This document shows, one piece after another, positions 1 through 64,000 of a stretch of 64,000 nt of DNA. A program made the translations under genes and the position numbers. Numbering within the stretch: position 1 is the first letter of the stretch; each line of letters starts with the position of its first letter. This DNA is from Acidimicrobiia bacterium (lineage in GTDB: Bacteria > Actinomycetota > Acidimicrobiia > IMCC26256 > PALSA-555): positions 1 to 64,000 of the forward strand of contig DASZJD010000106.1 in assembly GCA_035948415.1 (NCBI GenBank), written 5' to 3'. A model generated the notes under the pieces. The model did no database searches and was not told where the DNA came from. It was given only the letters and a program-made list of their open reading frames with translations.

Positions 1-34
1 CGAGCACCTGCCCCGTACCAGTAGTGAGGACCCG

Positions 35-211
35 ATGCTCCCCCGCCTGACCCGGATCGCCGCGCTCGCAGCGGCCGCGACCGCGGTGTCTGGATGTGCG
101 CTCTCGTCGGTACCGGGGTCGGGGCCTCCGGGAGGCTCCACCACGCGACCCGCCTTGCCGGCCGTGGCTGCAGGATGGGGTCGAGGTCGGCGGCGTCGCC
201 CGGCGGGGTGA
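35..211 (+). CDS. Possible short lipoprotein ORF
   Basis: A 58-codon ORF starts at ATG 35 behind a GAGGA ribosome site at 25-29. Its first 21 residues look like a lipoprotein signal: basic start, Ala/Leu-rich core and a VSGC lipobox with Cys21. After the lipobox it runs only about 37 residues and ends in an Arg-rich tail, which suggests decay or a frameshift. No family recognised. Codon third positions are GC-rich over the signal region but less so at the end. It converges on rpoD. Confidence 0.35.
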   Translation: MLPRLTRIAALAAAATAVSGCALSSVPGSGPPGGSTTRPALPAVAAGWGRGRRRRPAG

Positions 212-217
212 CCGCCG

Positions 218-233
218 GAGGGCCTGAGCCCTC
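218..233 (-). terminator. Possible hairpin terminator after rpoD
   Basis: A perfect 6-bp stem (GAGGGC / GCCCTC) with a 4-nt loop lies about 50 nt past the rpoD stop. There is no T-run, so it would have to act as a tail-less actinobacterial terminator. It could equally serve the small plus-strand ORF that ends at 211. Confidence 0.3.
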
Positions 234-282
234 AGCGCGGGCGGTAGGTCGGACGCGGCGAGTGGTGGTCACCGACGCGTGC

Positions 283-1602
283 TCACGCACCGTCGAGGTA
301 GGCGCGGAGGCGCTGCGAGCGGGTCGGGTGCCGCAGCTTGGCGAGGGTCTTCGACTCGATCTGGCGGATGCGCTCTCGGGTCACCTTGAAGCGACGGCCG
401 ACCTCCTCGAGCGTATGAGGCTGGCCGTCGTCCAGGCCGAAGCGGAGCCGCATGATCTCGCGCTCGCGCTCGTTGAGCTCCTCGAGGGCCCGGGTGATCT
501 CCTCCCGCAGGCCTCGCTGCTCGGCCTCCTCGGTGGGCTCGGGCGCGGTCGAGTCGGGGACGAAGTCTCCGAGGGAGCTGTCGTCCTCCTCCCCGACCGG
601 CGTCTCGAGCGACAGCGGCTCCTGGGAGATCCGCTGGATCTCGCGCACCTTGTCGGAGGTGAGGTCGACCTTGCGGGCGATCTCCTCGACCGTCGGCTCT
701 CGTCCGAGCTCCTGCAGCATCTGGCGTTGCACCCGCAGCACCTTGTTCATCGTCTCGACCATGTGCACGGGGATGCGGATGGTGCGCGCCTGGTCGGCGA
801 TGGCCCGGGTGATGGCCTGACGGATCCACCAGGTCGCGTAGGTGGAGAACTTGAACCCCTTCGTGTAGTCGAACTTCTCGACTGCCCGCATCAGGCCCAG
901 GTTCCCCTCCTGGACCAGGTCCAGGAGCGCCATGCCCCGCCCGACGTAGCGCTTGGCGATCGAGACGACGAGGCGAAGGTTCGCCTCGGTGAGCTGCTGC
1001 TTGGCGAGCTCGCCGTCCTCGACGTTCGCCAGCTCGCTGGTCCCCTGCTCGGGGCTCATGGCCGCGTTCAGCTCGAGGCGCTCCCCCGCCAGCACGCCGG
1101 CCTCGATGCGGCGAGCGAGGTTCACCTCCTGCGCCGCCGTGAGGAGCGGCACCTTGCCGATGTCCTTCAGGTACATCCGGACCGGATCGAAGCTCCCGGT
1201 CTCGCCGGTCCGGTCGCCGCGGGCGGCCGGCTCGTCGAACACGGACGCGACGTCCCGCCGGGGTCGAGCGGCGCGGGGCGCGGCGACCTCGCCGGGCCGG
1301 GTGACGGTCGTCGAGCGGCTCGGCTCGGCGCGCCGGGTCCGGTGTGCGGCGTCGTCGCGCCGCCGCGCGTCCTCGAGCTCGAGCTCCTCGGTGATCTCGT
1401 CCTGGATCGCGATCCCACGGGCCTCGATCCGCTGGTAGATCTCGGCCAGCTCGGCCGTCTCGGGCTCGAGGGTGTGCAAGGCCGCGAAGATCTCGCCCGA
1501 GGTGAGCGAGCTGCGCTCGCGGCCGCGGGTGACGAGCTCGTCCAGGATCGGGTCGAGCGCGCCGGGGTCGATACGGGAAGGTGCCGGCTCGGGCTCCGTC
1601 AC
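283..1602 (-). CDS. rpoD: Primary RNA polymerase sigma factor (sigma-70 family)
   Basis: Main vegetative sigma factor, 439 aa from the GTG at 1602. A region 1.1-like N-terminus is followed by an Arg/Glu-rich linker. Region 1.2 is near residues 139-170 and region 2 near 205-285, with the RpoD-box stretch around [17 protein letters not shown]. Region 3 is near 290-350, and region 4 near 370-430 carries the helix-turn-helix [16 protein letters not shown]. The start was chosen because its GTG overlaps the dnaG stop as GTGA, giving translational coupling; longer in-frame starts would lie inside dnaG. The dgt-dnaG-rpoD order resembles a macromolecular-synthesis operon without rpsU. High confidence in function. 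Confidence 0.95.
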
Positions 1603-3395
1603 GCTCCGGGGCTCCCGCGATCGAGCACGATCCACTGTAGCAACCGACGTGCCGAATCCTGGGCGCGCGGCCACTCGCCGACCTCACGCGCGTGCGCCAG
1701 CTCGTCGAGATCGTGCTTCACGCTCGTGGCGCGCTCGTCACCGTCGGGCAGGATCTCGACCAGCCTCCGCTGGGCGACGGGCTCGACGGCGTACGCGATC
1801 AGCCGGGCGCGCAGCGTCTCGGGCTCGCCGTCGTCCGTCGCCGGCTCTTCCACCGCGAGCCGTTCGAGGAGGCGACGCAGCTCGGGATCGGTGCCGGCGA
1901 GCGCGTCGTCGAACGAGGCGGTGGTCGCGAGCCGGTGGTAGGCGGCGCGGGCCGCAGGGTCCTGGAAGAACACCTCGTCGAGCCAGTCGGAGACGAGCTC
2001 GGGCTCGTGGATCGCCCACCGCAACAGGTCGAGCTCCCGCCGGTCGACGTCCGCCCGGCGCGGCGGTCGCTCGGTGTCGCCGGCTGCAGGCTCGCGGCCG
2101 CGTCGCGGCGCTCGACCGGCGTGGCGCACCTCCTCGCGGAGCCGGTCAGCGTCGATGTCGAGGGCGCCGGCGAGCTGCATGACGTACTGGTCGCGAACCA
2201 GGGCGTTCGGGTGCTCGGCGATGATCGCGGCCGCGGCGCTCGCGGCCCGGGCCCGACCCTCGATCGTGCTGCGGTCAGCGCCGGTGACGGCACGGCCGAC
2301 TCGGAACTGGAGGAAGGGCTCCGCCCGCTCGACGGCGGCGAGCAGGCGGGCGGGGTCGTGCTGGAACAGCGCGCCGGGATCCTCGCCCGGCGGGAGATCG
2401 GCGACCCGGACCTCGATCTCGTACTCCCGCTCCCAGCGGTACCAGCGCTCGGCGGCGCCCTGGCCGGCGGCGTCGGCGTCGTAGGCGAGCACGACCCGGC
2501 GGGCGAGGTTCTTCAGGACCTGGAAGTGCTCGTCCGCCAGCGCGGTGCCGCAGGTGGCGACGGCGTGGGGCGCCCCGGCCAGCACCAGTCCCATGACGTC
2601 GGTGTAGCCCTCGCAGATCACGACCTCGCCGCGCGCCACGATCTCGCCCTTCGCCCAGTTGAGCCCGTAGAGCAGCCGGCTCTTCTGGTAGATCGGCGTC
2701 TCGGGCGAGTTCCTGTACTTCGGCTGCTCGTCGCCGAGGGCGCGACCGCCGAAGCCGGCGGGCTCCCCGCGGGCGTCGAAGATCGGGAACAGCAGCCGGC
2801 TCCGGAACTGGTCCTGCAGCCGGTTGGCCCGGTTCACAAAGGCGAGGCCGGCCCCGACCAGGTCGTCCCGGGAGTAGCCGCGCTGCTGGAGGTGACGACT
2901 CAGCACGTCCCACCCCTCGGGCGCCCACCCGAGCCGGAAGCGGCGCGCCGCGTCGCCGTCGAACCCGCGCCCGCGCAGGTACTTCCGCGCCGTCCCGCCC
3001 TCGGGCGCGTCGATGAGGAGGCGGTGGTAGTAGTCGACGGCGGCGCCGACCGCCTCGGTCAGCCGGGTCTTGCGGGACTTGTCCTGGGCGGCGCGGCGGT
3101 CGTCGTAGCGCAGGGTGATGCCGGCCCGCTGGGCGAGCCGCTCGACGGCTTCGACGAAGTCGAGGTGCTCGACCTCGCGCACGAAGGTGATGGCGTCCCC
3201 CGACCGCTGGCAGCCGAAGCAGTAGAAGAGGCCCATCGCGGGGTTGATCGAGAACGACGGCGTCCGCTCCTGGTGGAACGGGCAGAGCCCCATCCACCGC
3301 TGTCCGACCCGCTTCAGCGCCACGTGCTCGCTCGCCACCGCGACGAGGTCGGTGGTCTCGCGGACCCGCGCGACGTCCTCGTCGAGGATCCCCAT
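1599..3395 (-). CDS. dnaG: DNA primase
   Basis: Synthesises RNA primers at the replication fork. The 598-aa protein has an N-terminal CHC2 zinc-binding domain (Cys-His-Cys-Cys near residues 38-62), a primase core, and a TOPRIM domain with the EGYTD motif and the acidic [11 protein letters not shown] segment. The C-terminal third should be the DnaB-interaction region. The stop overlaps the rpoD start. The start is ambiguous: GTG 3398 and ATG 3395 are adjacent. A TAACCT box at 3404-3409 leaves 8 nt to the ATG, so dnaG-rpoD may have its own short-leader promoter in addition to read-through from dgt. Confidence 0.95.
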
Positions 3396-3403
3396 CACGG
3401 CTC

Positions 3404-3409
3404 AGGTTA
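3404..3409 (-). promoter_or_regulatory. Putative -10 box of dnaG-rpoD
   Basis: TAACCT lies 8 nt before ATG 3395 (5 nt before GTG 3398), with no ribosome-binding site in between. This fits the TANNNT-short gap-RTG pattern seen at many starts in this window. No convincing -35 box. Confidence 0.35.
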
Positions 3410-3436
3410 CGGCCCGACCGAGCCGGGCCGGAGCGC

Positions 3437-4540
3437 TCAGACGCCTCGCGGCAGGTCCTCCGGGCGCCAGCCGAGCAGCTCGACGCCGAGGCCAAGGGCG
3501 TATCGGTCGGTCATGCCGCTGACGTGCCGGACCGCGAGCGCGGTTGCCTCGGCCGAGCCGGGGTGAAGGTCCGCCGCGTCCGGCTCGGCGAGCAGCCGGG
3601 GCGCGTCGGCGAAGCGCTCAACGAGCCCCCGGAGCAGGCGCACGACGCGTTCGGCCTGCTGGCGGGCGGCGGGTCGCAGGTAGATCCGCTCGAAGTTGAA
3701 GTCGCGGAAGGCGAGGAGCGCTGACGCCGCCGGCTGGGTCATGCCGACGTGCCCGGTGGCATCGATGGCGTCGAGGACGGCGAGCACGAAGGTGCCGATC
3801 TGCTCGGAGCGGCGGGTCCCGGCGACGGCCGCGACCTCGGCCGGCAGGTCGCTCGGCGTCAGGATCCCGGCCCGCACCGCGTCCTCGAAGTCGTGGCAGA
3901 CGTAGGCGATGCGGTCGGCCCAGGCGACGACCTCGCCCTCGGGGGTGGCGGGCGGCGGGCGCCGCCACGAGTGGTTCCGCACGCCGTCGAGCGTCTCGCG
4001 GCACAGGTTCAGCGGGGCCAGGGTGACGTCGGCGCCGTAGACGGCGTGGTCGTAGCCGGTGTGCGGGAGGAAGGGGGAGAACGCCTGCTCCGACGCGTGA
4101 CCGGCGGGACCGTGCCCGCAGTCGTGGGCGAGCGCGATCGCCTCGGTGAGCGGCAGGCAGAGGTCGACGGCCCGGGCGATGCCGGTCGCGACCTGCGCCA
4201 CCTCGACCGCGTGGGTCAGCCGGGTGCGGAGGTGGTCGTCCTCCGGGGCGATGAAGACCTGGCACTTGCCGGCCAGCCGGCGCCACGGGCGGGAGTGCTT
4301 CACCCGGTCGAGGTCCCGCTCGAAGCACAGCCGGTAGGGGTCGGGCGCCTCGGGTCGGGCCCGGACCCCGGCACCGATTGGGCGGGTGGCCCCGGGAGCG
4401 AGGGTGGAGTCGAGGTCGGCCTCGCGGTCCGGGCGCAGCCGGGCGACACGACCGACCCGGGCTCGAGCGCCCTCGTGGGCCAGCGCGACGGCGGCGACCG
4501 GTTCGGGCTCCTCGTCGAGGATCGGGCGGGTCAGGTGCAC
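3437..4540 (-). CDS. dgt: dNTP triphosphohydrolase (dGTPase-like, HD domain)
   Basis: Hydrolyses dNTPs to deoxynucleoside and triphosphate, controlling nucleotide pools. 367 aa from GTG 4540. HD-domain metal ligands are visible: the His in TRLTHAVEVAQ, the HD pair in ALAHDCGHGPAGH, and the Asp in WADRIAYVCHD. The start was chosen because a TACCCT box sits exactly 6 nt upstream; a longer in-frame start at 4603 would run through less GC-rich DNA with no family similarity. dgt beside dnaG is a common actinobacterial arrangement. Confident in family; substrate preference not provable here. Confidence 0.88.
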   Translation of the reverse strand: MHLTRPILDEEPEPVAAVALAHEGARARVGRVARLRPDREADLDSTLAPGATRPIGAGVRARPEAPDPYRLCFERDLDRVKHSRPWRRLAGKCQVFIAPEDDHLRTRLTHAVEVAQVATGIARAVDLCLPLTEAIALAHDCGHGPAGHASEQAFSPFLPHTGYDHAVYGADVTLAPLNLCRETLDGVRNHSWRRPPPATPEGEVVAWADRIAYVCHDFEDAVRAGILTPSDLPAEVAAVAGTRRSEQIGTFVLAVLDAIDATGHVGMTQPAASALLAFRDFNFERIYLRPAARQQAERVVRLLRGLVERFADAPRLLAEPDAADLHPGSAEATALAVRHVSGMTDRYALGLGVELLGWRPEDLPRGV

Positions 4541-4546
4541 GCGACG

Positions 4547-4552
4547 AGGGTA
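4547..4552 (-). promoter_or_regulatory. Leaderless-type -10 box of dgt
   Basis: TACCCT followed by 6 nt and then the GTG start at 4540. The spacing places transcription start on or next to the start codon, so the mRNA would lack a leader. It decides the start over the longer alternative. Confidence 0.5.
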
Positions 4553-4697
4553 TCGGCCGGGTGCGACGCCGGGTCGTGGGTCAGTTTGCGTGTCGTAGCC
4601 CACGAATACCTGATCGTCGCGTGAGCCGTCGGTCCCTCGGTAGGAGGGAGCGTGAAACTGCCTTCGGGCTGCCGACGTAAAGCCGAATGTACGCGGA

Positions 4698-4714
4698 GGG
4701 TCGAAATCTGACCC
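4698..4714 (-). terminator. Weak hairpin downstream of ppdK
   Basis: GGGTC / GACCC with a 7-nt loop, about 50 nt after the ppdK stop in the dgt-ppdK gap (4541-4765). Short stem, no T-run. The rest of that gap shows no gene. Confidence 0.2.
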
Positions 4715-4765
4715 ACTACCCGTACGTGACCGTGGCGCGCGCGACGGGGTCGGGCTGCCCGTCGC

Positions 4766-7402
4766 TCACGCCGTGGTCGCGGGCCCGGGCGCGTCGAGGG
4801 CGGCGTGAGCGGCGGCGAGGCGGGCCAGCGGGACCCGGTACGGGGAGCACGACACGTAGTCGAGGCCGACCTGGTGGAAGAAGGCCACCGAGGCCGGATC
4901 GCCGCCGTGCTCGCCGCAGATCCCGAGCTTGAGGTCCGGGCGCGTGGCGCGGCCGCGCTCGACCGCCAGGCGGACGAGCGCGCCGACGCCCGGGACGTCG
5001 ATGGTCTCGAAGGGGTTGGCGTCGAGGAGATGGAGCTCGAGGTAGCGGGGCATGAACCGGCCCTCGACGTCGTCGCGGGAGAACCCGAACGTCATCTGGG
5101 TCAGGTCGTTCGTGCCGAACGAGAAGAACTCGGCGACCTCGGCGATCTCGTCGGCGACGAGCGCGGCCCGGGGGGTCTCCACCATCGTCCCGACCAGGTA
5201 CTCGATCCCGCCGACGCCGTAGGTCGCCGTCGCGGTCTCTTCGGCGACCTCGCGCACCCACGACACCGCGAGGGCGAGCTCGGGCTCGGTCACCGACAGC
5301 GGGATCATGACCTCGACCCGGGGGTCGCCGCCGGCGACCTTGCGCTCCATCGCCGCCTCGAGCAGGGCCCGAACCTGGGTCCGGTACAGCCCCGGCTTCA
5401 GGACGCCGAGGCGGACGCCGCGGGTGCCGAGCATCGGGTTCGCCTCGCGCCACTGCTCGGCGGCGTGCAGGAGCTGCCGCCCGGCGTCGTCGAGCTGGCC
5501 GCGGGCCTCACGGACGAGGAGCTCCTCGACGTCGGGCAGGAACTCGTGGAGCGGCGGGTCGAGGAGCCGCACGGTCACGGGCAGGCCGTCCATCGCCTCG
5601 AGGATCCCGACGAAGTCGTCGCGCTGCAGGCGCTCGAGCTCCTCGAGCGCGGCCTGCTCCTCCTGCTCGTCGGCGGCGAGGATGAAGCGCTGCACGATCG
5701 GCAGCCGCGGGCCGAGGAACATGTGCTCGGTGCGACATAGGCCGATGCCCTCCGCGCCGAAGCGACGCGCGACCTCGGCGTCGTGGGGCAGGTCGGCGTT
5801 CGTCCGCACGCCGAGGCGGCGGAACTCGTCGGCCCAGGCGAGGATGGTGTCGAACGGGCCCGTCGGCTCGGGCGTGACGACCGGCACCGCGCCGACCACG
5901 ACCTCGCCGGTGGTGCCGTTGATAGAGAGGACGTCGCCGGCTCGGACGACGACGTCGCCGACCCGCACCTCGCCGCGTTCGACCTGGATGTCGAGGGCGG
6001 CGGCGCCGCACACGGCCGGCTTGCCCATGCCCCGGGCGACCACGGCGGCGTGGCTGACGAGGCCGCCGCGGCTGGTGAGGATCCCCTCGGCCGCGATCAT
6101 GCCGTGCAGGTCGTCGGGCGACGTCTCGGGCCGGACCAGGATGACCCGCTCCCCCCGCGCGCGCTGGGCCTCGGCGTCGTCGGCGGTGAAGCAGGCCTTG
6201 CCGACGGCGGCGCCGGGCGACGCGTTCAGGCCCTTCGTGAGCGGCTCGTACCGGGCGTGGGGGTCGAACTGCGGGTGGAGGAGCTGGTCGAGCTGCGCCG
6301 GCTGGACCCGCAGCACGGCCCGCCGACGGTCGATGAGCCCCTCCTGCTCCATCTCGACGGCCATGCGGAGCGCCGCCGCCGCGGTGCGCTTCCCGACCCG
6401 GGTCTGGAGGAGGAAGAGCCGACCCTGCTCGATCGTGAACTCGATGTCACACATGTCGCGGTAGTGCCGCTCCAGACGCTCCATGACCTCGATGAGCTGG
6501 CGGTGCGGGCCCGGGAAGTGCTCGCGCATCGCATCGAGCGGCTCGGTGACGCGGATGCCGGCGACGACGTCCTCGCCCTGGGCGTTGCGCAGGAAGTCGC
6601 CGTAGGGGCGGTGCTCCCCGGTGGCCGGATCCCTCGTGAACGCGACGCCGGTCCCCGAGTCGTCACCCTTGTTGCCGAACACCATCGCCTGCACGTTGAC
6701 GGCGGTGCCGAGATCGTCGGGGATCCCCTCGAGCCGCCGGTAGTCGCGGGCCCGCCGTCCGTTCCACGAGCGGAACACCGCCTCGATCGCCAGTCGCAGC
6801 TGGTCGGACGGGTCCTGGGGAAACTCGCGCCCCGACGCGTCCTTGACGATCCCCTGGAAGGTCACGACGAGCTCGGCCAGGTCGTCGGGGCCGAGCTCGG
6901 GGTCGGTCGCCACGCCGCGGCGCTCCCGGAGCGCGGCGAGGGCGTCCTCGAAGCGCTCACCCGGGACGTCGAGGACGATCTTGCCGAACATCTGGACGAA
7001 GCGGCGGTACGAGTCGTACGCGAACCGCTCGTTGCTGGTCTGCTTCGCGAGCCCCTTCACCGAGCGGTCGTTGAGACCGAGGTTCAGGACCGTGTCCATC
7101 ATCCCCGGCATCGAGAACGGCGCGCCCGAGCGGACCGAGACGAGCAGCGGGTCGTCGTCGTCGCCGAGCTGCTTGCCCATCTTGGCCTCGAGCTCGACGA
7201 GGCGGCCGGCGACCTCGTCGAGGAGGCCGTCGGGGAGGCGGTCGCCGAGGGCCATGAACGCCTTGCAGGCGTCGGTGGTGATGGTGAACCCGGGCGGGAC
7301 CGGCAGCCCGAGGTTCGTCATCTCGGCCAGGTTGGCGCCCTTGCCCCCGAGCAGGTAGCTCTGCTCCTTCGAGCCCTCTTCGAACGCGTGGACGTACGGC
7401 AC
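4766..7402 (-). CDS. ppdK: Pyruvate, phosphate dikinase
   Basis: Interconverts pyruvate, ATP and phosphate with phosphoenolpyruvate, AMP and pyrophosphate. 878 aa. N-terminal ATP-grasp domain begins at the GGKGANLAEM motif; the central swivelling domain carries the phosphorylated His in GGLVSHAAVVARGMG; the C-terminal TIM barrel carries the catalytic Cys in GICGEHGGDP. The usual Thr before Ser-His is Val here. The start is GTG 7402, directly behind an AAGGAGGT ribosome site at 7406-7413. A TAGGCT -10-like box at 7426-7431 would give a short leader. Single-gene unit between dgt and the DnaJ/RDD gene. Confidence 0.95.
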   Translation of the reverse strand: MPYVHAFEEGSKEQSYLLGGKGANLAEMTNLGLPVPPGFTITTDACKAFMALGDRLPDGLLDEVAGRLVELEAKMGKQLGDDDDPLLVSVRSGAPFSMPGMMDTVLNLGLNDRSVKGLAKQTSNERFAYDSYRRFVQMFGKIVLDVPGERFEDALAALRERRGVATDPELGPDDLAELVVTFQGIVKDASGREFPQDPSDQLRLAIEAVFRSWNGRRARDYRRLEGIPDDLGTAVNVQAMVFGNKGDDSGTGVAFTRDPATGEHRPYGDFLRNAQGEDVVAGIRVTEPLDAMREHFPGPHRQLIEVMERLERHYRDMCDIEFTIEQGRLFLLQTRVGKRTAAAALRMAVEMEQEGLIDRRRAVLRVQPAQLDQLLHPQFDPHARYEPLTKGLNASPGAAVGKACFTADDAEAQRARGERVILVRPETSPDDLHGMIAAEGILTSRGGLVSHAAVVARGMGKPAVCGAAALDIQVERGEVRVGDVVVRAGDVLSINGTTGEVVVGAVPVVTPEPTGPFDTILAWADEFRRLGVRTNADLPHDAEVARRFGAEGIGLCRTEHMFLGPRLPIVQRFILAADEQEEQAALEELERLQRDDFVGILEAMDGLPVTVRLLDPPLHEFLPDVEELLVREARGQLDDAGRQLLHAAEQWREANPMLGTRGVRLGVLKPGLYRTQVRALLEAAMERKVAGGDPRVEVMIPLSVTEPELALAVSWVREVAEETATATYGVGGIEYLVGTMVETPRAALVADEIAEVAEFFSFGTNDLTQMTFGFSRDDVEGRFMPRYLELHLLDANPFETIDVPGVGALVRLAVERGRATRPDLKLGICGEHGGDPASVAFFHQVGLDYVSCSPYRVPLARLAAAHAALDAPGPATTA

Positions 7403-7463
7403 GCAACCTCCTTGGTGGCGGTTCGAGCCTAGCGAGGCCGACTCGCCCCGCCGCCGGCGATGC

Positions 7464-8279
7464 TCAGGCAGAGCGCTCCGGCCGGTACCGGGCAATGACG
7501 ACGGCGGTCTTGGCCAAGCGGTCCGCGAGGGAGACCTGGTCGCGGCTCATGATGAAGGACAGGGCGTAGAACACCGCGATGATCCCGCCGGTGGTCAGGA
7601 GCAGCGCGAACGCGAACGCCGGGATCAGGTAGCGGATGATCGTCTGGCCGAGGGTGGGGAGCTGCCCGGTGGCCCGGTCGACCACCATGCAGTAGGTGTA
7701 CCGCTTGCCCAGCGTCTGCCCCACCCACCAGGTGGGGAAGACCAGGTAGGCCAGGATCAGGAACTCCATCGTCCCGACCTCGGTGATGAACGCCGGGAAG
7801 CCGCGCGAGGCCCCCACGCCGAGGGTCACGGGATACACGATGGCGGACCAGAGCGCGAGCAGCGTGACGATGTCGATGGCGGCGGCCGTGAGCCGGCGGC
7901 CGAGGGTCGGGATCTCGAGGCCCTGCGCGGTCACGAGCGAGCCCACGGGGTCGCGCGGCGGGGGCGTGGGCGCGTCGGCCGCCTCGTCCTCGGGCTCGCC
8001 GTCCTCGGGCTCGGGCTCGCCCGCGCCGTCGGGGGCGAACTGGTCGTCGTAGCGCTGGCGCTGCACCGGGTCGCTCAGCACCTGCCAGGCGGAGCGCAGC
8101 CGGGCCTCCTCGTCGCGGGCGGCGCGGATCACGTCGTCGGAGGGCCGTCGCGTCGCCTCCTCGCGCGTCCGGCCCGCGCGCACGGTGGCGAGCTTGTCCT
8201 GGTAGGCGGCGCGGATCTCGTCCTTCGGCGCGTCGGGCGCGACGCCGAGCAGGTCGTAGTAGCTGTCGTCGGTCGTCAC
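7464..8279 (-). CDS. J-domain-like plus RDD membrane protein
   Basis: 271-aa fusion. Residues 6-80 resemble a DnaJ J-domain (YYDLLGV start, terminal [18 protein letters not shown]), but the HPD tripeptide that stimulates DnaK is missing; the loop reads VRAGRTRE. An acidic Pro-rich linker (about 85-110) leads to an RDD domain (about 125-260) with the Arg-Arg and Asp of [13 protein letters not shown], an internal QTLGKR motif and the terminal LADRLAKT, and three to four membrane segments. The GTG start overlaps the glyS stop (GTGA), so the two are coupled. Function unknown; it probably tethers something at the membrane rather than acting as a co-chaperone. Confidence 0.75.
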
Positions 8280-9586
8280 GGCAGCCGTTCGCGCAGGTTG
8301 TCGATCAGGCCTTCGATCGGCACTCGGTCCTGGCGCATGCTGTCACGGTCGCGCACGGTGACCGCCTTGTCGTCGAGGGTCTCGAAGTCGACGGTGACGC
8401 ACCATGGGGTGCCCACTTCGTCCTGTCGACGGTAGCGGCGCCCGATGGAGCCGGCGGAATCGGTGTCCACCATGAAGTGGGGACGGAGCGTCGTCGCCAG
8501 CTCGTCGGCGACCGGCACCAGCCGCTCCTGACGAGAGAGCGGGAGGACCGCGACCGTGATCGGGGCCAGCCGGGGGTCGAGGTGCAGGACCGTGCGCCGC
8601 TCCCCCTCCACCTCCTCCTCGGCGTAGGCGGCGAGGAGGAAGGCGAGCGTGGCCCGGTCGGCGCCGGCGGCGGGCTCGACGACGTACGGCACGTAGCGGC
8701 GGTCGTGTTCCTGGTCGAAGTACGAGAGGTCCTCACCCGAGTGCTCCATGTGGGCCCGCAGGTCGTAGTCGGTGCGGTTGGCGATCCCCTCGAGCTCGCC
8801 CCAGCCCCACGGGAAGTCGAACTCGACGTCGGCGGTGGCCACCGAGTAGTGGGAGAGCTCGTCCGCGTCGTGGGGGCGCAGGCGGAGCTGTCGATCCGGG
8901 ATGCCGTACTCGACGTACCAGCCGAGCCGCTCGTCGCACCAGTACTCGAACCAGCGCTCGGCGTCCTCGGGCGGCACGAAGAACTCCATCTCCATCTGCT
9001 CGAACTCGCGGGTCCGGTAGATGAAGTTGCCGGGCGTGATCTCGTTGCGGAACGACTTGCCGATCTGGGCGACCCCGAACGGCGGCCTCTTCCTCGTCGT
9101 CGTCTGGACGTTGGCGAAGTTCACGAAGATGCCCTGCGCGGTCTCGGGGCGCAGGTACGTGACGGCGGCGGCGTCCTCGACCGGCCCGACGTGGGTCTTG
9201 AACATCAGGTTGAACTCGCGGGCCTCGGTGAACCCCTCCTTGGCGCCGCAGTGCGGGCAGGCGCCGGACGTCGGCAGGTCGTCGGCACGGAAGCGCTGGT
9301 GGCAGTGCCGGCACTCGGCCAGCGGGTCGGTGAACGTCGTGACGTGGCCGCTCGCCTCCCAGACCCGAGGTGCCATGAGGATGGCGGCGTCGAGGCCGAC
9401 CACGTCCTCGCGCAGCTGGACCATCGAGCGCCACCACGCGTCCTTGACGTTGCGCTTCAGCAGCACGCCGAGCGGCCCGTAGTCCCACGTGGAGCGGAAC
9501 CCGCCGTAGATCTCGCTCGACGGGAACACCAACCCGCGCCGCTTGCAGAGGTTGACGACCCGCTCCATGAGGTCCGGCTTCGCCAT
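8276..9586 (-). CDS. glyS: Glycyl-tRNA synthetase (dimeric type)
   Basis: Class II enzyme that charges tRNA-Gly; 436 aa. Visible are the N-terminal helix [23 protein letters not shown]-type start, a four-Cys zinc module (CRHCHQ...CPHCG), motif 2 around [25 protein letters not shown], and motif 3 around the GADR stretch. The single-chain alpha2 form is typical of actinobacteria, unlike the alpha2-beta2 form. Start ATG 9586 lies about 11 nt after a TACGAT box. Its stop overlaps the next gene's GTG. Confidence 0.95.
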
Positions 9587-9668
9587 AGGAACCTGCGATC
9601 GTACCCGGGGGTCGGCGCGTCCCCTCGTCGGTTCCCGGTCCGACGGGGTGGCGGTGCGCGCCGTCGGG

Positions 9669-10388
9669 TCAGAGCAGCGCCGCGCTCCGAAGCCGGCGCT
9701 CCGAGTGGTACTCGAGCGCACGGATGCCGAGGCGTTCGACCTCGGTGAGCACGTCCGGGGGGGGCGGGTCGGCCAGGACCCGGGCCACCCGTCCGCCCAC
9801 CATGTCGCCGATCACGGCCAGCGCGGCGGGGTCCACTCGACGGCCGGTCGTGCGAGCGCACGGCTCGCAGAGGACGCCCCCGTCGTCGAGGTCGAAGCCG
9901 GCGAACGACGTCGCGCCGTCGCCGCAGCGCACGCACACGTCGAGGAGCGGGTGGAAGCCCTCGAGGGAGAGCAGCTTCCAGAAGAAGGCGGTGCTCACGA
10001 TCGGGGACGGCTGCTCGGCGAGGGTGCGGAGCGCGCCGACGAGCATCCGGTAGCGCGCCAGGTTCGGCTCCCGCTCCTGGGCGACCTGGTCGACAGCCTC
10101 GAGCATGGAGACGGCGTGGGTGAGGCAGCCGTAGTGCTCGCGCAGCGCCCGGTGGGCGTCGATCGTCTCGACCTGGGTGACGATGTCGAGCTCGCGGCCG
10201 CGGTAGCACTGGAGCGCCACGTGGCTCGTCGGTTCGAGCCGGGCCCCGAAGCGGCTGCCGGGCTTGCGGACGCCCTTCGCCACGGCCCGGACCTTGCCTT
10301 GGCCGCGGGTGAGGATGGTGACGATCCGGTCGGCCTCGCCGAGCTTGATCGTGCGGACCACGACGCCCTGGTCCCGGTAGAGGCCCAC
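9669..10388 (-). CDS. recO: DNA repair protein RecO
   Basis: Recombination mediator that helps load RecA at gaps; 239 aa. The N-terminal OB fold starts [21 protein letters not shown], a helical middle follows, and a four-Cys zinc site (CVRCGD...CEPCAR) lies near residues 150-180. GTG start at 10388 is preceded at exactly 6 nt by TACAAT, so translation is probably leaderless. Sits between glyS and uppS as in many actinobacteria. Confidence 0.93.
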
Positions 10389-10394
10389 GACGGG

Positions 10395-10400
10395 ATTGTA
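10395..10400 (-). promoter_or_regulatory. Leaderless-type -10 box of recO
   Basis: TACAAT, a near-consensus -10 in a very GC-rich background, is 6 nt before the GTG at 10388. No ribosome site lies between. Confidence 0.55.
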
Positions 10401-10427
10401 ACTACGTGGGTGTCATTCGCGGGTGGG

Positions 10428-11153
10428 TCACTCCTCGATGGCGCCGAAGCGGCGCTCCCGCCCCTGGTACTCGGCGATGGCGGCGAAGAGGTCCTCGCGG
10501 CGGAAGTCGGGCCAGAGCACGTCGGTGAAGACCAGCTCGGCGTAGGCGAGCTGCCAGAGCAGGAAGTTCGAGATCCGGTACTCGCCCGACGTGCGCACGA
10601 GCAGGTCCGGGTCGGGCATGTCGGGCGCGTAGAGATGGCGGGCCAGGGCCCGCTCGTTGATCCGCGACGGGGCCAGCCGGCCGTCGGCCACCTCGGCGGC
10701 GATCGCCCGGGCGGCGTCGAGCAGCTCGGCGCGGCCGCCGTAGTTGAACGCGAACGTGAGCGTCATGCGCCGGTTGCGCGCGGTCATGGCCTCGGTGTCC
10801 ATGATGTGGCGACGGACCCGCTGCGGGACGCGACCACCCCGCCGGCCGATGAACCGCACCCGAACCCCGCGCTGGTCGAGGTCGTCGCGGCGCCGCAGCA
10901 GCAGCGATTCGTTGAAGCGCATCAGGAACTGCACCTCGTCGAGCGGGCGCCGCCAGTTCTCGGTCGAGAACGCGAACACGGTGAGCCACGGCAGCCCGAT
11001 CTCGAGCCCGCCTTCGACGGTGTCGAAGAGGGCTTCTTCGCCGGCGGCGTGACCGTCGGTGCGCTTCAGGCCGCGCCGCCGGGCCCACCGGCCGTTGCCG
11101 TCCATGACGATGGCGACGTGGCGGGGCACGCGGCGGCGGTCGATGGGTTCCAC
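10428..11153 (-). CDS. uppS: Isoprenyl transferase (undecaprenyl/decaprenyl diphosphate synthase)
   Basis: cis-Prenyltransferase that builds the polyprenyl lipid carrier for cell-wall synthesis; 241 aa. The catalytic Asp18 lies in VAIVMDGNGRWA; further family marks are FAFSTENW, the FAFNYGGRAE stretch and the terminal RTSGEYRISNFLLWQ block with FTDVLWPDF. GTG start at 11153, with TAGCGT 8 nt upstream. Divergent from the diacylglycerol-kinase-like gene across a 56-bp gap. Confidence 0.94.
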   Translation of the reverse strand: MEPIDRRRVPRHVAIVMDGNGRWARRRGLKRTDGHAAGEEALFDTVEGGLEIGLPWLTVFAFSTENWRRPLDEVQFLMRFNESLLLRRRDDLDQRGVRVRFIGRRGGRVPQRVRRHIMDTEAMTARNRRMTLTFAFNYGGRAELLDAARAIAAEVADGRLAPSRINERALARHLYAPDMPDPDLLVRTSGEYRISNFLLWQLAYAELVFTDVLWPDFRREDLFAAIAEYQGRERRFGAIEE

Positions 11154-11161
11154 GCACGCGC

Positions 11162-11167
11162 ACGCTA
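11162..11167 (-). promoter_or_regulatory. Putative -10 box of uppS
   Basis: TAGCGT, 8 nt before the uppS GTG. It sits in the 56-bp divergent gap, back to back with the box for the opposite gene. Confidence 0.35.
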
Positions 11168-11194
11168 CCGCCCGGGTTCGCGCGCGCCCGCCGG

Positions 11195-11200
11195 TACCAT
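11195..11200 (+). promoter_or_regulatory. Putative -10 box of the diacylglycerol-kinase-like gene
   Basis: TACCAT, 9 nt before ATG 11210; short leader or leaderless. Shares the divergent gap with the uppS box. Confidence 0.35.
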
Positions 11201-11209
11201 CCCCAGCCG

Positions 11210-12121
11210 ATGCGCTGGACCGCGGTCCTCAACCCGGCCGCGGGGCGAGGGCGGACCCTGCGGCTGCGGGGCGCCATCGAGGCCGCGCTGTCGCCCCGTG
11301 GAATCGCGGTGGAGGTGCCCGCGAGCGCGGCGGCGACCGTCGACGCCGCGGCCGCGGCGTTCGGGCGCGGCGAGGGCGTGATCGTGTGCGGCGGCGACGG
11401 GACGGTCGCGGCCGTCGCCGGCGTCGCCGCGACGTGCGGCGGGACGGTCGCGGTGGTCCCGACCGGGGCCGGGAACGACTTCGCCCGTCACCTCGGGATC
11501 GCGTCACGGCGGCCGCTCGACGCCGTGGCGCTCCTCGACTCGGGTCGGGTGGCGCGCTGCGACCTGGGACGGGCGACGGTGGCCGACGGCGCCGTGGCGT
11601 GGTTCACGACGGTCGCGAACGTCGGGTTCGACGGCGAGGCGAACCGTTGGGCCAACGGGGTGCGGTGGGCGACCGGCACGCCGCTCTACGTCCTGGCACT
11701 GCTCCGCACGCTGGCGACGTACCGCCCGGTGCCGCTCCTCGTCGCGGTGGACGGCGAGGCGCGCGAGGTGGAGGCGTGGCTGGCCGCGGTGGCGAACGGC
11801 CGCTACTACGCGGGCGGCATGATGATCGCGCCCGGCGCCGAGGTCGACGACGGCTGCCTCGACGTGTGCGTGGTCGGCCCCGTGTCCCGGGCCGAGTTCC
11901 TGCTCCGCTTCCCCCGCGTGTTCCGCGGCACCCACACCGCCGTCCCCGAGGTGGAAACGGGGCGAGGGCGAGTGGTCGAGCTCGATGCCGCCGGGGCCGG
12001 CCCGAGGCTGCAGCTGTGGGCGAGCGGCGAGCTCGTGGGCCCGTTGCCGGCGCGCCTCGAGGCCCGGCCGGGCGCGCTCCGGGTCCTGGTCCCGGACCGC
12101 GCGCCCGTCACTGCGCGGTGA
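11210..12121 (+). CDS. Diacylglycerol/lipid kinase family protein
   Basis: 303 aa. DAGK catalytic domain with the nucleotide-binding GGDGT at residues 61-65, an LNPAAGRG-type start and the PTGAGNDFARH motif. The C-terminal half is the beta-rich domain usual in YegS/DgkB-like kinases. Substrate (diacylglycerol, sphingoid base or another lipid) cannot be told from sequence. Monocistronic, divergent from uppS. Its last 14 bp overlap the 3' end of the convergent cupredoxin gene. Confidence 0.88.
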   Translation: MRWTAVLNPAAGRGRTLRLRGAIEAALSPRGIAVEVPASAAATVDAAAAAFGRGEGVIVCGGDGTVAAVAGVAATCGGTVAVVPTGAGNDFARHLGIASRRPLDAVALLDSGRVARCDLGRATVADGAVAWFTTVANVGFDGEANRWANGVRWATGTPLYVLALLRTLATYRPVPLLVAVDGEAREVEAWLAAVANGRYYAGGMMIAPGAEVDDGCLDVCVVGPVSRAEFLLRFPRVFRGTHTAVPEVETGRGRVVELDAAGAGPRLQLWASGELVGPLPARLEARPGALRVLVPDRAPVTAR

Positions 12122-12881
12122 GGGTGGCCACCATGCCCGCGGCCCGGTGGCCGGGGATGGTGCAGAAGATCGTGTAGGTCGTCCCGGCCTTGAGGAGGAC
12201 CTTGTTCGTGACGGTCCCGTTCGGCGGGACGCTGAGCAGGAAGGTCGGTGGTCCGGGGGGGTCGAAGGCCAGGGTGTGGTTCCCGTCCTTGCTGACGTAG
12301 TTGATCTGCACCACGCCCGCCTGCACCGTGAACGCCTTCGACTGGAAGTTCAGGGTCCCCAGCGCGTCGACCTCGAGCGTCGCGACCGGCGGGCCCTTCG
12401 GGGGCACGTAGCCCGACGGGCCGCCCTTCGTCTCGACGCTGGCCGGCGCCGCGACGAGCCCGGCGCTGATGACGACGAGGAGCGCGGCCGACACCATCAT
12501 CACGATCGTGGAGGTGCGCAGCCTCGGCGCCGCCGAGATGGCCGCGGCGCCGCCGAGGATGAGGACGATGAGCGCGACGCCGAGGACGATCGCGCCGGTC
12601 GACCCGGCGGCGAGGAAGATCCGGGAGACGTTGAGGACGAACACCGCGATCGCGACCGCGGCGCCGAGGGGGAGCAGCACCGGCAGGAGGAGCCGGGTCC
12701 GGCGCAGCTCGCGCAGGGGGTCGGGGCCGGCCGGGAGCGCGGCGGGCTCCGGCGCCTCGCTCGCGGGGGCCTCGACGTGCTCGCCCTCGGTCGGCTCCCC
12801 GGCGTCGACGGCCAGCGCCGACGGCTGCTCCCCCGGCGGGCCTTCCGGGGCCTCGCCGCTGGTCGCCTCGTCGTCCGCCAC
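12108..12881 (-). CDS. Membrane-anchored cupredoxin-like protein
   Basis: 257 aa. An acidic Pro/Ala-rich N-terminus is followed by three membrane segments (about 63-85, 95-117, 125-147) and an exported cupredoxin-type domain. The likely copper ligands are the His in DGNHTLAF and the Cys, His and Met in the C-terminal CTIPGHRAAGM block. Last gene of the oxidase operon, 7 bp after ctaG, so a role in copper delivery to the oxidase or in electron transfer is plausible but inferred. ATG start at 12881. Its stop overlaps the end of the convergent kinase gene. Confidence 0.75.
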   Translation of the reverse strand: MADDEATSGEAPEGPPGEQPSALAVDAGEPTEGEHVEAPASEAPEPAALPAGPDPLRELRRTRLLLPVLLPLGAAVAIAVFVLNVSRIFLAAGSTGAIVLGVALIVLILGGAAAISAAPRLRTSTIVMMVSAALLVVISAGLVAAPASVETKGGPSGYVPPKGPPVATLEVDALGTLNFQSKAFTVQAGVVQINYVSKDGNHTLAFDPPGPPTFLLSVPPNGTVTNKVLLKAGTTYTIFCTIPGHRAAGMVATLTAQ

Positions 12882-12888
12882 TACGTCG

Positions 12889-13743
12889 TCACCGTCCCAT
12901 GCGCTCGAGCTCGCGGGCGAGCTCCCGGCGGAGCCGCGGGTGCTGCGCCCGCTCCTCCTCGGCCGCCCAGACGAAGAAGGTTACGGCGATGAGGCTCCAG
13001 AGCAGGATCCCGGCTCCGATCTTCATGATCAGCCCGGCGACCTGTTGGTCCTGGAGGCTCGACAGGCCCCAGATGCTGGCCCGGTGCGCGTAGTAGCGGT
13101 ACAGCACCGTGGTCCCGAAGGTCAGGAAGGAGGCGGGGACGGTCGGCACGATCGACTGGAGGAAGAGATAGGCCATCCGCGATACCGGCGCCAGCCGCGG
13201 GATCTCGGGGAGCGGGCTCAGGACCGGCATCCAGACCAGCAGGGACGTCACGAAGATCATGGCGTGCACGAGGAAGTGGAGCCCGGCGTTGTGGAGGCTG
13301 GCGTCGACGACCGCGGGCCAGTGGGTGAGGACGAGCACGACGTTGAAGACGACGAGCGCGGGGAGGAAGCGCGCCAGCCGCCGGACGACCCGGAAGCGCC
13401 GGCTCGGCGGCCCGAGCAGCCACCGCAGCAGCCACGCCGGCGTCCCGAGCAGCAGCAGCGGCGCCGCGACCATCGAGAGCACCAGGTGCTGGACCATGTG
13501 CACGCTGTACGTGGACTGCTCGGCGACGTCGTGGATCGGCCAGTCGGCGGCGAGCCACAGCGCCACGAGGCCGAGGCACCAGCTCGTGACCTGGAGCCGG
13601 CTCACGGCCGGCGCGCCCGCCACCGCGAACCGGGGTCCGAGCCGCACGACCGCGATTGCGTAGCCGGCGCCGAAGGCGGCCACGAGGAGCCAGGTGTCGG
13701 GATGCGGTGACCACGCCGGGATGTGGGCGAGGGCGACCGTCAT
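12889..13743 (-). CDS. ctaG: CtaG-family cytochrome c oxidase assembly protein
   Basis: 284-aa polytopic membrane protein of the caa3_CtaG family, needed for oxidase copper-centre assembly in the Bacillus prototype. Seven predicted membrane segments; conserved family marks are HMVQHLVLSMVAAPLLLLG-type helix, LTHWP, and the HFLVHAMIF helix with its His pair. It is not homologous to Cox11, which shares the ctaG name. Starts 1 bp after the ctaF stop; translationally close to the rest of the operon. Confidence 0.88.
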   Translation of the reverse strand: MTVALAHIPAWSPHPDTWLLVAAFGAGYAIAVVRLGPRFAVAGAPAVSRLQVTSWCLGLVALWLAADWPIHDVAEQSTYSVHMVQHLVLSMVAAPLLLLGTPAWLLRWLLGPPSRRFRVVRRLARFLPALVVFNVVLVLTHWPAVVDASLHNAGLHFLVHAMIFVTSLLVWMPVLSPLPEIPRLAPVSRMAYLFLQSIVPTVPASFLTFGTTVLYRYYAHRASIWGLSSLQDQQVAGLIMKIGAGILLWSLIAVTFFVWAAEEERAQHPRLRRELARELERMGR

Positions 13744-13744
13744 G

Positions 13745-14128
13745 TCAGGAGAAGATCTGCAGGCTCGTCAGGACGACGAGGAAGAGCAGGACCGCGGCCG
13801 CGATCCCGAGCACGAAGAAGCGGGCGAAGATCGGGCGGTCGGTTCGCAGGTGCATGTACCAGGAGGCGACGATCCCGAACTTCAGCACCGCGAAGATGAG
13901 CAGCAGCGGGATGATGACGGCGTTGGTGACGTCGCCCTGCAGGTAGTAGAGGCTGACCTCGGCGGCGGTGATGGCGCAGAGGATCACCGCGACCAGGACG
14001 TACTGGGGCGGCGACGGGTGAGGGCGGACCTCGCCGGGCAGGAGCCGCGGTGCCGGCTCGACCGCGGCGCCGGTGGCGGCCGTCGCCACCTCGGCGGCGG
14101 TGTCGTCTCGAAGGATGATGTCGCTCAC
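13745..14128 (-). CDS. ctaF: Cytochrome c oxidase subunit IV
   Basis: 127 aa with three membrane segments (about 43-62, 70-92, 102-124) separated by short loops, and the WYMHL motif after helix 2 typical of prokaryotic subunit IV. The soluble N-terminus is longer than usual. GTG start at 14128 follows a GAGGAG ribosome site. Lies between ctaE and ctaG in the oxidase operon. Confidence 0.85.
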   Translation of the reverse strand: MSDIILRDDTAAEVATAATGAAVEPAPRLLPGEVRPHPSPPQYVLVAVILCAITAAEVSLYYLQGDVTNAVIIPLLLIFAVLKFGIVASWYMHLRTDRPIFARFFVLGIAAAVLLFLVVLTSLQIFS

Positions 14129-14144
14129 CGGGGCTCCTCGGCGC

Positions 14145-14789
14145 CTACTTGGCCTGGGGGATCAGGTACACGACGGTGAAGATCACGATCCACACGACGT
14201 CCACGAAGTGCCAGTAGAGCCCGGCCACCTCGACCTTCTCGGCGTCCCCGGCTCGGAGCCGGCCCTGACTGGCGAGCCCCCAGAGCGAGAGCAGCCAGAT
14301 GATGCCGATCGTGACGTGGGCGCCGTGGAACCCGGTCAGGACGAAGAACGTCGACCCGAAGAGGTTGGTGTCGAGGGCCAGGCCCTTGCGGGCGAACTCG
14401 GTGAACTCGAAGATCTGGCCCCCGATGAAGACTCCGCCGAGCAGGGCCGTGCTCAGGAGCCAGATCCGCAGCCGGCGCTGGTCGTTGCGCTGGATGGCCG
14501 CGAGCGCGAGCACCATCGTGAGGCTGCTCATGAGCAGCACGAACGAGGACACCGACGTGAACGGGATGCTGTACACCTTCGCCGGCGTCGGTCCGGTCTG
14601 GTGCCGGCCCCGGTAGAGGAGGTAGGCGCTGATGAAGGCGCCGAAGAAGAGGCAGTCCGACGACAGGAACAGCCAGATCGCGAGCTTGGTGTTCGAGGTG
14701 CCGGTGGAGGTCGCCGGGTGCTCCGCGTGACCGCCGGCCTCCGGCGGGGCCACGACGTCCGGACCCGGGGCCTGGTCGACGGTGGCCAT
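14145..14789 (-). CDS. ctaE: Cytochrome c oxidase subunit III
   Basis: 214 aa, five membrane segments in the short five-helix form. Family marks: WLFLSSDCLFFGAF at the first helix, the FEF motif after helix 3, the GFHGAHVTIG stretch, and WHFVDVVWI in the last helix. Its ATG overlaps the ctaD stop as TGATG, a coupled start. The longer frame upstream belongs to an antisense-free shadow of ctaD and is not used. Confidence 0.95.
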   Translation of the reverse strand: MATVDQAPGPDVVAPPEAGGHAEHPATSTGTSNTKLAIWLFLSSDCLFFGAFISAYLLYRGRHQTGPTPAKVYSIPFTSVSSFVLLMSSLTMVLALAAIQRNDQRRLRIWLLSTALLGGVFIGGQIFEFTEFARKGLALDTNLFGSTFFVLTGFHGAHVTIGIIWLLSLWGLASQGRLRAGDAEKVEVAGLYWHFVDVVWIVIFTVVYLIPQAK

Positions 14790-16720
14790 CAGTGCGGCTC
14801 CTCGGCCGTCGGCGGCTCGATGCCCCAGGCGTAGACCCCGAACGCGACCACGAGCGCGCCCGCCGCCAGGAGGGCGAACGCCCAGGTGTAGTGGTGGAAG
14901 ACGGCGGCGTAGCCGAGCGGCACGATGCCGAGGGCGGCGACGAAGGGGAAGAAGGACGGGGACGGCATGTGGATCGGGTGCGGCGGCGCGGCGGCGGCAC
15001 GGGTGGCCGCCGGCGTGTCGGCGCCGCCGCTCGGCAGGGCGACGAGCATCCCCTCGTCGTCCTCGACGTACTTGTGGCGCCAGAAGTCGTCGCGGGCCTC
15101 GATCTGGGGGATCTCGGCGAAGTTGTACTCGGGTGGCGGCGAGGTCGTCGTCCACTCGATCGTCCGCGCGTCCCACGGGTCGTTCCCCGCGAGCTTCCCC
15201 CGGCGGTGCGACACGATCGCGTTCACGATGAAGAGCAGGACGGACACGGCGATGACGAACCCGCCGACCGTCGCGAGGAAGTTCAGCGTGTCCCAGCCGA
15301 GGCCGGAGTCGTAGCGGTAGGTGCGTCGCGGCATGCCGTAGATGCCGAGCAGGTGCATCGGGAAGAACGTGAGGTTGAACCCGATGAGCATGGTCCAGAA
15401 GTTCCACTTGCCGAGCCGCTCGTTCAGCATCCGACCGAAGACCTTCGGAAACCAGTAGTAGAAGCCGGCGAAGAGCCCGAAGACGAGACCGCCGAACAGC
15501 ACGTAGTGGAAGTGGGCGACCACGAAGTACGAGTCGTGCTGCTGGGTGTCGGCCGGCACGACGGCCAGGCTCACGCCCGAGAGGCCGCCGATGGTGAACA
15601 TGGCGATGAACCCGAGCGAGAAGAGCATCGCCGTGGTCAGCTGGATCGTGCCCTTGTAGATGGTGCCGAGCCAGTTGAAGATCTTCACCCCGGTGGGGAT
15701 GGCGATGAGCATGGTCGAGAGGCTGAACGCCGACACCGCGACCGGGCCGAGCCCGGTCGTGAACATGTGGTGCGCCCACACGCCCCAGCCGAGGAACCCG
15801 ATGGCGATGCCGGAGAACACGACCACCGGGTACCCGAACAGCGGCTTGCGCGAGAACACGGGCAGCGTCTCGGAGACGATGCCCATCCCGGGCAGGATCA
15901 GGATGTAGACCTCCGGGTGCCCGAAGAGCCAGAACAGGTGCTGGTACAGCAGCGGGTCGCCGCCCTTGGCGGCCAGGAAGAAGGACGTCCCGAAGTTCCG
16001 GTCGAAGAACACCATGATCAACGCCACGGTGATGATCGGCATGGCGAACAGGGTGAGGAACATCGTCACGAGCATCATCCACACGAACACCGGCATGCGC
16101 ATGAGGGTCATCCCGGGCGCGCGCAGGTTCAGGATCGTGACGATGAGGTTGATGGCCGACGTCGTCGACGCGATGCCGAGCATGACGATGCCGACGGTCC
16201 AGAAGTCGGGACCACGACCGGGGAGGGCACCGAGCCCGAGCGGGGTGCTGGTGAGCGGCGTGTAGCCGAACCAGCCGCCGTTCGGGGCCCCGCCGAGCAG
16301 GAAGCTCGAGTAGAGGAAGAGCCCGCCGAAGGCGAACAGCCAGTACCCGAAGGCGTTGAGCCGCGGGAACGCCACGTCGCGGGCGCCGATCATGAGCGGG
16401 ATGAAGTAGTTGGCGAACGCGATCGACAGCGGCATGCCGAGCAGGAACACCATCGTCGTGCCGTGCATCGTGAACAGCTGGTTGTACTGCGAGGCGGTGA
16501 GCACGGTGCCGTTGGGCTGGGCGAGCTGCAGGCGGATGAACAGCGCCTCGATCCCGCCGGCGCAGAAGAAGACGAGGGCGGTGGCCCCGTACATGATCCC
16601 GATCTTCTTGTGGTCGACGGTGGTGAACCACGACCAGAACCCGGTGGTGGACCGGGGCCGGCGGAGGAGGACCGGCGCGCGGGCCGGGACGGGCGCCAGG
16701 GTCTCCGTGGCGGTCGTCAT
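14789..16720 (-). CDS. ctaD: Cytochrome c oxidase subunit I
   Basis: 643-aa catalytic subunit of the aa3-type oxidase. Twelve core helices with the CuB His and cross-linked Tyr in HPEVYIL, the following His pair in WAHHMF, haem ligands in FTMHGTTM and in VVAHFHYV. After about residue 565 there is a loop and an extra C-terminal pair of helices beyond the core, as in several actinobacterial CtaD proteins. Starts ATG 16720 just after ctaC. Confidence 0.97.
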   Translation of the reverse strand: MTTATETLAPVPARAPVLLRRPRSTTGFWSWFTTVDHKKIGIMYGATALVFFCAGGIEALFIRLQLAQPNGTVLTASQYNQLFTMHGTTMVFLLGMPLSIAFANYFIPLMIGARDVAFPRLNAFGYWLFAFGGLFLYSSFLLGGAPNGGWFGYTPLTSTPLGLGALPGRGPDFWTVGIVMLGIASTTSAINLIVTILNLRAPGMTLMRMPVFVWMMLVTMFLTLFAMPIITVALIMVFFDRNFGTSFFLAAKGGDPLLYQHLFWLFGHPEVYILILPGMGIVSETLPVFSRKPLFGYPVVVFSGIAIGFLGWGVWAHHMFTTGLGPVAVSAFSLSTMLIAIPTGVKIFNWLGTIYKGTIQLTTAMLFSLGFIAMFTIGGLSGVSLAVVPADTQQHDSYFVVAHFHYVLFGGLVFGLFAGFYYWFPKVFGRMLNERLGKWNFWTMLIGFNLTFFPMHLLGIYGMPRRTYRYDSGLGWDTLNFLATVGGFVIAVSVLLFIVNAIVSHRRGKLAGNDPWDARTIEWTTTSPPPEYNFAEIPQIEARDDFWRHKYVEDDEGMLVALPSGGADTPAATRAAAAPPHPIHMPSPSFFPFVAALGIVPLGYAAVFHHYTWAFALLAAGALVVAFGVYAWGIEPPTAEEPH

Positions 16721-16742
16721 CGGTCTCCCTCGGTTCCGGCGA

Positions 16743-17891
16743 TCACTGCAGCGACAGCAGGTAGTCGGCGATGGTCTCGGCCTGGGCGCGCGTCATGGTC
16801 GGGAGACCCTTCGGCGTGTTCAGGGTGAAGGACGGCATGCCCACGCAGGTGACGCCCGGGGTGCCCGGCGGACCGCGGCGACACTCGGCCGACTGCATCG
16901 GGATGAGGCCGGGCGCGTTCAGGATCCACTCGACGAGCTTGGCCTTCGTGAGCTGGAAGTAGCCGCTGGCGAAGGTGCCGCGGCTGGCGAGGTGGGTCAG
17001 GTTCGGCCCGTAGGTGCTGATGCTGGGGTTGGCGGTGGTGTGGCAGTTCGTGCACTGGAAGGTCCCGGTGAAGAGCTGCCCGGCGGACCCGGCGGCGGCG
17101 ACCGGCACCGCCGGGCCCTGGCGCTGCCCGGCGAGCCAGGCGTCGAAGTCGGCGGGCCGCTGGACGATGACTCGGAACCGCATGTTCGCGTGGCTGAGCC
17201 CGCAGTACTGCGCGCACTGCCCCTGGTAGGTGCCGGGGCTGTCGCTGCGGAGGGTGAGGTGGTTGGTGCGGCCGGGCACGACGTCCCGCTTGCCGGCGAG
17301 CTCGGGGACCCAGAAGGAGTGGATGACGTTGCAGCCCGGGCCGCCGTTGGCCCCGTAGGGCAGGGAGGGGTCGCAGGCTTGGAGGCTGAGGTCGACGTCC
17401 CGGCCGGTCGGGATGTGGAGCTCGTCGGCGGTGACCACGGCCGGCCGGCCGCTCGACCCGGGGTACTCGAACTCCCACCACCACTGCTTGCCGACGACGG
17501 TGACGGGCAGGGCGTCGCTCGGGGCGGCGGCGTCGGTCTGGAAGATGAGGCTGATGGTCGGCACGGCGATGACGGCGAGGATGACGGCCGGGATCATGGT
17601 CCAGGCGATCTCGACGGCCAGGTTGCCGTGGACCTGGCGGGGTTCGGCGTCGTGGCCCGGACGTCGGCGGTAGCGGACCGCGAGGTAGCAGACGGCCCCG
17701 ACCACGATGAGGCCGATCACGATGGCGACGCCCCAGATCGGCAGGATCAGGTTGTTGATGCGGTGGGCGTTGGTGCCGTGGGGGCTCACCGCGTTCTCGC
17801 GGTTCCGGGGTGAGCACGCAACGAGGGTCGCGGTGGCCGCGACGCCCAGGATCAGCCAGGCCCGCCCGCGGCGCCGGTTGCGGTTGGTCAT
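16743..17891 (-). CDS. ctaC: Cytochrome c oxidase subunit II with fused cytochrome c
   Basis: 382 aa from ATG 17891. Lipoprotein signal with lipobox Cys26 (LVAC), two membrane helices (about 46-72, 90-116), a periplasmic-side cupredoxin domain with the CuA site (CAQYCGLSHANM, where the usual Glu is Gln) and WWWEFEY, then a C-terminal cytochrome c domain with CTNCH and a distal Met. This is the caa3-like layout in which electrons enter through the fused haem. First gene of ctaC-D-E-F-G; a sigma-70-like promoter lies 74 nt upstream. The ORF extends further 5' but without signal-peptide logic. Confidence 0.95.
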   Translation of the reverse strand: MTNRNRRRGRAWLILGVAATATLVACSPRNRENAVSPHGTNAHRINNLILPIWGVAIVIGLIVVGAVCYLAVRYRRRPGHDAEPRQVHGNLAVEIAWTMIPAVILAVIAVPTISLIFQTDAAAPSDALPVTVVGKQWWWEFEYPGSSGRPAVVTADELHIPTGRDVDLSLQACDPSLPYGANGGPGCNVIHSFWVPELAGKRDVVPGRTNHLTLRSDSPGTYQGQCAQYCGLSHANMRFRVIVQRPADFDAWLAGQRQGPAVPVAAAGSAGQLFTGTFQCTNCHTTANPSISTYGPNLTHLASRGTFASGYFQLTKAKLVEWILNAPGLIPMQSAECRRGPPGTPGVTCVGMPSFTLNTPKGLPTMTRAQAETIADYLLSLQ

Positions 17892-17964
17892 GTGCGGTGG
17901 TGACGCTTCCCTGGGCTGCGGCTGGGCTCGGGCGTGGGCGCCAGTGCGGCTCCCCCGCGCGCAA

Positions 17965-17993
17965 TCTATCGCTGGGCGTTCTCGGACCGGCAA
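17965..17993 (-). promoter_or_regulatory. Putative sigma-70 promoter of the oxidase operon
   Basis: TTGCCG (17988-17993), 17 nt, then GATAGA (17965-17970), 74 nt before the ctaC ATG. It stands out in the 216-bp gap 17892-18107, which holds no gene. The long leader contrasts with the leaderless starts elsewhere. Confidence 0.45.
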
Positions 17994-18107
17994 CTCGTGT
18001 TCCGCGTCGCGGCTGGTCAGAGGCCCCGCCGGCCGAGGGGGTGGCGGCGGCGGGCGGGCGCCGCCAGGGCGGCGGCGGGCCGACCCGGATCGGGACCGCC
18101 GGCACGC

Positions 18108-19409
18108 TCAGGCGGGTGGCGCGTCGCCGACGCGGGCGGCCTCGGTGTCGCCGGCGGCCGGCTTCGGGGGGGTGATGCGGACCGACACGATGCGGCGCCC
18201 CTGCACGCGCTCGGTCCGGAACTCGAGGTCCTGGAAGCGGACCCGCTCCCCCTCGAAGGGGACGTGGCCGAGCAGGTTGAAGACGAGGCCGCCGACCGTG
18301 TCCCACTCGGTGTCGGGCAGCTCGACGCCGAGGGCCTCGCTCACGTCGTCGATGGGGGTGCGGCCGGGCACCCGCAGCGAGCCGTCGGGCAGCCGCTCGA
18401 CGCCGGGCTCCTCGACGTCGTACTCGTCGGTGATCTCCCCCACGATCTCCTCGAGCAGGTCCTCGAGGGTGACGAGGCCGGCGGTGCCGCCGTACTCGTC
18501 GACGACGACCGCCATGTGGAACTGCTGGTTCTGCATCTCGCGGAGGAGCTCGGCGACCCGCTTCTGCTCGGGCACGAACACGGCGGGGCGCACCGCGGTG
18601 CGGACGGGGTCGCGGCCGCCGCCGGCGCGGGCTCGGTGCACGAGGTCCTTCAGGTAGACGAGGCCGACGATGTTGTCGGTCGTGCCCTCGTAGGCGGGGA
18701 TCCGCGAGTAGCCGCCGCCGATGGCCGCCTCGATCGCGTCCTCGATCGTGGCGTCGGCCTCGATGCCGACCATGTCGGGGCGGGGCACCATCACCTCCCG
18801 GACCACGGTGTCGCCGAACTCGAAGATCGAGTGGATGAGCTTGCGCTCCTCCCGCTCGATGACCTCCTCCTCGGCGGCGACGTCCGCCATCGTCCGGAGG
18901 TCCTCCTCGGTGACGAACGGGCCTTCCTTCAGGCCCCGTCCGGGGAGGAGCGCGTTCGAGAGCTGGATCAGCAGCCGCGACACGGCGCGCAACGGGGGGA
19001 AGTTCGTGATCGCGGACAGGAACCCGGACACGCGCAGGGCGGCGCGGTCGGTGTGCTGGATGGCGTACGTCTTCGGCGCGGCCTCGCCGATCACGAAGAA
19101 CAGCACCACCTGCACGACGAGGCCGAGGACGATCCCGAGGGGGCCGAACTGGCGCTCGAGCTCGATGCCGATGAGGCTGGCGCTCGTCAGCTGCGCGACG
19201 AGGACCAGCAGCAGCAGCGGGTTGATGGTCTGCTCGGGGTGCTCGAGCATCCGGGCCAGCCGGGCGGCGCCGCGGCGGCCCTCCTCCTCGAGGGAGAGGG
19301 CCCGGATGCGGTTCATGCGACTGAAGGCCATCTCGGAGAGCGCCAGGAGGATCGAGAACACGAAGAGCCCGGCGATGACCGCGACGAGGATCCAGTCGGT
19401 CGAGCTCAT
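18108..19409 (-). CDS. CNNM/CorC-type membrane protein with CBS domains
   Basis: 433 aa: a DUF21 (CNNM) membrane domain with about four helices (residues 1-170), two CBS domains (about 205-330) and a C-terminal CorC_HlyC domain (about 345-420). Homologues take part in Mg2+/Co2+ transport or efflux; they are often misnamed hemolysins. The ATG at 19409 overlaps the ybeY stop (ATGA). Last gene of phoH-ybeY-CNNM, a conserved actinobacterial order. Confidence 0.88.
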   Translation of the reverse strand: MSSTDWILVAVIAGLFVFSILLALSEMAFSRMNRIRALSLEEEGRRGAARLARMLEHPEQTINPLLLLVLVAQLTSASLIGIELERQFGPLGIVLGLVVQVVLFFVIGEAAPKTYAIQHTDRAALRVSGFLSAITNFPPLRAVSRLLIQLSNALLPGRGLKEGPFVTEEDLRTMADVAAEEEVIEREERKLIHSIFEFGDTVVREVMVPRPDMVGIEADATIEDAIEAAIGGGYSRIPAYEGTTDNIVGLVYLKDLVHRARAGGGRDPVRTAVRPAVFVPEQKRVAELLREMQNQQFHMAVVVDEYGGTAGLVTLEDLLEEIVGEITDEYDVEEPGVERLPDGSLRVPGRTPIDDVSEALGVELPDTEWDTVGGLVFNLLGHVPFEGERVRFQDLEFRTERVQGRRIVSVRITPPKPAAGDTEAARVGDAPPA

Positions 19410-19972
19410 CGGGCCCGACCGCCTTCGAGCTCGGCGAAGCGGGCGAGCAGCTCGGACTCGCGGCGCCGCATCCGCTCCGCCTCGCCGGGGTCGGCGTGGT
19501 CGTAGTCGAGGAGGTGCAGGACGCCGTGGACGACGAGCAGGGCGAGCTCGTCGTCGACGCCCCCGCCCCGCTCCTGCGCCTGCCGGGCGGCGACGCTCGG
19601 GCAGACGACCACGTCGCCGAGCACGACCGGCGGCTCGGCCGCCTCGGCGGGGGTGCCGGGGCCGCGCCCGCCCTCGTCGGGGTCGCGTCCCGGGACGCTG
19701 CCGCCCTCGTCGAGCGGGAAGGCGAGCACGTCGGTGGGCCCGTCCCCGTCGAGGAACCGCTCGTTGAGGTCGCTGATCGTGTCCTCGTCGACGAAGATGA
19801 GGCCGAGCTCGGCCTCGCGGTCGACGCGCTCCTCGTGGAGGACGAGCTGGGCCAGGCGCACCCACCGCGTGACCTCCACCGCGACGGCGTCCTGCTCGTC
19901 GAACCCGCTGACCTGCACCGGTGGCGAGGCGTTCGCCGCCCGCACCGGCGCGGTTCGTCGGCCCTCGCTCAC
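19406..19972 (-). CDS. ybeY: Endoribonuclease YbeY (16S rRNA maturation)
   Basis: 188 aa. Zinc site HGVLHLLDYDH near residues 149-159; the Gly of the usual HxxxHxxGxxH pattern is Asp here, while all three His are kept. The family processes 16S rRNA ends and takes part in ribosome quality control. A Gly/Pro-rich insertion (about 92-115) makes it longer than enterobacterial YbeY. Overlaps phoH by 4 bp and the CNNM gene by 4 bp. Confidence 0.9.
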   Translation of the reverse strand: MSEGRRTAPVRAANASPPVQVSGFDEQDAVAVEVTRWVRLAQLVLHEERVDREAELGLIFVDEDTISDLNERFLDGDGPTDVLAFPLDEGGSVPGRDPDEGGRGPGTPAEAAEPPVVLGDVVVCPSVAARQAQERGGGVDDELALLVVHGVLHLLDYDHADPGEAERMRRRESELLARFAELEGGRAR

Positions 19973-20925
19973 TCGCGCGCCCGCTCGTAGGCGTCCACGA
20001 TGTCCTGGACGATCCGGTGCCGGACGACGTCACGGGAGCCGAGCTCGACGAAGGCAACGCCGTCGATGCCGTCGAGGATCGAGCGCACGACCTGCAGCCC
20101 CGATCGGCCCCGCCCCTCGGGCAGGTCGATCTGGGTGACGTCGCCGGTCACCACGACCTTCGAGCCGAAGCCGAGCCGGGTGAGGAACATCTTCATCTGC
20201 TCGGGGGTCGTGTTCTGGGCCTCGTCGAGGATGATGAACGAGTCGTTCAGGGTTCGGCCCCGCATGAACGCCAGCGGGGCCACCTCGATCGTGCCCCGGT
20301 CCATGAGCCGGCTCACCACCTCGGCGTCGAGCATGTCGTAGAGCGCGTCGTAGAGCGGGCGGAGGTACGGGTCGACCTTGGCCAGCACGTCGCCGGGCAG
20401 GAAGCCGAGCCGCTCGCCGGCCTCGACCGCGGGGCGGGTCAGGATGATCCGGTTGATCGCCTTGGCCTGGAGGGCCTGGACCGCGAGGGCCACCGCGAGG
20501 TAGCTCTTCCCGGTCCCGGCGGGGCCGATGGCGAAGGTCACCGTGTGCTGGTCCACGGCGTCGACGTAGCGCTTCTGGCCGCTGGTCTTGGGCCGCACGG
20601 GCTTGCGGCCGCGGAGCACCTCGGTGCCGAGCACCTCGGTCGGCCGCTGGTCGGCCTTCAGCATCTCGATCGACCGCCCGAGCCCGTCGGCGTCGAGGGC
20701 GTGGCCGCGCTCGAGCAGCATCACGAGCTCCTCGAAGAGCCGGCCCACCCGCTCGGCGTCGTCGGGGTCCCCGGTGACGGTGATCTCGTTGCCGCGGACG
20801 TGGATCGTGACCGGGAACGCCTCCTCGACGAGCTTCAGCAACTCGTCGCGATGCCCCAGCAGCTTCACCATCAGGTCGTTCCCGGGCACGAGAAGCTTGA
20901 GCTGGGTCGGCGACGGCGTGGACAC
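19969..20925 (-). CDS. PhoH-like ATPase
   Basis: 318 aa. KH-like N-terminal part, then a P-loop ATPase: Walker A GPAGTGKS at 134-141, the [19 protein letters not shown] block, Walker B IILDEAQN, and a sensor-like VVTGD. Probable RNA-related ATPase working with YbeY, as the gene pair suggests. GTG start at 20925 lies 10 nt after a TACGCT box; the start is not certain because no clear ribosome site is seen. Confidence 0.9.
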
Positions 20926-20969
20926 CTCGCGCGGCAGCGTAGCGCCGGGTCTGTCCCGCGCTGGCGGTC

Positions 20970-21452
20970 TCAGGTCGAGACGCGCAGCCCGAGCTCGTCC
21001 AGGCGGGCGCCCAGATCCTCGGGGGTCCGCCCGAGCACGGCGGCCAGGACCCGCACGTCGTCGCGACGGATCGTGAGCATGCGGCCGTTGAAGTCCTGGC
21101 GCTGCAGCTGGATCGTGGCCGCGTAGCGGGCCAGCACCTCGGCGTCGGGCTCGTCGAGCTCGTTCAGCCGCACCAGGTCGATGGTGAGCGCGTGGCTGTC
21201 GACGGCGCCGCCCGTGAGGTCGATCTCGATGTCGTGGCCGCGCGGCAGGAGCTGGTCCGGCGGGACGTCGTAGAGCTCGGCCAGCCGCAGGAGCCGGCTC
21301 ACCGACAGGGCCCGCTCGCCCCGCTCGTAGGCGCCGAGCACCGACGCCTTGAACTCCTCGCCCGACCGGGCCTCCACGTCGTGCAGGGACAAGCCCTGCT
21401 GGCGCCGGATCGCCCGCAGGCGTTCTCCGATCTGCGCGCTCTCCAAGACCAC
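20970..21452 (-). CDS. bldD: BldD-type transcription regulator
   Basis: 160 aa, close to the 167 aa of Streptomyces BldD, the master regulator that represses development when dimerised by cyclic di-GMP. Residues 8-66 form an XRE helix-turn-helix ([17 protein letters not shown]...). The C-terminal domain carries R118-x-D120, eight residues, then R129-x-x-D132, the same RxD-X8-RxxD spacing that binds c-di-GMP in Streptomyces. Start GTG 21452 follows a purine-rich ribosome site (GGGGAAGGG). A longer in-frame start at 21557 would lie inside rsmE. Confidence 0.88.
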
Positions 21453-21489
21453 CCGCCCTTCCCCTTTTCGCCCCAACCCGATGACGCGG

Positions 21490-21498
21490 AGCGTATCA
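21490..21498 (-). promoter_or_regulatory. Putative extended -10 promoter of bldD
   Basis: TGATACGCT fits the extended -10 form TGnTAnnnT, about 37 nt before the bldD start. Its first three bases are the rsmE stop codon, so bldD could be expressed apart from the upstream chaperone operon. Confidence 0.4.
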
Positions 21499-22266
21499 AA
21501 AATCGGCTCGGGCGTCACGCTCGGTGGTCGGCGGGGCCGGGACCCGGCGGCCGGCAAGGGCCGCGGCCGCGGCCACCGCCGCCGTCTCGGCCCGGAGGAC
21601 GTGGGGGCCGACGGCCAGGCGGGGCGGGTCGTCGAGGGCCTGGCGCTCCCCCGGCTCGAGCCCCCCTTCCGGGCCGACCACGACCAGCCAGCCGGATGGG
21701 CCCGGCTCGGGGAGGGCGCCGGCCGGGCTCCCCTCCCGGTCGGCGAGGACGAGGCCCGGGTCGCCGGCCAGCCCGTCGAGCGGCTGGAGCGGCTCGACCA
21801 CGAGGCGGCGGGCCCGGCGGCACTGCCCGGCGGCCTCCTCGGCGACCCGGCGCAGGCGCTCGACCGCGGCGCGCTCGCGGTCCGGCGGCCAGCGGGCGAC
21901 CGACCGGACGGCGACGACGGGCAGGACGGCGTCGACGCCGAGCTCCGTGGCGTGGCGGACCACCGACTCCGGCCGCGCTCCCTTCGTGAGGGCGCAGGCG
22001 ATGCGCAGCCCGGGACGCAGCGACGGCTCGCGGGCCGGCCCCGCCGCCGCGGCCAGGACCAGGCGCCCGCGGGCGACCCGGGCCACCCGGTAGAGCCGCC
22101 ACGCGCCCGCCCCGTCGGCGGCGGTGACCGGCTCGCCGGGGCGCAGCCGGCGGACCCGCTCCAGGTGATGACCGGCGCCGCCGGCCAGGACCAGCTCGTC
22201 GTCGAGGGCGTCCACGAGCACGTGGGCGACCGCCGGGGCGGCGGCGCACCACGCGACCGGCGGCAC
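21496..22266 (-). CDS. rsmE: 16S rRNA m3U1498 methyltransferase RsmE
   Basis: 256 aa SPOUT methyltransferase. N-terminal PUA-like barrel with HHLERVRRLRPGE; C-terminal knot with the SAM-binding loop VVVGPEGGLEPGE and the closing LRAETA motif. GTG start 4 bp downstream of dnaJ's stop. dnaJ-rsmE adjacency is common; here it is the last gene of the hemW-hrcA-dnaJ-rsmE run. Confidence 0.92.
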   Translation of the reverse strand: MPPVAWCAAAPAVAHVLVDALDDELVLAGGAGHHLERVRRLRPGEPVTAADGAGAWRLYRVARVARGRLVLAAAAGPAREPSLRPGLRIACALTKGARPESVVRHATELGVDAVLPVVAVRSVARWPPDRERAAVERLRRVAEEAAGQCRRARRLVVEPLQPLDGLAGDPGLVLADREGSPAGALPEPGPSGWLVVVGPEGGLEPGERQALDDPPRLAVGPHVLRAETAAVAAAAALAGRRVPAPPTTERDARADF

Positions 22267-22269
22267 GCG

Positions 22270-24438
<2,169 letters not shown>

Positions 24439-24452
<14 letters not shown>

Positions 24453-25614
24453 CGGCGATGCTGGTGGGCCTCGGCGCCGACGCCGCGGCCAGGAGGCGCA
24501 CAGTAACGGCGGTGGCGAGGAGCCGGCCCCGCCGGGTGAGGCCCACCCGTGGCCCCGACCGGACGAGGAGCCCCTCGGCCTCGAGGGCGCCGGCCTCGCC
24601 GGCGGCACCGGCGGGCACCACGGCCCCGCTCGACGTGCGGAGGGCCAGCGCCAGCGCCTCGTCGGCCCGTGTCACGGGGTCGAGGTGCTCGCCGCCCGCC
24701 TCCGGGGGCCGCCCGGCCCGCACCCGGTCGATGTAGCGCTCGGGTCGCCGGACGTTCCAGGTCCGGGTGCCGGCCCGGTGGCCGTGGGCGGCGCAGCCGA
24801 TCCCGACGTAGTCGCCCTGGCCCCAATAGAGGAGGTGGTGGCGGCACTCGTGGCCGGGCCGAGCCCAGTTCGACACCTCGTACCAGGCTCGCCCGGAGCC
24901 ACCGAGGACGTCGTCGGCGAGCTCGTACTTGGCGGCCTGGTCGTCGTCGTCGGGGGCGGCGACGGTGCCGGCGGCGACCCGGCGGCCGAGCGGGGTGCCC
25001 GGCTCGACCGTGAGCGCGTAGGCGCTGACGTGCGGCGGGTCGAGGGCGAGGGCGGCCTCGAGGGTGGCGCGCCAGTCGTCGAGCGACTCGCCGGCGGCGC
25101 CGTAGATGAGGTCGACGTTGAACCGGTCGAGGCCGGCGTCGCGGGCGGCGGCCACGGCCCGGGCGACGTTGGCGGGGTCGTGGGTGCGGTCGAGCGCGGC
25201 GAGCACGTGGGGACGCATCGACTGGACGCCGAACGAGCAGCGGTTGACGCCCGCTCGCCGGTAGGCGCGCAGCTTCGCGACGTCGACCGTGTCGGGGTTG
25301 CACTCGACCGTGACCTCGGCGTCGGCGCGGCGCGGGATCTCGTCGAGGACCCGGGTCAGGGCGGCGGCGTCGAGCAGCGACGGGGTGCCGCCGCCGACGA
25401 ACACGCTCGACGCCGCGGGCAGCAGCCCGTCGGCAACCCGGCGGCGGACGTCGGTGGCGCAGGCTTCGACGTACTCGTCGATGAGCCCCGACCGGTCGGT
25501 CCAGGTCGCGAAGTCGCAGTAGCCGCAGCGGCGGGCGCAGAACGGGATGTGCACGTACACGCCGAGGTCGTCGCCGCCGCCGGCGGGGACGGGGTGGGTG
25601 GCGGCGTGGACCAC
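24439..25614 (-). CDS. hemW: Radical SAM haem chaperone HemW-like protein
   Basis: 391 aa. Radical SAM cluster Cys26-x3-Cys30-x2-Cys33 in CARRCGYCDF, the GGGTPS motif, and the HemN_C domain at the end. HemW-type proteins bind and insert haem; the extra N-terminal Cys pattern of true HemN oxidases is not evident. GTG start 2 bp after the lepA stop. The last codons contain half of the CIRCE operator of the next gene. Confidence 0.9.
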
Positions 25615-25616
25615 GG

Positions 25617-27401
25617 TCAGCCCTCGTCCAGGCGGAGGGCGGCGACGAACGCCTCCTGGGGCACCTCGACGCGCCCGATCTGCTTCATGCGACGCTTCCC
25701 CTCCTTCTGGCGCTCGAGCAGCTTGCGCTTGCGGGTGACGTCACCGCCGTAGCACTTGGCGAGGACGTCCTTGCGCCGGGCCTTCACCGTCTCCCGGGCG
25801 ATGATCCGCCCGCCGATGGCGGCTTGGATCGGCACGTCGAAGAGCTGGCGCGGGATGAGCTCCCGCAGCCGCACCGTCATCCGCCGGGCGTAGTCCTGGG
25901 CCTTGTGCCGGTGGACGATCGTCGAGAAGGCGTCGACGGGGACCGCGTTCAGGAGGATCTCGACCTTGACCAGGTCGGCGGGCCGGTAGCCGGCAGGCTC
26001 GTAGTCGAGGCTGGCGTAGCCGCGGGTCCGCGACTTCAGCAGGCCGAAGAAGTCGAGGACGATCTCGGCCAGCGGCAAGGCGTACACGAGCTCGACCCGG
26101 TCCTCGGACAGGTACTCGAGCCTCGCCATCTCGCCGCGCCGTGACTGCGCCAGCTCCATGAGCGCGCCGACGTGCTCGGTCGGGGTCAGGATCGTGACCG
26201 TCACGTACGGCTCCTCGATGCCGGCCAGCTCGTTGGCCGGCGGCATCGCCGACGGGTTGTCGACGATCTCGGTCCCCCCGTCGGTGCGGTGGGCGCGGTA
26301 CTCCACGTTGGCGGCCGTCGCCACCAGCGACAGGTCGTACTCGCGCTCGAGCCGCTCGCGGATGATCTCCATGTGGAGGAGGCCGAGGAAGCCGCAGCGG
26401 AACCCGAACCCGAGCGCGCCGGACGTCTCGGGCTCGTAGGTGAACGACGAGTCGTTGAGGCGGAGCTTCTCGAGCGCGTCGCGCAGGTCCGCGTACTCGT
26501 CGCCGACCACCGGGTACAGGCCGCAGAACACCATCGGCTTCGGGTCGCGGTAGCCGGCCAGCGGGGCCCCGGGGCGGGCGGCGGTCGTGACCGTCTCGCC
26601 GACGCGGGCCTCCCCGACGTCCTTGATCCCGGCGATGAGGTAGCCGACCTCGCCCGGGCCGAGCGCCGCCACCGGGGTGGGCTCGGGGGTGCGGACCCCC
26701 ACCTCCTCGGCGTCGTGGGTCGCGCCCGCCTGCAGGTACCGGAGGCGGGCGCCGGTGGCGAGCGTCCCGTCGAAGACCCGCACCGCGCTCACCACCCCGC
26801 GGTACGGGTCGTAGAACGAATCGAACAGCAGGCCCCGCAGCGGCGCGTCGGCGTCGCCGGTGGGGGCGGGGATGCGGGCCACGACGGCGTCGAGCAGCTC
26901 GGGGACCCCCTCCCCCGTCTTGGCCGAGATGCGGAGCACCTCGTCGGCGGGGATGCCGAGGACCCGCTCGATCTCGTCCGCGCGACGGTCGGGCTCGGCC
27001 TGCGGCAGGTCGATCTTGTTGAGCACCGCCACGATGGTGAGGTCGGCCTCGACGGCGGCGTAGCAGTTGGCGAGCGTCTGGGCCTCGATGCCCTGGCTGG
27101 CGTCGACGAGCAGGACCGCCCCCTCGCAGGCGGCGAGGCTGCGGGAGACCTCATAGGCGAAGTCGACGTGCCCGGGCGTGTCGATGAGGTGGAGCACGTG
27201 GTCGCGCCACACGAGGCGGACGTTCTGGGCCTTGATCGTGATCCCCCGCTCGCGCTCCAGGTCCATCGAATCGAGGAACTGCTCGCGCATCGACCGGGCG
27301 TCGACGGCGCCGCACAGCTCGAGGATGCGGTCGGCGAGCGTGCTCTTGCCGTGGTCGACGTGGCTGAGCAGCGAGAAGCACCGGCTGCGTGCGATCTCCA
27401 A
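25617..27401 (-). CDS. lepA: Elongation factor 4 (LepA)
   Basis: 594-aa translational GTPase acting on ribosomes. G1 motif HVDHGKST near residues 14-21, RGITIKAQ in switch [13 protein letters not shown], domain II-IV, and the LepA-specific C-terminal domain. The start is probably TTG 27401, which has GGAG at the right distance and gives the normal length; the frame upstream to 27593 shows no family similarity. Divergent from rpsT across 178 bp. Confidence 0.94.
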
Positions 27402-27579
27402 GCCGGCTCCGGGGGCGTCGCGGACGGGGTCGCCGCGCCCGGCCGGGCGCGGGACCGAGTTGGCCCGTCGAGCGTAGCGACGGGGTGCGAGCGTCCCGAC
27501 CGTCGGCGCCGGCTCGAGCCGTCCGTGCCGCCGACTGCTAGCGTGGCGCCCTCTTCCGAGGAACGGGATTCGACGAGCC

Positions 27580-27843
27580 GTGGCGAACATCAAGGGTCAG
27601 CGCAAGCGGAACCGCCAGAACGAGCACCGTCGGCTCCGCAACAAGACCGTGCGCACGGAGCTGAAGAGCCGGGTGAAGGCGGCCGGCGTGGCCGCGGCCG
27701 AGGGCTCGCCGGAGGCCGACGAGCTGCTCCGTCGGGCCCAGCAGCGCCTGGCGAAGGCGGGCGCGAAGGGCCGGATCCATCCCCGTCAGGCCGCCCGGCG
27801 GACCTCCCGGCTCATGAGGCGCGCCGCGAAGAGCGCCGGCTAG
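27580..27843 (+). CDS. rpsT: 30S ribosomal protein S20
   Basis: 87 aa, Lys/Arg-rich helical protein beginning [17 protein letters not shown], with [14 protein letters not shown] near the end. GTG start. An extended -10-like TGCTAGCGT (27536-27544) gives a leader of about 30 nt. The last 32 bp overlap the 3' end of the convergent holA. Confidence 0.95.
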
Positions 27844-28867
27844 GCGCCGGTCGCCGGCTGCCCGGCGTGAGGGCGGCCAGGCGGGCCACGAGCAGCTCGA
27901 CGACGACGTCCTCGGGGATCGCCCGGGCGCCCTTCACGTCGAGGTCGGCCTGCGCGAGCAGGTCGAAGGCGCGCCGCAACCCTTCGGAGCCGAGGGCGCG
28001 GGCCTGGCGGAGCCGGAACCCAGCCGACCGCGGGTTCGCGCGCGCGCCGAGCGCGGCGGCGGCGTCCTCGCTGGTGCGGACGGCGGGATCGTCGAGCGCC
28101 AGCAGCCGGCGGTAGTGCCCGTGGAGCAGGCCGGTGAGCTGGAGCGGGTGCATCGGGCGGGGCTGGCGCGGGCTGCTGACGACGAGAAGCCGACGGGCGA
28201 CGGCGACGGCGCCGGCGACGTCGCCCCGCTCGATGGCGTTGGTGAGGTCCCAGGTCGGGATCGACCCCGCCTCGCCGAGGTAGGGCTCGACGTCGCTGAC
28301 GTCGAGGTGCGCGCCCGCGCCGTGCGCGCCCGCCAGCGTGACGACGAGGCCCGGGAGGAGCCCCGCGTCCTGCCCCACGTGGCCGAGCACGGCCTCGACG
28401 GCTGCCGGCGTGAGCTCGAGGTCGGCCGCCGCCAGCTCGCCCGCCAAGACGTCCGGGGCCCGCTCGGTGGCGGGCGCGGTCACCACCCCCCGGCTGCGGA
28501 CCTGCCGCTCGACGGCGTCGGGGGTCTTGCCGCCGCCGGCGACGAGGACCAGCTCGGTGGTCGCCAGCGGGTCCTCGAGGTAGGCGAGGAGGACCGGGAC
28601 GTCGCTCGCGCGCAGGCCCCCGATCTCGCGGACCACGACGATGCGGCGCTCGGTCATGAACGGCGGGCTCGACGCCGCGTTCACGACCGCACCGACCGTG
28701 CCTTCGCGGGTGTCGCCGGCGCCGTCGTCGCCGTCGCCGCGCCCCGGGATCGTGAACTCCTCGACGGCGAGGACCCGGTCGTCGTCGCCGAGGAGCTCGG
28801 CGACGAGGGCGGTGGCGGCGTCGTCGCGCAGGCGCGGGTCCGCACCGGTGACGAGATGGACGCTCAT
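27812..28867 (-). CDS. holA: DNA polymerase III delta subunit
   Basis: 351 aa clamp-loader wrench subunit. N-terminal AAA-like domain (LVTGADPRLRDDAA, then a PPFMTERRIVVVREIG stretch), helical middle and a C-terminal helical collar domain. ATG 28867 overlaps the folP stop (ATGA). Its 3' end runs into rpsT, the common convergent holA/rpsT neighbourhood. Confidence 0.88.
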   Translation of the reverse strand: MSVHLVTGADPRLRDDAATALVAELLGDDDRVLAVEEFTIPGRGDGDDGAGDTREGTVGAVVNAASSPPFMTERRIVVVREIGGLRASDVPVLLAYLEDPLATTELVLVAGGGKTPDAVERQVRSRGVVTAPATERAPDVLAGELAAADLELTPAAVEAVLGHVGQDAGLLPGLVVTLAGAHGAGAHLDVSDVEPYLGEAGSIPTWDLTNAIERGDVAGAVAVARRLLVVSSPRQPRPMHPLQLTGLLHGHYRRLLALDDPAVRTSEDAAAALGARANPRSAGFRLRQARALGSEGLRRAFDLLAQADLDVKGARAIPEDVVVELLVARLAALTPGSRRPAPSRRSSRRAS

Positions 28868-29715
28868 CGCACGCCGACCGGCGCCTCGGCGAGGATGGCC
28901 TCGATCACCCGGCAGACCGCGACCGTCCCGGCCACGTCGTGGACGCGCACGATCCGGCAGCCGTGCGCGACGCCGTAGGCGACCGCCGCCAGCGAGGCGT
29001 CGCGGCGGTCCTCGATGCCGAGGTGGAGCAGCTCGCCGAGGAACCGCTTGTTCGAGGCCGACAGCAGCAGCGGGTACCCGAGCGCGGCGAAGGTGTCGCT
29101 GGCGGCGAGCAGGCGGGCGCTCATCGCGGGCGTCTTGCCGAGGTCCAGCCCGGCGTCGACCGCGACCTGGTCGGCGCCGAGCCCCGCGGCCCGCGCCTCG
29201 GCGGCGCGGTCCTCGAGGAAGGCGCGCACCTCGCCGAGCAGGTCGGCGTAGATCGGCTCGGGGTCGGGGACCCGGGGCCGGAGTCGGATGTGGGTGGCGA
29301 CCACCGAGGCCCGGTGCCGCACCGCCACCGGGAGGTAGTCCGGGTCGGCGAACCCGCTGATGTCGTTGCCCACGACGGCACCGGCCTCGCAGGCGGCGTC
29401 GAGCACCGCGGCCCGCCAGGTGTCGATCGACAGGGGTGCCGGCAGCCGGTCGTGGAGGGCCGTCACCGTCGGCACGACGCGGTCGAGCTCCTCGGCTGGG
29501 CTCACGGCCGCACCGGGCCCGGCCTTCACCCCGCCCACGTCGAGCAGGTCGGCGCCGTCGGCCACCAGCTGCTCGGCGCGTGCGAGGAGCGCGTCGAGCC
29601 CGTACGTGGCGCCCCGGTCGAAGAACGAGTCGGGGGTTCGGTTCAGGACGCCCATGACGAGCGTCCGGCTCGTGAGGTCGTGCCGGTGCTCGCCGAGACG
29701 AAAGGCCCACGGCAT
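28864..29715 (-). CDS. folP: Dihydropteroate synthase homologue, FolP2 type
   Basis: 283 aa TIM-barrel protein of the DHPS family. The first motif is NRTPDSFFDRG (residues 25-35) in place of NVTPDSFSDGG, and the second is DVGGVKAGPG (59-68) in place of DIGGESTRPG. The Ser-Thr-Arg that helps bind p-aminobenzoate is therefore missing. These changes match mycobacterial FolP2, which lacks DHPS activity. Later motifs (NDISG, SNKRF, RVHDVA) are kept. It sits where comEC is often found, between a ComEA-like gene and holA. True folate synthesis probably depends on another folP elsewhere; that is inference. Confidence 0.8.
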   Translation of the reverse strand: MPWAFRLGEHRHDLTSRTLVMGVLNRTPDSFFDRGATYGLDALLARAEQLVADGADLLDVGGVKAGPGAAVSPAEELDRVVPTVTALHDRLPAPLSIDTWRAAVLDAACEAGAVVGNDISGFADPDYLPVAVRHRASVVATHIRLRPRVPDPEPIYADLLGEVRAFLEDRAAEARAAGLGADQVAVDAGLDLGKTPAMSARLLAASDTFAALGYPLLLSASNKRFLGELLHLGIEDRRDASLAAVAYGVAHGCRIVRVHDVAGTVAVCRVIEAILAEAPVGVR

Positions 29716-29760
29716 CCGGCCGGAGCCTATGCGCCTCGGTCAACGACGCCGGCGGCGGCG

Positions 29761-30285
29761 TCAGCCGGGCGTCGTCGGCACCGGACTGGAACTGGACGTC
29801 GTGGTCGACGAGGCGCCGACCGGCACGAGCACCTGCTGGCCGTCGCGCAGGAGCGCGGCCAGGTTGAGCCGGTTCAGGTCGGCGGCGGCGAGCGCCCCAC
29901 CCGCGGCGTCCAGGGCGTCGATGACGCGCGCGCCGGCCCGCAGCTCGACCACGCCCGGGCGGGTCACGGCCCCGGCCACGTGGACCACGACGTGGGCGTG
30001 GGGAGTCAGGGTCGCGGCGCGGGCCGCCGCGGCCTTCGGCACGGGGGCGGGGCCGCTCGACGCCCGGTAGGAGATGAGCGCGGCGCTGATCGTGATCACG
30101 GCCACCACGGCCATCGCGGCGCGCCCCTCGCCCCCGAGGCCGAGCCGGAGGGCGTTTGGATCGCGGCGCGCCCGCCGGCGTCGGCGCGGTGGGTCCTCGG
30201 GGCCCCAGAACCCGGGGTCAGGGTCCTCCGCCTCGTCCAGGGCGCCCGGCGGCGCGGCGTGGGGGCTGGGATCGTGGTCGAGCAC
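29761..30285 (-). CDS. ComEA-like SLBB-domain membrane protein without HhH
   Basis: 174 aa. An Arg-rich cytoplasmic N-terminus (about 33-50) and one membrane helix (about 57-76) precede a SLBB beta-grasp domain (about 95-155: VVVHVAGAVTRPGVVELRAGARV) and a Ser/Thr-rich tail. ComEA DNA receptors carry a helix-hairpin-helix after the SLBB domain; that part is absent. GTG 30285 follows GGAGG. No comEC lies next to it, so a role in DNA uptake is doubtful. Confidence 0.7.
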   Translation of the reverse strand: MLDHDPSPHAAPPGALDEAEDPDPGFWGPEDPPRRRRRARRDPNALRLGLGGEGRAAMAVVAVITISAALISYRASSGPAPVPKAAAARAATLTPHAHVVVHVAGAVTRPGVVELRAGARVIDALDAAGGALAAADLNRLNLAALLRDGQQVLVPVGASSTTTSSSSPVPTTPG

Positions 30286-30345
30286 GGCGACCTCCGGCCA
30301 TGACGGGATCCGGAGGAAGTGCCGCGGGGAAGGGCCTCGACGGTA

Positions 30346-33237
30346 TCAGCCGAGCACGAAGTTCACGATGCGGCCGGGGACGACGACGACCTTGCGGACC
30401 TCGCGGCCGGCGAGCAGCGCGGCGACGCGGCGCTCGGCCCGGGCCGCCGTCTCGGCGTCGGCGGCCGTCGCGTCGGCGGCGACCACGATGCGGGCGCGCG
30501 GCTTGCCGTCGACCTGCACCGCCATCTCGACGGTCGGCTGGACGAGCAGCTCGGGATCGGGCTCCGGGAAGGGCTCGTAGGCGAGCGAGCCGTCGTGCCC
30601 GAGGCGCGCCCAGAGCTCCTCGGCGATGTGCGGGGCGAGGGGGCCGAGCATCAGCACCAACGGCTCGACGACCTCGCGAGGCGCGCGGCCTCGCTCCCCG
30701 ACGACCTGCGTCAGCCCGTTGTTCAGCTCGAAGAGGCGGGCGATGGCGGTGTTGGACTTCAGAGCCATCATGTCGGCGCGCACCTCGGCGATGGTCCGGT
30801 GGAGGAGCCGGCGGGTGTCGGGGTCGGCGGGCGTCTCGGAGACGCGGAGCGCTCCGGTCTCCTCGTCGATGACGTTGCGCCACACGCGCTGGAGGAACCG
30901 GTGCACGCCGATGATGTCGGTGGTGCTCCACGGCCGGCTGGCGTCGAGCGGGCCCGTGAACATCTCGTACAGGCGCAGGGTGTCGGCGCCGTAGTCCCGG
31001 TAGACGTCGTCGGGCGTGACGACGTTCCGCAGGCTCTTGCCCATCTTGCCGAACTCCGGGGTCACCGGCTCCCCCCGGAACCGGTACTGCCCGCTGCGAT
31101 GCTCGACCTCGGAGGCCTCGACGTAGAAGCCGCGCTCGTCCCGGTAGGCGGGCGCCTGGATGTAGCCCTGGTTGTAGAGGCGGTGGAAGGGCTCGGGCGT
31201 CGAGACGTGCTCGAGGTCGAAGAGGACCTTGTGCCAGAACCGCGCGTAGAGCAGGTGCAGCACCGCGTGCTCCACCCCGCCGACGTAGAGGTCGACGCCC
31301 CCGCTCGGACCGCCCGTCATCCAGTACCGCTCGACGGCCGGGTCGACGAGACGGTCCTCGTTCGTCGGGTCCAGGTACCGCAGGTAGTACCAGCACGAGC
31401 CGGCCCACTGGGGCATGGTGTTGGTCTCGCGGCGGTAGCGGCGGACGCCCTCGCCGAGGTCGAGCTCGACCTCGGCCCAGTGCTCCGCGCGCGCGAGCGG
31501 CGCTTCCGGTGGCGTGTCGGCGTCGTCGTCCTCGACCACCCGGGGCTCGAACTCGTCGAGCTCCGGCAGCTCGACCGGCAGCATCGACGCCCGCACGCCC
31601 CGAGGCAGCCCGTCCTCGCCGTAGACGATCGGGAACGGCTCGCCCCAGTAGCGCTGCCGGCTGAACAGCCAGTCGCGCAGCTTGAAGGTCACCGTGCCCT
31701 CCCCCGCGCCCTGCTGCTCCAGCCACTCGATGATCCGGCGCTTGGCGTCCTCGACGCCGAGGCCGTTCAGGAACCCGCTGTTGATCGCCGGGCCTTCGCC
31801 CGTGTACGCCTCGCCCTGGAAGTCGGGTGGCGGCTGCACGGTCCGCACCCGGGGAAGATCGAACGTGGCCGCGAACTCCCAGTCCCGCTGGTCCTGCCCG
31901 GGCACGCCCATGATCGCCCCGGTCCCGTAGCCCATGAGGACGTAGTCGGCGACGAACACCGGGATGAGTCCGCCGGTGGCCGGGTTGGCGGCGAACGCGC
32001 CGGCGAAGACGCCGGTCTTCTCGCGCCCCTCGGCCTGGCGCTCGAGCTCGGTGCGGCGGACGGCGAAGTCGCGGTAGCGCCGGATCGCCTCGCCCGGCTC
32101 GACGTCGGCACCGAAGACCCCGCGCCACGAGGGCGGGACCTCGGACCGCTCGTCGCCGATCGTGGCGCCCGGCCAGTCGCTCGGCACGATGCGATCGACG
32201 AGCGGGTGCTCGGGCGCCAGGACCACGTAGGTGGCACCGAACACCGTGTCGGGACGGGTCGTGAACACCTCGATGTCCAGGCCCTCGTGGTGCTCCACCG
32301 GGAACCGGATGGTGGCGCCGGTGCTCCGGCCGATCCAGTTGCGCTGCATGACCTTGATCGGCTCGGGCCACTCGAGCAGGTCGAGATCGTCGAGCAAGCG
32401 GTCGGCGTACTTGGTGATCCGCAGCATCCACTGCTCGAGGGGACGCTTGTAGACCGGGTGGTTCCCCCGCTCGCTGCGGCCCTCGGCGTTGACCTCCTCG
32501 TTCGCCAGCACCGTCCCGAGGGCCGGGCACCAGTTCACGAGGGCCTCTTCTCGGTACGCGAGCCGGTGCGTGTCGACCACCAGCCGCCGGGATCGCTCGT
32601 CGAGGTCGGTCCACGGGAGACGGTCCGGGTTCGCCTCGCTCGTGGGCTCACGGACGCCGGACTCGAAGGCGGCGACGAGGGTCTCGATCGGGCGGGCGCG
32701 ATCGGCGTCCTCGTCGTACCAGGCGTTGAACATCTGGAGGAAGATCCACTGGGTCCACCGGTAGTAGTGGAGGTCGGTGGTCGCGACGCCGCGCCTCGGG
32801 TCGTGGCCGAGCCCCAGGGCGCGGAGCTGCCGCTTCATCGTGGCGATGTTCTGCTCCGTGGTGACACGCGGGTGCTGCCCGGTCTGCAGCGCGAACTGCT
32901 CGGCGGGCAGGCCGAACGCGTCGTAGCCCATCGCGTGGAGCACGTTGCGGCCCATCATCCGCTGGAAGCGGGCGTAGACGTCGGTCCCGATGTACCCGAG
33001 GGGATGACCCACGTGCAGCCCGGCGCCGCTCGGGTACGGGAACATGTCGAGCACGTAGAGCTTCGAGCTGTCCGCGACCCGCTCGAAACCCTCCCGGAGC
33101 GGACCCGACGGGTTCGGCGTCCAGAAGGTCCGGCGCTCCTCCCAGTTGTCCTGCCACCTGGCTTCGATCTCGTTGGCGAGACGCGCGTCGTAGCGGTGCG
33201 GCGGAGCGTCAGCGGCGCCTCGTCGTTCGTCGGTCAT
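30346..33237 (-). CDS. leuS: Leucyl-tRNA synthetase
   Basis: 963 aa class I enzyme. HIGH motif as HVGH in [21 protein letters not shown] motif as KMGKS; a CP1 editing domain with [19 protein letters not shown]; the C-terminal [16 protein letters not shown]-type domain. ATG start at 33237 from a gap with no T-box-like leader. Upstream in the opposite direction is tRNA-Ala. Confidence 0.97.
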
Positions 33238-33337
33238 GTGGACGGCGAGCGTAGCGACGCGTCGCGCGAGCGACGCCGGACTTCGCGCTCGGGGCCCGAA
33301 CGACTGTTCGACCGCGCTCGCGACCGGGGCTCACTGG

Positions 33338-33343
33338 TACCGT
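33338..33343 (+). promoter_or_regulatory. Putative extended -10 promoter of tRNA-Ala
   Basis: TGGTACCGT (33335-33343) matches TGnTAnnnT; the hexamer ends 12 nt before the mature 5' end, a normal distance for a tRNA gene. Confidence 0.4.
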
Positions 33344-33355
33344 TTCCATTCCCCT

Positions 33356-33429
33356 GGGCCTGTAGCTCAGTTCGGTAGAGCGCCTCCATGGCATGGAGGA
33401 AGTCAGGGGTTCAAGTCCCCTCAGGTCCA
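33356..33429 (+). tRNA. tRNA-Ala (anticodon GGC)
   Basis: Full cloverleaf of 74 nt: 7-bp acceptor stem GGGCCTG/CAGGTCC, D-arm GCTC/GAGC, anticodon stem CCTCC/GGAGG with loop ATGGCAT (anticodon GGC), and T-arm AGGGG/CCCCT with TTCAAGT. The third acceptor pair is G-U, the alanine identity element G3-U70. CCA is not encoded after the discriminator A. The 3' end is repeated downstream. Confidence 0.95.
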
Positions 33430-33458
33430 CACGCTCAGGTCCACACCCTCAGGTCCAC
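33420..33458 (+). repeat. Tandem triplication of the tRNA-Ala 3' end
   Basis: CTCAGGTCCAC occurs at 33420-33430 (inside the tRNA), 33434-33444 and 33448-33458, a strict 14-bp period with connecting triplets ACG and ACC. Such repeats of a tRNA 3' end suggest integration-site remnants or slippage duplication. No integrase gene is in the window. Confidence 0.8.
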
Positions 33459-33547
33459 GGCGTCGTCGAATTCACAACATCGCGTCGTCGCGCTCGTCGG
33501 CCTAGCGAGGACCCGGTCCGTGAAGGACCTCTTCGTCGCGTTCGGGT

Positions 33548-34159
33548 CTACGTCACGATTCGGTCCCGCCGGAAGATCACGGCGGAGACGACGAGCAGCC
33601 ACACAATCGCGAGGACGGCTCCGAGAAAGCCGATCGGGCCGGCCAGCGACAGGATCGCGATCACGATCGCCGCCCACCCCAGCCACCGTGGCAGCAGGGG
33701 TCGCCTCACCGTCGAGATTCCCGTCGCGAGCAGCAAGACGGCGATTCCACCGGTGACCACGAAGAAGTCGTTGTTGAACAGGACGTTCAAGGTCTGTGCG
33801 GGCGCCGCGAACCTGTGTTCCCCGGCCCGGGCCAGCGCGAAGCCGACCACGGCGTCGAGCAACGCGCCCCCGGCCAAGATCACCGCCCCGCCAAACGCGG
33901 CGACGGAAAGCACGTCGCCACCCGCTTCTCCGCTCTGGAGAAGCTCGCGAAGACGCGCTGCGAACAAGACCACCAGCACCCCGCCGATCGCCAAGATGAG
34001 GCTCGAGATCCTTGTCACCGTCAGATGGTCATGGAAATACGACACCACCTTCGCCGCGCTCGCGTCGTCCTGCGGGGAGGGTCCCCCGAGGACGGTGCCC
34101 ACGGCGAACAGAACACCCGCACCTACCCCGCACAACGCCAGCCACCGTCGCAGCGTCAT
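33548..34159 (-). CDS. Membrane protein of unknown function
   Basis: 203 aa with about five to six membrane helices (near 7-26, 50-68, 84-110, 128-150, 157-190) and no recognised catalytic motif. ATG 34159 has a purine-rich ribosome site and overlaps the stop of a 25-codon leader ORF (ATGA). Last of a four-gene minus-strand run headed by the LuxR-type regulator. I do not recognise the family; DUF4386-like proteins look similar in layout. Confidence 0.6.
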   Translation of the reverse strand: MTLRRWLALCGVGAGVLFAVGTVLGGPSPQDDASAAKVVSYFHDHLTVTRISSLILAIGGVLVVLFAARLRELLQSGEAGGDVLSVAAFGGAVILAGGALLDAVVGFALARAGEHRFAAPAQTLNVLFNNDFFVVTGGIAVLLLATGISTVRRPLLPRWLGWAAIVIAILSLAGPIGFLGAVLAIVWLLVVSAVIFRRDRIVT

Positions 34160-34233
34160 CCCTGCCTCCCTCCCTCGACACCAACGTTCCGCGGAGCCTG
34201 GTGCGGCCGCCGCGCAACATCCGCCTCAATCAC
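34156..34233 (-). CDS. Short leader ORF 1, coupled to the membrane protein
   Basis: 25 codons from GTG 34233, with AAGGAG 7 nt upstream, to a TGA that overlaps the next gene's ATG. Peptide starts MIEADVAR. The ribosome site and first codons lie in a 31-bp element found again before the cupredoxin-like gene, where it starts leader ORF 2. The architecture suggests translational coupling; a leader-peptide or tiny-protein role is inference. Confidence 0.45.
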   Translation of the reverse strand: MIEADVARRPHQAPRNVGVEGGRQG

Positions 34234-34252
34234 GAGGGTCTCCTTTGTCGTC
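34222..34252 (-). repeat. Duplicated leader element, copy 1
   Basis: 31 bp, similar to 35146-35176 at about 25 of 31 positions with one base shifted. It carries the ribosome site and GTG of leader ORF 1. The two copies are direct repeats flanking the cupredoxin-like gene. Confidence 0.7.
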
Positions 34253-34324
34253 GTGATCCGACGTCGCGTCGCGCTGCCGGACCACGTGCTGGCCGAAGGC
34301 GGGGAACCCAGCGACCGGGCCGGA

Positions 34325-35074
34325 TCACTTGGTGACCGTGAACTCGGAGTGCATGCCCAGCTGGGCGTGGGGCGGCCCGCTGCCTTGGCTGGACGAGGTC
34401 GTGCCCTTCGGGACGAGGCAGAGCGCGACGTAGCGTCCCGGCGCGTTGAGCTGGAAGTAGCCGACACTGGTCTGACCAGGGTCCGACCCCGTGACACCGA
34501 GGTTCTCGACCCTCGTCCTGGCCTGGCCTTGCGGCAGGGCGAGGAGGGCCTTCACCGAGTCGGACGTCTTGATCCGCGCGATTCTGATCTCGTGGCTCTC
34601 GGAGCCTGCGTTCTTGAAGCTGACCACGACAACGCCCGTCTTCAGGGTCTTGGGGACGCCCTTCAACGCGTACTCGACGCCGGTCACGTTGATCACGTGG
34701 TAGCCGCAGTTCTTCACCGCGTAGGTGTCGATCTTGCTGCCCGCGTCAGAGACCGCCGAATCGTTGAGCGCGGCCTGGAAGTTCGCGTGCAGCGCGTTCG
34801 CGATAATCGTCTCCTGGCCGACGATCGCGGCCGGTGCGCTCGTGACCGCTTGGTCGACCAACGTGAGGATCGGACCTGACGCTTGCTGGATCTGAGCCGG
34901 GCTCGGCTGCCCGGCGGCCGTGGCGGTCGCGAACAGGCGGTTGAGCTGGAGGTTGATCTTCACGTTCGTCGCGCAGAACGCCTTCTTGTCCGCGGCGACC
35001 GCCGGGTTCGACCAGGCCAGAGGCAGCCCGGCCACCAGGCAGCCACTCACCAGCAGCGCCCGAGTCCGCTTCAC
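34325..35074 (-). CDS. Secreted cupredoxin-like protein
   Basis: 249 aa. Signal peptide of about 27 residues ending AVAA. The middle (about 30-110) is helical and of unknown type. The C-terminal part (about 120-249) looks like a cupredoxin fold with possible copper ligands: the His in SESHEIRIA, the Cys in VALCLVP, and the His and Met in PPHAQLGMH. GTG 35074 has a GAGGAG site and overlaps the stop of leader ORF 2 (GTGA). The protein would act outside the membrane, perhaps in electron transfer or copper binding; this is inference. Confidence 0.6.
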   Translation of the reverse strand: MKRTRALLVSGCLVAGLPLAWSNPAVAADKKAFCATNVKINLQLNRLFATATAAGQPSPAQIQQASGPILTLVDQAVTSAPAAIVGQETIIANALHANFQAALNDSAVSDAGSKIDTYAVKNCGYHVINVTGVEYALKGVPKTLKTGVVVVSFKNAGSESHEIRIARIKTSDSVKALLALPQGQARTRVENLGVTGSDPGQTSVGYFQLNAPGRYVALCLVPKGTTSSSQGSGPPHAQLGMHSEFTVTK

Positions 35075-35157
35075 CGCGACTCTCCTCGTGCCACCGACCC
35101 GACCGGACCGGCCGGCGCCGGTACCGGAGCGGTCCGCACCGCATTCGCCTTAACCAC
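35071..35157 (-). CDS. Short leader ORF 2, coupled to the cupredoxin-like gene
   Basis: 28 codons from GTG 35157 (AAAGGA about 7 nt upstream) to a TGA overlapping the cupredoxin-like gene's GTG. Peptide starts MVKANAVR, resembling MIEADVAR of leader ORF 1. Its start overlaps the last codons of the small upstream gene (stop 35150-35152), so three reading frames are chained by overlaps. Confidence 0.45.
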   Translation of the reverse strand: MVKANAVRTAPVPAPAGPVGSVARGESR

Positions 35158-35176
35158 GAGGGTTCCTTTCGTCGTC
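35146..35176 (-). repeat. Duplicated leader element, copy 2
   Basis: Partner of 34222-34252. Here the element also encodes the last residues and the TAA stop of the small upstream protein, which copy 1 does not. Confidence 0.7.
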
Positions 35177-35422
35177 GCGAGTTGATGCTGCGCCGGTCTC
35201 GCCGACCGCTTGCCGGCTGAGGACGGCAAGCTTGGCGGCGGCGACCTCCAGCAGTGCCGGCATCGACTCCGCGGGGATCTCCAGCTGCTCCGCCATGGCC
35301 GCCATCGGCACCCCCGCTCGCTGCAGGGCGATGGCGACGGCGTAGACGACCGGCAGTCGCGTCAGCGGCCCGTCGGGCATGTCCGCGGTCGGCCGGTCGC
35401 TGCGCGGCTGCTCTGAGGGCAT
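35150..35422 (-). CDS. Small hypothetical protein
   Basis: 90 aa from ATG 35422 (or 102 aa from ATG 35458; neither start has a well-spaced ribosome site). An acidic/basic N-terminus is followed by a helical core LPVVYAVAIALQRAGVPMAAMAEQL and a second helix pair with AAAKLAVLSRQ. The core could be a helix-turn-helix of a sigma-region-4-like type, but no key motif proves it. Lies between the LuxR-type regulator and the cupredoxin-like gene. Confidence 0.55.
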   Translation of the reverse strand: MPSEQPRSDRPTADMPDGPLTRLPVVYAVAIALQRAGVPMAAMAEQLEIPAESMPALLEVAAAKLAVLSRQAVGETGAASTRDDERNPRG

Positions 35423-35515
35423 CCTCCGCAGTGTGCGAGCGCGGGCGCCGGCACGCATCGGTACCGCGTTACGGATCTTTTCGCCGCCGCGGGGCCCGAG
35501 GACTGCGTAGTGGCG

Positions 35516-38155
35516 CTATGGGGCAGCGGCGGTCATGCCCAACGCCACCGCCAGCTCGGGTCGCCCAGCCACGCCGAGCTTGGCGTAGACACGACTGAGG
35601 TGGGTCTCCACCGTCCTCACGGACACCACGAGTTGCTCGGCGATCTGACGGCTGGACCGGCCACCGACTGCCATGCGGGCGACCTCCAGCTCCCGGGCGG
35701 TCAGCGTCGCGGGCGACCGCTGCCAGTCGATGGTCGGGCTGGTTGCCCCCGGACACGACGCGAGGAGGGTCTCGCACCGCAGACCGAGCGACGCGGCCCG
35801 TGATCGGTCGCCGAGAGCCTGATAGCGGGCGGAGGCCGTCGCCGCCGCCTCTGCCGCCAGGATCCGCATCTCGAGCCGCTCGAGCCCGTCGGCGGCCGCC
35901 TCCAAGGCTGGCGCGTCGCCCGCGGCCAGCGCGGCGGCGTGGGTGGCCGCCACCGCCGCGAACGGTCCGTCCACGATCGAGACGAGGGACGCCAACCGGT
36001 CCGTCACGGACGACGCCTGCCCGAGCCTCGCGCGGCCGTGCCGCGCTTGGAGCTCGTAGGGGAACTGGCCTCGATGGCGGGCCGCGGTTGCAACCTCCTC
36101 CAGGTGCGCCGCGGCGCCCGCGGCGTCGCCGCCGGCCGCCTCAACCCACGCCGCCGAGATCTCCAACAGCGGGTCGAACCACACCAGACTCGGCGTCCGC
36201 GCCTCGCTGGACTCCGCGAGGGCGGTGCGGGCTCCGCGGAGGTCACCTGAGAAGACCCGGGCCAGCACGAGCCCGGCCGCGGCCAGGATCGCCCCGCCGG
36301 CCCAGTCCTCGGTTCGGAGCACCTCCCATCCCTCACCCAGGCGCCGTTCGGCGGTCACCGCATCACCTTGGAGCAGCTCGACCCAGCCGGTCAGGGCCGA
36401 GCCCACCGCGACGAACTTGTGGTGGCGCTGCTGGAGGCCCAGTTCGAGGTACGCGGCCGCCAGGGACCCTGCTCGAGGGATGTCACCACCGAGGAACGCG
36501 GCGACCCAGGTCGCCGCCGGACCCCAGTCGGCGAGCTCATGCGACTGGGCGGCGGCGGCCAGCCGGGGCTCGTTCCACCTCCGCGCCGCGGCCAGCGCGT
36601 CGTCACCCCGTCCGGAGAACGCGCTGCCGTTCGCGACCGCGCCGAGCGCAGTCAGGGTCACCTCTGGCTCCTGGCCGGGGTCGCGTGCCACCGGCGCGGC
36701 CATGGCCACTGCCTCGGCGGGAAACCCAAGCGCCGCTCGAAGCTTGGCCTGGTACGCCGCCAGCCAGGCCCGAGCCGGTTCGGCCGTCACCGTCGCCTCG
36801 GCGCGGGCGAGCACGTCTTCGGCTGCGGCGGTATCACGCACACCGAACCACAGCGTCTTGGCCTTAAACACCGCCAGCTCGGCCTGCTCGGTGTCGTTAC
36901 TGGGTTCGGTCCCGTCGAGTTCGGCGAGCACGTCGCGATAGCGCCCCTGCCGGTACAGGGACTCGGCCAACGCCACCCTCGCTCGGTGATCGGCCGGCGC
37001 AGCCGACACCGCGGCTCGGGCGAGCCGTTCGGCGAGTCGAAAGTCCAGCGCCTCGGCAGCCTGTCGGGCGCCAGCCACGAGCATCCCCAGGTCGCCGGTC
37101 CCACCGCTGTCGAGCCTCCAGGTGACGCAGCGCAGCAGGTCCTCCCGGCGATGTAACCCGATCCGGGCACAGCCGTCGGCCAGGCGACCCGCGAGCCAGC
37201 GCTGCCTGGCGACGGGCACGAGCGTCCGAACGACCTCGCCGAACATCGGGTGCGCGACGCGGGCAACCATCCGGTCGCCTTCGGGCCCGATCTCGATCAG
37301 GCCCGCGCTCTCGGCCTCGGCCAGACCGCGAGCCTCGGTCAACCCTTCGAGGACCTCCATCGGCACCGGGTCCGCCAGCGCGGTGATGTCAAGCCCCTCG
37401 CGGGCCGCGGTGCCGAGCTGTGCGATTCGAGTCTTGATCAACTCGACCAGCCGGTCGCCGACCGGTACTGGCCCGGCGAGGCGCCAGCGGCCCTCGATCT
37501 CTCGCAACGCGCCGCTCGTGGTGGCGCTGCGGAGCAGCTCGCGCACGTACAACGGGTTTCCCTGGCTCGCCTCCCACAACGAGTGCAGTTCCAGTGACCC
37601 ACAGGGTCCGCCCAACGTGGCCACGATCAACTCGTCGGTCTCCGCGCGAGAAAGCGGCTGTAGCTCCACCCGTTCAGCCCAACCGTCCTTCCAGAGCGCA
37701 GTCACGGCATCGGGTGCCGGCTCAGCCGTTCGCACCGTGACCAAGACCGCGGCGACGCCAGACACCACGAGCTGATGCAGCACCATTGCCGACACGTCGT
37801 CCGCCAGGTGTGCGTCGTCGACGGCCACCAGCGGTAACGGAGCCCCATCGGGGGCGTCAAAGTTCCGGCGTATCTCGCTGGCAAACTTCAACGGGTCCGA
37901 AGGACGGACCGTTTCGCGCGTGTCGGACGGCAGCAGCGGTCCGAGGACGCCGAGCGGGATACCTTGACTCGACCGCGTCGCCGACACCCAGCAACCGGGC
38001 CGACCATCAGCCGCCACCGCCGCCTGGACCTCCCGTGCAAGACGGGTCTTGCCCACCCCCGACACGCCCGCCAACACCACGCTCGACGACCGGTCCAGGT
38101 ACGCACGCAGGACGCGCGCCTCCGCACCCCGCCCCACCAAGCCCTCCGCCTCCAC
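35516..38155 (-). CDS. Large LuxR-family ATPase regulator (LAL/MalT type)
   Basis: 879 aa. N-terminal AAA/STAND domain with Walker A GVSGVGKT near residue 30 and Walker B LVAVDDAHLADD, then a long TPR-like helical region (about 300-800). A C-terminal LuxR helix-turn-helix follows (LTARELEVARMAVGG, then SVRTVETHLSRVYAKLGV). Such proteins are signal-responsive activators; the ligand is unknown. The GTG at 38155 gives the usual length and lies 8 nt after a TATCGT box. The frame continues upstream to 38485, but that part looks non-coding. Probably controls the following cupredoxin/membrane genes. Confidence 0.88.
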   Translation of the reverse strand: MEAEGLVGRGAEARVLRAYLDRSSSVVLAGVSGVGKTRLAREVQAAVAADGRPGCWVSATRSSQGIPLGVLGPLLPSDTRETVRPSDPLKFASEIRRNFDAPDGAPLPLVAVDDAHLADDVSAMVLHQLVVSGVAAVLVTVRTAEPAPDAVTALWKDGWAERVELQPLSRAETDELIVATLGGPCGSLELHSLWEASQGNPLYVRELLRSATTSGALREIEGRWRLAGPVPVGDRLVELIKTRIAQLGTAAREGLDITALADPVPMEVLEGLTEARGLAEAESAGLIEIGPEGDRMVARVAHPMFGEVVRTLVPVARQRWLAGRLADGCARIGLHRREDLLRCVTWRLDSGGTGDLGMLVAGARQAAEALDFRLAERLARAAVSAAPADHRARVALAESLYRQGRYRDVLAELDGTEPSNDTEQAELAVFKAKTLWFGVRDTAAAEDVLARAEATVTAEPARAWLAAYQAKLRAALGFPAEAVAMAAPVARDPGQEPEVTLTALGAVANGSAFSGRGDDALAAARRWNEPRLAAAAQSHELADWGPAATWVAAFLGGDIPRAGSLAAAYLELGLQQRHHKFVAVGSALTGWVELLQGDAVTAERRLGEGWEVLRTEDWAGGAILAAAGLVLARVFSGDLRGARTALAESSEARTPSLVWFDPLLEISAAWVEAAGGDAAGAAAHLEEVATAARHRGQFPYELQARHGRARLGQASSVTDRLASLVSIVDGPFAAVAATHAAALAAGDAPALEAAADGLERLEMRILAAEAAATASARYQALGDRSRAASLGLRCETLLASCPGATSPTIDWQRSPATLTARELEVARMAVGGRSSRQIAEQLVVSVRTVETHLSRVYAKLGVAGRPELAVALGMTAAAP

Positions 38156-38163
38156 GAACGGGC

Positions 38164-38169
38164 ACGATA
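38164..38169 (-). promoter_or_regulatory. Putative -10 box of the LuxR-type regulator
   Basis: TATCGT, 8 nt before GTG 38155, no ribosome site between; supports that start over the longer frame. Confidence 0.35.
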
Positions 38170-38418
38170 GACGGCCCCTCGCTGACGCCCTGGCGGGTGC
38201 GGTTGACACAGCGGATTGCGTCGCGCTTCTGAATCGCCCAACGGGTGGGAACGCGCGGGGCGCGAGACGCCCGCTCACCGCGAGCGCGAGGTCATCGAGC
38301 GGACCGCGGACGCCAGGATCGGCGGCCCCTCCCCAGTAACTTCGCCAATTCCTCGAAGAGTCCAGGTGTCCCCACAGGTCCACAGAGCGTGGAGCGCCGG
38401 AGACAGTGGCGTCGGTGC

Positions 38419-38464
38419 ACCGGCATGATGTGCCGGTACCCCAGCTCTCGGATGCTGGGACCGG
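38419..38464. other. Two mutually exclusive hairpins
   Basis: Hairpin A: ACCGGCA-tgatg-TGCCGGT (38419-38437). Hairpin B: CCGGT-(2-nt bulge)-CCCAGC, 8-nt loop, GCTGGGACCGG (38433-38464). They share CCGGT at 38433-38437 and cannot both form. Could be a terminator after the DinB-like gene, an operator pair or an attenuator; no T-run. Confidence 0.4.
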
Positions 38465-38512
38465 CGCCGTCAAGTTTGGGGTCACTCCCTCAAGAGGTCA
38501 CGTCGCCTACTA

Positions 38513-38554
38513 GACGTTCCGTGACGGGGCGGTCGACCTCCTGACGTTCCGTGA
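38513..38554. repeat. 12-bp direct repeat GACGTTCCGTGA
   Basis: Exact copies at 38513-38524 and 38543-38554, 30 bp apart, close to three helix turns. They resemble a tandem operator or decayed element ends; nothing else identifies them. Confidence 0.5.
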
Positions 38555-38752
38555 GTGGAGCGCAGCGTCGACGCGGCATGGGGAGCATCCGGCGCACCTG
38601 CGCTTCTCGCATAACTGGGCTCGGGTCGCGGGGTGTCTACGTCGATCCTGCGGCGCTGGTGTCTCTGACCCGGTTCCGCCCGAGCGCAGTGGCGAGGTGG
38701 CCTCGTGGCTCGCGGTGCCACCCGCCGCAGCCCTTCCGATCGGTCGAGCGGA

Positions 38753-39334
38753 TCAGTCCCGACTGGTGGGTCTTCCCGATCCGACCAGCATCGTTCGCCA
38801 CGGGTCCGGCACATCCAGTCGCTCGACGCCGTCGTACATCCACAGGGTCGGCGTCGAGAGCACGAACGAGCACACGGCTCGGGATGGCTCGAATTCGTCT
38901 CCGAGGCCGACGAGAACGTCGTAGGTATGCAGGAGGAGCTCGTTCAGGGCCCGCGCGGCCCAGTCCGACGGTCGCAGGTCGAAGATCGTGTCCGACGCGA
39001 CGGCGTCCGCAGGAGCGGCGGCGAGGACGGCTTCGAAGGTGCGCCCGACCGCGCCCAGTGCCTCGACCAGCTGTGACGGGGTTGCGTCCGGCTGCGCGTG
39101 GAGCTCTGTCAGCCGCAGCCACCCGTCCCGGACCCGCCCGGCGAGCTGCAGCGAGTACGAGAAGAGGCAGTCGGTCACGTGATCGACCGTCTGCCAACAG
39201 CTCCAGTCCAGCGTCCCGGCGGGCGCCGACCAGTCTCGGTCGGCAACCCGCGACAGCGCTCCCAGCGATTCACCGAGACCGACGCCGAACAGCTCGATCG
39301 GGCCCGGCATCGTCGGAGTGGCAGCCTCGCCCAC
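38753..39334 (-). CDS. DinB/maleylpyruvate-isomerase-N-like protein
   Basis: 193 aa four-helix DinB_2/MDMPI_N-type protein. The metal triad of mycothiol-dependent enzymes is present: His52 (TVDHV) and Glu132-x3-His136 (NELLLH). These enzymes use thiol cofactors such as mycothiol; the substrate is unknown here. GTG 39334 lies 8 nt after TACCCT (39343-39348); ATG 39310 is an alternative. Divergent from the DGPF/ECF42 operon. Confidence 0.7.
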
Positions 39335-39342
39335 GGCACGTC

Positions 39343-39348
39343 AGGGTA
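39343..39348 (-). promoter_or_regulatory. Putative -10 box of the DinB-like gene
   Basis: TACCCT, 8 nt before GTG 39334, in the divergent gap shared with the ECF42-type promoter. Confidence 0.3.
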
Positions 39349-39398
39349 TTTCACAGACCGAGAAGCACTCCCTGGTCCCCGGCGCGGGCCCGACCCGA

Positions 39399-39425
39399 TG
39401 TCGATCTGGCCGACCCTGGTTCGTC
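39399..39425 (+). promoter_or_regulatory. ECF42-type promoter (TGTCGA-17-CGTC)
   Basis: TGTCGA at 39399-39404, 17 nt, CGTC at 39422-39425, 34 nt before the DGPF gene start. The described ECF42 target is TGTCGA at -35 and CGA/TC at -10. The match suggests the sigma factor encoded downstream drives its own operon. Confidence 0.65.
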
Positions 39426-39458
39426 GTAGGGGTGCACCGACACCACAAGGAGGCAGCC

Positions 39459-39794
39459 GTGCGATACGCGCTGATGATCTGCACCGACGAGACCCCGACC
39501 GGCGAGGACGAGACGGCCCTGCTGGCCGAGTACGCCGCGTTCGGCGAGGAGATGGGGCGTCGGGGCGTCCTGCAGGGTGGGGAGCGGTTCCGCCCGACCA
39601 CCGACGCCACGACCGTTCGGGTGCGCGACGGCGAGGTCCTGACCACCGACGGCCCCTTCGCCGAGACGAAGGAGCAGATCGGGGGATACTTCGTCGTCGA
39701 CTGCAAGGATCTCGACGCCGCCATCGAGGTCGCGTCGAAGATCCCCGGGGCCAGGACCGGGTCGATCGAGGTGAGGCCGATCTGGGAGATGTAG
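39459..39794 (+). CDS. YCII/DGPF-domain protein
   Basis: 111 aa ferredoxin-like YCII-related protein with the signature [14 protein letters not shown] near residues 60-73. Start GTG 39459 has an AAGGAGG site 5 nt upstream. Genes of this family are the conserved partners of ECF42 sigma factors; their biochemical role is unknown. The stop (39792-39794) lies inside the start region of the sigma gene. Confidence 0.85.
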
Positions 39795-41035
39795 CGCCCG
39801 ACGTCGAAGCTGCGGTCGCCGAGGCCTTCCGAGAGGAGTGGGGACGCGTCGTCGCCACGCTGATCCGCGGGACCGGCGACTGGGACCTGGCCGAGGAGTG
39901 CGCGCAGGACGCCTTCGCGCGGGCGCTCGAGCGGTGGCCGCGAGACGGCGTCCCACGCAATCCCGGCGGCTGGCTCACAACGACGGCTCGCAACCGCGCC
40001 CTCGACCGGCTGCGCCGCACGGCGACCGGGGCCGCCAGGCTGCAGGAGGTAGCGGTGCTCTCGCGTCGTGACGAACCGATCGGCCAGGATCCGAGCGGCA
40101 TCGACGACGACCGGCTGCGGCTGATCTTCACCTGCTGCCACCCGGCGCTGGTCCCGGAGGCCCAGGTCGCGCTCACGCTCCGGACGCTCGCCGGGCTGAC
40201 CACGGCCGAGATCGCTCGAGCGTTCCTGGTCCCGGAGACCACGATGGCGCAGCGGCTCGTGCGCGCCAAGCGCAAGATCCGCAACGCCGGCATCCCCTAC
40301 CGGGTGCCGCCCGCGCACCTGCTGCCGGAGCGGACCGGCGCGGTGCTGGCGGTCTTGTACCTGCTGTTCAACGAGGGCTACGCGGCGACGGCGGGCGCCG
40401 ACCTCGTGCGCGGGCGGCTGTGCGAGGAGGCCATCCGACTGGCGCGGACCGTCGCCGGGCTGATGCCCGACGAGCCCGAGGTGCTCGGCCTCCTGGCGCT
40501 GCTGCTGCTCCAGGACGCTCGCCGGTTCGCTCGCGTCGACCCCGCGGGCGACCTGGTGCCTCTCGAGGAGCAGGACCGATCCCGATGGGATCGGGCCGCC
40601 ATCGACGAGGCGATCGTCGTGCTCGACGCGGCGCGCCGGCGCGACCGCCTGGGGCCGTACCAGCTGCAAGCGGCGATCGCCGAGGTCCACGCCCAGACGC
40701 CCGAGGCGGCCGCCACCGACTGGTCCGAGATCGCGGCCCGGTACGGCGTGCTGCTCGAGATGGTGGCGTCGCCGGTCGTGGAGCTGAACCGGGCGGTCGC
40801 GGTGGCGATGGCCGACGGCCCCGAGGCCGGGCTGCGGCTCGTCGACGAGCTCGAGGCGTCCGGCGCCTTGGCCGAGTACCACCTGCTGCCGGCCACCCGA
40901 GCGGACCTGCTCCGACGCCTCGGACGGCGCGCCGAGGCGGCGGCCGCCTACCGCGACGCCATCAGCCTGGCCGCCACCGACGCCGAGCACCGGTATCTCC
41001 ACCGGCGCCTGGCCGAGACCACCGCCGAGCGCTGA
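39782..41035 (+). CDS. ECF42-group sigma factor with TPR-like C-terminus
   Basis: 417 aa if started at CTG 39782. Region 2 is about residues 12-80 ([20 protein letters not shown]), region 4 about 120-175 ([28 protein letters not shown]), followed by the long SnoaL-free, TPR-like C-terminal domain typical of ECF42. No ATG, GTG or TTG exists in frame near the expected N-terminus; the CTG has GAGGTGAGG 5 nt upstream and overlaps the end of the DGPF gene by 13 bp. A -1 frameshift from the DGPF frame is the other option. Sequence error cannot be excluded. Confidence 0.85.
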
Positions 41036-41133
41036 TCACCGGGCGGGCGTCGCTCCTAGAGTGACCGCGGCCGCGGGCCGCGGCGAAGCGGCACGACCGA
41101 CGGTCCTCGGACGAGACACCGGAGGCGCGACCG

Positions 41134-41607
41134 ATGCTGCTGGACGGCTTCAACCACGTCGCCATCCTCACGAAGGACCCGAGACGGCTGCACGCCTTCT
41201 ACGAGGAGGTGTTCGACGCCACCGTGCTGCGCGACGGCCCGGAGGAGGGCGGCCCGGCCACGGTTCGGCTGTCGATCGTCGAGGTGGGCCCGCACTCGGA
41301 GCTCAACGTGTTCCACGTCGACGGCAACTCCGAGGCCGACCGGCAGACCCCGATGTTCGGGCGCGGCCGGATCGACCACCTGGCGCTCCAGGCGGGGTCC
41401 ATCGACGCGTTCGAGACGATCCGCGACCGGCTCATGGCTCGCGGCGCCAACGACGGGTTCGTGACCGACTTCGGCCCGATCCTCAGCCTGTTCTTCCGCG
41501 ACCCGGATGGCCTCGAGTGCGAGGTCTGTGTCGAGAACCCCGACGCCGAACCCGGCGTGTCCCACCCACCGGGGACGCCGGCGGCCCGGTACCAGCGCCC
41601 GAGCTAA
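41134..41607 (+). CDS. VOC-family (glyoxalase-like) protein
   Basis: 157 aa, two beta-alpha-beta-beta-beta modules. Metal ligands expected at the His of FNHVAILT (near residue 8), the His of RIDHLAL and the Glu of GLECEVCV. Reaction unknown (glyoxalase, dioxygenase or resistance type). ATG 41134 with GGAGG 8 nt upstream. About 100 nt after the sigma gene; a TAGAGT box at 41057-41062 may give it its own promoter. Confidence 0.78.
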   Translation: MLLDGFNHVAILTKDPRRLHAFYEEVFDATVLRDGPEEGGPATVRLSIVEVGPHSELNVFHVDGNSEADRQTPMFGRGRIDHLALQAGSIDAFETIRDRLMARGANDGFVTDFGPILSLFFRDPDGLECEVCVENPDAEPGVSHPPGTPAARYQRPS

Positions 41608-41642
41608 CGCCGACCGCGGCGCCCCGGCGGTCCGGCGCGGGG

Positions 41643-42290
41643 TCAGGCCGGGGACGCGTGCCGCGGCGCGAAGGCCACGTGCTCGCCCATCGTGCGCTGG
41701 AACCACAGCACCGACAGGGCGATGGCGAGGCCGGTGATCGTGAGCGAGGAGACCGTTCGCGTGACGACGAACACCCCGACCGACTGGCTGAGCAGCAGCC
41801 AGCTGCCGAGCACCGCGATCGTGAGCTCGGTCACCGCCCAGAGCAGCGTGATCTGGACGAAGAACCGTCGCATCGGCGCCGCCGAGGCGACGTCGTCGGG
41901 GATCGGGCAGAAGTCCCGGGCCAGCCGCCCGGCCAGGGGGCGGCTCGTGACCGCAGACACGAAGAAGGCCACCGCGACCAACGCGGTGCCGAGCGCCGGC
42001 TGCAGGAAGTAGAGGAAGGTGCTGCCGGTGGCGAGGGCGAGCACCGAGCGGGCGGTGATCGTGAGGGCGCCGAGCAGGAGGATCCCCGGGACCCTTCGGC
42101 CGGTGACGAGCCGACCGGCGATGGCGGCGTAGGCGAAGCCGGCGCCGGCGATCACCGCGCCGGCCACGTTGAAGAAGTGGAGGGCGAGCAGGAACACGGT
42201 CACCGGGGCGATCATGCCCTCGACGACGCGCGGGGCGGCGTGGCGGACCAGCGCCCCGAGCCGTGGGATCACGAACGGGGCTCCATCCAC
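41643..42290 (-). CDS. VC0807-like membrane protein
   Basis: 215 aa with about six membrane helices, resembling the VC0807 family: an N-terminal helix after RVVEGMIAPVTVFLLALH, FNVAGAVIAGAGFAYAAIAGRLVTGRRVPG, and a terminal VVTRTVSSLTITGLAIALSVLWFQ-like helix split by charged loops. No catalytic motif. GTG 42290 is chosen because a GATAAG box sits exactly 6 nt upstream. A 21-bp palindrome overlaps the presumed -35. Confidence 0.65.
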   Translation of the reverse strand: MDGAPFVIPRLGALVRHAAPRVVEGMIAPVTVFLLALHFFNVAGAVIAGAGFAYAAIAGRLVTGRRVPGILLLGALTITARSVLALATGSTFLYFLQPALGTALVAVAFFVSAVTSRPLAGRLARDFCPIPDDVASAAPMRRFFVQITLLWAVTELTIAVLGSWLLLSQSVGVFVVTRTVSSLTITGLAIALSVLWFQRTMGEHVAFAPRHASPA

Positions 42291-42296
42291 GCCGTG

Positions 42297-42302
42297 CTTA
42301 TC
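42297..42302 (-). promoter_or_regulatory. Leaderless-type -10 box of the VC0807-like gene
   Basis: GATAAG, 6 nt before GTG 42290; the corresponding -35 hexamer with a 17-nt spacer is TTCAGC (42320-42325), inside the palindrome. Confidence 0.35.
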
Positions 42303-42318
42303 GTCGCGGAACCGTCGG

Positions 42319-42339
42319 CGCTGAAACGTCCTTTCAGCG
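42319..42339. promoter_or_regulatory. 21-bp palindrome, likely operator
   Basis: CGCTGAAA-cgtcc-TTTCAGCG, perfect 8-bp arms around 5 nt, over the presumed -35 of the VC0807-like gene. Shape fits a dimeric repressor site. The rest of the gap to 42490 shows no gene. Confidence 0.5.
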
Positions 42340-42490
42340 GGGTGGCCGGCGCCTGCCAAGATCGGGGCACGGCCGGCCGGGTGGCTCCCAGCCATACCCC
42401 CCAGGCGGAGGAGACCTCGGCCGGCCGCCAGCACGCGGGGCTGCCGGCGCGACACGGGGGGCGGCGTGGCGGGCTCGGGGCGCGCCGCCA

Positions 42491-43315
42491 CTACGACAGC
42501 ACGTCCTTGCGCCGGAAGTACCACCAGGCGACGCCTCCGAACACCACCAGGTACGGGATCTGGAGCAGCGTGCCGCGGAGCATGTCGCCGGTGGGGCCGC
42601 TGCCCTGGAAGAGGCTGGTCCAGGCGTCGAGGTAGTGGGTGGGGAACCCGTTGCGGATCGACCCGATGGAGGAGATGCCGTCGAGGATCTGCGAGACGAT
42701 GTAGAGGCCGACGCCGGCGAACACGGCGGCGGCGGGCGAGTCCGTCATCGTCGACACCATGAACGCGAGGGCGCCCACCCCGAGCAGGCTCCAGAACACG
42801 TAGGCGCTGGCGATGGCGAGGTTGCCGACGATCTGGCCGACGGACTGGTGGAAGGCGGCGCCGGGCAGCGGCAGGTTCAGGGGGTGCCAGCCGAAGGCGA
42901 TGGCGCCGGCGATGAGGCCGGTGACGCCGATGAGCGCGGTGGCGATGAGCGCCATGAGCCCGGCCGACTCGACCTTCACGAGCAGCAGCCGGCTGCGGTT
43001 GACGGGCCGGGTGAGCATGGCTCGGAGGTTGCCCCAGTTGGCCTCGGAGGCGACGGCGTCGCCGGCGAAGAGGGCGACGAGGACCACGAGCAGGAACCGG
43101 CTCATGAAGCGCAACGCCGCGACGGGCAGGAACAGGCCGGTGTGGACGGCGAGGTACGGGAAGGGCCCGCCGCCGCCGCCGCCCGACGCGCTGGGCGGGT
43201 TCGCCTTGATCGCGATCGTCGTGATCACCGGGATGGCCACGGTGATGCCGAGCGCCACGTAGGTGCGGGGGCGCCGCCACTGCTTCGTCATCTCGGTGCG
43301 GAACAGCGCCAGCAT
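42491..43315 (-). CDS. ABC transporter permease (ABC-2 type)
   Basis: 274 aa, six membrane helices with a large extracytoplasmic loop after the first (Gly-rich stretch near residues 42-50). N-terminal LFRTEMTKQWRRPRTYVALG is typical of ABC-2 exporter subunits. ATG 43315 overlaps the ATPase stop (TGATG), so both are made together. Export substrate (drug, lipid or peptide) unknown. Confidence 0.85.
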   Translation of the reverse strand: MLALFRTEMTKQWRRPRTYVALGITVAIPVITTIAIKANPPSASGGGGGGPFPYLAVHTGLFLPVAALRFMSRFLLVVLVALFAGDAVASEANWGNLRAMLTRPVNRSRLLLVKVESAGLMALIATALIGVTGLIAGAIAFGWHPLNLPLPGAAFHQSVGQIVGNLAIASAYVFWSLLGVGALAFMVSTMTDSPAAAVFAGVGLYIVSQILDGISSIGSIRNGFPTHYLDAWTSLFQGSGPTGDMLRGTLLQIPYLVVFGGVAWWYFRRKDVLS

Positions 43316-44229
43316 CAGCCCTCCTCGCCCGCGACGAGCCCGAGGAAGGCGTCCTCGAGGCGGTGCGACGACTCGACCGTGTCGACCCCGACCCCGGCCT
43401 CGACGAGGGCGGCGACCAGGTCGGAGCGGCGGACGCCGTCGACGTCGACGCGCAGCCCCGGCGGCTGCGCCGTGACCGACCGCACGCCCGGATGGGCGGC
43501 GAGCACCTGCTCGGCGCGCGCGACGTCGTCGATCCCGAAGTACACCGAGCCGCCGGCGGCCGTGAGCTCGTCGATCGTGCCCGCGGCCACCAGCCGGCCC
43601 CGGTCCATCACGACGACGTGGCTGCAGACCTGCTCGACCTCGGCCAGCAGGTGCGACGAGAGCAGGACGGTGACGTCGTGCGCGGCGAGGCGCCGCAGCA
43701 GGTCGCGGACCTCGCGCATCTCGCCCGGGTCGAGGCCGTTCGTGGGCTCGTCGAGGACGAGCACCTCGGGCCGGCCGAGCAGGGCCCGGGCGATGCCGAG
43801 CCGCTGGCGCATGCCCTGCGAGTAGGTCTTCACCTTCCGGTTCACGGCGCTGCCGAGGCCCGCCACCGCCAGCGCCTCCTCGACGTTGGCGGTCGCGAAG
43901 TCGCCGCCGGCCTCCTGCCAGTGCACCTGGAGGTTGCGGAGCCCGGTCAGGAAGGGCACGAAGTCGGAGTGCTCGATCATCGTGCCGACGCGCGCCAAGA
44001 CCGGGTTGCTCGGCGTCATCGTCACCCCGAGCATCCGGGCCGCCCCGGCGGTCGGGCGCAGCAGCCCCACGAGGACCCGCAGCGTGGTCGTCTTGCCGGC
44101 GCCGTTCGGACCCAGCAGCCCGCACACCTGCCCGCGGTCGACGCGGAAGCTCACGTCGTCGACGGCGCGCACCGAACCGAACTCCTTCGTGAGGCCGGCG
44201 ATCTCGATCGCGGGCGCGCCACTCGCCAT
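43315..44229 (-). CDS. ABC transporter ATP-binding protein
   Basis: 304 aa. Walker A GPNGAGKT (40-47), signature YSQGMRQRLG, Walker B VLVLDEPTNGLDP, switch His in LLSSHLL, and a C-terminal domain of about 80 residues as in DrrA/CcmA-like exporters. ATG 44229 lies 8 nt after TAGCCT (44238-44243); GTG 44268 is a longer alternative. Makes an exporter with the permease gene that follows. Confidence 0.9.
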   Translation of the reverse strand: MASGAPAIEIAGLTKEFGSVRAVDDVSFRVDRGQVCGLLGPNGAGKTTTLRVLVGLLRPTAGAARMLGVTMTPSNPVLARVGTMIEHSDFVPFLTGLRNLQVHWQEAGGDFATANVEEALAVAGLGSAVNRKVKTYSQGMRQRLGIARALLGRPEVLVLDEPTNGLDPGEMREVRDLLRRLAAHDVTVLLSSHLLAEVEQVCSHVVVMDRGRLVAAGTIDELTAAGGSVYFGIDDVARAEQVLAAHPGVRSVTAQPPGLRVDVDGVRRSDLVAALVEAGVGVDTVESSHRLEDAFLGLVAGEEG

Positions 44230-44237
44230 TCCGGGCG

Positions 44238-44243
44238 AGGCTA
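44238..44243 (-). promoter_or_regulatory. Putative -10 box of the ABC operon
   Basis: TAGCCT, 8 nt before ATG 44229. Confidence 0.3.
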
Positions 44244-44359
44244 CCCGCCGCATCTGCCGGCGAGGCACCGGCGCAGTTAAGAATCCGATAAAGAGCCGCG
44301 CGCGTCACCGCCCGAGCCACCGGGCGTCAACGCCGGAGGGGACCCGGCCCGGCCGTTCC

Positions 44360-44365
44360 TAGACT
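44360..44365 (+). promoter_or_regulatory. Leaderless-type -10 box of hisH-hisF
   Basis: TAGACT, 6 nt before GTG 44372, no ribosome site between. Confidence 0.5.
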
Positions 44366-44371
44366 CGCCGC

Positions 44372-44983
44372 GTGATCGGCGTCATCGACTATCGGGCCGG
44401 GAACGCGCCGAGCGTCTCGTACGCGCTCACGCACCTCGGGCTCGACCACCGGCTGGTCGCCACCCCCGAGGCGCTCCGCTCCGCCGATCGGCTCGTGCTC
44501 CCCGGGGTCGGGGCGGCGCGGGCCACCCTCGACTCCCTGTACGGCGCCGACCTCGTCGACGGGCTCCACGAGCGGGTCCTCGGCGACGGCGTGCCGTTCC
44601 TCGGCATCTGCATCGGGCTGCAGGTGCTGTTCGAGCACTCGGAGGAGGGCGACGTCGAGGGGCTCGGCTGGATCCCCGGCGTGGTGCGACGGTTCCCCGA
44701 CTCGGTCCGGGTGCCGCAGATCGGGTGGAACGCGGTGCGACCGACCCGGGCCCACCCGGTGACCGACGGGCTCGGGAACTCCGCCCACTGCTACTTCGTG
44801 AACTCGTACTACTGCGAACCCGCCGACCCCGGCGACCTGCTCGCCGTCACCGAGTACGGCTCGCCGTTCTGCTCCGTCGCCGCCCGCGGCAACGTCCTCG
44901 CCACCCAGTTCCACGCCGAGAAGAGCGGCCCGCTGGGGCTCGGGCTGCTCGAGCGCTTCGCCGACTGGGAGCCGCGATGCTGA
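44372..44983 (+). CDS. hisH: HisH-like glutamine amidotransferase
   Basis: 203 aa class I glutamine amidotransferase that releases ammonia for a partner cyclase. Catalytic triad Cys80 (GICIGLQ), His181 and Glu183 (QFHAEKSG; the usual Pro after His is Ala). YFVNSYYCEP and VPQIGWN are close to the HisH consensus. It stands with hisF but without other his genes. GTG start, probably leaderless. Its stop overlaps the hisF start (ATGCTGA). Confidence 0.85.
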   Translation: MIGVIDYRAGNAPSVSYALTHLGLDHRLVATPEALRSADRLVLPGVGAARATLDSLYGADLVDGLHERVLGDGVPFLGICIGLQVLFEHSEEGDVEGLGWIPGVVRRFPDSVRVPQIGWNAVRPTRAHPVTDGLGNSAHCYFVNSYYCEPADPGDLLAVTEYGSPFCSVAARGNVLATQFHAEKSGPLGLGLLERFADWEPRC

Positions 44984-45780
44984 CGAAGCGGCTCATCGCC
45001 TGCTTCGACGTGATCGCGGGCCGGGTCACGAAGGCGCAGCAGTTCCAGGACAACATCGACGTGGCGCCGGCCGAGGCGCTGGCGGCGCGCCTGTACCGCG
45101 ACCAGATCGACGAGATCGTCTTCTACGACATCACCGCCAGCGCCGAGCGCCGCCGGCTCGACCTCGACACCGTGCGGCGCGTCGCCCGGCACGTCTTCGT
45201 GCCGTTCACGGTCGGCGGCGGCGTCCGGTCCGTCGACGACATGTTCGAGGTGCTGAAGGCCGGGGCGGAGAAGATCAGCGTCGACTCGATGGCGGTGCGC
45301 GACCCGTCGATCATCCAGGCCGGCGCCGAGGCGTTCGGGCGCCAGTGCATCGTGCTCAGCACGCAGGTGAAGCGGGTCGGACGACGGCACGGGATCCCCA
45401 GCGGCTACGAGGTGTTCATCGACGGGGCCCGCGAGGCGACGGGGCTCGACGCGGTGGAGTGGGTCCGTCGAGGCGAGGAGCTCGGCGCCGGCGAGGTCGT
45501 CGTGAACAGCATCGACCGTGACGGCACCGCCACCGGCTACGACCTCGAGATCACCCGCGCCGTCGCCGACGCCGTGAACGTGCCCGTGATCGCCTCGGGC
45601 GGCGCGGGGACCGTCGACCACATCGCCGCCGGCCTGACCGACGGCGGCGCCCAGGCCGCGATCATCAGCTCGATCCTCTACTCGCCCCGCCTCGAGAACG
45701 TGGGCGTCGCGGCGCTGAAGACCGGGCTGGCGGCGCGGGGCGTGCCCACCCGCCCGTACCTCGAGCCGACGGACGGCTAG
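44977..45780 (+). CDS. hisF: HisF-like cyclase with altered active site
   Basis: 267 aa TIM barrel colinear with Thermotoga HisF over its length. Asp11 (CFDV), Lys19, Asp51 (DITAS), the phosphate loops FTVGGGVRS and IASGGAGT and the RDGT motif are kept. Position 130, the second catalytic Asp (AIDAKR in Thermotoga), is Gln (STQVKR). Residues 21-30 also differ from the usual VKG-F loop. In the model enzyme loss of either Asp badly impairs the cyclase, so this pair may make a different imidazole or amidine product. Coupled to hisH. Confidence 0.8.
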   Translation: MLTKRLIACFDVIAGRVTKAQQFQDNIDVAPAEALAARLYRDQIDEIVFYDITASAERRRLDLDTVRRVARHVFVPFTVGGGVRSVDDMFEVLKAGAEKISVDSMAVRDPSIIQAGAEAFGRQCIVLSTQVKRVGRRHGIPSGYEVFIDGAREATGLDAVEWVRRGEELGAGEVVVNSIDRDGTATGYDLEITRAVADAVNVPVIASGGAGTVDHIAAGLTDGGAQAAIISSILYSPRLENVGVAALKTGLAARGVPTRPYLEPTDG

Positions 45781-46163
45781 CGACCCTTGACCGCGACCGG
45801 CGCGGCGTCGGCGTCGACGGCGAGCCGCGCCGCGTCCGCCCACAGGCGGTCGAGGTCGTAGTAGGCGCGGGTCTCGTCCAGGAAGACGTGCACGACCACG
45901 TCGCCGTAGTCGAGGAGCACCCACGTGGCGTCGTCGAGGCCCTCGACCCCGATGGGCGGGCCGTCGACGGCCAGGGCTCGCCGCACCTCGTCGACGATCG
46001 TGCGCACCTGCCGGGTGTTCGAGGCACTGACGAGCACGAAGCAGTCGACGATGGCGAGGATGTCGCCGACCCCGAGCACGACGATGTCGGTGCCCTTCTT
46101 GTCGGCCGCGGCGCGGGCCGCGCTCGACGCCCGCAGGAGGGTGACGGGATCGGGTCTCGTCAA
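45777..46163 (-). CDS. rsfS: Ribosome silencing factor RsfS
   Basis: 128 aa DUF143 protein that binds L14 and blocks subunit joining under starvation. Family marks: DIVVLGVGDILAIVDCFVLVSASNTRQV, then WVLLDYGDVVVHVF and YYDLDRLW. The best start is TTG 46163; no better one exists before nadD. Follows nadD by 46 bp, the common nadD-rsfS pair. Its last 4 bp overlap the hisF stop region on the other strand. Confidence 0.9.
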   Translation of the reverse strand: MTRPDPVTLLRASSAARAAADKKGTDIVVLGVGDILAIVDCFVLVSASNTRQVRTIVDEVRRALAVDGPPIGVEGLDDATWVLLDYGDVVVHVFLDETRAYYDLDRLWADAARLAVDADAAPVAVKGR

Positions 46164-46209
46164 GGGGCGGTCCCGGCCTTCGACGGGTGCGGGCGGGACG
46201 CCGGGGGCA

Positions 46210-46791
46210 TCACGGCGCAGTGTAGAGGCCCCGGGCCCGGATCTCCCGCAACACCGCGGGCGGCACGAGCCCGTCGACGGGTCGGCCGGCGGCGAGCCGG
46301 GCCCGCACGTCGCTCGACGACACGTCGAGGCGCGGGATGGAGAGGCGCTCGAAGCGCCAGCCGCCGCCGGGCGGCTCGGCGTGGGCGTCGCCGGCGCGCT
46401 CGACGACGACGATCGTCGCCAGGTCCCGCGTCTCGTCGAGGCGTCGCCACGTCGGCATGTTGGCGACGGCGTCGGCGCCGAGCATCAGGAAGAACTCGCG
46501 ACCGGGCGCGGCCAGCTCCTCGAGGGTGTCGGCGGTGACCGACGGGCCGGCCCGGTCGACCTCGACGCTCGAGGCCTCGACGCCGTCCACGAGCTCGACG
46601 GCGGCGCGGGCCAGCGCCAGCCGGTCCTGCGCCGGGGCGCCGACCTGCCCGCGCTTCTGCCACGGGTCGCCGGCGACCACGAGCAGGACCAGGTCGAGGT
46701 GCAGTGCCCACCGCGCGTCGGCGGCGGCGACGACGTGGCCGACGTGCACGGGGTCGAACGTGCCGCCGAACACGCCGATGCGCTCCCCCAC
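46210..46791 (-). CDS. nadD: Nicotinate-nucleotide adenylyltransferase
   Basis: 193 aa, NAD synthesis. Nucleotidyltransferase HxGH as HVGH in GVFGGTFDPVHVGHVVAA; terminal ISSTxIR-type motif as VSSSDVRARL. GTG 46791 with TAAACT exactly 6 nt upstream, so leaderless. Divergent from the ACT-domain gene. Confidence 0.93.
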   Translation of the reverse strand: MGERIGVFGGTFDPVHVGHVVAAADARWALHLDLVLLVVAGDPWQKRGQVGAPAQDRLALARAAVELVDGVEASSVEVDRAGPSVTADTLEELAAPGREFFLMLGADAVANMPTWRRLDETRDLATIVVVERAGDAHAEPPGGGWRFERLSIPRLDVSSSDVRARLAAGRPVDGLVPPAVLREIRARGLYTAP

Positions 46792-46797
46792 GACGGC

Positions 46798-46803
46798 AGT
46801 TTA
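46798..46803 (-). promoter_or_regulatory. Leaderless-type -10 box of nadD
   Basis: TAAACT, 6 nt before GTG 46791. The most A/T-rich spot of the divergent gap. Confidence 0.55.
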
Positions 46804-46849
46804 CGAGGCCGTCACACTGCCGACCCAGGAACGCGCTCGGAACACCTCG

Positions 46850-46855
46850 TAGGGT
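46850..46855 (+). promoter_or_regulatory. Leaderless-type -10 box of the ACT gene
   Basis: TAGGGT, 7 nt before GTG 46863; decides that start among several in-frame GTGs. Confidence 0.4.
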
Positions 46856-46862
46856 GACGGCC

Positions 46863-47540
46863 GTGGACGTGCCCGCGGGCCCCGAGCCACCCGCCGCGGC
46901 GGAGCACGTGCTCGTGCGCGTCTGGCTCCCCGACCGACCGGGCGCGCTCGGCCTCGTCGCGTCCCGGGTCGGCGCCGTGGGCGGCGACATCGTCGGCATC
47001 GACGTGCTCGAGCGCGGCGAGGAGGTCGCCGTCGACGAGTTCGCGGTCGTGCTGCCCGGTCTCGACCTCGTCGAGCTGCTCGTGCACGAGATCGAGGAGG
47101 TGGACGGCGCGTCGGTCGAGGAGGTGCGGGTCGTGACCGCGTTCCCCGACCCGCGCCTCGACGCCCTCGAGTCCGCCGCCGCCCTCTGCGAGGCCCGGTC
47201 CGTCGCCGCGCTCCACCTCCTGCTCGTCGAGCAGCTGCGCCGCGAGTTCCTCGCCGGGTGGGCGGCCCTCCTCGACGCCGGGCGGGTGGCCGCGGTCGAC
47301 GGCGACGGGCACCCGACCGAGGAGCTCCTCGGGGCCCTCGCCGCCGGCACCGCGGCGTCGCCGCTCGTCGCCGCGGGGACGACCGGCCCTGACGACCTGG
47401 CCGTGGCCCCGCTCGTGGGCCACGACGCCACCCTCCTCGTCGGCCGCGACGGGCACCCGTTCCGGCGGCGGGAGCGGGCCCAGCTCCGGGCCTTGGCCCG
47501 GGTCGCCGGCCGAGCCTGGACCCTGCTCGACGACGCCTGA
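46863..47540 (+). CDS. ACT-domain protein
   Basis: 225 aa. An ACT domain (residues about 15-85: VLVRVWLPDRPGALGLVASRVGAVGGDIVGIDV) is followed by a GAF-like region (about 100-220) with no cysteine or metal site visible. ACT domains bind small ligands, usually amino acids, so a sensor role is likely. No enzyme domain attached. Monocistronic, divergent from nadD. Confidence 0.7.
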   Translation: MDVPAGPEPPAAAEHVLVRVWLPDRPGALGLVASRVGAVGGDIVGIDVLERGEEVAVDEFAVVLPGLDLVELLVHEIEEVDGASVEEVRVVTAFPDPRLDALESAAALCEARSVAALHLLLVEQLRREFLAGWAALLDAGRVAAVDGDGHPTEELLGALAAGTAASPLVAAGTTGPDDLAVAPLVGHDATLLVGRDGHPFRRRERAQLRALARVAGRAWTLLDDA

Positions 47541-47544
47541 GCGT

Positions 47545-48963
47545 TCAGCCCTCGGCGACGGTGGCGACGAACCGCTCGAGCTGGCGGAGGTTCCGGCACT
47601 CGTAGACGCCGTCGCAGTAGGGGACGTACTCGGCCATGATCGAGTCGCCGGTGTCCCAGTAGCCGCGGGGCTCGGGGTTCAGCCAGTAGAGGTGGCGGGC
47701 CCGCTCCCCGAGCGCGCCGAGGACCCAGGCCTGGGAGGCGTGGTAGTTGTTGCGGGCGTCGCCGAGGAAGATCAGCGAGGTCTTCGGCGTCACCTCGGTG
47801 TGGTGGCGGTCCTCGAACACCTCGAAGGCGTGGCCGTAGTCGGAGTGGCCGTCGACCCACACGACGTCCGCCTCGGTGTTCACCCGGTGGACGGCCTCGG
47901 TGACGTCGTCCGACTCGGCGAAGAACCGCGTCACCTCGTCGATCCCGTCGATGAACACCCACGACCGCACCTTCGAGAACTGGCTGGCCATCGCGTAGAC
48001 GAACTGGAGCGTGAACCGGGCGAAGCTCGCCACCGACCCGCTGATGTCGGCTACCACCATGATCTCGGGCCGGGACGGGTGCGGATGCCGGAACTTCGGC
48101 TCGGCGGGCACGCCGCCGTACGACAGGGAGGCCCGCACCGTCTTCCGGAAGTCCAGGTGGCCGCGGTGGCGGCGTCGGCGACGCTGGGCCAGCCGAGCGG
48201 CCAGCGCCCGCGTGAGCGGGTAGATGGCCCGCTGCAGCGCCAGCATCTCCTCGCGGGACGCGTGCATGAAGTCCACGTCCTCCGGCAGCGGCTTGCGGAG
48301 GGTGCGGGCCATGGCCTCGACGCCCCGGTCGGCGACGAGGCGGCGACGGATCTCGGACTCGATGAGCTCGCGCAGCACCCGCAGCCGCCGCTGGAAGTCC
48401 TCCGCCTGCAGCCGGGCGCCGAGGTCGTCCTGCGGGGCGTCGCCCTCGTCGGCGGCCCGGCCGGCGAGCCGCGCCGCCAGGTCGTCGAGGTCGAGCTGGC
48501 GCAGCGTCCGGTACAGGTAATAGGTGCCGCCGACGGGCCGGCCGGGCTCCATGCCCGCGAAGGCGCCGACGGCCGCAGCGGCGAGGCGGCGCAGCTCGTC
48601 GCGGTCCATGGTGAGGAGCGCCTCGAGCAGCAGCTGCGCCAGCTCCTCCCGGGTCAGGTCACCGCCGCCGCCCCCGCCCGCCTCGCCGGCCCGGTCGGCC
48701 AGCTCGGCCCACTCGTCGGCGTTCGGGTCGTCGGCGTCCACGCCCCGGCTGTAGAGGGAGAAGTAGACGTCGAACACGGTGTCGAACGCCGGCCGGTGCC
48801 GGTGGTGCTTGACGAGGGTGGCGCCGAGGGCCGTCTTCAGGACGTCGCGGTCGCGGATGTCGACGTGCTCGACCGCCCGCATGGCGTCGAGGTTCTCGGT
48901 CATCGACACCGGCAGGCCGGCGGCGCGCAGCTCGTGGACGAAGCCCTGCAGGACGTCGAGCAT
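47545..48963 (-). CDS. VWA-domain (CoxE-like) protein
   Basis: 472 aa. Helical N-terminus, a Gly/Arg-rich middle and a C-terminal von Willebrand A domain with the MIDAS motif DISGSV near residue 300 and a later GDARNN. MoxR/VWA pairs act as metal-insertion or assembly chaperones; the client is unknown. ATG 48963 immediately follows the MoxR ATPase gene. Confidence 0.85.
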   Translation of the reverse strand: MLDVLQGFVHELRAAGLPVSMTENLDAMRAVEHVDIRDRDVLKTALGATLVKHHRHRPAFDTVFDVYFSLYSRGVDADDPNADEWAELADRAGEAGGGGGGDLTREELAQLLLEALLTMDRDELRRLAAAAVGAFAGMEPGRPVGGTYYLYRTLRQLDLDDLAARLAGRAADEGDAPQDDLGARLQAEDFQRRLRVLRELIESEIRRRLVADRGVEAMARTLRKPLPEDVDFMHASREEMLALQRAIYPLTRALAARLAQRRRRRHRGHLDFRKTVRASLSYGGVPAEPKFRHPHPSRPEIMVVADISGSVASFARFTLQFVYAMASQFSKVRSWVFIDGIDEVTRFFAESDDVTEAVHRVNTEADVVWVDGHSDYGHAFEVFEDRHHTEVTPKTSLIFLGDARNNYHASQAWVLGALGERARHLYWLNPEPRGYWDTGDSIMAEYVPYCDGVYECRNLRQLERFVATVAEG

Positions 48964-48964
48964 C

Positions 48965-49843
48965 TCAGGTGGGATCGCCGGCGGGCACCAGCTCCTTGCG
49001 GGCCTTGGCGATGTCCGACTGGTACTTCAGGAGCACGTGCAGCGTGTCGCCGATGACCTCGGGGGAGATCTCGGCGGTCCCGAGGTAGAGGAGGGTGCGG
49101 GCCCAGTCGATCGTCTCCGAGATCGACGGCGCCTTCTTCAGCTCGAGGTCTCGGATCGAGCGCACGACCCGGGCCACCTGCTCGGCGAGCTCGTCGTCGA
49201 TCTCGGGGACCCGCACCCGCACGATGTCCTTCTCGCGCTCGATGTCGGGGTAGTCGACGTGCAGGTAGAGGCAGCGCCGCTTCAGCGCCTCCGACAGCTC
49301 GCGGGTGTTGTTCGAGGTCAGCACGACGAACGGCCGCTGGTGACCGACGATGGTGCCGAGCTCGGGGATCGACACCTGGAAGTCGGAGAGGACCTCGAGG
49401 AGCAGCGCCTCGGTCTCGATCTCGACCCGGTCGACCTCGTCGATGAGCAGGACCACCGGGTCCTCGGCGCGGATCGCCTCCAGCAGCGGCCGGGTGAGGA
49501 GGAACGGCTCCGAGAAGATGTCGGCCTCGACGTCGGCCCAAGAGGCCTCGTGCTCGCGGTCGGACTGGATGCGCAGGAGCTGCTTCTTGTAGTTCCACTC
49601 GTAGAGGGCCTTGGCCTCGTCGAGACCCTCGTAGCACTGGAGGCGGATGAGGCGCGCGCCGGTCGCCCGGCTCAGCGCCTTCGCCAGCTCGGTCTTGCCG
49701 ACCCCGGCGGGGCCCTCGACCAGCACCGGCTTCTCGAGCCGGTCGGCCAGGTACACCACGCCGGCGATGGTGGCGTCGGCGAGGTAGTCGACGGCCCGCA
49801 GGCGCGGGATCACGTCGCCGACGGACGCGAAGCGGGTCGCCAC
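48965..49843 (-). CDS. MoxR-family AAA+ ATPase
   Basis: 292 aa. Walker A GPAGVGKT near residue 44, Walker B VVLLIDEVDR, sensor VLTSNNTRELSEALKRRC, and the LYLHVDYPD motif. Partner of the following VWA gene. The GTG at 49843 overlaps the proA stop (TAGTG). The much longer frame upstream is a shadow of proA. Confidence 0.92.
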   Translation of the reverse strand: MATRFASVGDVIPRLRAVDYLADATIAGVVYLADRLEKPVLVEGPAGVGKTELAKALSRATGARLIRLQCYEGLDEAKALYEWNYKKQLLRIQSDREHEASWADVEADIFSEPFLLTRPLLEAIRAEDPVVLLIDEVDRVEIETEALLLEVLSDFQVSIPELGTIVGHQRPFVVLTSNNTRELSEALKRRCLYLHVDYPDIEREKDIVRVRVPEIDDELAEQVARVVRSIRDLELKKAPSISETIDWARTLLYLGTAEISPEVIGDTLHVLLKYQSDIAKARKELVPAGDPT

Positions 49844-51087
49844 TACTCGACCACCTGCCCGTCGCCCCACACCTCGTAGCGGTAGGTCGTGAGCTCGCGA
49901 GGGCCCATCGGGCCGCGGGCGTGCAGCTTCTGGGTCGAGATGCCGATCTCGGCGCCGAAGCCGAACCGCTCCCCGTCGGTGAAGCGCGTCGACGCGTTCA
50001 CGATCACGACACCGGTGTCGACCTCGCGGGTGAACCGGCGGGCCGCGTCGAGGTCCCGGGTCACGATGGCGTCGGTGTGCCCGGAGCCGAACCGGTTGAC
50101 GTGCTCGATGGCGGCGTCGATCGAGGCGACGACGGCCACGGCGAGGCGCAGGTCGAGGAACTCGCGGGCGAAGTCGTCGTCGGTGGCCGCGGCCATCGGC
50201 CGCACCCGACGGGCCGACTCGTCGCCGAGCAGCTCGACGCCGTAGGCCTCGAGCACGTCGGCGACCCGGGGCAGGAAGGCGGGGGCGACCGCCTCGTGCA
50301 CGAGCAGCGACTCGGCGGCGTTGCACACGCCGGGTCGGCTGGTCTTGGCGTTCACGACGATGGCCAGGGCCTGCTCGAGGTCGGCGGCGGCGTCCACGTA
50401 GACGTGGCAGTTGCCGTCGCCGTCGATGACGACGGGGACGGTCGCGTGCTCGCGGACGCTCGCGATGAGCGCGGCGCCGCCGCGCGGGATGAGGCAGTCG
50501 ATGTGGTCGGTGAGGCGCATGAGCTCGACGGCGGCGGCGTGGGAGGGGTCGTCGACGAGCTGCACCGCGTCGGTGGGCAGGCCCGCCTTCGTGACCGCGT
50601 CGCGCAGGACGTCGACGACGGCCCGGTTCGACCGCTGGGCGCTCGACGACCCCCGCAGGAGCACGGCGTTGCCGGCCTTCAGGGCGATGGCGGCGGCGTC
50701 GCTCGTGACGTTGGGGCGGTTCTCGTAGATGACGGCGACGACCCCGAGCGGGACCCGGACCCGACGCAGCTCGAGGCCGTTCGGCCGGCGCCACCCGTCG
50801 AGGACCTCGCCGAGGGGGTCGGGGAGGGCGGCCACCTGGCGCAGCCCGGCCGCCATGCCGGCGAGCCGGGTGTCGGTGAGCCGGAGCCGGTCGAGGGGGG
50901 CGGCGTCGAGGCCGTCGGCCTGGGCCGCGGCCACGTCGGCGGCGTTGGCCTCGAGCACCTCCGGGGCCCGCTCGAGGAGCAGGTCGGCGCCGGCCGACAG
51001 GGCCGCCTCGCGCTCCCCCGCGGCGGCGGTGAGGAGCCGCCGGGACGCCGCGGTGGCGCGGCGGCCCAGCTCGGCGACGGTGGGCAC
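49843..51087 (-). CDS. proA: Gamma-glutamyl phosphate reductase
   Basis: 414 aa, second step of proline synthesis. Catalytic Cys in [20 protein letters not shown](P)-binding region with [14 protein letters not shown], and the ending [23 protein letters not shown] 51087 with TACACT exactly 6 nt upstream, so probably leaderless with its own promoter although proB lies 250 bp upstream. Confidence 0.95.
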
Positions 51088-51093
51088 GCAGGG

Positions 51094-51099
51094 AGTGTA
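51094..51099 (-). promoter_or_regulatory. Leaderless-type -10 box of proA
   Basis: TACACT, 6 nt before GTG 51087. Confidence 0.55.
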
Positions 51100-51138
51100 C
51101 CGGCGGGCCTCGAACGCCCTTTGGGGCATTCGGTACGC

Positions 51139-51202
51139 GGGAGGGCCGCGAGGCCGCGCCGTTGCGGTGTCCCGCCGGCGCGGGCCTCGCGCCGCACCTC
51201 CC
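51139..51202 (-). terminator. Long inverted repeat between proB and proA
   Basis: Three stacked stems of 6, 9 and 6 bp: GGGAGG/CCTCCC, CGCGAGGCC (51147-51155)/GGCCTCGCG (51183-51191), and GCGCCG/CGGCGC, with small bulges and a 14-nt loop. No T-run. Plausible terminator of obgE-proB or RNA structure. The rest of 51088-51336 shows no gene. Confidence 0.4.
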
Positions 51203-51336
51203 GCCACGCGTCGGCCGCCTGAGCCCCCGGTTCGGCGGTGGCCCTCCCCCCGTCGGCCGACGACGAGTGGGGGGAAGTGTGTCCCTTGTCACGCCCGGGC
51301 GCAAGGGCACCCCGCCGATTTTTCGGGCGCCGCGGC

Positions 51337-52422
51337 TCAGGCCAGCACGACGAGGTCGTCGCGGTGGATGACCTCGTGGGGGGCGCCCTCGGGGAGCTCG
51401 CCGGTCTTGCGGCCCGCCACCCGGCGGAGGGTGGCGCTGTCGTAGCGGACCAGGCCCTTCGCGAACGCGGCGCCGTCGTCGCTGACAACCTCGACGGCGT
51501 CGTCGGCGTCGAAGCGGCCGTCGACGCCCCGGACCCCGGCCGGCAGCAGCGACCGGTGGTCCTCGGCGAGGGCCCGGCGGGCCCCCGCGTCGACGACGAC
51601 CCGACCGGCGGCGCCGCGAGCGAACGCGATCCAGAGCTTCCGGCTCGACAGGCGGGTGGCGCGGGGGCGAACGAGGGTGCCGACGGGCTGGGCCTCGATG
51701 GCCCGGCACAGCACGCCGGGCTCCTCGGCGGCGGCGATCACCGTTCGGACGCCGGACCACGCCGCGATCTTGGCCGCCGCCAGCTTGCTCGCCATGCCGC
51801 CGCTCCCCCGGTCGCTCCCGGCGCCGCCGGCGACCGCCTCGAGGGCGGCGTCGACCTCGACGATCTCCTCGATGAGCGAGGCCCGGTGGTCGAGGCGGGG
51901 GTCGGCGGTGAACAGCCCGTCGGTGTCGGTCAGCAGGACCAGCACGTCGGCGCCGACGAGGTGGGAGACGAGCGCCGCCAGCCGGTCGTTGTCGCCGTAG
52001 CGGATCTCGTCGTCGGCGACGGTGTCGTTCTCGTTCACGACCGGCACCACGCCGAGCTCGAGGAGGCAGGCCAGGGTCTGGCGGGCGTGCAGGTACTGCG
52101 ACCGCTGCCCGAAGTCGTGCGGCGTGAGCAGCACCTGCCCGGCGACGAGCCCGCGCGCCGCGAGCAGCGCCGAGACCCGCTCCATGAGCCGGGGCTGGCC
52201 CACGGCCGCGACCGCCTGCAGCGCGCCGAGGTCGTCGGGGCGCTCCGTGAGCCCCAGCGCGGGGAGCCCGGCCGCGATCGCCCCCGAGGAGACGAGCACG
52301 ACGACGTGACCGGCGGCGCGGGCGGCGGCCAGCTCGTCGCCGAGCTTGGCGAGGGCGGCGGCGTCGAGCTCGCCCGTCTCGCGGGTGATCGAGGAGGTCC
52401 CGACCTTGACCACGGCCTTCAT
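51337..52422 (-). CDS. proB: Glutamate 5-kinase
   Basis: 361 aa, first step of proline synthesis, feedback-controlled by proline in the family. Kinase domain with KVGTSS, VSSGAIAAG, NENDTV and GSGGMASKLAAAKIA, then a C-terminal PUA domain (about 270-361). ATG overlaps the obgE stop (ATGA). Confidence 0.96.
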   Translation of the reverse strand: MKAVVKVGTSSITRETGELDAAALAKLGDELAAARAAGHVVVLVSSGAIAAGLPALGLTERPDDLGALQAVAAVGQPRLMERVSALLAARGLVAGQVLLTPHDFGQRSQYLHARQTLACLLELGVVPVVNENDTVADDEIRYGDNDRLAALVSHLVGADVLVLLTDTDGLFTADPRLDHRASLIEEIVEVDAALEAVAGGAGSDRGSGGMASKLAAAKIAAWSGVRTVIAAAEEPGVLCRAIEAQPVGTLVRPRATRLSSRKLWIAFARGAAGRVVVDAGARRALAEDHRSLLPAGVRGVDGRFDADDAVEVVSDDGAAFAKGLVRYDSATLRRVAGRKTGELPEGAPHEVIHRDDLVVLA

Positions 52423-53666
52423 CGGTCGGGCGCGTCCTCGACGTACTCGAGCTCGACCGCGCCGACGCGCACCACGTCACCGTCGCGCGCACCGGCGCGG
52501 GTGAGGGCCCGCTCCACGCCGAGACGCCGGAAGCGGTCGCGCACGTAGGCGAGCGCGCCGGCGTCGGTGAGGTCCGTCATGGCCACGACCCGCTCGGCGG
52601 CTCGGCCGGCGACGCGCCAGGCCCCGTCGTCGTCGCGCGCCACGACGAAGCCGTCCTCGTGGGGCCGGAGCACGACGACGCCGGCGCGAGGCGGCGCGAC
52701 GTCGCGCGCCTCGGCGACCAGCGCGCCGAGCTGGCGGACGAACGTGTCGAGGCCGGCGTGGGTCACCGCCGACACGCGGAGGCCGGGCACCGACGCGGTG
52801 GCGACGTCGGCCTTCGTGCCGACGACGAGGCGGGGCCGGTCGAGCAGCTCGGGCCGATAGCGGCGCAGCTCCTCGAGCAGGGTGCGCTCCTGGTCGGCGG
52901 GGCTGCGCCCGTCGACGGCGGCGAGGTCGAGCAGCAGCACCAGCACGCGGGCCCGCTCCACGTGGCGGAGGAACCGGTGCCCGAGGCCGCGCCCGTCGGC
53001 GGCGCCCTCGACGAGACCCGGGATGTCGGCGAGGACGAACTCGTGGCCGTCGGCGCGCACCACGCCGAGGTGCGGCTCGAGGGTCGTGAACGGGTAGTCG
53101 GCGACCTTCGGCCGGGCCGCGCTCACCGACGCGATGAGCGTCGACTTGCCCGCGTTTGGGAATCCGACGAGGGCGGCGTCGGCGACCAGCTGCACCTCGA
53201 GCCGCAGCCAGCGCTCCTCCCCGTACTCGCCCTGCTGCGCGAACCCCGGCGCCCGCCGCCGGTTGGTCAGGAAGCGGGCGTTGCCCCGCCCGCCGCGGCC
53301 GCCGCGGGCGGCCACGTAGCGGTCGCCGGGGGCGACGAGGTCGGCGACGAGCTCCCCGCCCCGTTCCCGCACGACCGTCCCCTCGGGGACGCCGACGACG
53401 AGGTCGGCCCCGCGGACGCCGTGCCGCCGCCGCCCGGAGCCGTGGCCCCCCGACCCGGCCCGGCGGTGCGGGTGGTCGCGGAAGCCGAGGAGCGAGGCCA
53501 CGTTGCGGTCGGCCTCGAGCACCAGGTCGCCGCCGTGGCCGCCGTCGCCGCCGTCCGGCCCGCCGCGGGCCACGTGGGCCTCCCGCCGGAACGACACCGC
53601 GCCGGCCCCGCCGTCCCCGCCCCGCAGGTTGACCTGCACCTCGTCGACGAAGGAGGACCGGGCCAT
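52419..53666 (-). CDS. obgE: GTPase Obg
   Basis: 415 aa ribosome-associated GTPase. Gly-rich Obg fold (1-155), G domain with G1 GFPNAGKS, G3 DIPG and a G4 that reads GTKAD instead of NKxD, and a C-terminal OCT domain. ATG 53666 with TATCCT exactly 6 nt upstream, so leaderless. Downstream of rplU-rpmA as usual. Confidence 0.95.
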   Translation of the reverse strand: MARSSFVDEVQVNLRGGDGGAGAVSFRREAHVARGGPDGGDGGHGGDLVLEADRNVASLLGFRDHPHRRAGSGGHGSGRRRHGVRGADLVVGVPEGTVVRERGGELVADLVAPGDRYVAARGGRGGRGNARFLTNRRRAPGFAQQGEYGEERWLRLEVQLVADAALVGFPNAGKSTLIASVSAARPKVADYPFTTLEPHLGVVRADGHEFVLADIPGLVEGAADGRGLGHRFLRHVERARVLVLLLDLAAVDGRSPADQERTLLEELRRYRPELLDRPRLVVGTKADVATASVPGLRVSAVTHAGLDTFVRQLGALVAEARDVAPPRAGVVVLRPHEDGFVVARDDDGAWRVAGRAAERVVAMTDLTDAGALAYVRDRFRRLGVERALTRAGARDGDVVRVGAVELEYVEDAPDR

Positions 53667-53672
53667 GACCCG

Positions 53673-53678
53673 AGGATA
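53673..53678 (-). promoter_or_regulatory. Leaderless-type -10 box of obgE
   Basis: TATCCT, 6 nt before ATG 53666, in the 56-bp rpmA-obgE gap of the same strand. Confidence 0.5.
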
Positions 53679-53722
53679 GGGAGAGGGTGGCCGGGGGGCG
53701 GGACCCGTTCGGGTCGCGCCGC

Positions 53723-53974
53723 TCAGGGCGAGACGACGTCGACGAGCTTGCGGCCCTTGCGGCGCACGAAGCGGACGGTGCCGTCGGCGGTGGCGAAGAG
53801 GGTGTCGTCGCCGCCCCGCCCGACGTTGTCGCCCGGGTGCAGGCGGGTGCCCCGCTGGCGGACCAGGATGGCGCCGGCCCGCACCGGCGCGCCGGCGCCG
53901 ACCTTGACCCCGAGCCGCTGCGCGGCGGAGTCACGCCCGTTGCGGGACGACGCGGCACCCTTCTTCTTCGACAT
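53723..53974 (-). CDS. rpmA: 50S ribosomal protein L27
   Basis: 83 aa, starts [21 protein letters not shown] and keeps [21 protein letters not shown]. Seven bp after rplU, the standard rplU-rpmA pair. Confidence 0.96.
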
Positions 53975-53981
53975 GGTCCCC

Positions 53982-54293
53982 TCAGCCTGCCGCGATCTCG
54001 GTGATCTCGACCAGCGAGTAGCGCTGGCGGTGCCCCCACCGGCGCCGCTGGTTCGACTTGGCCTTGTAGGTGGAGGCCCGGATCTTCGTGCCCTTCCCCT
54101 CCTCGACCACGCGGCCCACGACTCGGGCCGCGCCGAGTTGGTCCGGGGTCGCGAGCACCCGGTCCCCGTCGACGAGCAGGACCGGGGCCAGCTCGACCTC
54201 GTCGCCGGCGTCGGCGCCGAGGCGCTCGACCTGGAGCCGCTGGCCCCGTTCGACCCGGTACTGCTTGCCGCCGGTGTGCACCACCGCGTACAT
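53982..54293 (-). CDS. rplU: 50S ribosomal protein L21
   Basis: 103 aa, starts [19 protein letters not shown]-terminal [18 protein letters not shown] is the rRNA-binding signature. ATG 54293 has GGAGG 5 nt upstream; longer in-frame starts are spurious. Confidence 0.96.
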
Positions 54294-54319
54294 CGGAACC
54301 TCCATGAGCGGCGGCGATC

Positions 54320-56077
54320 CTACTGCAGCTCCTCGAGGAGGCTCTCCTCGAGGAGGTAGCCGCGCCCCTGACAGGTCGGGCACGTCTCGCTCATCGACTC
54401 GACGAGGCCCTCCGACACGCGCTTGCGCGTCATCTCGACGATCCCGAGCTCGGAGATGTCGAAGGCCTGGGCGCGCGTCTTGTCGCGAGCCAGGGCGCTG
54501 CGGAAGGCCCGGATGACCTCCTCGCGGTTGGCCCTCACCTCCATGTCGATGAAGTCGATGACGATGATCCCGCCGATGTCTCGGAGCCGCAGCTGCCGGG
54601 CGATCTCGTCGGCCGCCTCCAGGTTGTTGCGGAAGACCGTCTCCTCGAGGCTCGACGAGCCGACGTTCTTGCCCGTGTTGACGTCGATGACGGTGAGTGC
54701 CTCGGTGCGGTCGACGACGAGCGACCCCCCGGACGGCAGCCACACCTTCCGGTCGAGCGCCTTCAGCAGCTGCTCGTTCACGTGGTGCCGCTCGAAGAGG
54801 GGCAGCCCCTCCTCCTCGGCGTCGTAGTACTCGACCCGCTCGGCCAGCTCCGGCGTCACCGCCTCGATGTACGCCCGCACCTCCTCGTAGAGGGCGCGGT
54901 CGTCGATGAGCACGCCGCGGTACTCCTTCGTGAACTCCTCGCGCACGATCCGCAGCGGCAGCGGCGGCTCCTGGTACAGGAGCCGGGCCGGCTTCGACCG
55001 GGCCGCCAGCGCCGAGATCTGCTCCCACTGGTCCCGGAGGCGGGCCACGTCGCGCTCGAGCTCCTCGTCCGCGGCTCCCTCCGCCGCGGTCCGCACGATG
55101 AGGCCGGCGTCCGGGGGCCGGAGCCCCTCGAGGACCCGTCGGAGGCGTCGCCGCTCGTCGTCGGGGAGCCGCTTCGAGATGCCGTGGGTCTGCGGCTCGC
55201 CGGGGACCATCACCACGAACCGGCCCGCGAGGCTGACCTCCTGGGTGAGGCGGGCGCCCTTGGCCCCGATCGGGTTCTTCGTGACCTGCACGACGACGCT
55301 CTGGCCCGCCTTCAGGAGCCGCTCGATTCGGGGCTGCTTCTCCTCCACCTCGTCGGGGTCGAAGCTCACGTCGCCCCGGTACAGGACGCCGTTCTTCGGG
55401 GTGCCGATGTCGACGAAGGCCGCCTCCATGCCCGGGAGCACGTTCTGGACCCGGCCGAGGTAGATGTTGCCGTCGATCGAGGTGTCGGCGTCGGTGGTGG
55501 TCGTGACCGAGTGCTCAACGAGCACCCGTCCCTCGAGCAGCGCCAGGTGGGTGTGCCCGTTCGGACGGACGTGGACGAGGAGCTGGTAGCGGCCCGCCGG
55601 CCGTCCCTTGCGGGTCCGGCCGCGGCGACGCTCGCGCTGCTCGGCGTCGAGCTCGTCGAGGTCGACGCCGGCGCCGACGCCGAGGTCGGCCTTCACGACG
55701 TCGTCGGTGCGGGCGGGGCTGGACCCTCGGCCCCGGCCGCCGCGCCGGCGGCGCCGCGGGGTCGGCTCCGCCGCCGGTCGGCTCGGGGCGGGCCGACGGT
55801 CGCCGATCTTCGGCCGCGCGGCCGGAGCCGGCGCGTCGCCGTCCGGCTCGTCGGGGTCCGGCTCGCCGGCGGGCTCGTCGCCGGCGGGACCGCCGGCGCT
55901 CGGCTTCCGTCGGTTGCGGCCGCCCCGCGAGCCGCGGCGGCGGCGTCGGCGGGGGGCGGCGCCGTCGCCGTCAGGCGAGGCGGCGGGTCCCGGCTCGGCC
56001 GGGCCGGTGGGGGTGGCCGGCGACGCGTCGCCGCCGGGGGTGGTGGAGGCGGTGGCCTCCGGGGTCTCGTCGGACAT
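54320..56077 (-). CDS. Ribonuclease E/G family protein
   Basis: 585 aa. A disordered Arg/Pro/Asp-rich N-terminus (1-160) precedes the S1 domain (about 200-270), RNase-H-like and DNase-I-like parts with the catalytic Asp of VIDVNTG, and the zinc-link CPTCQG near the end. It stops shortly after the zinc link, so the RNase E-type C-terminal scaffold is absent. The N-terminal extension is the actinobacterial form. ATG with AAAGGA ribosome site. Upstream of rplU, as in many actinobacteria. Confidence 0.92.
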   Translation of the reverse strand: MSDETPEATASTTPGGDASPATPTGPAEPGPAASPDGDGAAPRRRRRRGSRGGRNRRKPSAGGPAGDEPAGEPDPDEPDGDAPAPAARPKIGDRRPAPSRPAAEPTPRRRRRGGRGRGSSPARTDDVVKADLGVGAGVDLDELDAEQRERRRGRTRKGRPAGRYQLLVHVRPNGHTHLALLEGRVLVEHSVTTTTDADTSIDGNIYLGRVQNVLPGMEAAFVDIGTPKNGVLYRGDVSFDPDEVEEKQPRIERLLKAGQSVVVQVTKNPIGAKGARLTQEVSLAGRFVVMVPGEPQTHGISKRLPDDERRRLRRVLEGLRPPDAGLIVRTAAEGAADEELERDVARLRDQWEQISALAARSKPARLLYQEPPLPLRIVREEFTKEYRGVLIDDRALYEEVRAYIEAVTPELAERVEYYDAEEEGLPLFERHHVNEQLLKALDRKVWLPSGGSLVVDRTEALTVIDVNTGKNVGSSSLEETVFRNNLEAADEIARQLRLRDIGGIIVIDFIDMEVRANREEVIRAFRSALARDKTRAQAFDISELGIVEMTRKRVSEGLVESMSETCPTCQGRGYLLEESLLEELQ

Positions 56078-56095
56078 CGATCGATCCTTTGCTCG

Positions 56096-56839
56096 TCACG
56101 CGCACGCCTCCAGCGCACGCGCGTCCGCCCCCGAGGGGGCGGACGGGGCGAGATCGGCTGCCAGCGGCTCCCGCCGCGCGCCGTCCCGCTCGATCCATTG
56201 GTGGGTGCGGAGCACCCGGTCTTCGCCCTCGCCCGGCTCGGTGCCGAGGAGGGTTCGCAGCGCGGTCAGCACCTCGGCCGGTCGCGCCGCCCGCGGTCGG
56301 GTGGAGAGCTCGACGTCGACGCCGTCGGCGTCGACGGTGAGGCTCCGCAGGCTCGGCGCCACGTCGACGGTCACGGGTCGACCCTTCCGGGCGCTGGCCA
56401 CCACGAGGGTGGTCGCGTCGCCGGCCGCGGCGGCGGCGTCGACGATCGCGGCGGCGTCGACGTCGGCGAGCCGCAACGTGTAGGCGACCGCGGTCACCGA
56501 CTCCTGGAGGGCCGGGGCCCGCGGCGCCAGCGCCGCCGCGCCGGTCACGGCCAGACCGGGCGGCAGCCCGGCGGTGAGGAGCCCGGGCAGCTCGGCGGGT
56601 CCCGCCGGCTCCCGCAGCTCGACGTCGAGGTACTCGGCCCGGCTCTCGTGCCCCACGCCGAGCGCCAGCCCGAAGCTGACCTTCGGACGGGGCGCGAAGC
56701 CGGCGGTGAACGCCACCGGCAGGCCGGCGACGCGCAGGGCCCGCTCGAAGGCCCGGGCCACGTCCCGGTGCGACACGAACCGCACCTTGCCCTCCTTCGC
56801 GAAGCGCAGCCGCACCGGGTGGCCGGCCTCACCGCGCAC
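56096..56839 (-). CDS. DUF2344 radical-SAM-linked protein (TIGR03936)
   Basis: 247 aa, starts with RLRFAKEGKVRFVSHRDVARAFERAL, the family signature. Always found fused to or beside the radical SAM protein encoded just upstream; function unknown, perhaps tRNA or cofactor modification. Its GTG overlaps the end of that gene by 11 bp. Confidence 0.88.
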   Translation of the reverse strand: MRGEAGHPVRLRFAKEGKVRFVSHRDVARAFERALRVAGLPVAFTAGFAPRPKVSFGLALGVGHESRAEYLDVELREPAGPAELPGLLTAGLPPGLAVTGAAALAPRAPALQESVTAVAYTLRLADVDAAAIVDAAAAAGDATTLVVASARKGRPVTVDVAPSLRSLTVDADGVDVELSTRPRAARPAEVLTALRTLLGTEPGEGEDRVLRTHQWIERDGARREPLAADLAPSAPSGADARALEACA

Positions 56840-58760
56840 GCGCCACCTCCCGGAACTCGACCGGGACCGTCCCCCCGGCCGCGAGCTCCTGGCCCGTCCC
56901 CTGGCTGCCGCCGGCGGGCGGCACCGGCGAGCCGACGACGTGCTCGAGGGCGTGGTCGGTGCACACGCCGCAGTCGTAGCAGGGCGTCCACCGGCAGTCG
57001 GGGAGGCCGTGCTCGGCGAGCGCCGCCTGCCAGTCGTCCCAGAGGAAGTCGTCGTGCAGCCCGGCCGAGAGGTGCGCCCACGGGAGCAGCTCCTCGCGGG
57101 CGCGGTGCCGGGTGACGTACCAGTCGGGGTCGAGACCCTCGGCGCTCATGGCCGCCAGCCAGCAGGACAGGTCGAAGCGCTCGCTCCACTCCTGGAACGT
57201 GGCGCCGGCCCGCCACACCCGCTCGATGACCCGGCCGACGCGCCGGTCCCCGCGGCTGGCGATCCCCTCCGCGAACGTCGCCTCGGGGTCGTGCCAGCGC
57301 AGCTGGGCCCCCGACCGCCGCAGCCCGTCGCGCAGCAGCCCGACCTTGCGGCGCAGCTCGGGGACGCCGTTCTGGCCGAACCACTGGAACGGGGTGTGCG
57401 GCTTCGGGACGAACCCGCCGACCGACACGGTGGCGGTCGCGCCGCGGACGTGGCGACGCCCGATGCGGACCACGGCCCGGGCCAGCTCGGCGATGCCGAG
57501 GGTGTCCTCGTCGGTCTCGGTCGGCAGGCCGACCATGAAGTAGAGCTTCACGCGCCGCCACCCCTGCGAGTAGGCGGCGTCGACCGACGCGTACAGGTCC
57601 TCCTCGGTGATGAGCTTGTTGATGACCTGGCGCAGCCGCCACGAGCCCGCCTCCGGCGCGAACGTGAGCCCGGTGCGCCGCACCCGCTGGATCTCGCTCG
57701 CCAGCCCGACCGTGAAGGCGTCGACGCGCAGCGACGGCAGCGACAGGCTCACGCAGCCGGTCCCCTCCTGGTCGCGCACGAGGTCGGCCACCACCCCCTC
57801 GATCCCCGAGAAGTCGGCCGTGGACAGGGACGTGAGCGCGACCTCGTCGTAGCCGCTGCGGCGCAGCCCCTCCCGGACCATCGTCCGCACCTGCTCCGCC
57901 GGCCGCTCCCGCACCGGGCGGGTGATCATGCCCGCCTGGCAGAAGCGGCAGCCGCGCGTGCAGCCCCGGAAGACCTCGACGTTCAGCCGGTCGTGGACCA
58001 CCTCGACGAGCGGCACCAGCTGGTGCTTCGGGTAGGGCCAGTCGGCGAGGTCGGCAACGGTGCGCTTCTCGACCCGCTCGGGGACGTCGTCGAACCGGGG
58101 CCGCACCCCGGCGAGGAACGGGCCGTCGTACTCGACCTCGTACATCGACGGGACGTAGACCCCCGGCACGGCGGCCAGGGCGCGCAGCACGTCGGCCCGG
58201 CCCCGCCGGCCGCGTCGGGCCAGGACGGCGGTGATCTCGCCGACCACCTCCTCGCCGTCGCCGAGCACGAAGGCGTCGACGAAGTCGGCGAGCGGCTCGG
58301 GGTTGTAGGCGCAGTGCCCACCGGCGACGACGAGGGGGTCGTCGTCGCCGCGGTCCTCGCCCCGCACGGCCACCCCGGCCAGATCGAGGCAGTTCAGCAG
58401 GTTCGTGTAGACGAGCTCGGCCGACAGGTTGAAGGCGAGCACGTCGAAGGCCCGGGCCGGCCGGTGCGTCTCGAGCGAGAACAGAGGCAGCTGCCGCGCG
58501 CGGAGCAGCGCCTCGAGGTCGACCCACGGGGCGTAGGCGCGCTCGGCGACCGCGTCGGGACGCTCGTTCAGGATCTCGTAGAGGATCTGGAGCCCCTGGT
58601 TGGGCAGGCCGATCTCGTAGGTGTCCGGGTACACGAGCAGCCAGGCGACGTCGTCGGGCCGGTGCTCGGGTTGGACGCTGCCGGACTCCATCCCGATGTA
58701 GCGGGCGGGTTTCTCGACCTTGGTGAGGAGGGGTTCGATCCTCGGCCACAGGGTGGTCAT
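56829..58760 (-). CDS. Radical SAM protein with B12-binding-like domain (TIGR03960)
   Basis: 643 aa from ATG 58760. N-terminal cobalamin-binding-like region, then the radical SAM cluster CTRGCRFC (CxxxCxxC) near residue 280, and a C-terminal Cys cluster CYDCGVC. Forms a conserved pair with the DUF2344 gene. A TAGGAT box lies 10 nt before the ATG; ATG 58772 is an alternative. Exact reaction unknown. Confidence 0.88.
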   Translation of the reverse strand: MTTLWPRIEPLLTKVEKPARYIGMESGSVQPEHRPDDVAWLLVYPDTYEIGLPNQGLQILYEILNERPDAVAERAYAPWVDLEALLRARQLPLFSLETHRPARAFDVLAFNLSAELVYTNLLNCLDLAGVAVRGEDRGDDDPLVVAGGHCAYNPEPLADFVDAFVLGDGEEVVGEITAVLARRGRRGRADVLRALAAVPGVYVPSMYEVEYDGPFLAGVRPRFDDVPERVEKRTVADLADWPYPKHQLVPLVEVVHDRLNVEVFRGCTRGCRFCQAGMITRPVRERPAEQVRTMVREGLRRSGYDEVALTSLSTADFSGIEGVVADLVRDQEGTGCVSLSLPSLRVDAFTVGLASEIQRVRRTGLTFAPEAGSWRLRQVINKLITEEDLYASVDAAYSQGWRRVKLYFMVGLPTETDEDTLGIAELARAVVRIGRRHVRGATATVSVGGFVPKPHTPFQWFGQNGVPELRRKVGLLRDGLRRSGAQLRWHDPEATFAEGIASRGDRRVGRVIERVWRAGATFQEWSERFDLSCWLAAMSAEGLDPDWYVTRHRAREELLPWAHLSAGLHDDFLWDDWQAALAEHGLPDCRWTPCYDCGVCTDHALEHVVGSPVPPAGGSQGTGQELAAGGTVPVEFREVARAR

Positions 58761-58824
58761 TGCTGCCACCATCCTACCGGTCCGGCGGCCCCGTCGCCGC
58801 GGCACGGCCGGCGGGCCGCGGCGG

Positions 58825-60015
58825 TCAGTCGAAGCGGCGGGCGTAGACGTTGGCCACCAGGGCCACCGAGGCGCAGCTCGTGATGAGGCTGGAGCCGCCG
58901 TAGCTCATGAACGGCAGCGGGATGCCGGTCACGGGCATGATGCCCATCGTCATGCCGATGTTCTCGAAGATCTGGAACGCGAAGACGGCCAGGACGCCGG
59001 CGCACACGAGCGCCCCGTAGAAGTCGGCGGCGAGCCGGGCGGTTCGCCAGGTCCGCCACAGCACCAGCGCGAAGAGGCCGAGCAGCGTCGCGGCGCCGAC
59101 GAACCCCAGCTCCTCGCCGACGGCCGTGAAGATGAAGTCGGTCTGCTGCTCGGGCACGAACCCGAGGCGGGTCTGGGAGCCCTTGAAGAGGCCGCGGCCG
59201 GTGAACCCGCCGATGGCGATCGTCTGCTTCGACTGGTTCTGGTTGTAGGCGGCGCCCTGCTTGGCCTTGGCGCCGCTCGAGAAGACGGTCGTCAGCCGGT
59301 CGATCTGGTACTGCTTCAGGAGCCCGAGGCTGACGACGCCGAAGATCAGGGTCGCCCCGAGCAGGGTGAGGGCGACGAGGTAGCGGCCGGGGACGCCGGC
59401 CACGGCCATCAGCCCGATCACGGCGAAGATCAGGACGACGTTCGTGCCGAGGTCGCCCTGCAGCTGCACGAGCCCGATCGGCACGAGGGCCAGGCCGACG
59501 AGCACGGTGAGCCGCCACGGGTTGATGTCGTCGCGGTGCTCGTTCACATAGCCGGCGAGGGCGACGACCAGGCCGAACTTGGCCAGCTCCGCGGGCTGGA
59601 GCTGAAAGCCGAACGGGAGCTGGAACCAGGCCTGGTGGCCCTTGACCTTCGACCCGATCGGGGACAGGACGAAGAACAGGGAGGCGACCGTGCCGAGGTA
59701 CGCGAGCAGGGAGAAGTCGCGCAGCTTCCGGTAGTCGATGCGCAGCAGCACGATGCCGACGCCGATCCCGAGCACCAAGGCCAGCGCCTGGCGCTTCAGG
59801 AAGTACGTCGAGTCGCCGCCGACGATGCTGCGCGACGACGAGTAGATCATGAGCAGACCCATGCAGACGATGGCCAGGCAGGCGCCGATGAGCACCCAGT
59901 CGAGGCGCATGGTCAGGTCGGCGTCGAGGAGCACCCGCCGTCGACGGGACGTCGCGTACGAGCTCGTGTACGACGGAGCGTTCACGTAGCGACGCCGGGG
60001 GTAGGAGACGGCCAT
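58825..60015 (-). CDS. rodA: Rod-shape SEDS glycosyltransferase RodA
   Basis: 396 aa, ten membrane helices. SEDS motifs LQPAELAKFG and FTAVGEELGFVGA, and the terminal GIPLPFMSYGGSSL. Polymerises lipid II with the partner PBP2 encoded immediately upstream. Basic N-terminal stretch of about 30 residues before the first helix. ATG 60015, 2 bp after mrdA. Confidence 0.94.
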   Translation of the reverse strand: MAVSYPRRRYVNAPSYTSSYATSRRRRVLLDADLTMRLDWVLIGACLAIVCMGLLMIYSSSRSIVGGDSTYFLKRQALALVLGIGVGIVLLRIDYRKLRDFSLLAYLGTVASLFFVLSPIGSKVKGHQAWFQLPFGFQLQPAELAKFGLVVALAGYVNEHRDDINPWRLTVLVGLALVPIGLVQLQGDLGTNVVLIFAVIGLMAVAGVPGRYLVALTLLGATLIFGVVSLGLLKQYQIDRLTTVFSSGAKAKQGAAYNQNQSKQTIAIGGFTGRGLFKGSQTRLGFVPEQQTDFIFTAVGEELGFVGAATLLGLFALVLWRTWRTARLAADFYGALVCAGVLAVFAFQIFENIGMTMGIMPVTGIPLPFMSYGGSSLITSCASVALVANVYARRFD

Positions 60016-60017
60016 CG

Positions 60018-62048
60018 TCAGTCGTTCTTCGTCGGGGCGATCTGCACCGGCGCCGGGCTCGCGTTGCCGTTCAGGGTCTCGATGATCCGGCGGGCGATCG
60101 GCGCCGCCACGGTGCCGCCGAAGCCGGCCTGCTCCACGTTCACGACCACCACGTACTGGGGCTGGCTCGGGTCGGTCGGGTCGGGGTTCACGAGGCCGAC
60201 GAACCACGACGTGTCCTCGGTGCCCGTCGGCTGCTGCGCCGTCCCGGTCTTGCCCGCGATCGGGAGCCCCTGGTAGCCGCTGAACGCGGCCGCCGCGGTG
60301 CCGTCGTTCGCGGTCACCGCCCCGACCAGGCCGGGCATGATCTGGGCCCGGATGTCGGGGCTGACGCTGACCTTGCGCGTCTCTTGGGGCGGGAGCTCGC
60401 GCACGACGGTCTTGCCGTCGGGGGCGAGCACCCGGCTGGCCAGCCGCGGCGAGTACAGGGTGCCGCCGTTGATGAACGCCGCGTAGGCGTCGGCGAGCTG
60501 CAGCGGCGTCACGAGGACGTCACCCTGCCCGACCGCCACGTTCAGGCTGTCACCGGGCAGCCAGTCGCGTGAGAAGGGGTCGGGGTTGCCTTGGTTGACC
60601 TGCGCCTTGAAGGTGCGGTCCGGGATGCGCCCGCTCGCCTCCTGCGGGAGCCCGATCCCGCTCGGCCGCCCGAAGCCGAACTGCTTGGCCACGGTCTGGA
60701 CGCCGTAGCCCTTGGCGTGGTCGGCCTTCGGGGTCGCGCCGTACGGGCAGCTGATCGCCCCGCAGTTCCAGAGGTCGAAGAACCGGAGGCCGAGGTTGTA
60801 GAAGTAGACGTCGCTCGACACCTCGATGGCGTGCGGCAGGTCCACGATGCCGTGCGGCGTCTTGGCGGCGTTGCAGAACGACTGCGGGTTGCTCGCCGAC
60901 CCGAACTTGATGCACCCGTTGTCGTTGAAGGTATAGGTGCTCGTGTTCGGCACCGCGGCCCCGTACTGGAGGGCAGCGATCGCGGTCATCAGCTTGAACG
61001 TCGACCCGGGCGGGTAGAGGCCCTGCGTCGCGCGGTTCAGCAGCGGGAAGTGCATCGCCGGGTCGGCCAGGGCCTGGAACTGGTCCTGGGGGATCCCGCT
61101 CGTGAACTGGCTCACCTGGTACTCGGGGGCCGATGCCAGCGCGACGACGGAGCCGTCGCGCGCGTTGAGCACGACCGCCGCCCCGCCGGTTCCACCGAAG
61201 TTCTTCAGCTGGCTCGTCACCTTGGTGTCGCGGTAGCCCTGGACCTGGGTGATCCCCTCCTGCAGCGCGACCTGCGCCTCGTGCTGCACGGTGGCGTCCA
61301 TCGTCAGCTGGATGCTGTTGCCGGTCTTGGCGGGCGTGTCGTTCAGGACCCGCACCACGCGGCCCCGGCTGTTCACCTCGAGCTTGCGGACGTGGGGCGT
61401 CCCGCGCAGCTCGTGCTCGAAGACCTGCTCGACGCCGTCCTTCCCGATCACGTCCTCCGGGGTGTAGCGGTCGTGCGGGTGCACCTTGAGGTCGTGGCCG
61501 TTCACGGCGCCGATGTAACCGAGCAGGTGGGAGGCGAGGTCGCCGGGGGGTGCGGGGTTGGCGTACGGGTAGACACGGACGCTGCGCTGGGTCGCGATCA
61601 CCCCCGGGAACTCCTGCGGCCGCTCCTTGATCTTCACGAGCGTGTCGTAGGACAGGTCGTCCTTGATCGGGATCGGCTGGTACAAGGTCAGGCGGGGGTC
61701 GTGGATCTGCTTCCAGAGGTTGGCCTCGGTCACCGGCTTCACCGGGGTGGAGAGCAACGGCGCCAGGTTGTGGACCGTGACCTTGAGCTGGCTCAGCGCG
61801 ACCCCGCGCTGGATCTGGAGCGAGGTGACGAGGCGGTTCTCGACCACGACCTTGCCGCTGGCGTCGAGGATGCTGCCCCGCGCGCCGGGGTCGGTGACGA
61901 CCCGGGTGCGGTTGGCCTGGGTCGCGGCCGCGTAGCTGCTCGAGGAGGCCACCTGCAGGAACCACAGCCGGCCGAGCAGCCCGAAGAACAGCAGCGCGAT
62001 CACGCCACCGATGACCGACAGCCGCAGCCGGCTGTTGCCCTCGGTCAC
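60018..62048 (-). CDS. mrdA: Penicillin-binding protein 2 (elongation transpeptidase)
   Basis: 676 aa class B PBP. One N-terminal membrane helix, a pedestal domain with RGSILDASGKVV, and a transpeptidase domain with the catalytic Ser in PPGSTFK, SSD in EVSSDVYFYN and KTGTAQQP. Works with RodA, MreC and MreD in side-wall growth. GTG start 123 bp after mreD; that gap shows no gene. Confidence 0.95.
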   Translation of the reverse strand: MTEGNSRLRLSVIGGVIALLFFGLLGRLWFLQVASSSSYAAATQANRTRVVTDPGARGSILDASGKVVVENRLVTSLQIQRGVALSQLKVTVHNLAPLLSTPVKPVTEANLWKQIHDPRLTLYQPIPIKDDLSYDTLVKIKERPQEFPGVIATQRSVRVYPYANPAPPGDLASHLLGYIGAVNGHDLKVHPHDRYTPEDVIGKDGVEQVFEHELRGTPHVRKLEVNSRGRVVRVLNDTPAKTGNSIQLTMDATVQHEAQVALQEGITQVQGYRDTKVTSQLKNFGGTGGAAVVLNARDGSVVALASAPEYQVSQFTSGIPQDQFQALADPAMHFPLLNRATQGLYPPGSTFKLMTAIAALQYGAAVPNTSTYTFNDNGCIKFGSASNPQSFCNAAKTPHGIVDLPHAIEVSSDVYFYNLGLRFFDLWNCGAISCPYGATPKADHAKGYGVQTVAKQFGFGRPSGIGLPQEASGRIPDRTFKAQVNQGNPDPFSRDWLPGDSLNVAVGQGDVLVTPLQLADAYAAFINGGTLYSPRLASRVLAPDGKTVVRELPPQETRKVSVSPDIRAQIMPGLVGAVTANDGTAAAAFSGYQGLPIAGKTGTAQQPTGTEDTSWFVGLVNPDPTDPSQPQYVVVVNVEQAGFGGTVAAPIARRIIETLNGNASPAPVQIAPTKND

Positions 62049-62171
62049 GCGTCGATCACCCCGCTCCGCCTCTCGCTGTGTCGCTCGAGCCCACGGTCCG
62101 CCGGCTGGGCGCCGCCGGCCGCCCCGGGGCAGCGAGACCAGCAGCGGGCTCGCGGCAAGGTGGGAGAAAGC

Positions 62172-62681
62172 CTAGCGAGGGGGCCACGCCTGACCGAGGT
62201 CAGTCCGCGACGCCCAGCGCACGAACGGGAACACGGCGCTGGCGACGAGCGCGTCGTACAGCGAGGCGACGATGACGACCTGGATGCTGTGGGCCATGAG
62301 CAGCTCGTCGTGGCCGGCGATGCCGCCCACGAGGATGAAGATGACGTTGCCGACCAGGCCGCCCACGCCGCCGAGCAGCGGCGCGATGCCGCGCGACTCC
62401 CGGATGAGCCCGCTCTGGAACAGCCCGACGCCGTAGCCGGTGAGGGCGAACGCCAGCGCGGAGAGCCCGAGCGGCGTGGTGAGGAAGAGGTCGGTGGCGA
62501 GACCGCTCGCGAAGCCGAAGAGGGAGCCGGACAGCGGTCCCGAGTTGTAGGCCATGGCGACGGTCGCCACGAGGCAGAGGTCGGGGACGGCGTCGAACAC
62601 GCGCAGGTGCGTGAACACGGTCGTCTGGAGGACGACGAGGGTGATGACGACCAGGACCAGTCGGATGCGGCGGATGCCCAC
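62172..62681 (-). CDS. mreD: Rod-shape-determining protein MreD
   Basis: 169 aa, about five membrane helices with the LPGLSAL-like TPLGLSALAFALTGY region and a C-terminal helix. Membrane partner of MreC in the elongation complex. GTG start 10 bp after mreC. Confidence 0.85.
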   Translation of the reverse strand: MGIRRIRLVLVVITLVVLQTTVFTHLRVFDAVPDLCLVATVAMAYNSGPLSGSLFGFASGLATDLFLTTPLGLSALAFALTGYGVGLFQSGLIRESRGIAPLLGGVGGLVGNVIFILVGGIAGHDELLMAHSIQVVIVASLYDALVASAVFPFVRWASRTDLGQAWPPR

Positions 62682-62691
62682 GAGCCGACGA

Positions 62692-63543
62692 TCACCTGCC
62701 CGTCGGCGCCGCGGTCGGGTCAGGCCACCGGAGGACCTTGACGAAGTCGAGGTTGTCGAGGCTGACGAGGGGCGCGGCCGTGATCGTCGGGGCCAGGTCC
62801 TGGGCCTGCTTCGAGTAGCTGACGATGGTGGCGACGGGCAGGTCGGGCGGGAAGGCCGAGTTCGACACCGCCGAGGTGAAGAGGAGCTCGCCCTTCTGCG
62901 CCCGGACCTGGTTGTCGGAGAGGAACCCGATGCGCAGGTCGCGGTCCCCGGCTCGGGCTTGGGTGATGCCGACCGCGTTGCTCACCTCGAAGCGGACGCC
63001 GACCCCGAGGCTGGGGCTGTCGATGAGGGTCACCGTGGCTTGGTGGCTGGCGACCTGGGTGATCGTGCCGACCAGCCCGTCGCCGGTGACGACGGGGTAG
63101 CCGACGCGGATGCCGCGGCTCGAGCCCTTGTTGATGTCGACGGTGCGCTCGAAGTTGCCGGGGGCGCCGCCGGTGACCCGGGCCGCGACGCCGGTGGCGT
63201 CCTCGACGGTGGGGAGGTCGAGCAGCTTCTCGAGCTGCCCGACCTCGGCGCCGACGCCCCGGTTGCGGCGCAGCTGGCCTCGCAGCGTGGCCACCTCGCG
63301 CTTCAGGCCGGCGTTCTGGTCCTTCACCGACCCGTAGTCCGTGATCCCGCCGGCGACGTCGCGGAGGGGCTGGAACGCGCTGTCGACGACCGACTGCACC
63401 GGGGAGATGACGTTGTGCGCGGCCGAGTGGAGCGAGCCGGTCACGCCGGTGCCCCCCGAGTCGAACGAGATCAGCAGCACCGCGGTGACGACGAGGACCG
63501 TGAGCAGCGACCGACCCCGCAGATCCCGCCGATAGACGACCAT
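62692..63543 (-). CDS. mreC: Rod-shape-determining protein MreC
   Basis: 283 aa. Short cytoplasmic start, one membrane helix (about 13-29), a coiled coil (about 70-108) and the beta-rich MreC domain (VVTGDGLVGTITQV, LIDSPSLGVGVRF). Scaffold linking MreB to PBP2/RodA. ATG 63543, 34 bp after mreB. Confidence 0.92.
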   Translation of the reverse strand: MVVYRRDLRGRSLLTVLVVTAVLLISFDSGGTGVTGSLHSAAHNVISPVQSVVDSAFQPLRDVAGGITDYGSVKDQNAGLKREVATLRGQLRRNRGVGAEVGQLEKLLDLPTVEDATGVAARVTGGAPGNFERTVDINKGSSRGIRVGYPVVTGDGLVGTITQVASHQATVTLIDSPSLGVGVRFEVSNAVGITQARAGDRDLRIGFLSDNQVRAQKGELLFTSAVSNSAFPPDLPVATIVSYSKQAQDLAPTITAAPLVSLDNLDFVKVLRWPDPTAAPTGR

Positions 63544-63577
63544 GAGCGTCTCGCCTCAGAGAGCCGGAGGGCTCGGA

Positions 63578-64000
63578 TCAGTCGTCGGGTCCGCTGATCA
63601 GCACCTGCCGGAGCACGTCGAACTGCTCGAGGCAGCGGCCCGAGCCGAGCACCACCGCGAACAGCGCGTTCTTGGAGCGCCGCACCGGCATCCCGGTCTC
63701 GGCCTGGACCGCGGCGTCGAGGCCGAGCAGCAGCGCGCCGCCACCGGCCAGCATGATTCCGCGCTCCATGACGTCGGCGGCCAGCTCGGGGGGCGTCTTG
63801 TCGAGGGTGACCTTCACCGCGTCGATGATCGCGGCCACCGGCTCCTCGATCGCCTCCCGGACCTCCTCGGTGGAGACGGTCACGGTGCGCGGAAGCCCGG
63901 TCACGAGGTCGCGGCCTCGGATCTCGGCGTAGAACTCCTCTTGGAGGGGGTAGGCGCTGGCCAGCTGGTGCTTGATGTCCTCGGCGGTTCGCTCCCCGAG
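63578..64000 (-). CDS. mreB: Rod-shape actin MreB (partial, C-terminal part)
   Basis: The last 140 residues of MreB; the 5' part lies beyond the window. GERTAEDIKHQLASAYP, GLPRTVTVSTEEVREAI and ERGIMLAGGGALLLGLD are typical. A frame starting at 63904 is only an internal fragment. Head of the mreB-C-D-mrdA-rodA cluster. Confidence 0.95.
   Translation of the reverse strand, partial: LGERTAEDIKHQLASAYPLQEEFYAEIRGRDLVTGLPRTVTVSTEEVREAIEEPVAAIIDAVKVTLDKTPPELAADVMERGIMLAGGGALLLGLDAAVQAETGMPVRRSKNALFAVVLGSGRCLEQFDVLRQVLISGPDD

Follow-up and report, generated by a model that had tools for sequence, protein, structure and literature searches.

A predicted ribosome-start region with a short overlapping reading frame occurs twice, ahead of two unrelated neighboring genes of one bacterial cluster

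We identify two copies of one ribosome-start region in a single gene cluster of an Acidimicrobiia bacterium, placed ahead of two unrelated adjacent genes that encode an exported auracyanin-like cupredoxin and a DUF4386-like membrane protein. Each copy supplies a ribosome site (SD) and a GTG for a short open reading frame (ORF) whose TGA overlaps the start codon of the gene that follows, and it is this copying of one start region, with the overlap in both places, that is unusual. We propose that the short ORFs initiate translation and couple it to the next gene, the sequence of the peptides being unimportant, and we place moderate confidence in this proposal. Most likely, the element passes ribosomes on to the next gene in an ordinary, already known way and was duplicated a single time, within one bacterial lineage.

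Results

Genes of the cluster

The cluster lies entirely on the minus strand of the window, the 64-kb (64,000-nucleotide) stretch of DNA that was analyzed as a whole. It is transcribed from a LAL-type LuxR regulator gene at its head through orf102, element copy 1, the cupredoxin gene and element copy 2 to the DUF4386-like gene (Table 1). The regulator has an AbsR2-like NCBIfam match that falls under the cut-off of that model. We consider orf102 a real gene, with homologues of 38–51% identity over ~50 residues that adjoin LAL LuxR genes in three other genomes. Its family lacks a Pfam or NCBIfam match and is apparently an unnamed small-protein family; it recurs next to LAL-type LuxR genes at three loci elsewhere in the class, and the family protein is a possible candidate partner of these regulators.

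Table 1. Features of the cluster, in order of transcription (positions in the window)
Feature	Positions	Strand	Basis or remark
LuxR-type (LAL) regulator gene, cluster head	35516–38485	-	Pfam GerE (4.5e-16) and AAA_16; start codon predicted
orf102, small gene associated with LAL LuxR genes	35150–35458	-	Homologues; coding signal in its own frame
Element copy 1, 35-bp core	35142–35176	-	28/35 identical to copy 2; precedes the cupredoxin gene
Short upstream ORF 1, 28 codons	35071–35157	-	SD AAAGGA, GTG at 35157, TGA at 35071
Exported auracyanin-like cupredoxin gene	34325–35074	-	Conserved residues, AlphaFold model, PDB matches
Flank of copy 2, matching 35177–35236	34253–34312	-	35/60 identical
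Element copy 2, 35-bp core	34218–34252	-	Precedes the DUF4386-like gene
Short upstream ORF 2, 25 codons	34156–34233	-	SD AAAGGAG, GTG at 34233, TGA at 34156
DUF4386-like membrane-protein gene	33548–34159	-	Pfam DUF4386 (E 2.5e-4; 21.4 bits, under the cut-off of 27.6); same-genus orthologue 65% identical

The cupredoxin carries His161, Cys219, His236 and Met241, which are invariant in an alignment of 12 homologues. Its AlphaFold model (pLDDT 89) combines a helical N-terminal domain with a beta-sandwich, for which the nearest PDB structures are auracyanins, blue copper proteins (E 7.7e-8 and 2.2e-7). The additional N-terminal helical domain, ~100 residues long and without a Pfam match in this protein, precedes the auracyanin-like domain in homologues of the same two-part form throughout the class. 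In two other genomes, cupredoxin homologues lie directly downstream of LuxR-type regulator genes, without the element.

The repeated start region

The preliminary description of this DNA reported two related direct repeats of 31 bp flanking the cupredoxin gene. The repeats themselves stand, with slightly larger cores of 35 bp (GACGACGAAAGGAACCCTCGTGGTTAAGGCGAATG and GACGACAAAGGAGACCCTCGTGATTGAGGCGGATG) that are identical at 28 positions without gaps; if two single-base indels that compensate each other are allowed, AAAGGA and ACCCTCGTG are exactly common to both. At 46 bits and with an ungapped match that reaches 93 bp, the pair is the top-scoring same-strand ungapped repeat in the window, where the next real pair scores 41 bits; the maximum in 12 third-order Markov windows was 31–37 bits. 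Pattern and profile searches find the element twice in its own genome, along with weaker matches inside unrelated coding sequence, and with only two copies we reject a regulon operator or a genome-wide repeat family.

Similarity does not end at the cores. The 60 nt upstream of them are 58% identical in fixed register (p<5e-5), and a gapped local alignment of the copy 2 flank with the orf102 tail gives p 0.009, whereas identity downstream is near background (35–50% over 10–60 bases, p 0.01–0.4). The length of the repeat was not judged from a permissive gapped local alignment of the two regions, because that alignment extended over their whole length. Because the similarity runs ~60 nt further upstream, the copied unit comes to ~95 bp. 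Copy 1 is not purely intergenic, a point missed in the preliminary description: its 5' part is the 3' end of orf102 and hence partly coding, while the counterpart bases in copy 2 are non-coding. From this resemblance, the copy 2 flank is probably a decayed copy of the orf102 tail. Since the upstream bases form an orf102 tail only in copy 1, we take copy 1 to be the source and copy 2 to be a transposed piece, so that a unit made of the orf102 end and the leader start was probably copied once, from before the cupredoxin gene to before the DUF4386 gene. The tails of orf102 homologues are alike in length and unlike in sequence.

Relative to the GTG, the core reaches from about -19 to +16, which is the size of an initiation region. 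Core and flank differ weakly in conservation (80% vs 58%).

Short upstream ORFs and chance expectation

Both repeats provide, as the preliminary description had recognized, a ribosome site and GTG for an ORF of 28 or 25 codons whose TGA overlaps the next start. ORF 1 meets the cupredoxin GTG in GTGA at 35074–35071, and ORF 2 meets the DUF4386 ATG in ATGA at 34159–34156, so each copy shows the arrangement of uPPE2, with an SD and start followed by a stop that overlaps the start of the next gene. Leader 1 is overlapped at both sides, since the orf102 TAA (35152–35150) falls within GTGGTTAA and overlaps the leader GTG, which the preliminary description had not noticed. Leader 2 starts ~92 nt past the cupredoxin stop, which breaks the chain upstream of copy 2. 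The cupredoxin and DUF4386 genes each possess a good SD of their own.

Starts of this strength are rare. AAGGA-N6-8-RTG pairs number 17 on both strands of a 356-kb sample of the same genome; 12 open ORFs of at least 90 codons, so that such pairs usually open real genes, and three open ORFs shorter than 45 codons, two of these being leaders 1 and 2. An SD-led ORF of 20–35 codons with an NTGA overlap precedes one of 122 called genes that have at least 80 nt free upstream, and that gene is the cupredoxin. Genes in this sample were called with a home-made gene caller that misplaced the DUF4386 start, and the background rates are therefore rough. Once the SD and GTG have been copied, only the phase, the open frame and the A after the start codon depend on chance; the right open frame with overlap is then expected at ~5% per copy and ~0.3% for both. 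We take this value as suggestive and not as conclusive, since the pattern was picked after being seen. In this GC-rich genome, 67% of gene starts have stop frames that are open over the preceding 25 codons.

Codon usage and RNA structure

The peptides begin alike, MVKANAVR in ORF 1 and MIEADVAR in ORF 2, with three of eight residues in common; past residue 8 the two show no similarity. The preliminary description saw in the kept frame, ribosome site and overlap a sign of selection; selection on the peptides is not borne out by the codons. Over the first eight codons there are six base differences, at codon positions 1, 1, 1, 2, 3 and 2, and each altered codon alters the amino acid, so that a comparison of the copies for synonymous bias yields no synonymous-only difference. 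GC3 is 0.69 and 0.65 in the short ORFs against 0.83–0.96 in the neighboring genes. ORF 1 also has negative codon log-odds. Neither ORF thus combines the synonymous bias and coding composition of a small protein under purifying selection; neither peptide contains Cys or has a Pfam match at E 1. With no coding signature and all differing codons nonsynonymous, function at the level of the peptide is unsupported. As far as codon usage can tell, these data speak against a conserved peptide, yet not against translation, and ribosome profiling in M. tuberculosis has found many short ORFs translated without signs of purifying selection (PMC9094748).

Two stretches of the core have a complement at a downstream SD, CCTCGTG in CACGAGG (cupredoxin) and CCCTCG in CGAGGG (DUF4386), which is only mildly unusual because, among 103 SD-bearing genes, three reach such complementarity over 7 bases and nine more over 6. 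The copy 2 leader folds better than shuffled sequences (z -4.1 to -4.6), with CCCTC pairing to GAGGG in the DUF4386 SD region. The copy 1 leader has an unremarkable fold (z -0.8), and its core pairs with the cupredoxin SD in only ~6% of the full-length ensemble. Blocking the leader start in silico barely moves SD exposure, from 0.58 to 0.59 and from 0.46 to 0.56. Taken together, the folds, pairings and blocking results make masking of the SD possible for DUF4386 and leave it unproven for the cupredoxin. A conserved RNA fold common to both copies is not claimed, as copy 2 folds strongly and copy 1 does not. An Rfam search of the window matched a tRNA and nothing else, so neither leader belongs to a structured RNA family known to Rfam.

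Each leader also contains a local structure of its own. Leader ORF 1 has a dense GC palindrome (CGGACCGGCCGGCGCCGGTACCG..., window 35104–35141), which is predicted to fold into a stable hairpin after the leader start and ahead of the cupredoxin SD. In the copy 2 leader (window 34175–34229), a long predicted hairpin (z about -4) follows the leader start and precedes the DUF4386 SD; no T-run follows it, and hence it is no standard terminator.

Occurrence in related genomes

The preliminary description proposed a search of related genomes for the element, and no conservation was found. It is absent from 100 relatives searched, from 58 genomes of the order (a profile search that returned weak matches only) and from the 395 class genomes other than its own, with up to 3 mismatches allowed. 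The pattern AGGAN{1,2}CCCTCGTGNTTNAGGCGNATG has no exact match in a collection of 84,980 species from which records of the source genome or very near ones were possibly left out, and the whole cluster was found in no other genome searched.

The closest DUF4386 orthologue, from a sister species of the same genus, is preceded by another gene, lacks the element and still starts ATGACG. The ATGA overlap at DUF4386 need not, therefore, be selected; of the two overlaps that the preliminary description had offered as a sign of selection, both are present, and this one is weak evidence. Cupredoxin homologues (24–31% overall identity) have neither the element nor such an ORF. The best of them in the class are 29–34% identical within the matched part, and a protein search of the 84,980-species collection found no close relatives.

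Discussion

We propose that ribosomes would initiate at the leader AAAGGA(G)...GTG, as the SD and its rarity suggest, would read 25–28 codons, and would terminate at the overlapping TGA of GTGA or ATGA, a geometry present in both copies. Reinitiation at the start of the next gene would then follow, as published overlaps suggest (PMC10666635, PMC11260477). Reinitiation drops almost to nothing at a stop-to-start distance of ~20 nt (PMC10666635), and bridging ORFs would matter for that reason. In copy 1, orf102, leader 1 and the cupredoxin gene would form an unbroken relay over an otherwise 75-nt gap, because ribosomes leaving orf102 stop within the leader start (GTGGTTAA); in copy 2, the leader would feed the DUF4386 gene only. 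Reading of the leader may also open RNA structure, as CCCTCG in the core is able to pair with the downstream SD.

The preliminary description knew of no described element of this kind, which is wrong as regards mechanism. Upstream ORFs with an NUGA overlap are already known. An actinobacterial case is uPPE2-PPE2 of M. tuberculosis, in which downstream expression depends, mainly through termination-reinitiation, on translation of an out-of-frame upstream ORF with an AUGA stop/start overlap (PMC11260477). There, a B12 riboswitch controls uPPE2 and no SD precedes PPE2; in the present cluster, Rfam gives no match, each downstream gene has an SD, and the start region exists in two copies. The same -4 nt (NTGA) geometry, with proposed coupling, is found in overlapping gene pairs (PMC6728339, PMC10666635); here, however, the upstream member is a short ORF that has no coding signature and derives from a duplicated start region. 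Salmonella mgtQ, between mgtC and mgtB, is likewise a short intra-operon ORF and affects translation of the next gene via alternative stem-loops (PMC8092293), but it needs ribosome-destabilizing acidic codons, a pattern that the two peptides here do not share, and the present element has two copies. The CruR (DUF2946) upstream ORFs also lie ahead of copper-related genes; they are longer, carry CXXC and RAPP motifs and act through Rho-dependent termination (PMC9426467), and neither peptide here has these motifs or DUF2946 homology.

In favor of coupling, SD-start pairs this strong are rare in the genome and usually open real genes. The comparison of the copies adds a conserved core that appears sized like an initiation region, with near-background identity downstream. 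Further support comes from the rarity of an SD-led overlapping ORF, the low joint frame chance, the overlap with the orf102 stop and the fold of copy 2. Against coupling stand the lack of conservation in other genomes and the sister DUF4386 gene, which does without the element. The downstream genes have their own SDs, the fold of copy 1 is ordinary, and blocking the leader start changes little; the contrast between core and flank is weak, and the frame statistics are post hoc and come from a home-made gene caller.

It is possible, though we think it less probable than coupling, that the element is a neutral relic, a ~95-bp duplication of the orf102 end and intergenic bases in which SD, GTG and open frames were inherited or arose by accident and are inert, for example after a tandem duplication whose second gene got lost. 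The similarity covers coding sequence at the orf102 end that could not serve any function in copy 2, which fits such a history, as do the open stop frames upstream of most gene starts, the absence of the element elsewhere, the missing coding signature and the DUF4386 ATGA that occurs without the element. It accounts less readily for a core that is better conserved than its flanks (28/35 vs 35/60) and centered on an unusually strong start, or for the exact overlap hit in both copies.

We regard as unlikely a DNA control site to which the short ORFs would be incidental; as a promoter or operator ahead of two co-regulated genes, it would be recognized by the neighboring LuxR-type regulator or by an alternative sigma factor. 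Such a site would explain why the same sequence precedes two neighboring genes beside a regulator gene and why bases beyond the SD and start codon (CCCTC, TTRAGGCGRATG) are conserved that translation alone does not need; the cupredoxin homologues that adjoin LuxR-type genes in two other genomes also agree with it. However, the genome holds two sites only, with none ahead of the LuxR gene itself, no sigma-70-like promoter was found in the region, the two cores have no clear dyad in common, and copy 1 lies partly within the orf102 coding sequence. Very improbable is a CruR-like regulatory leader peptide with a sequence-dependent role in nascent-chain or metal sensing, which could draw on the copper ligands of the first downstream gene product and on the mostly mild substitutions at the peptide starts (V/I, N/D, A/V), but which is at odds with the lack of Cys and hence of CXXC, the lack of the RAPP motif (PMC9426467), the loss of similarity past residue 8, the absence of synonymous-only codon differences and the non-coding codon usage.

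A bolder form of the coupling proposal would make the element a copyable translational bridge, in which a ~95-bp ribosome start and short ORF can be placed before an unrelated gene with the exact frame and overlap kept or regained, so that a small partner gene of a regulator, a copper protein and a membrane protein would all be fed by a ribosome relay; we consider this rather improbable. If the leaders are translated, they would be a clear example from nature of a short ORF that solely carries ribosomes over a gap, independently of its peptide, and that was copied to a second gene, and would suggest that coupling devices can spread via local duplication. If they are untranslated, they would be a warning that duplicated start regions in GC-rich genomes readily yield convincing leader ORFs.

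Beyond the DUF4386-like gene, the cluster is followed by a tRNA-Ala gene on the plus strand (33356–33430). The 3' end of this tRNA (CTCAGGTCCAC) is present three times in tandem with a 14-bp period, at 33420, 33434 and 33448 (window 33420–33458), a pattern that can be seen where tRNA ends carry integration sites or slipped duplications.
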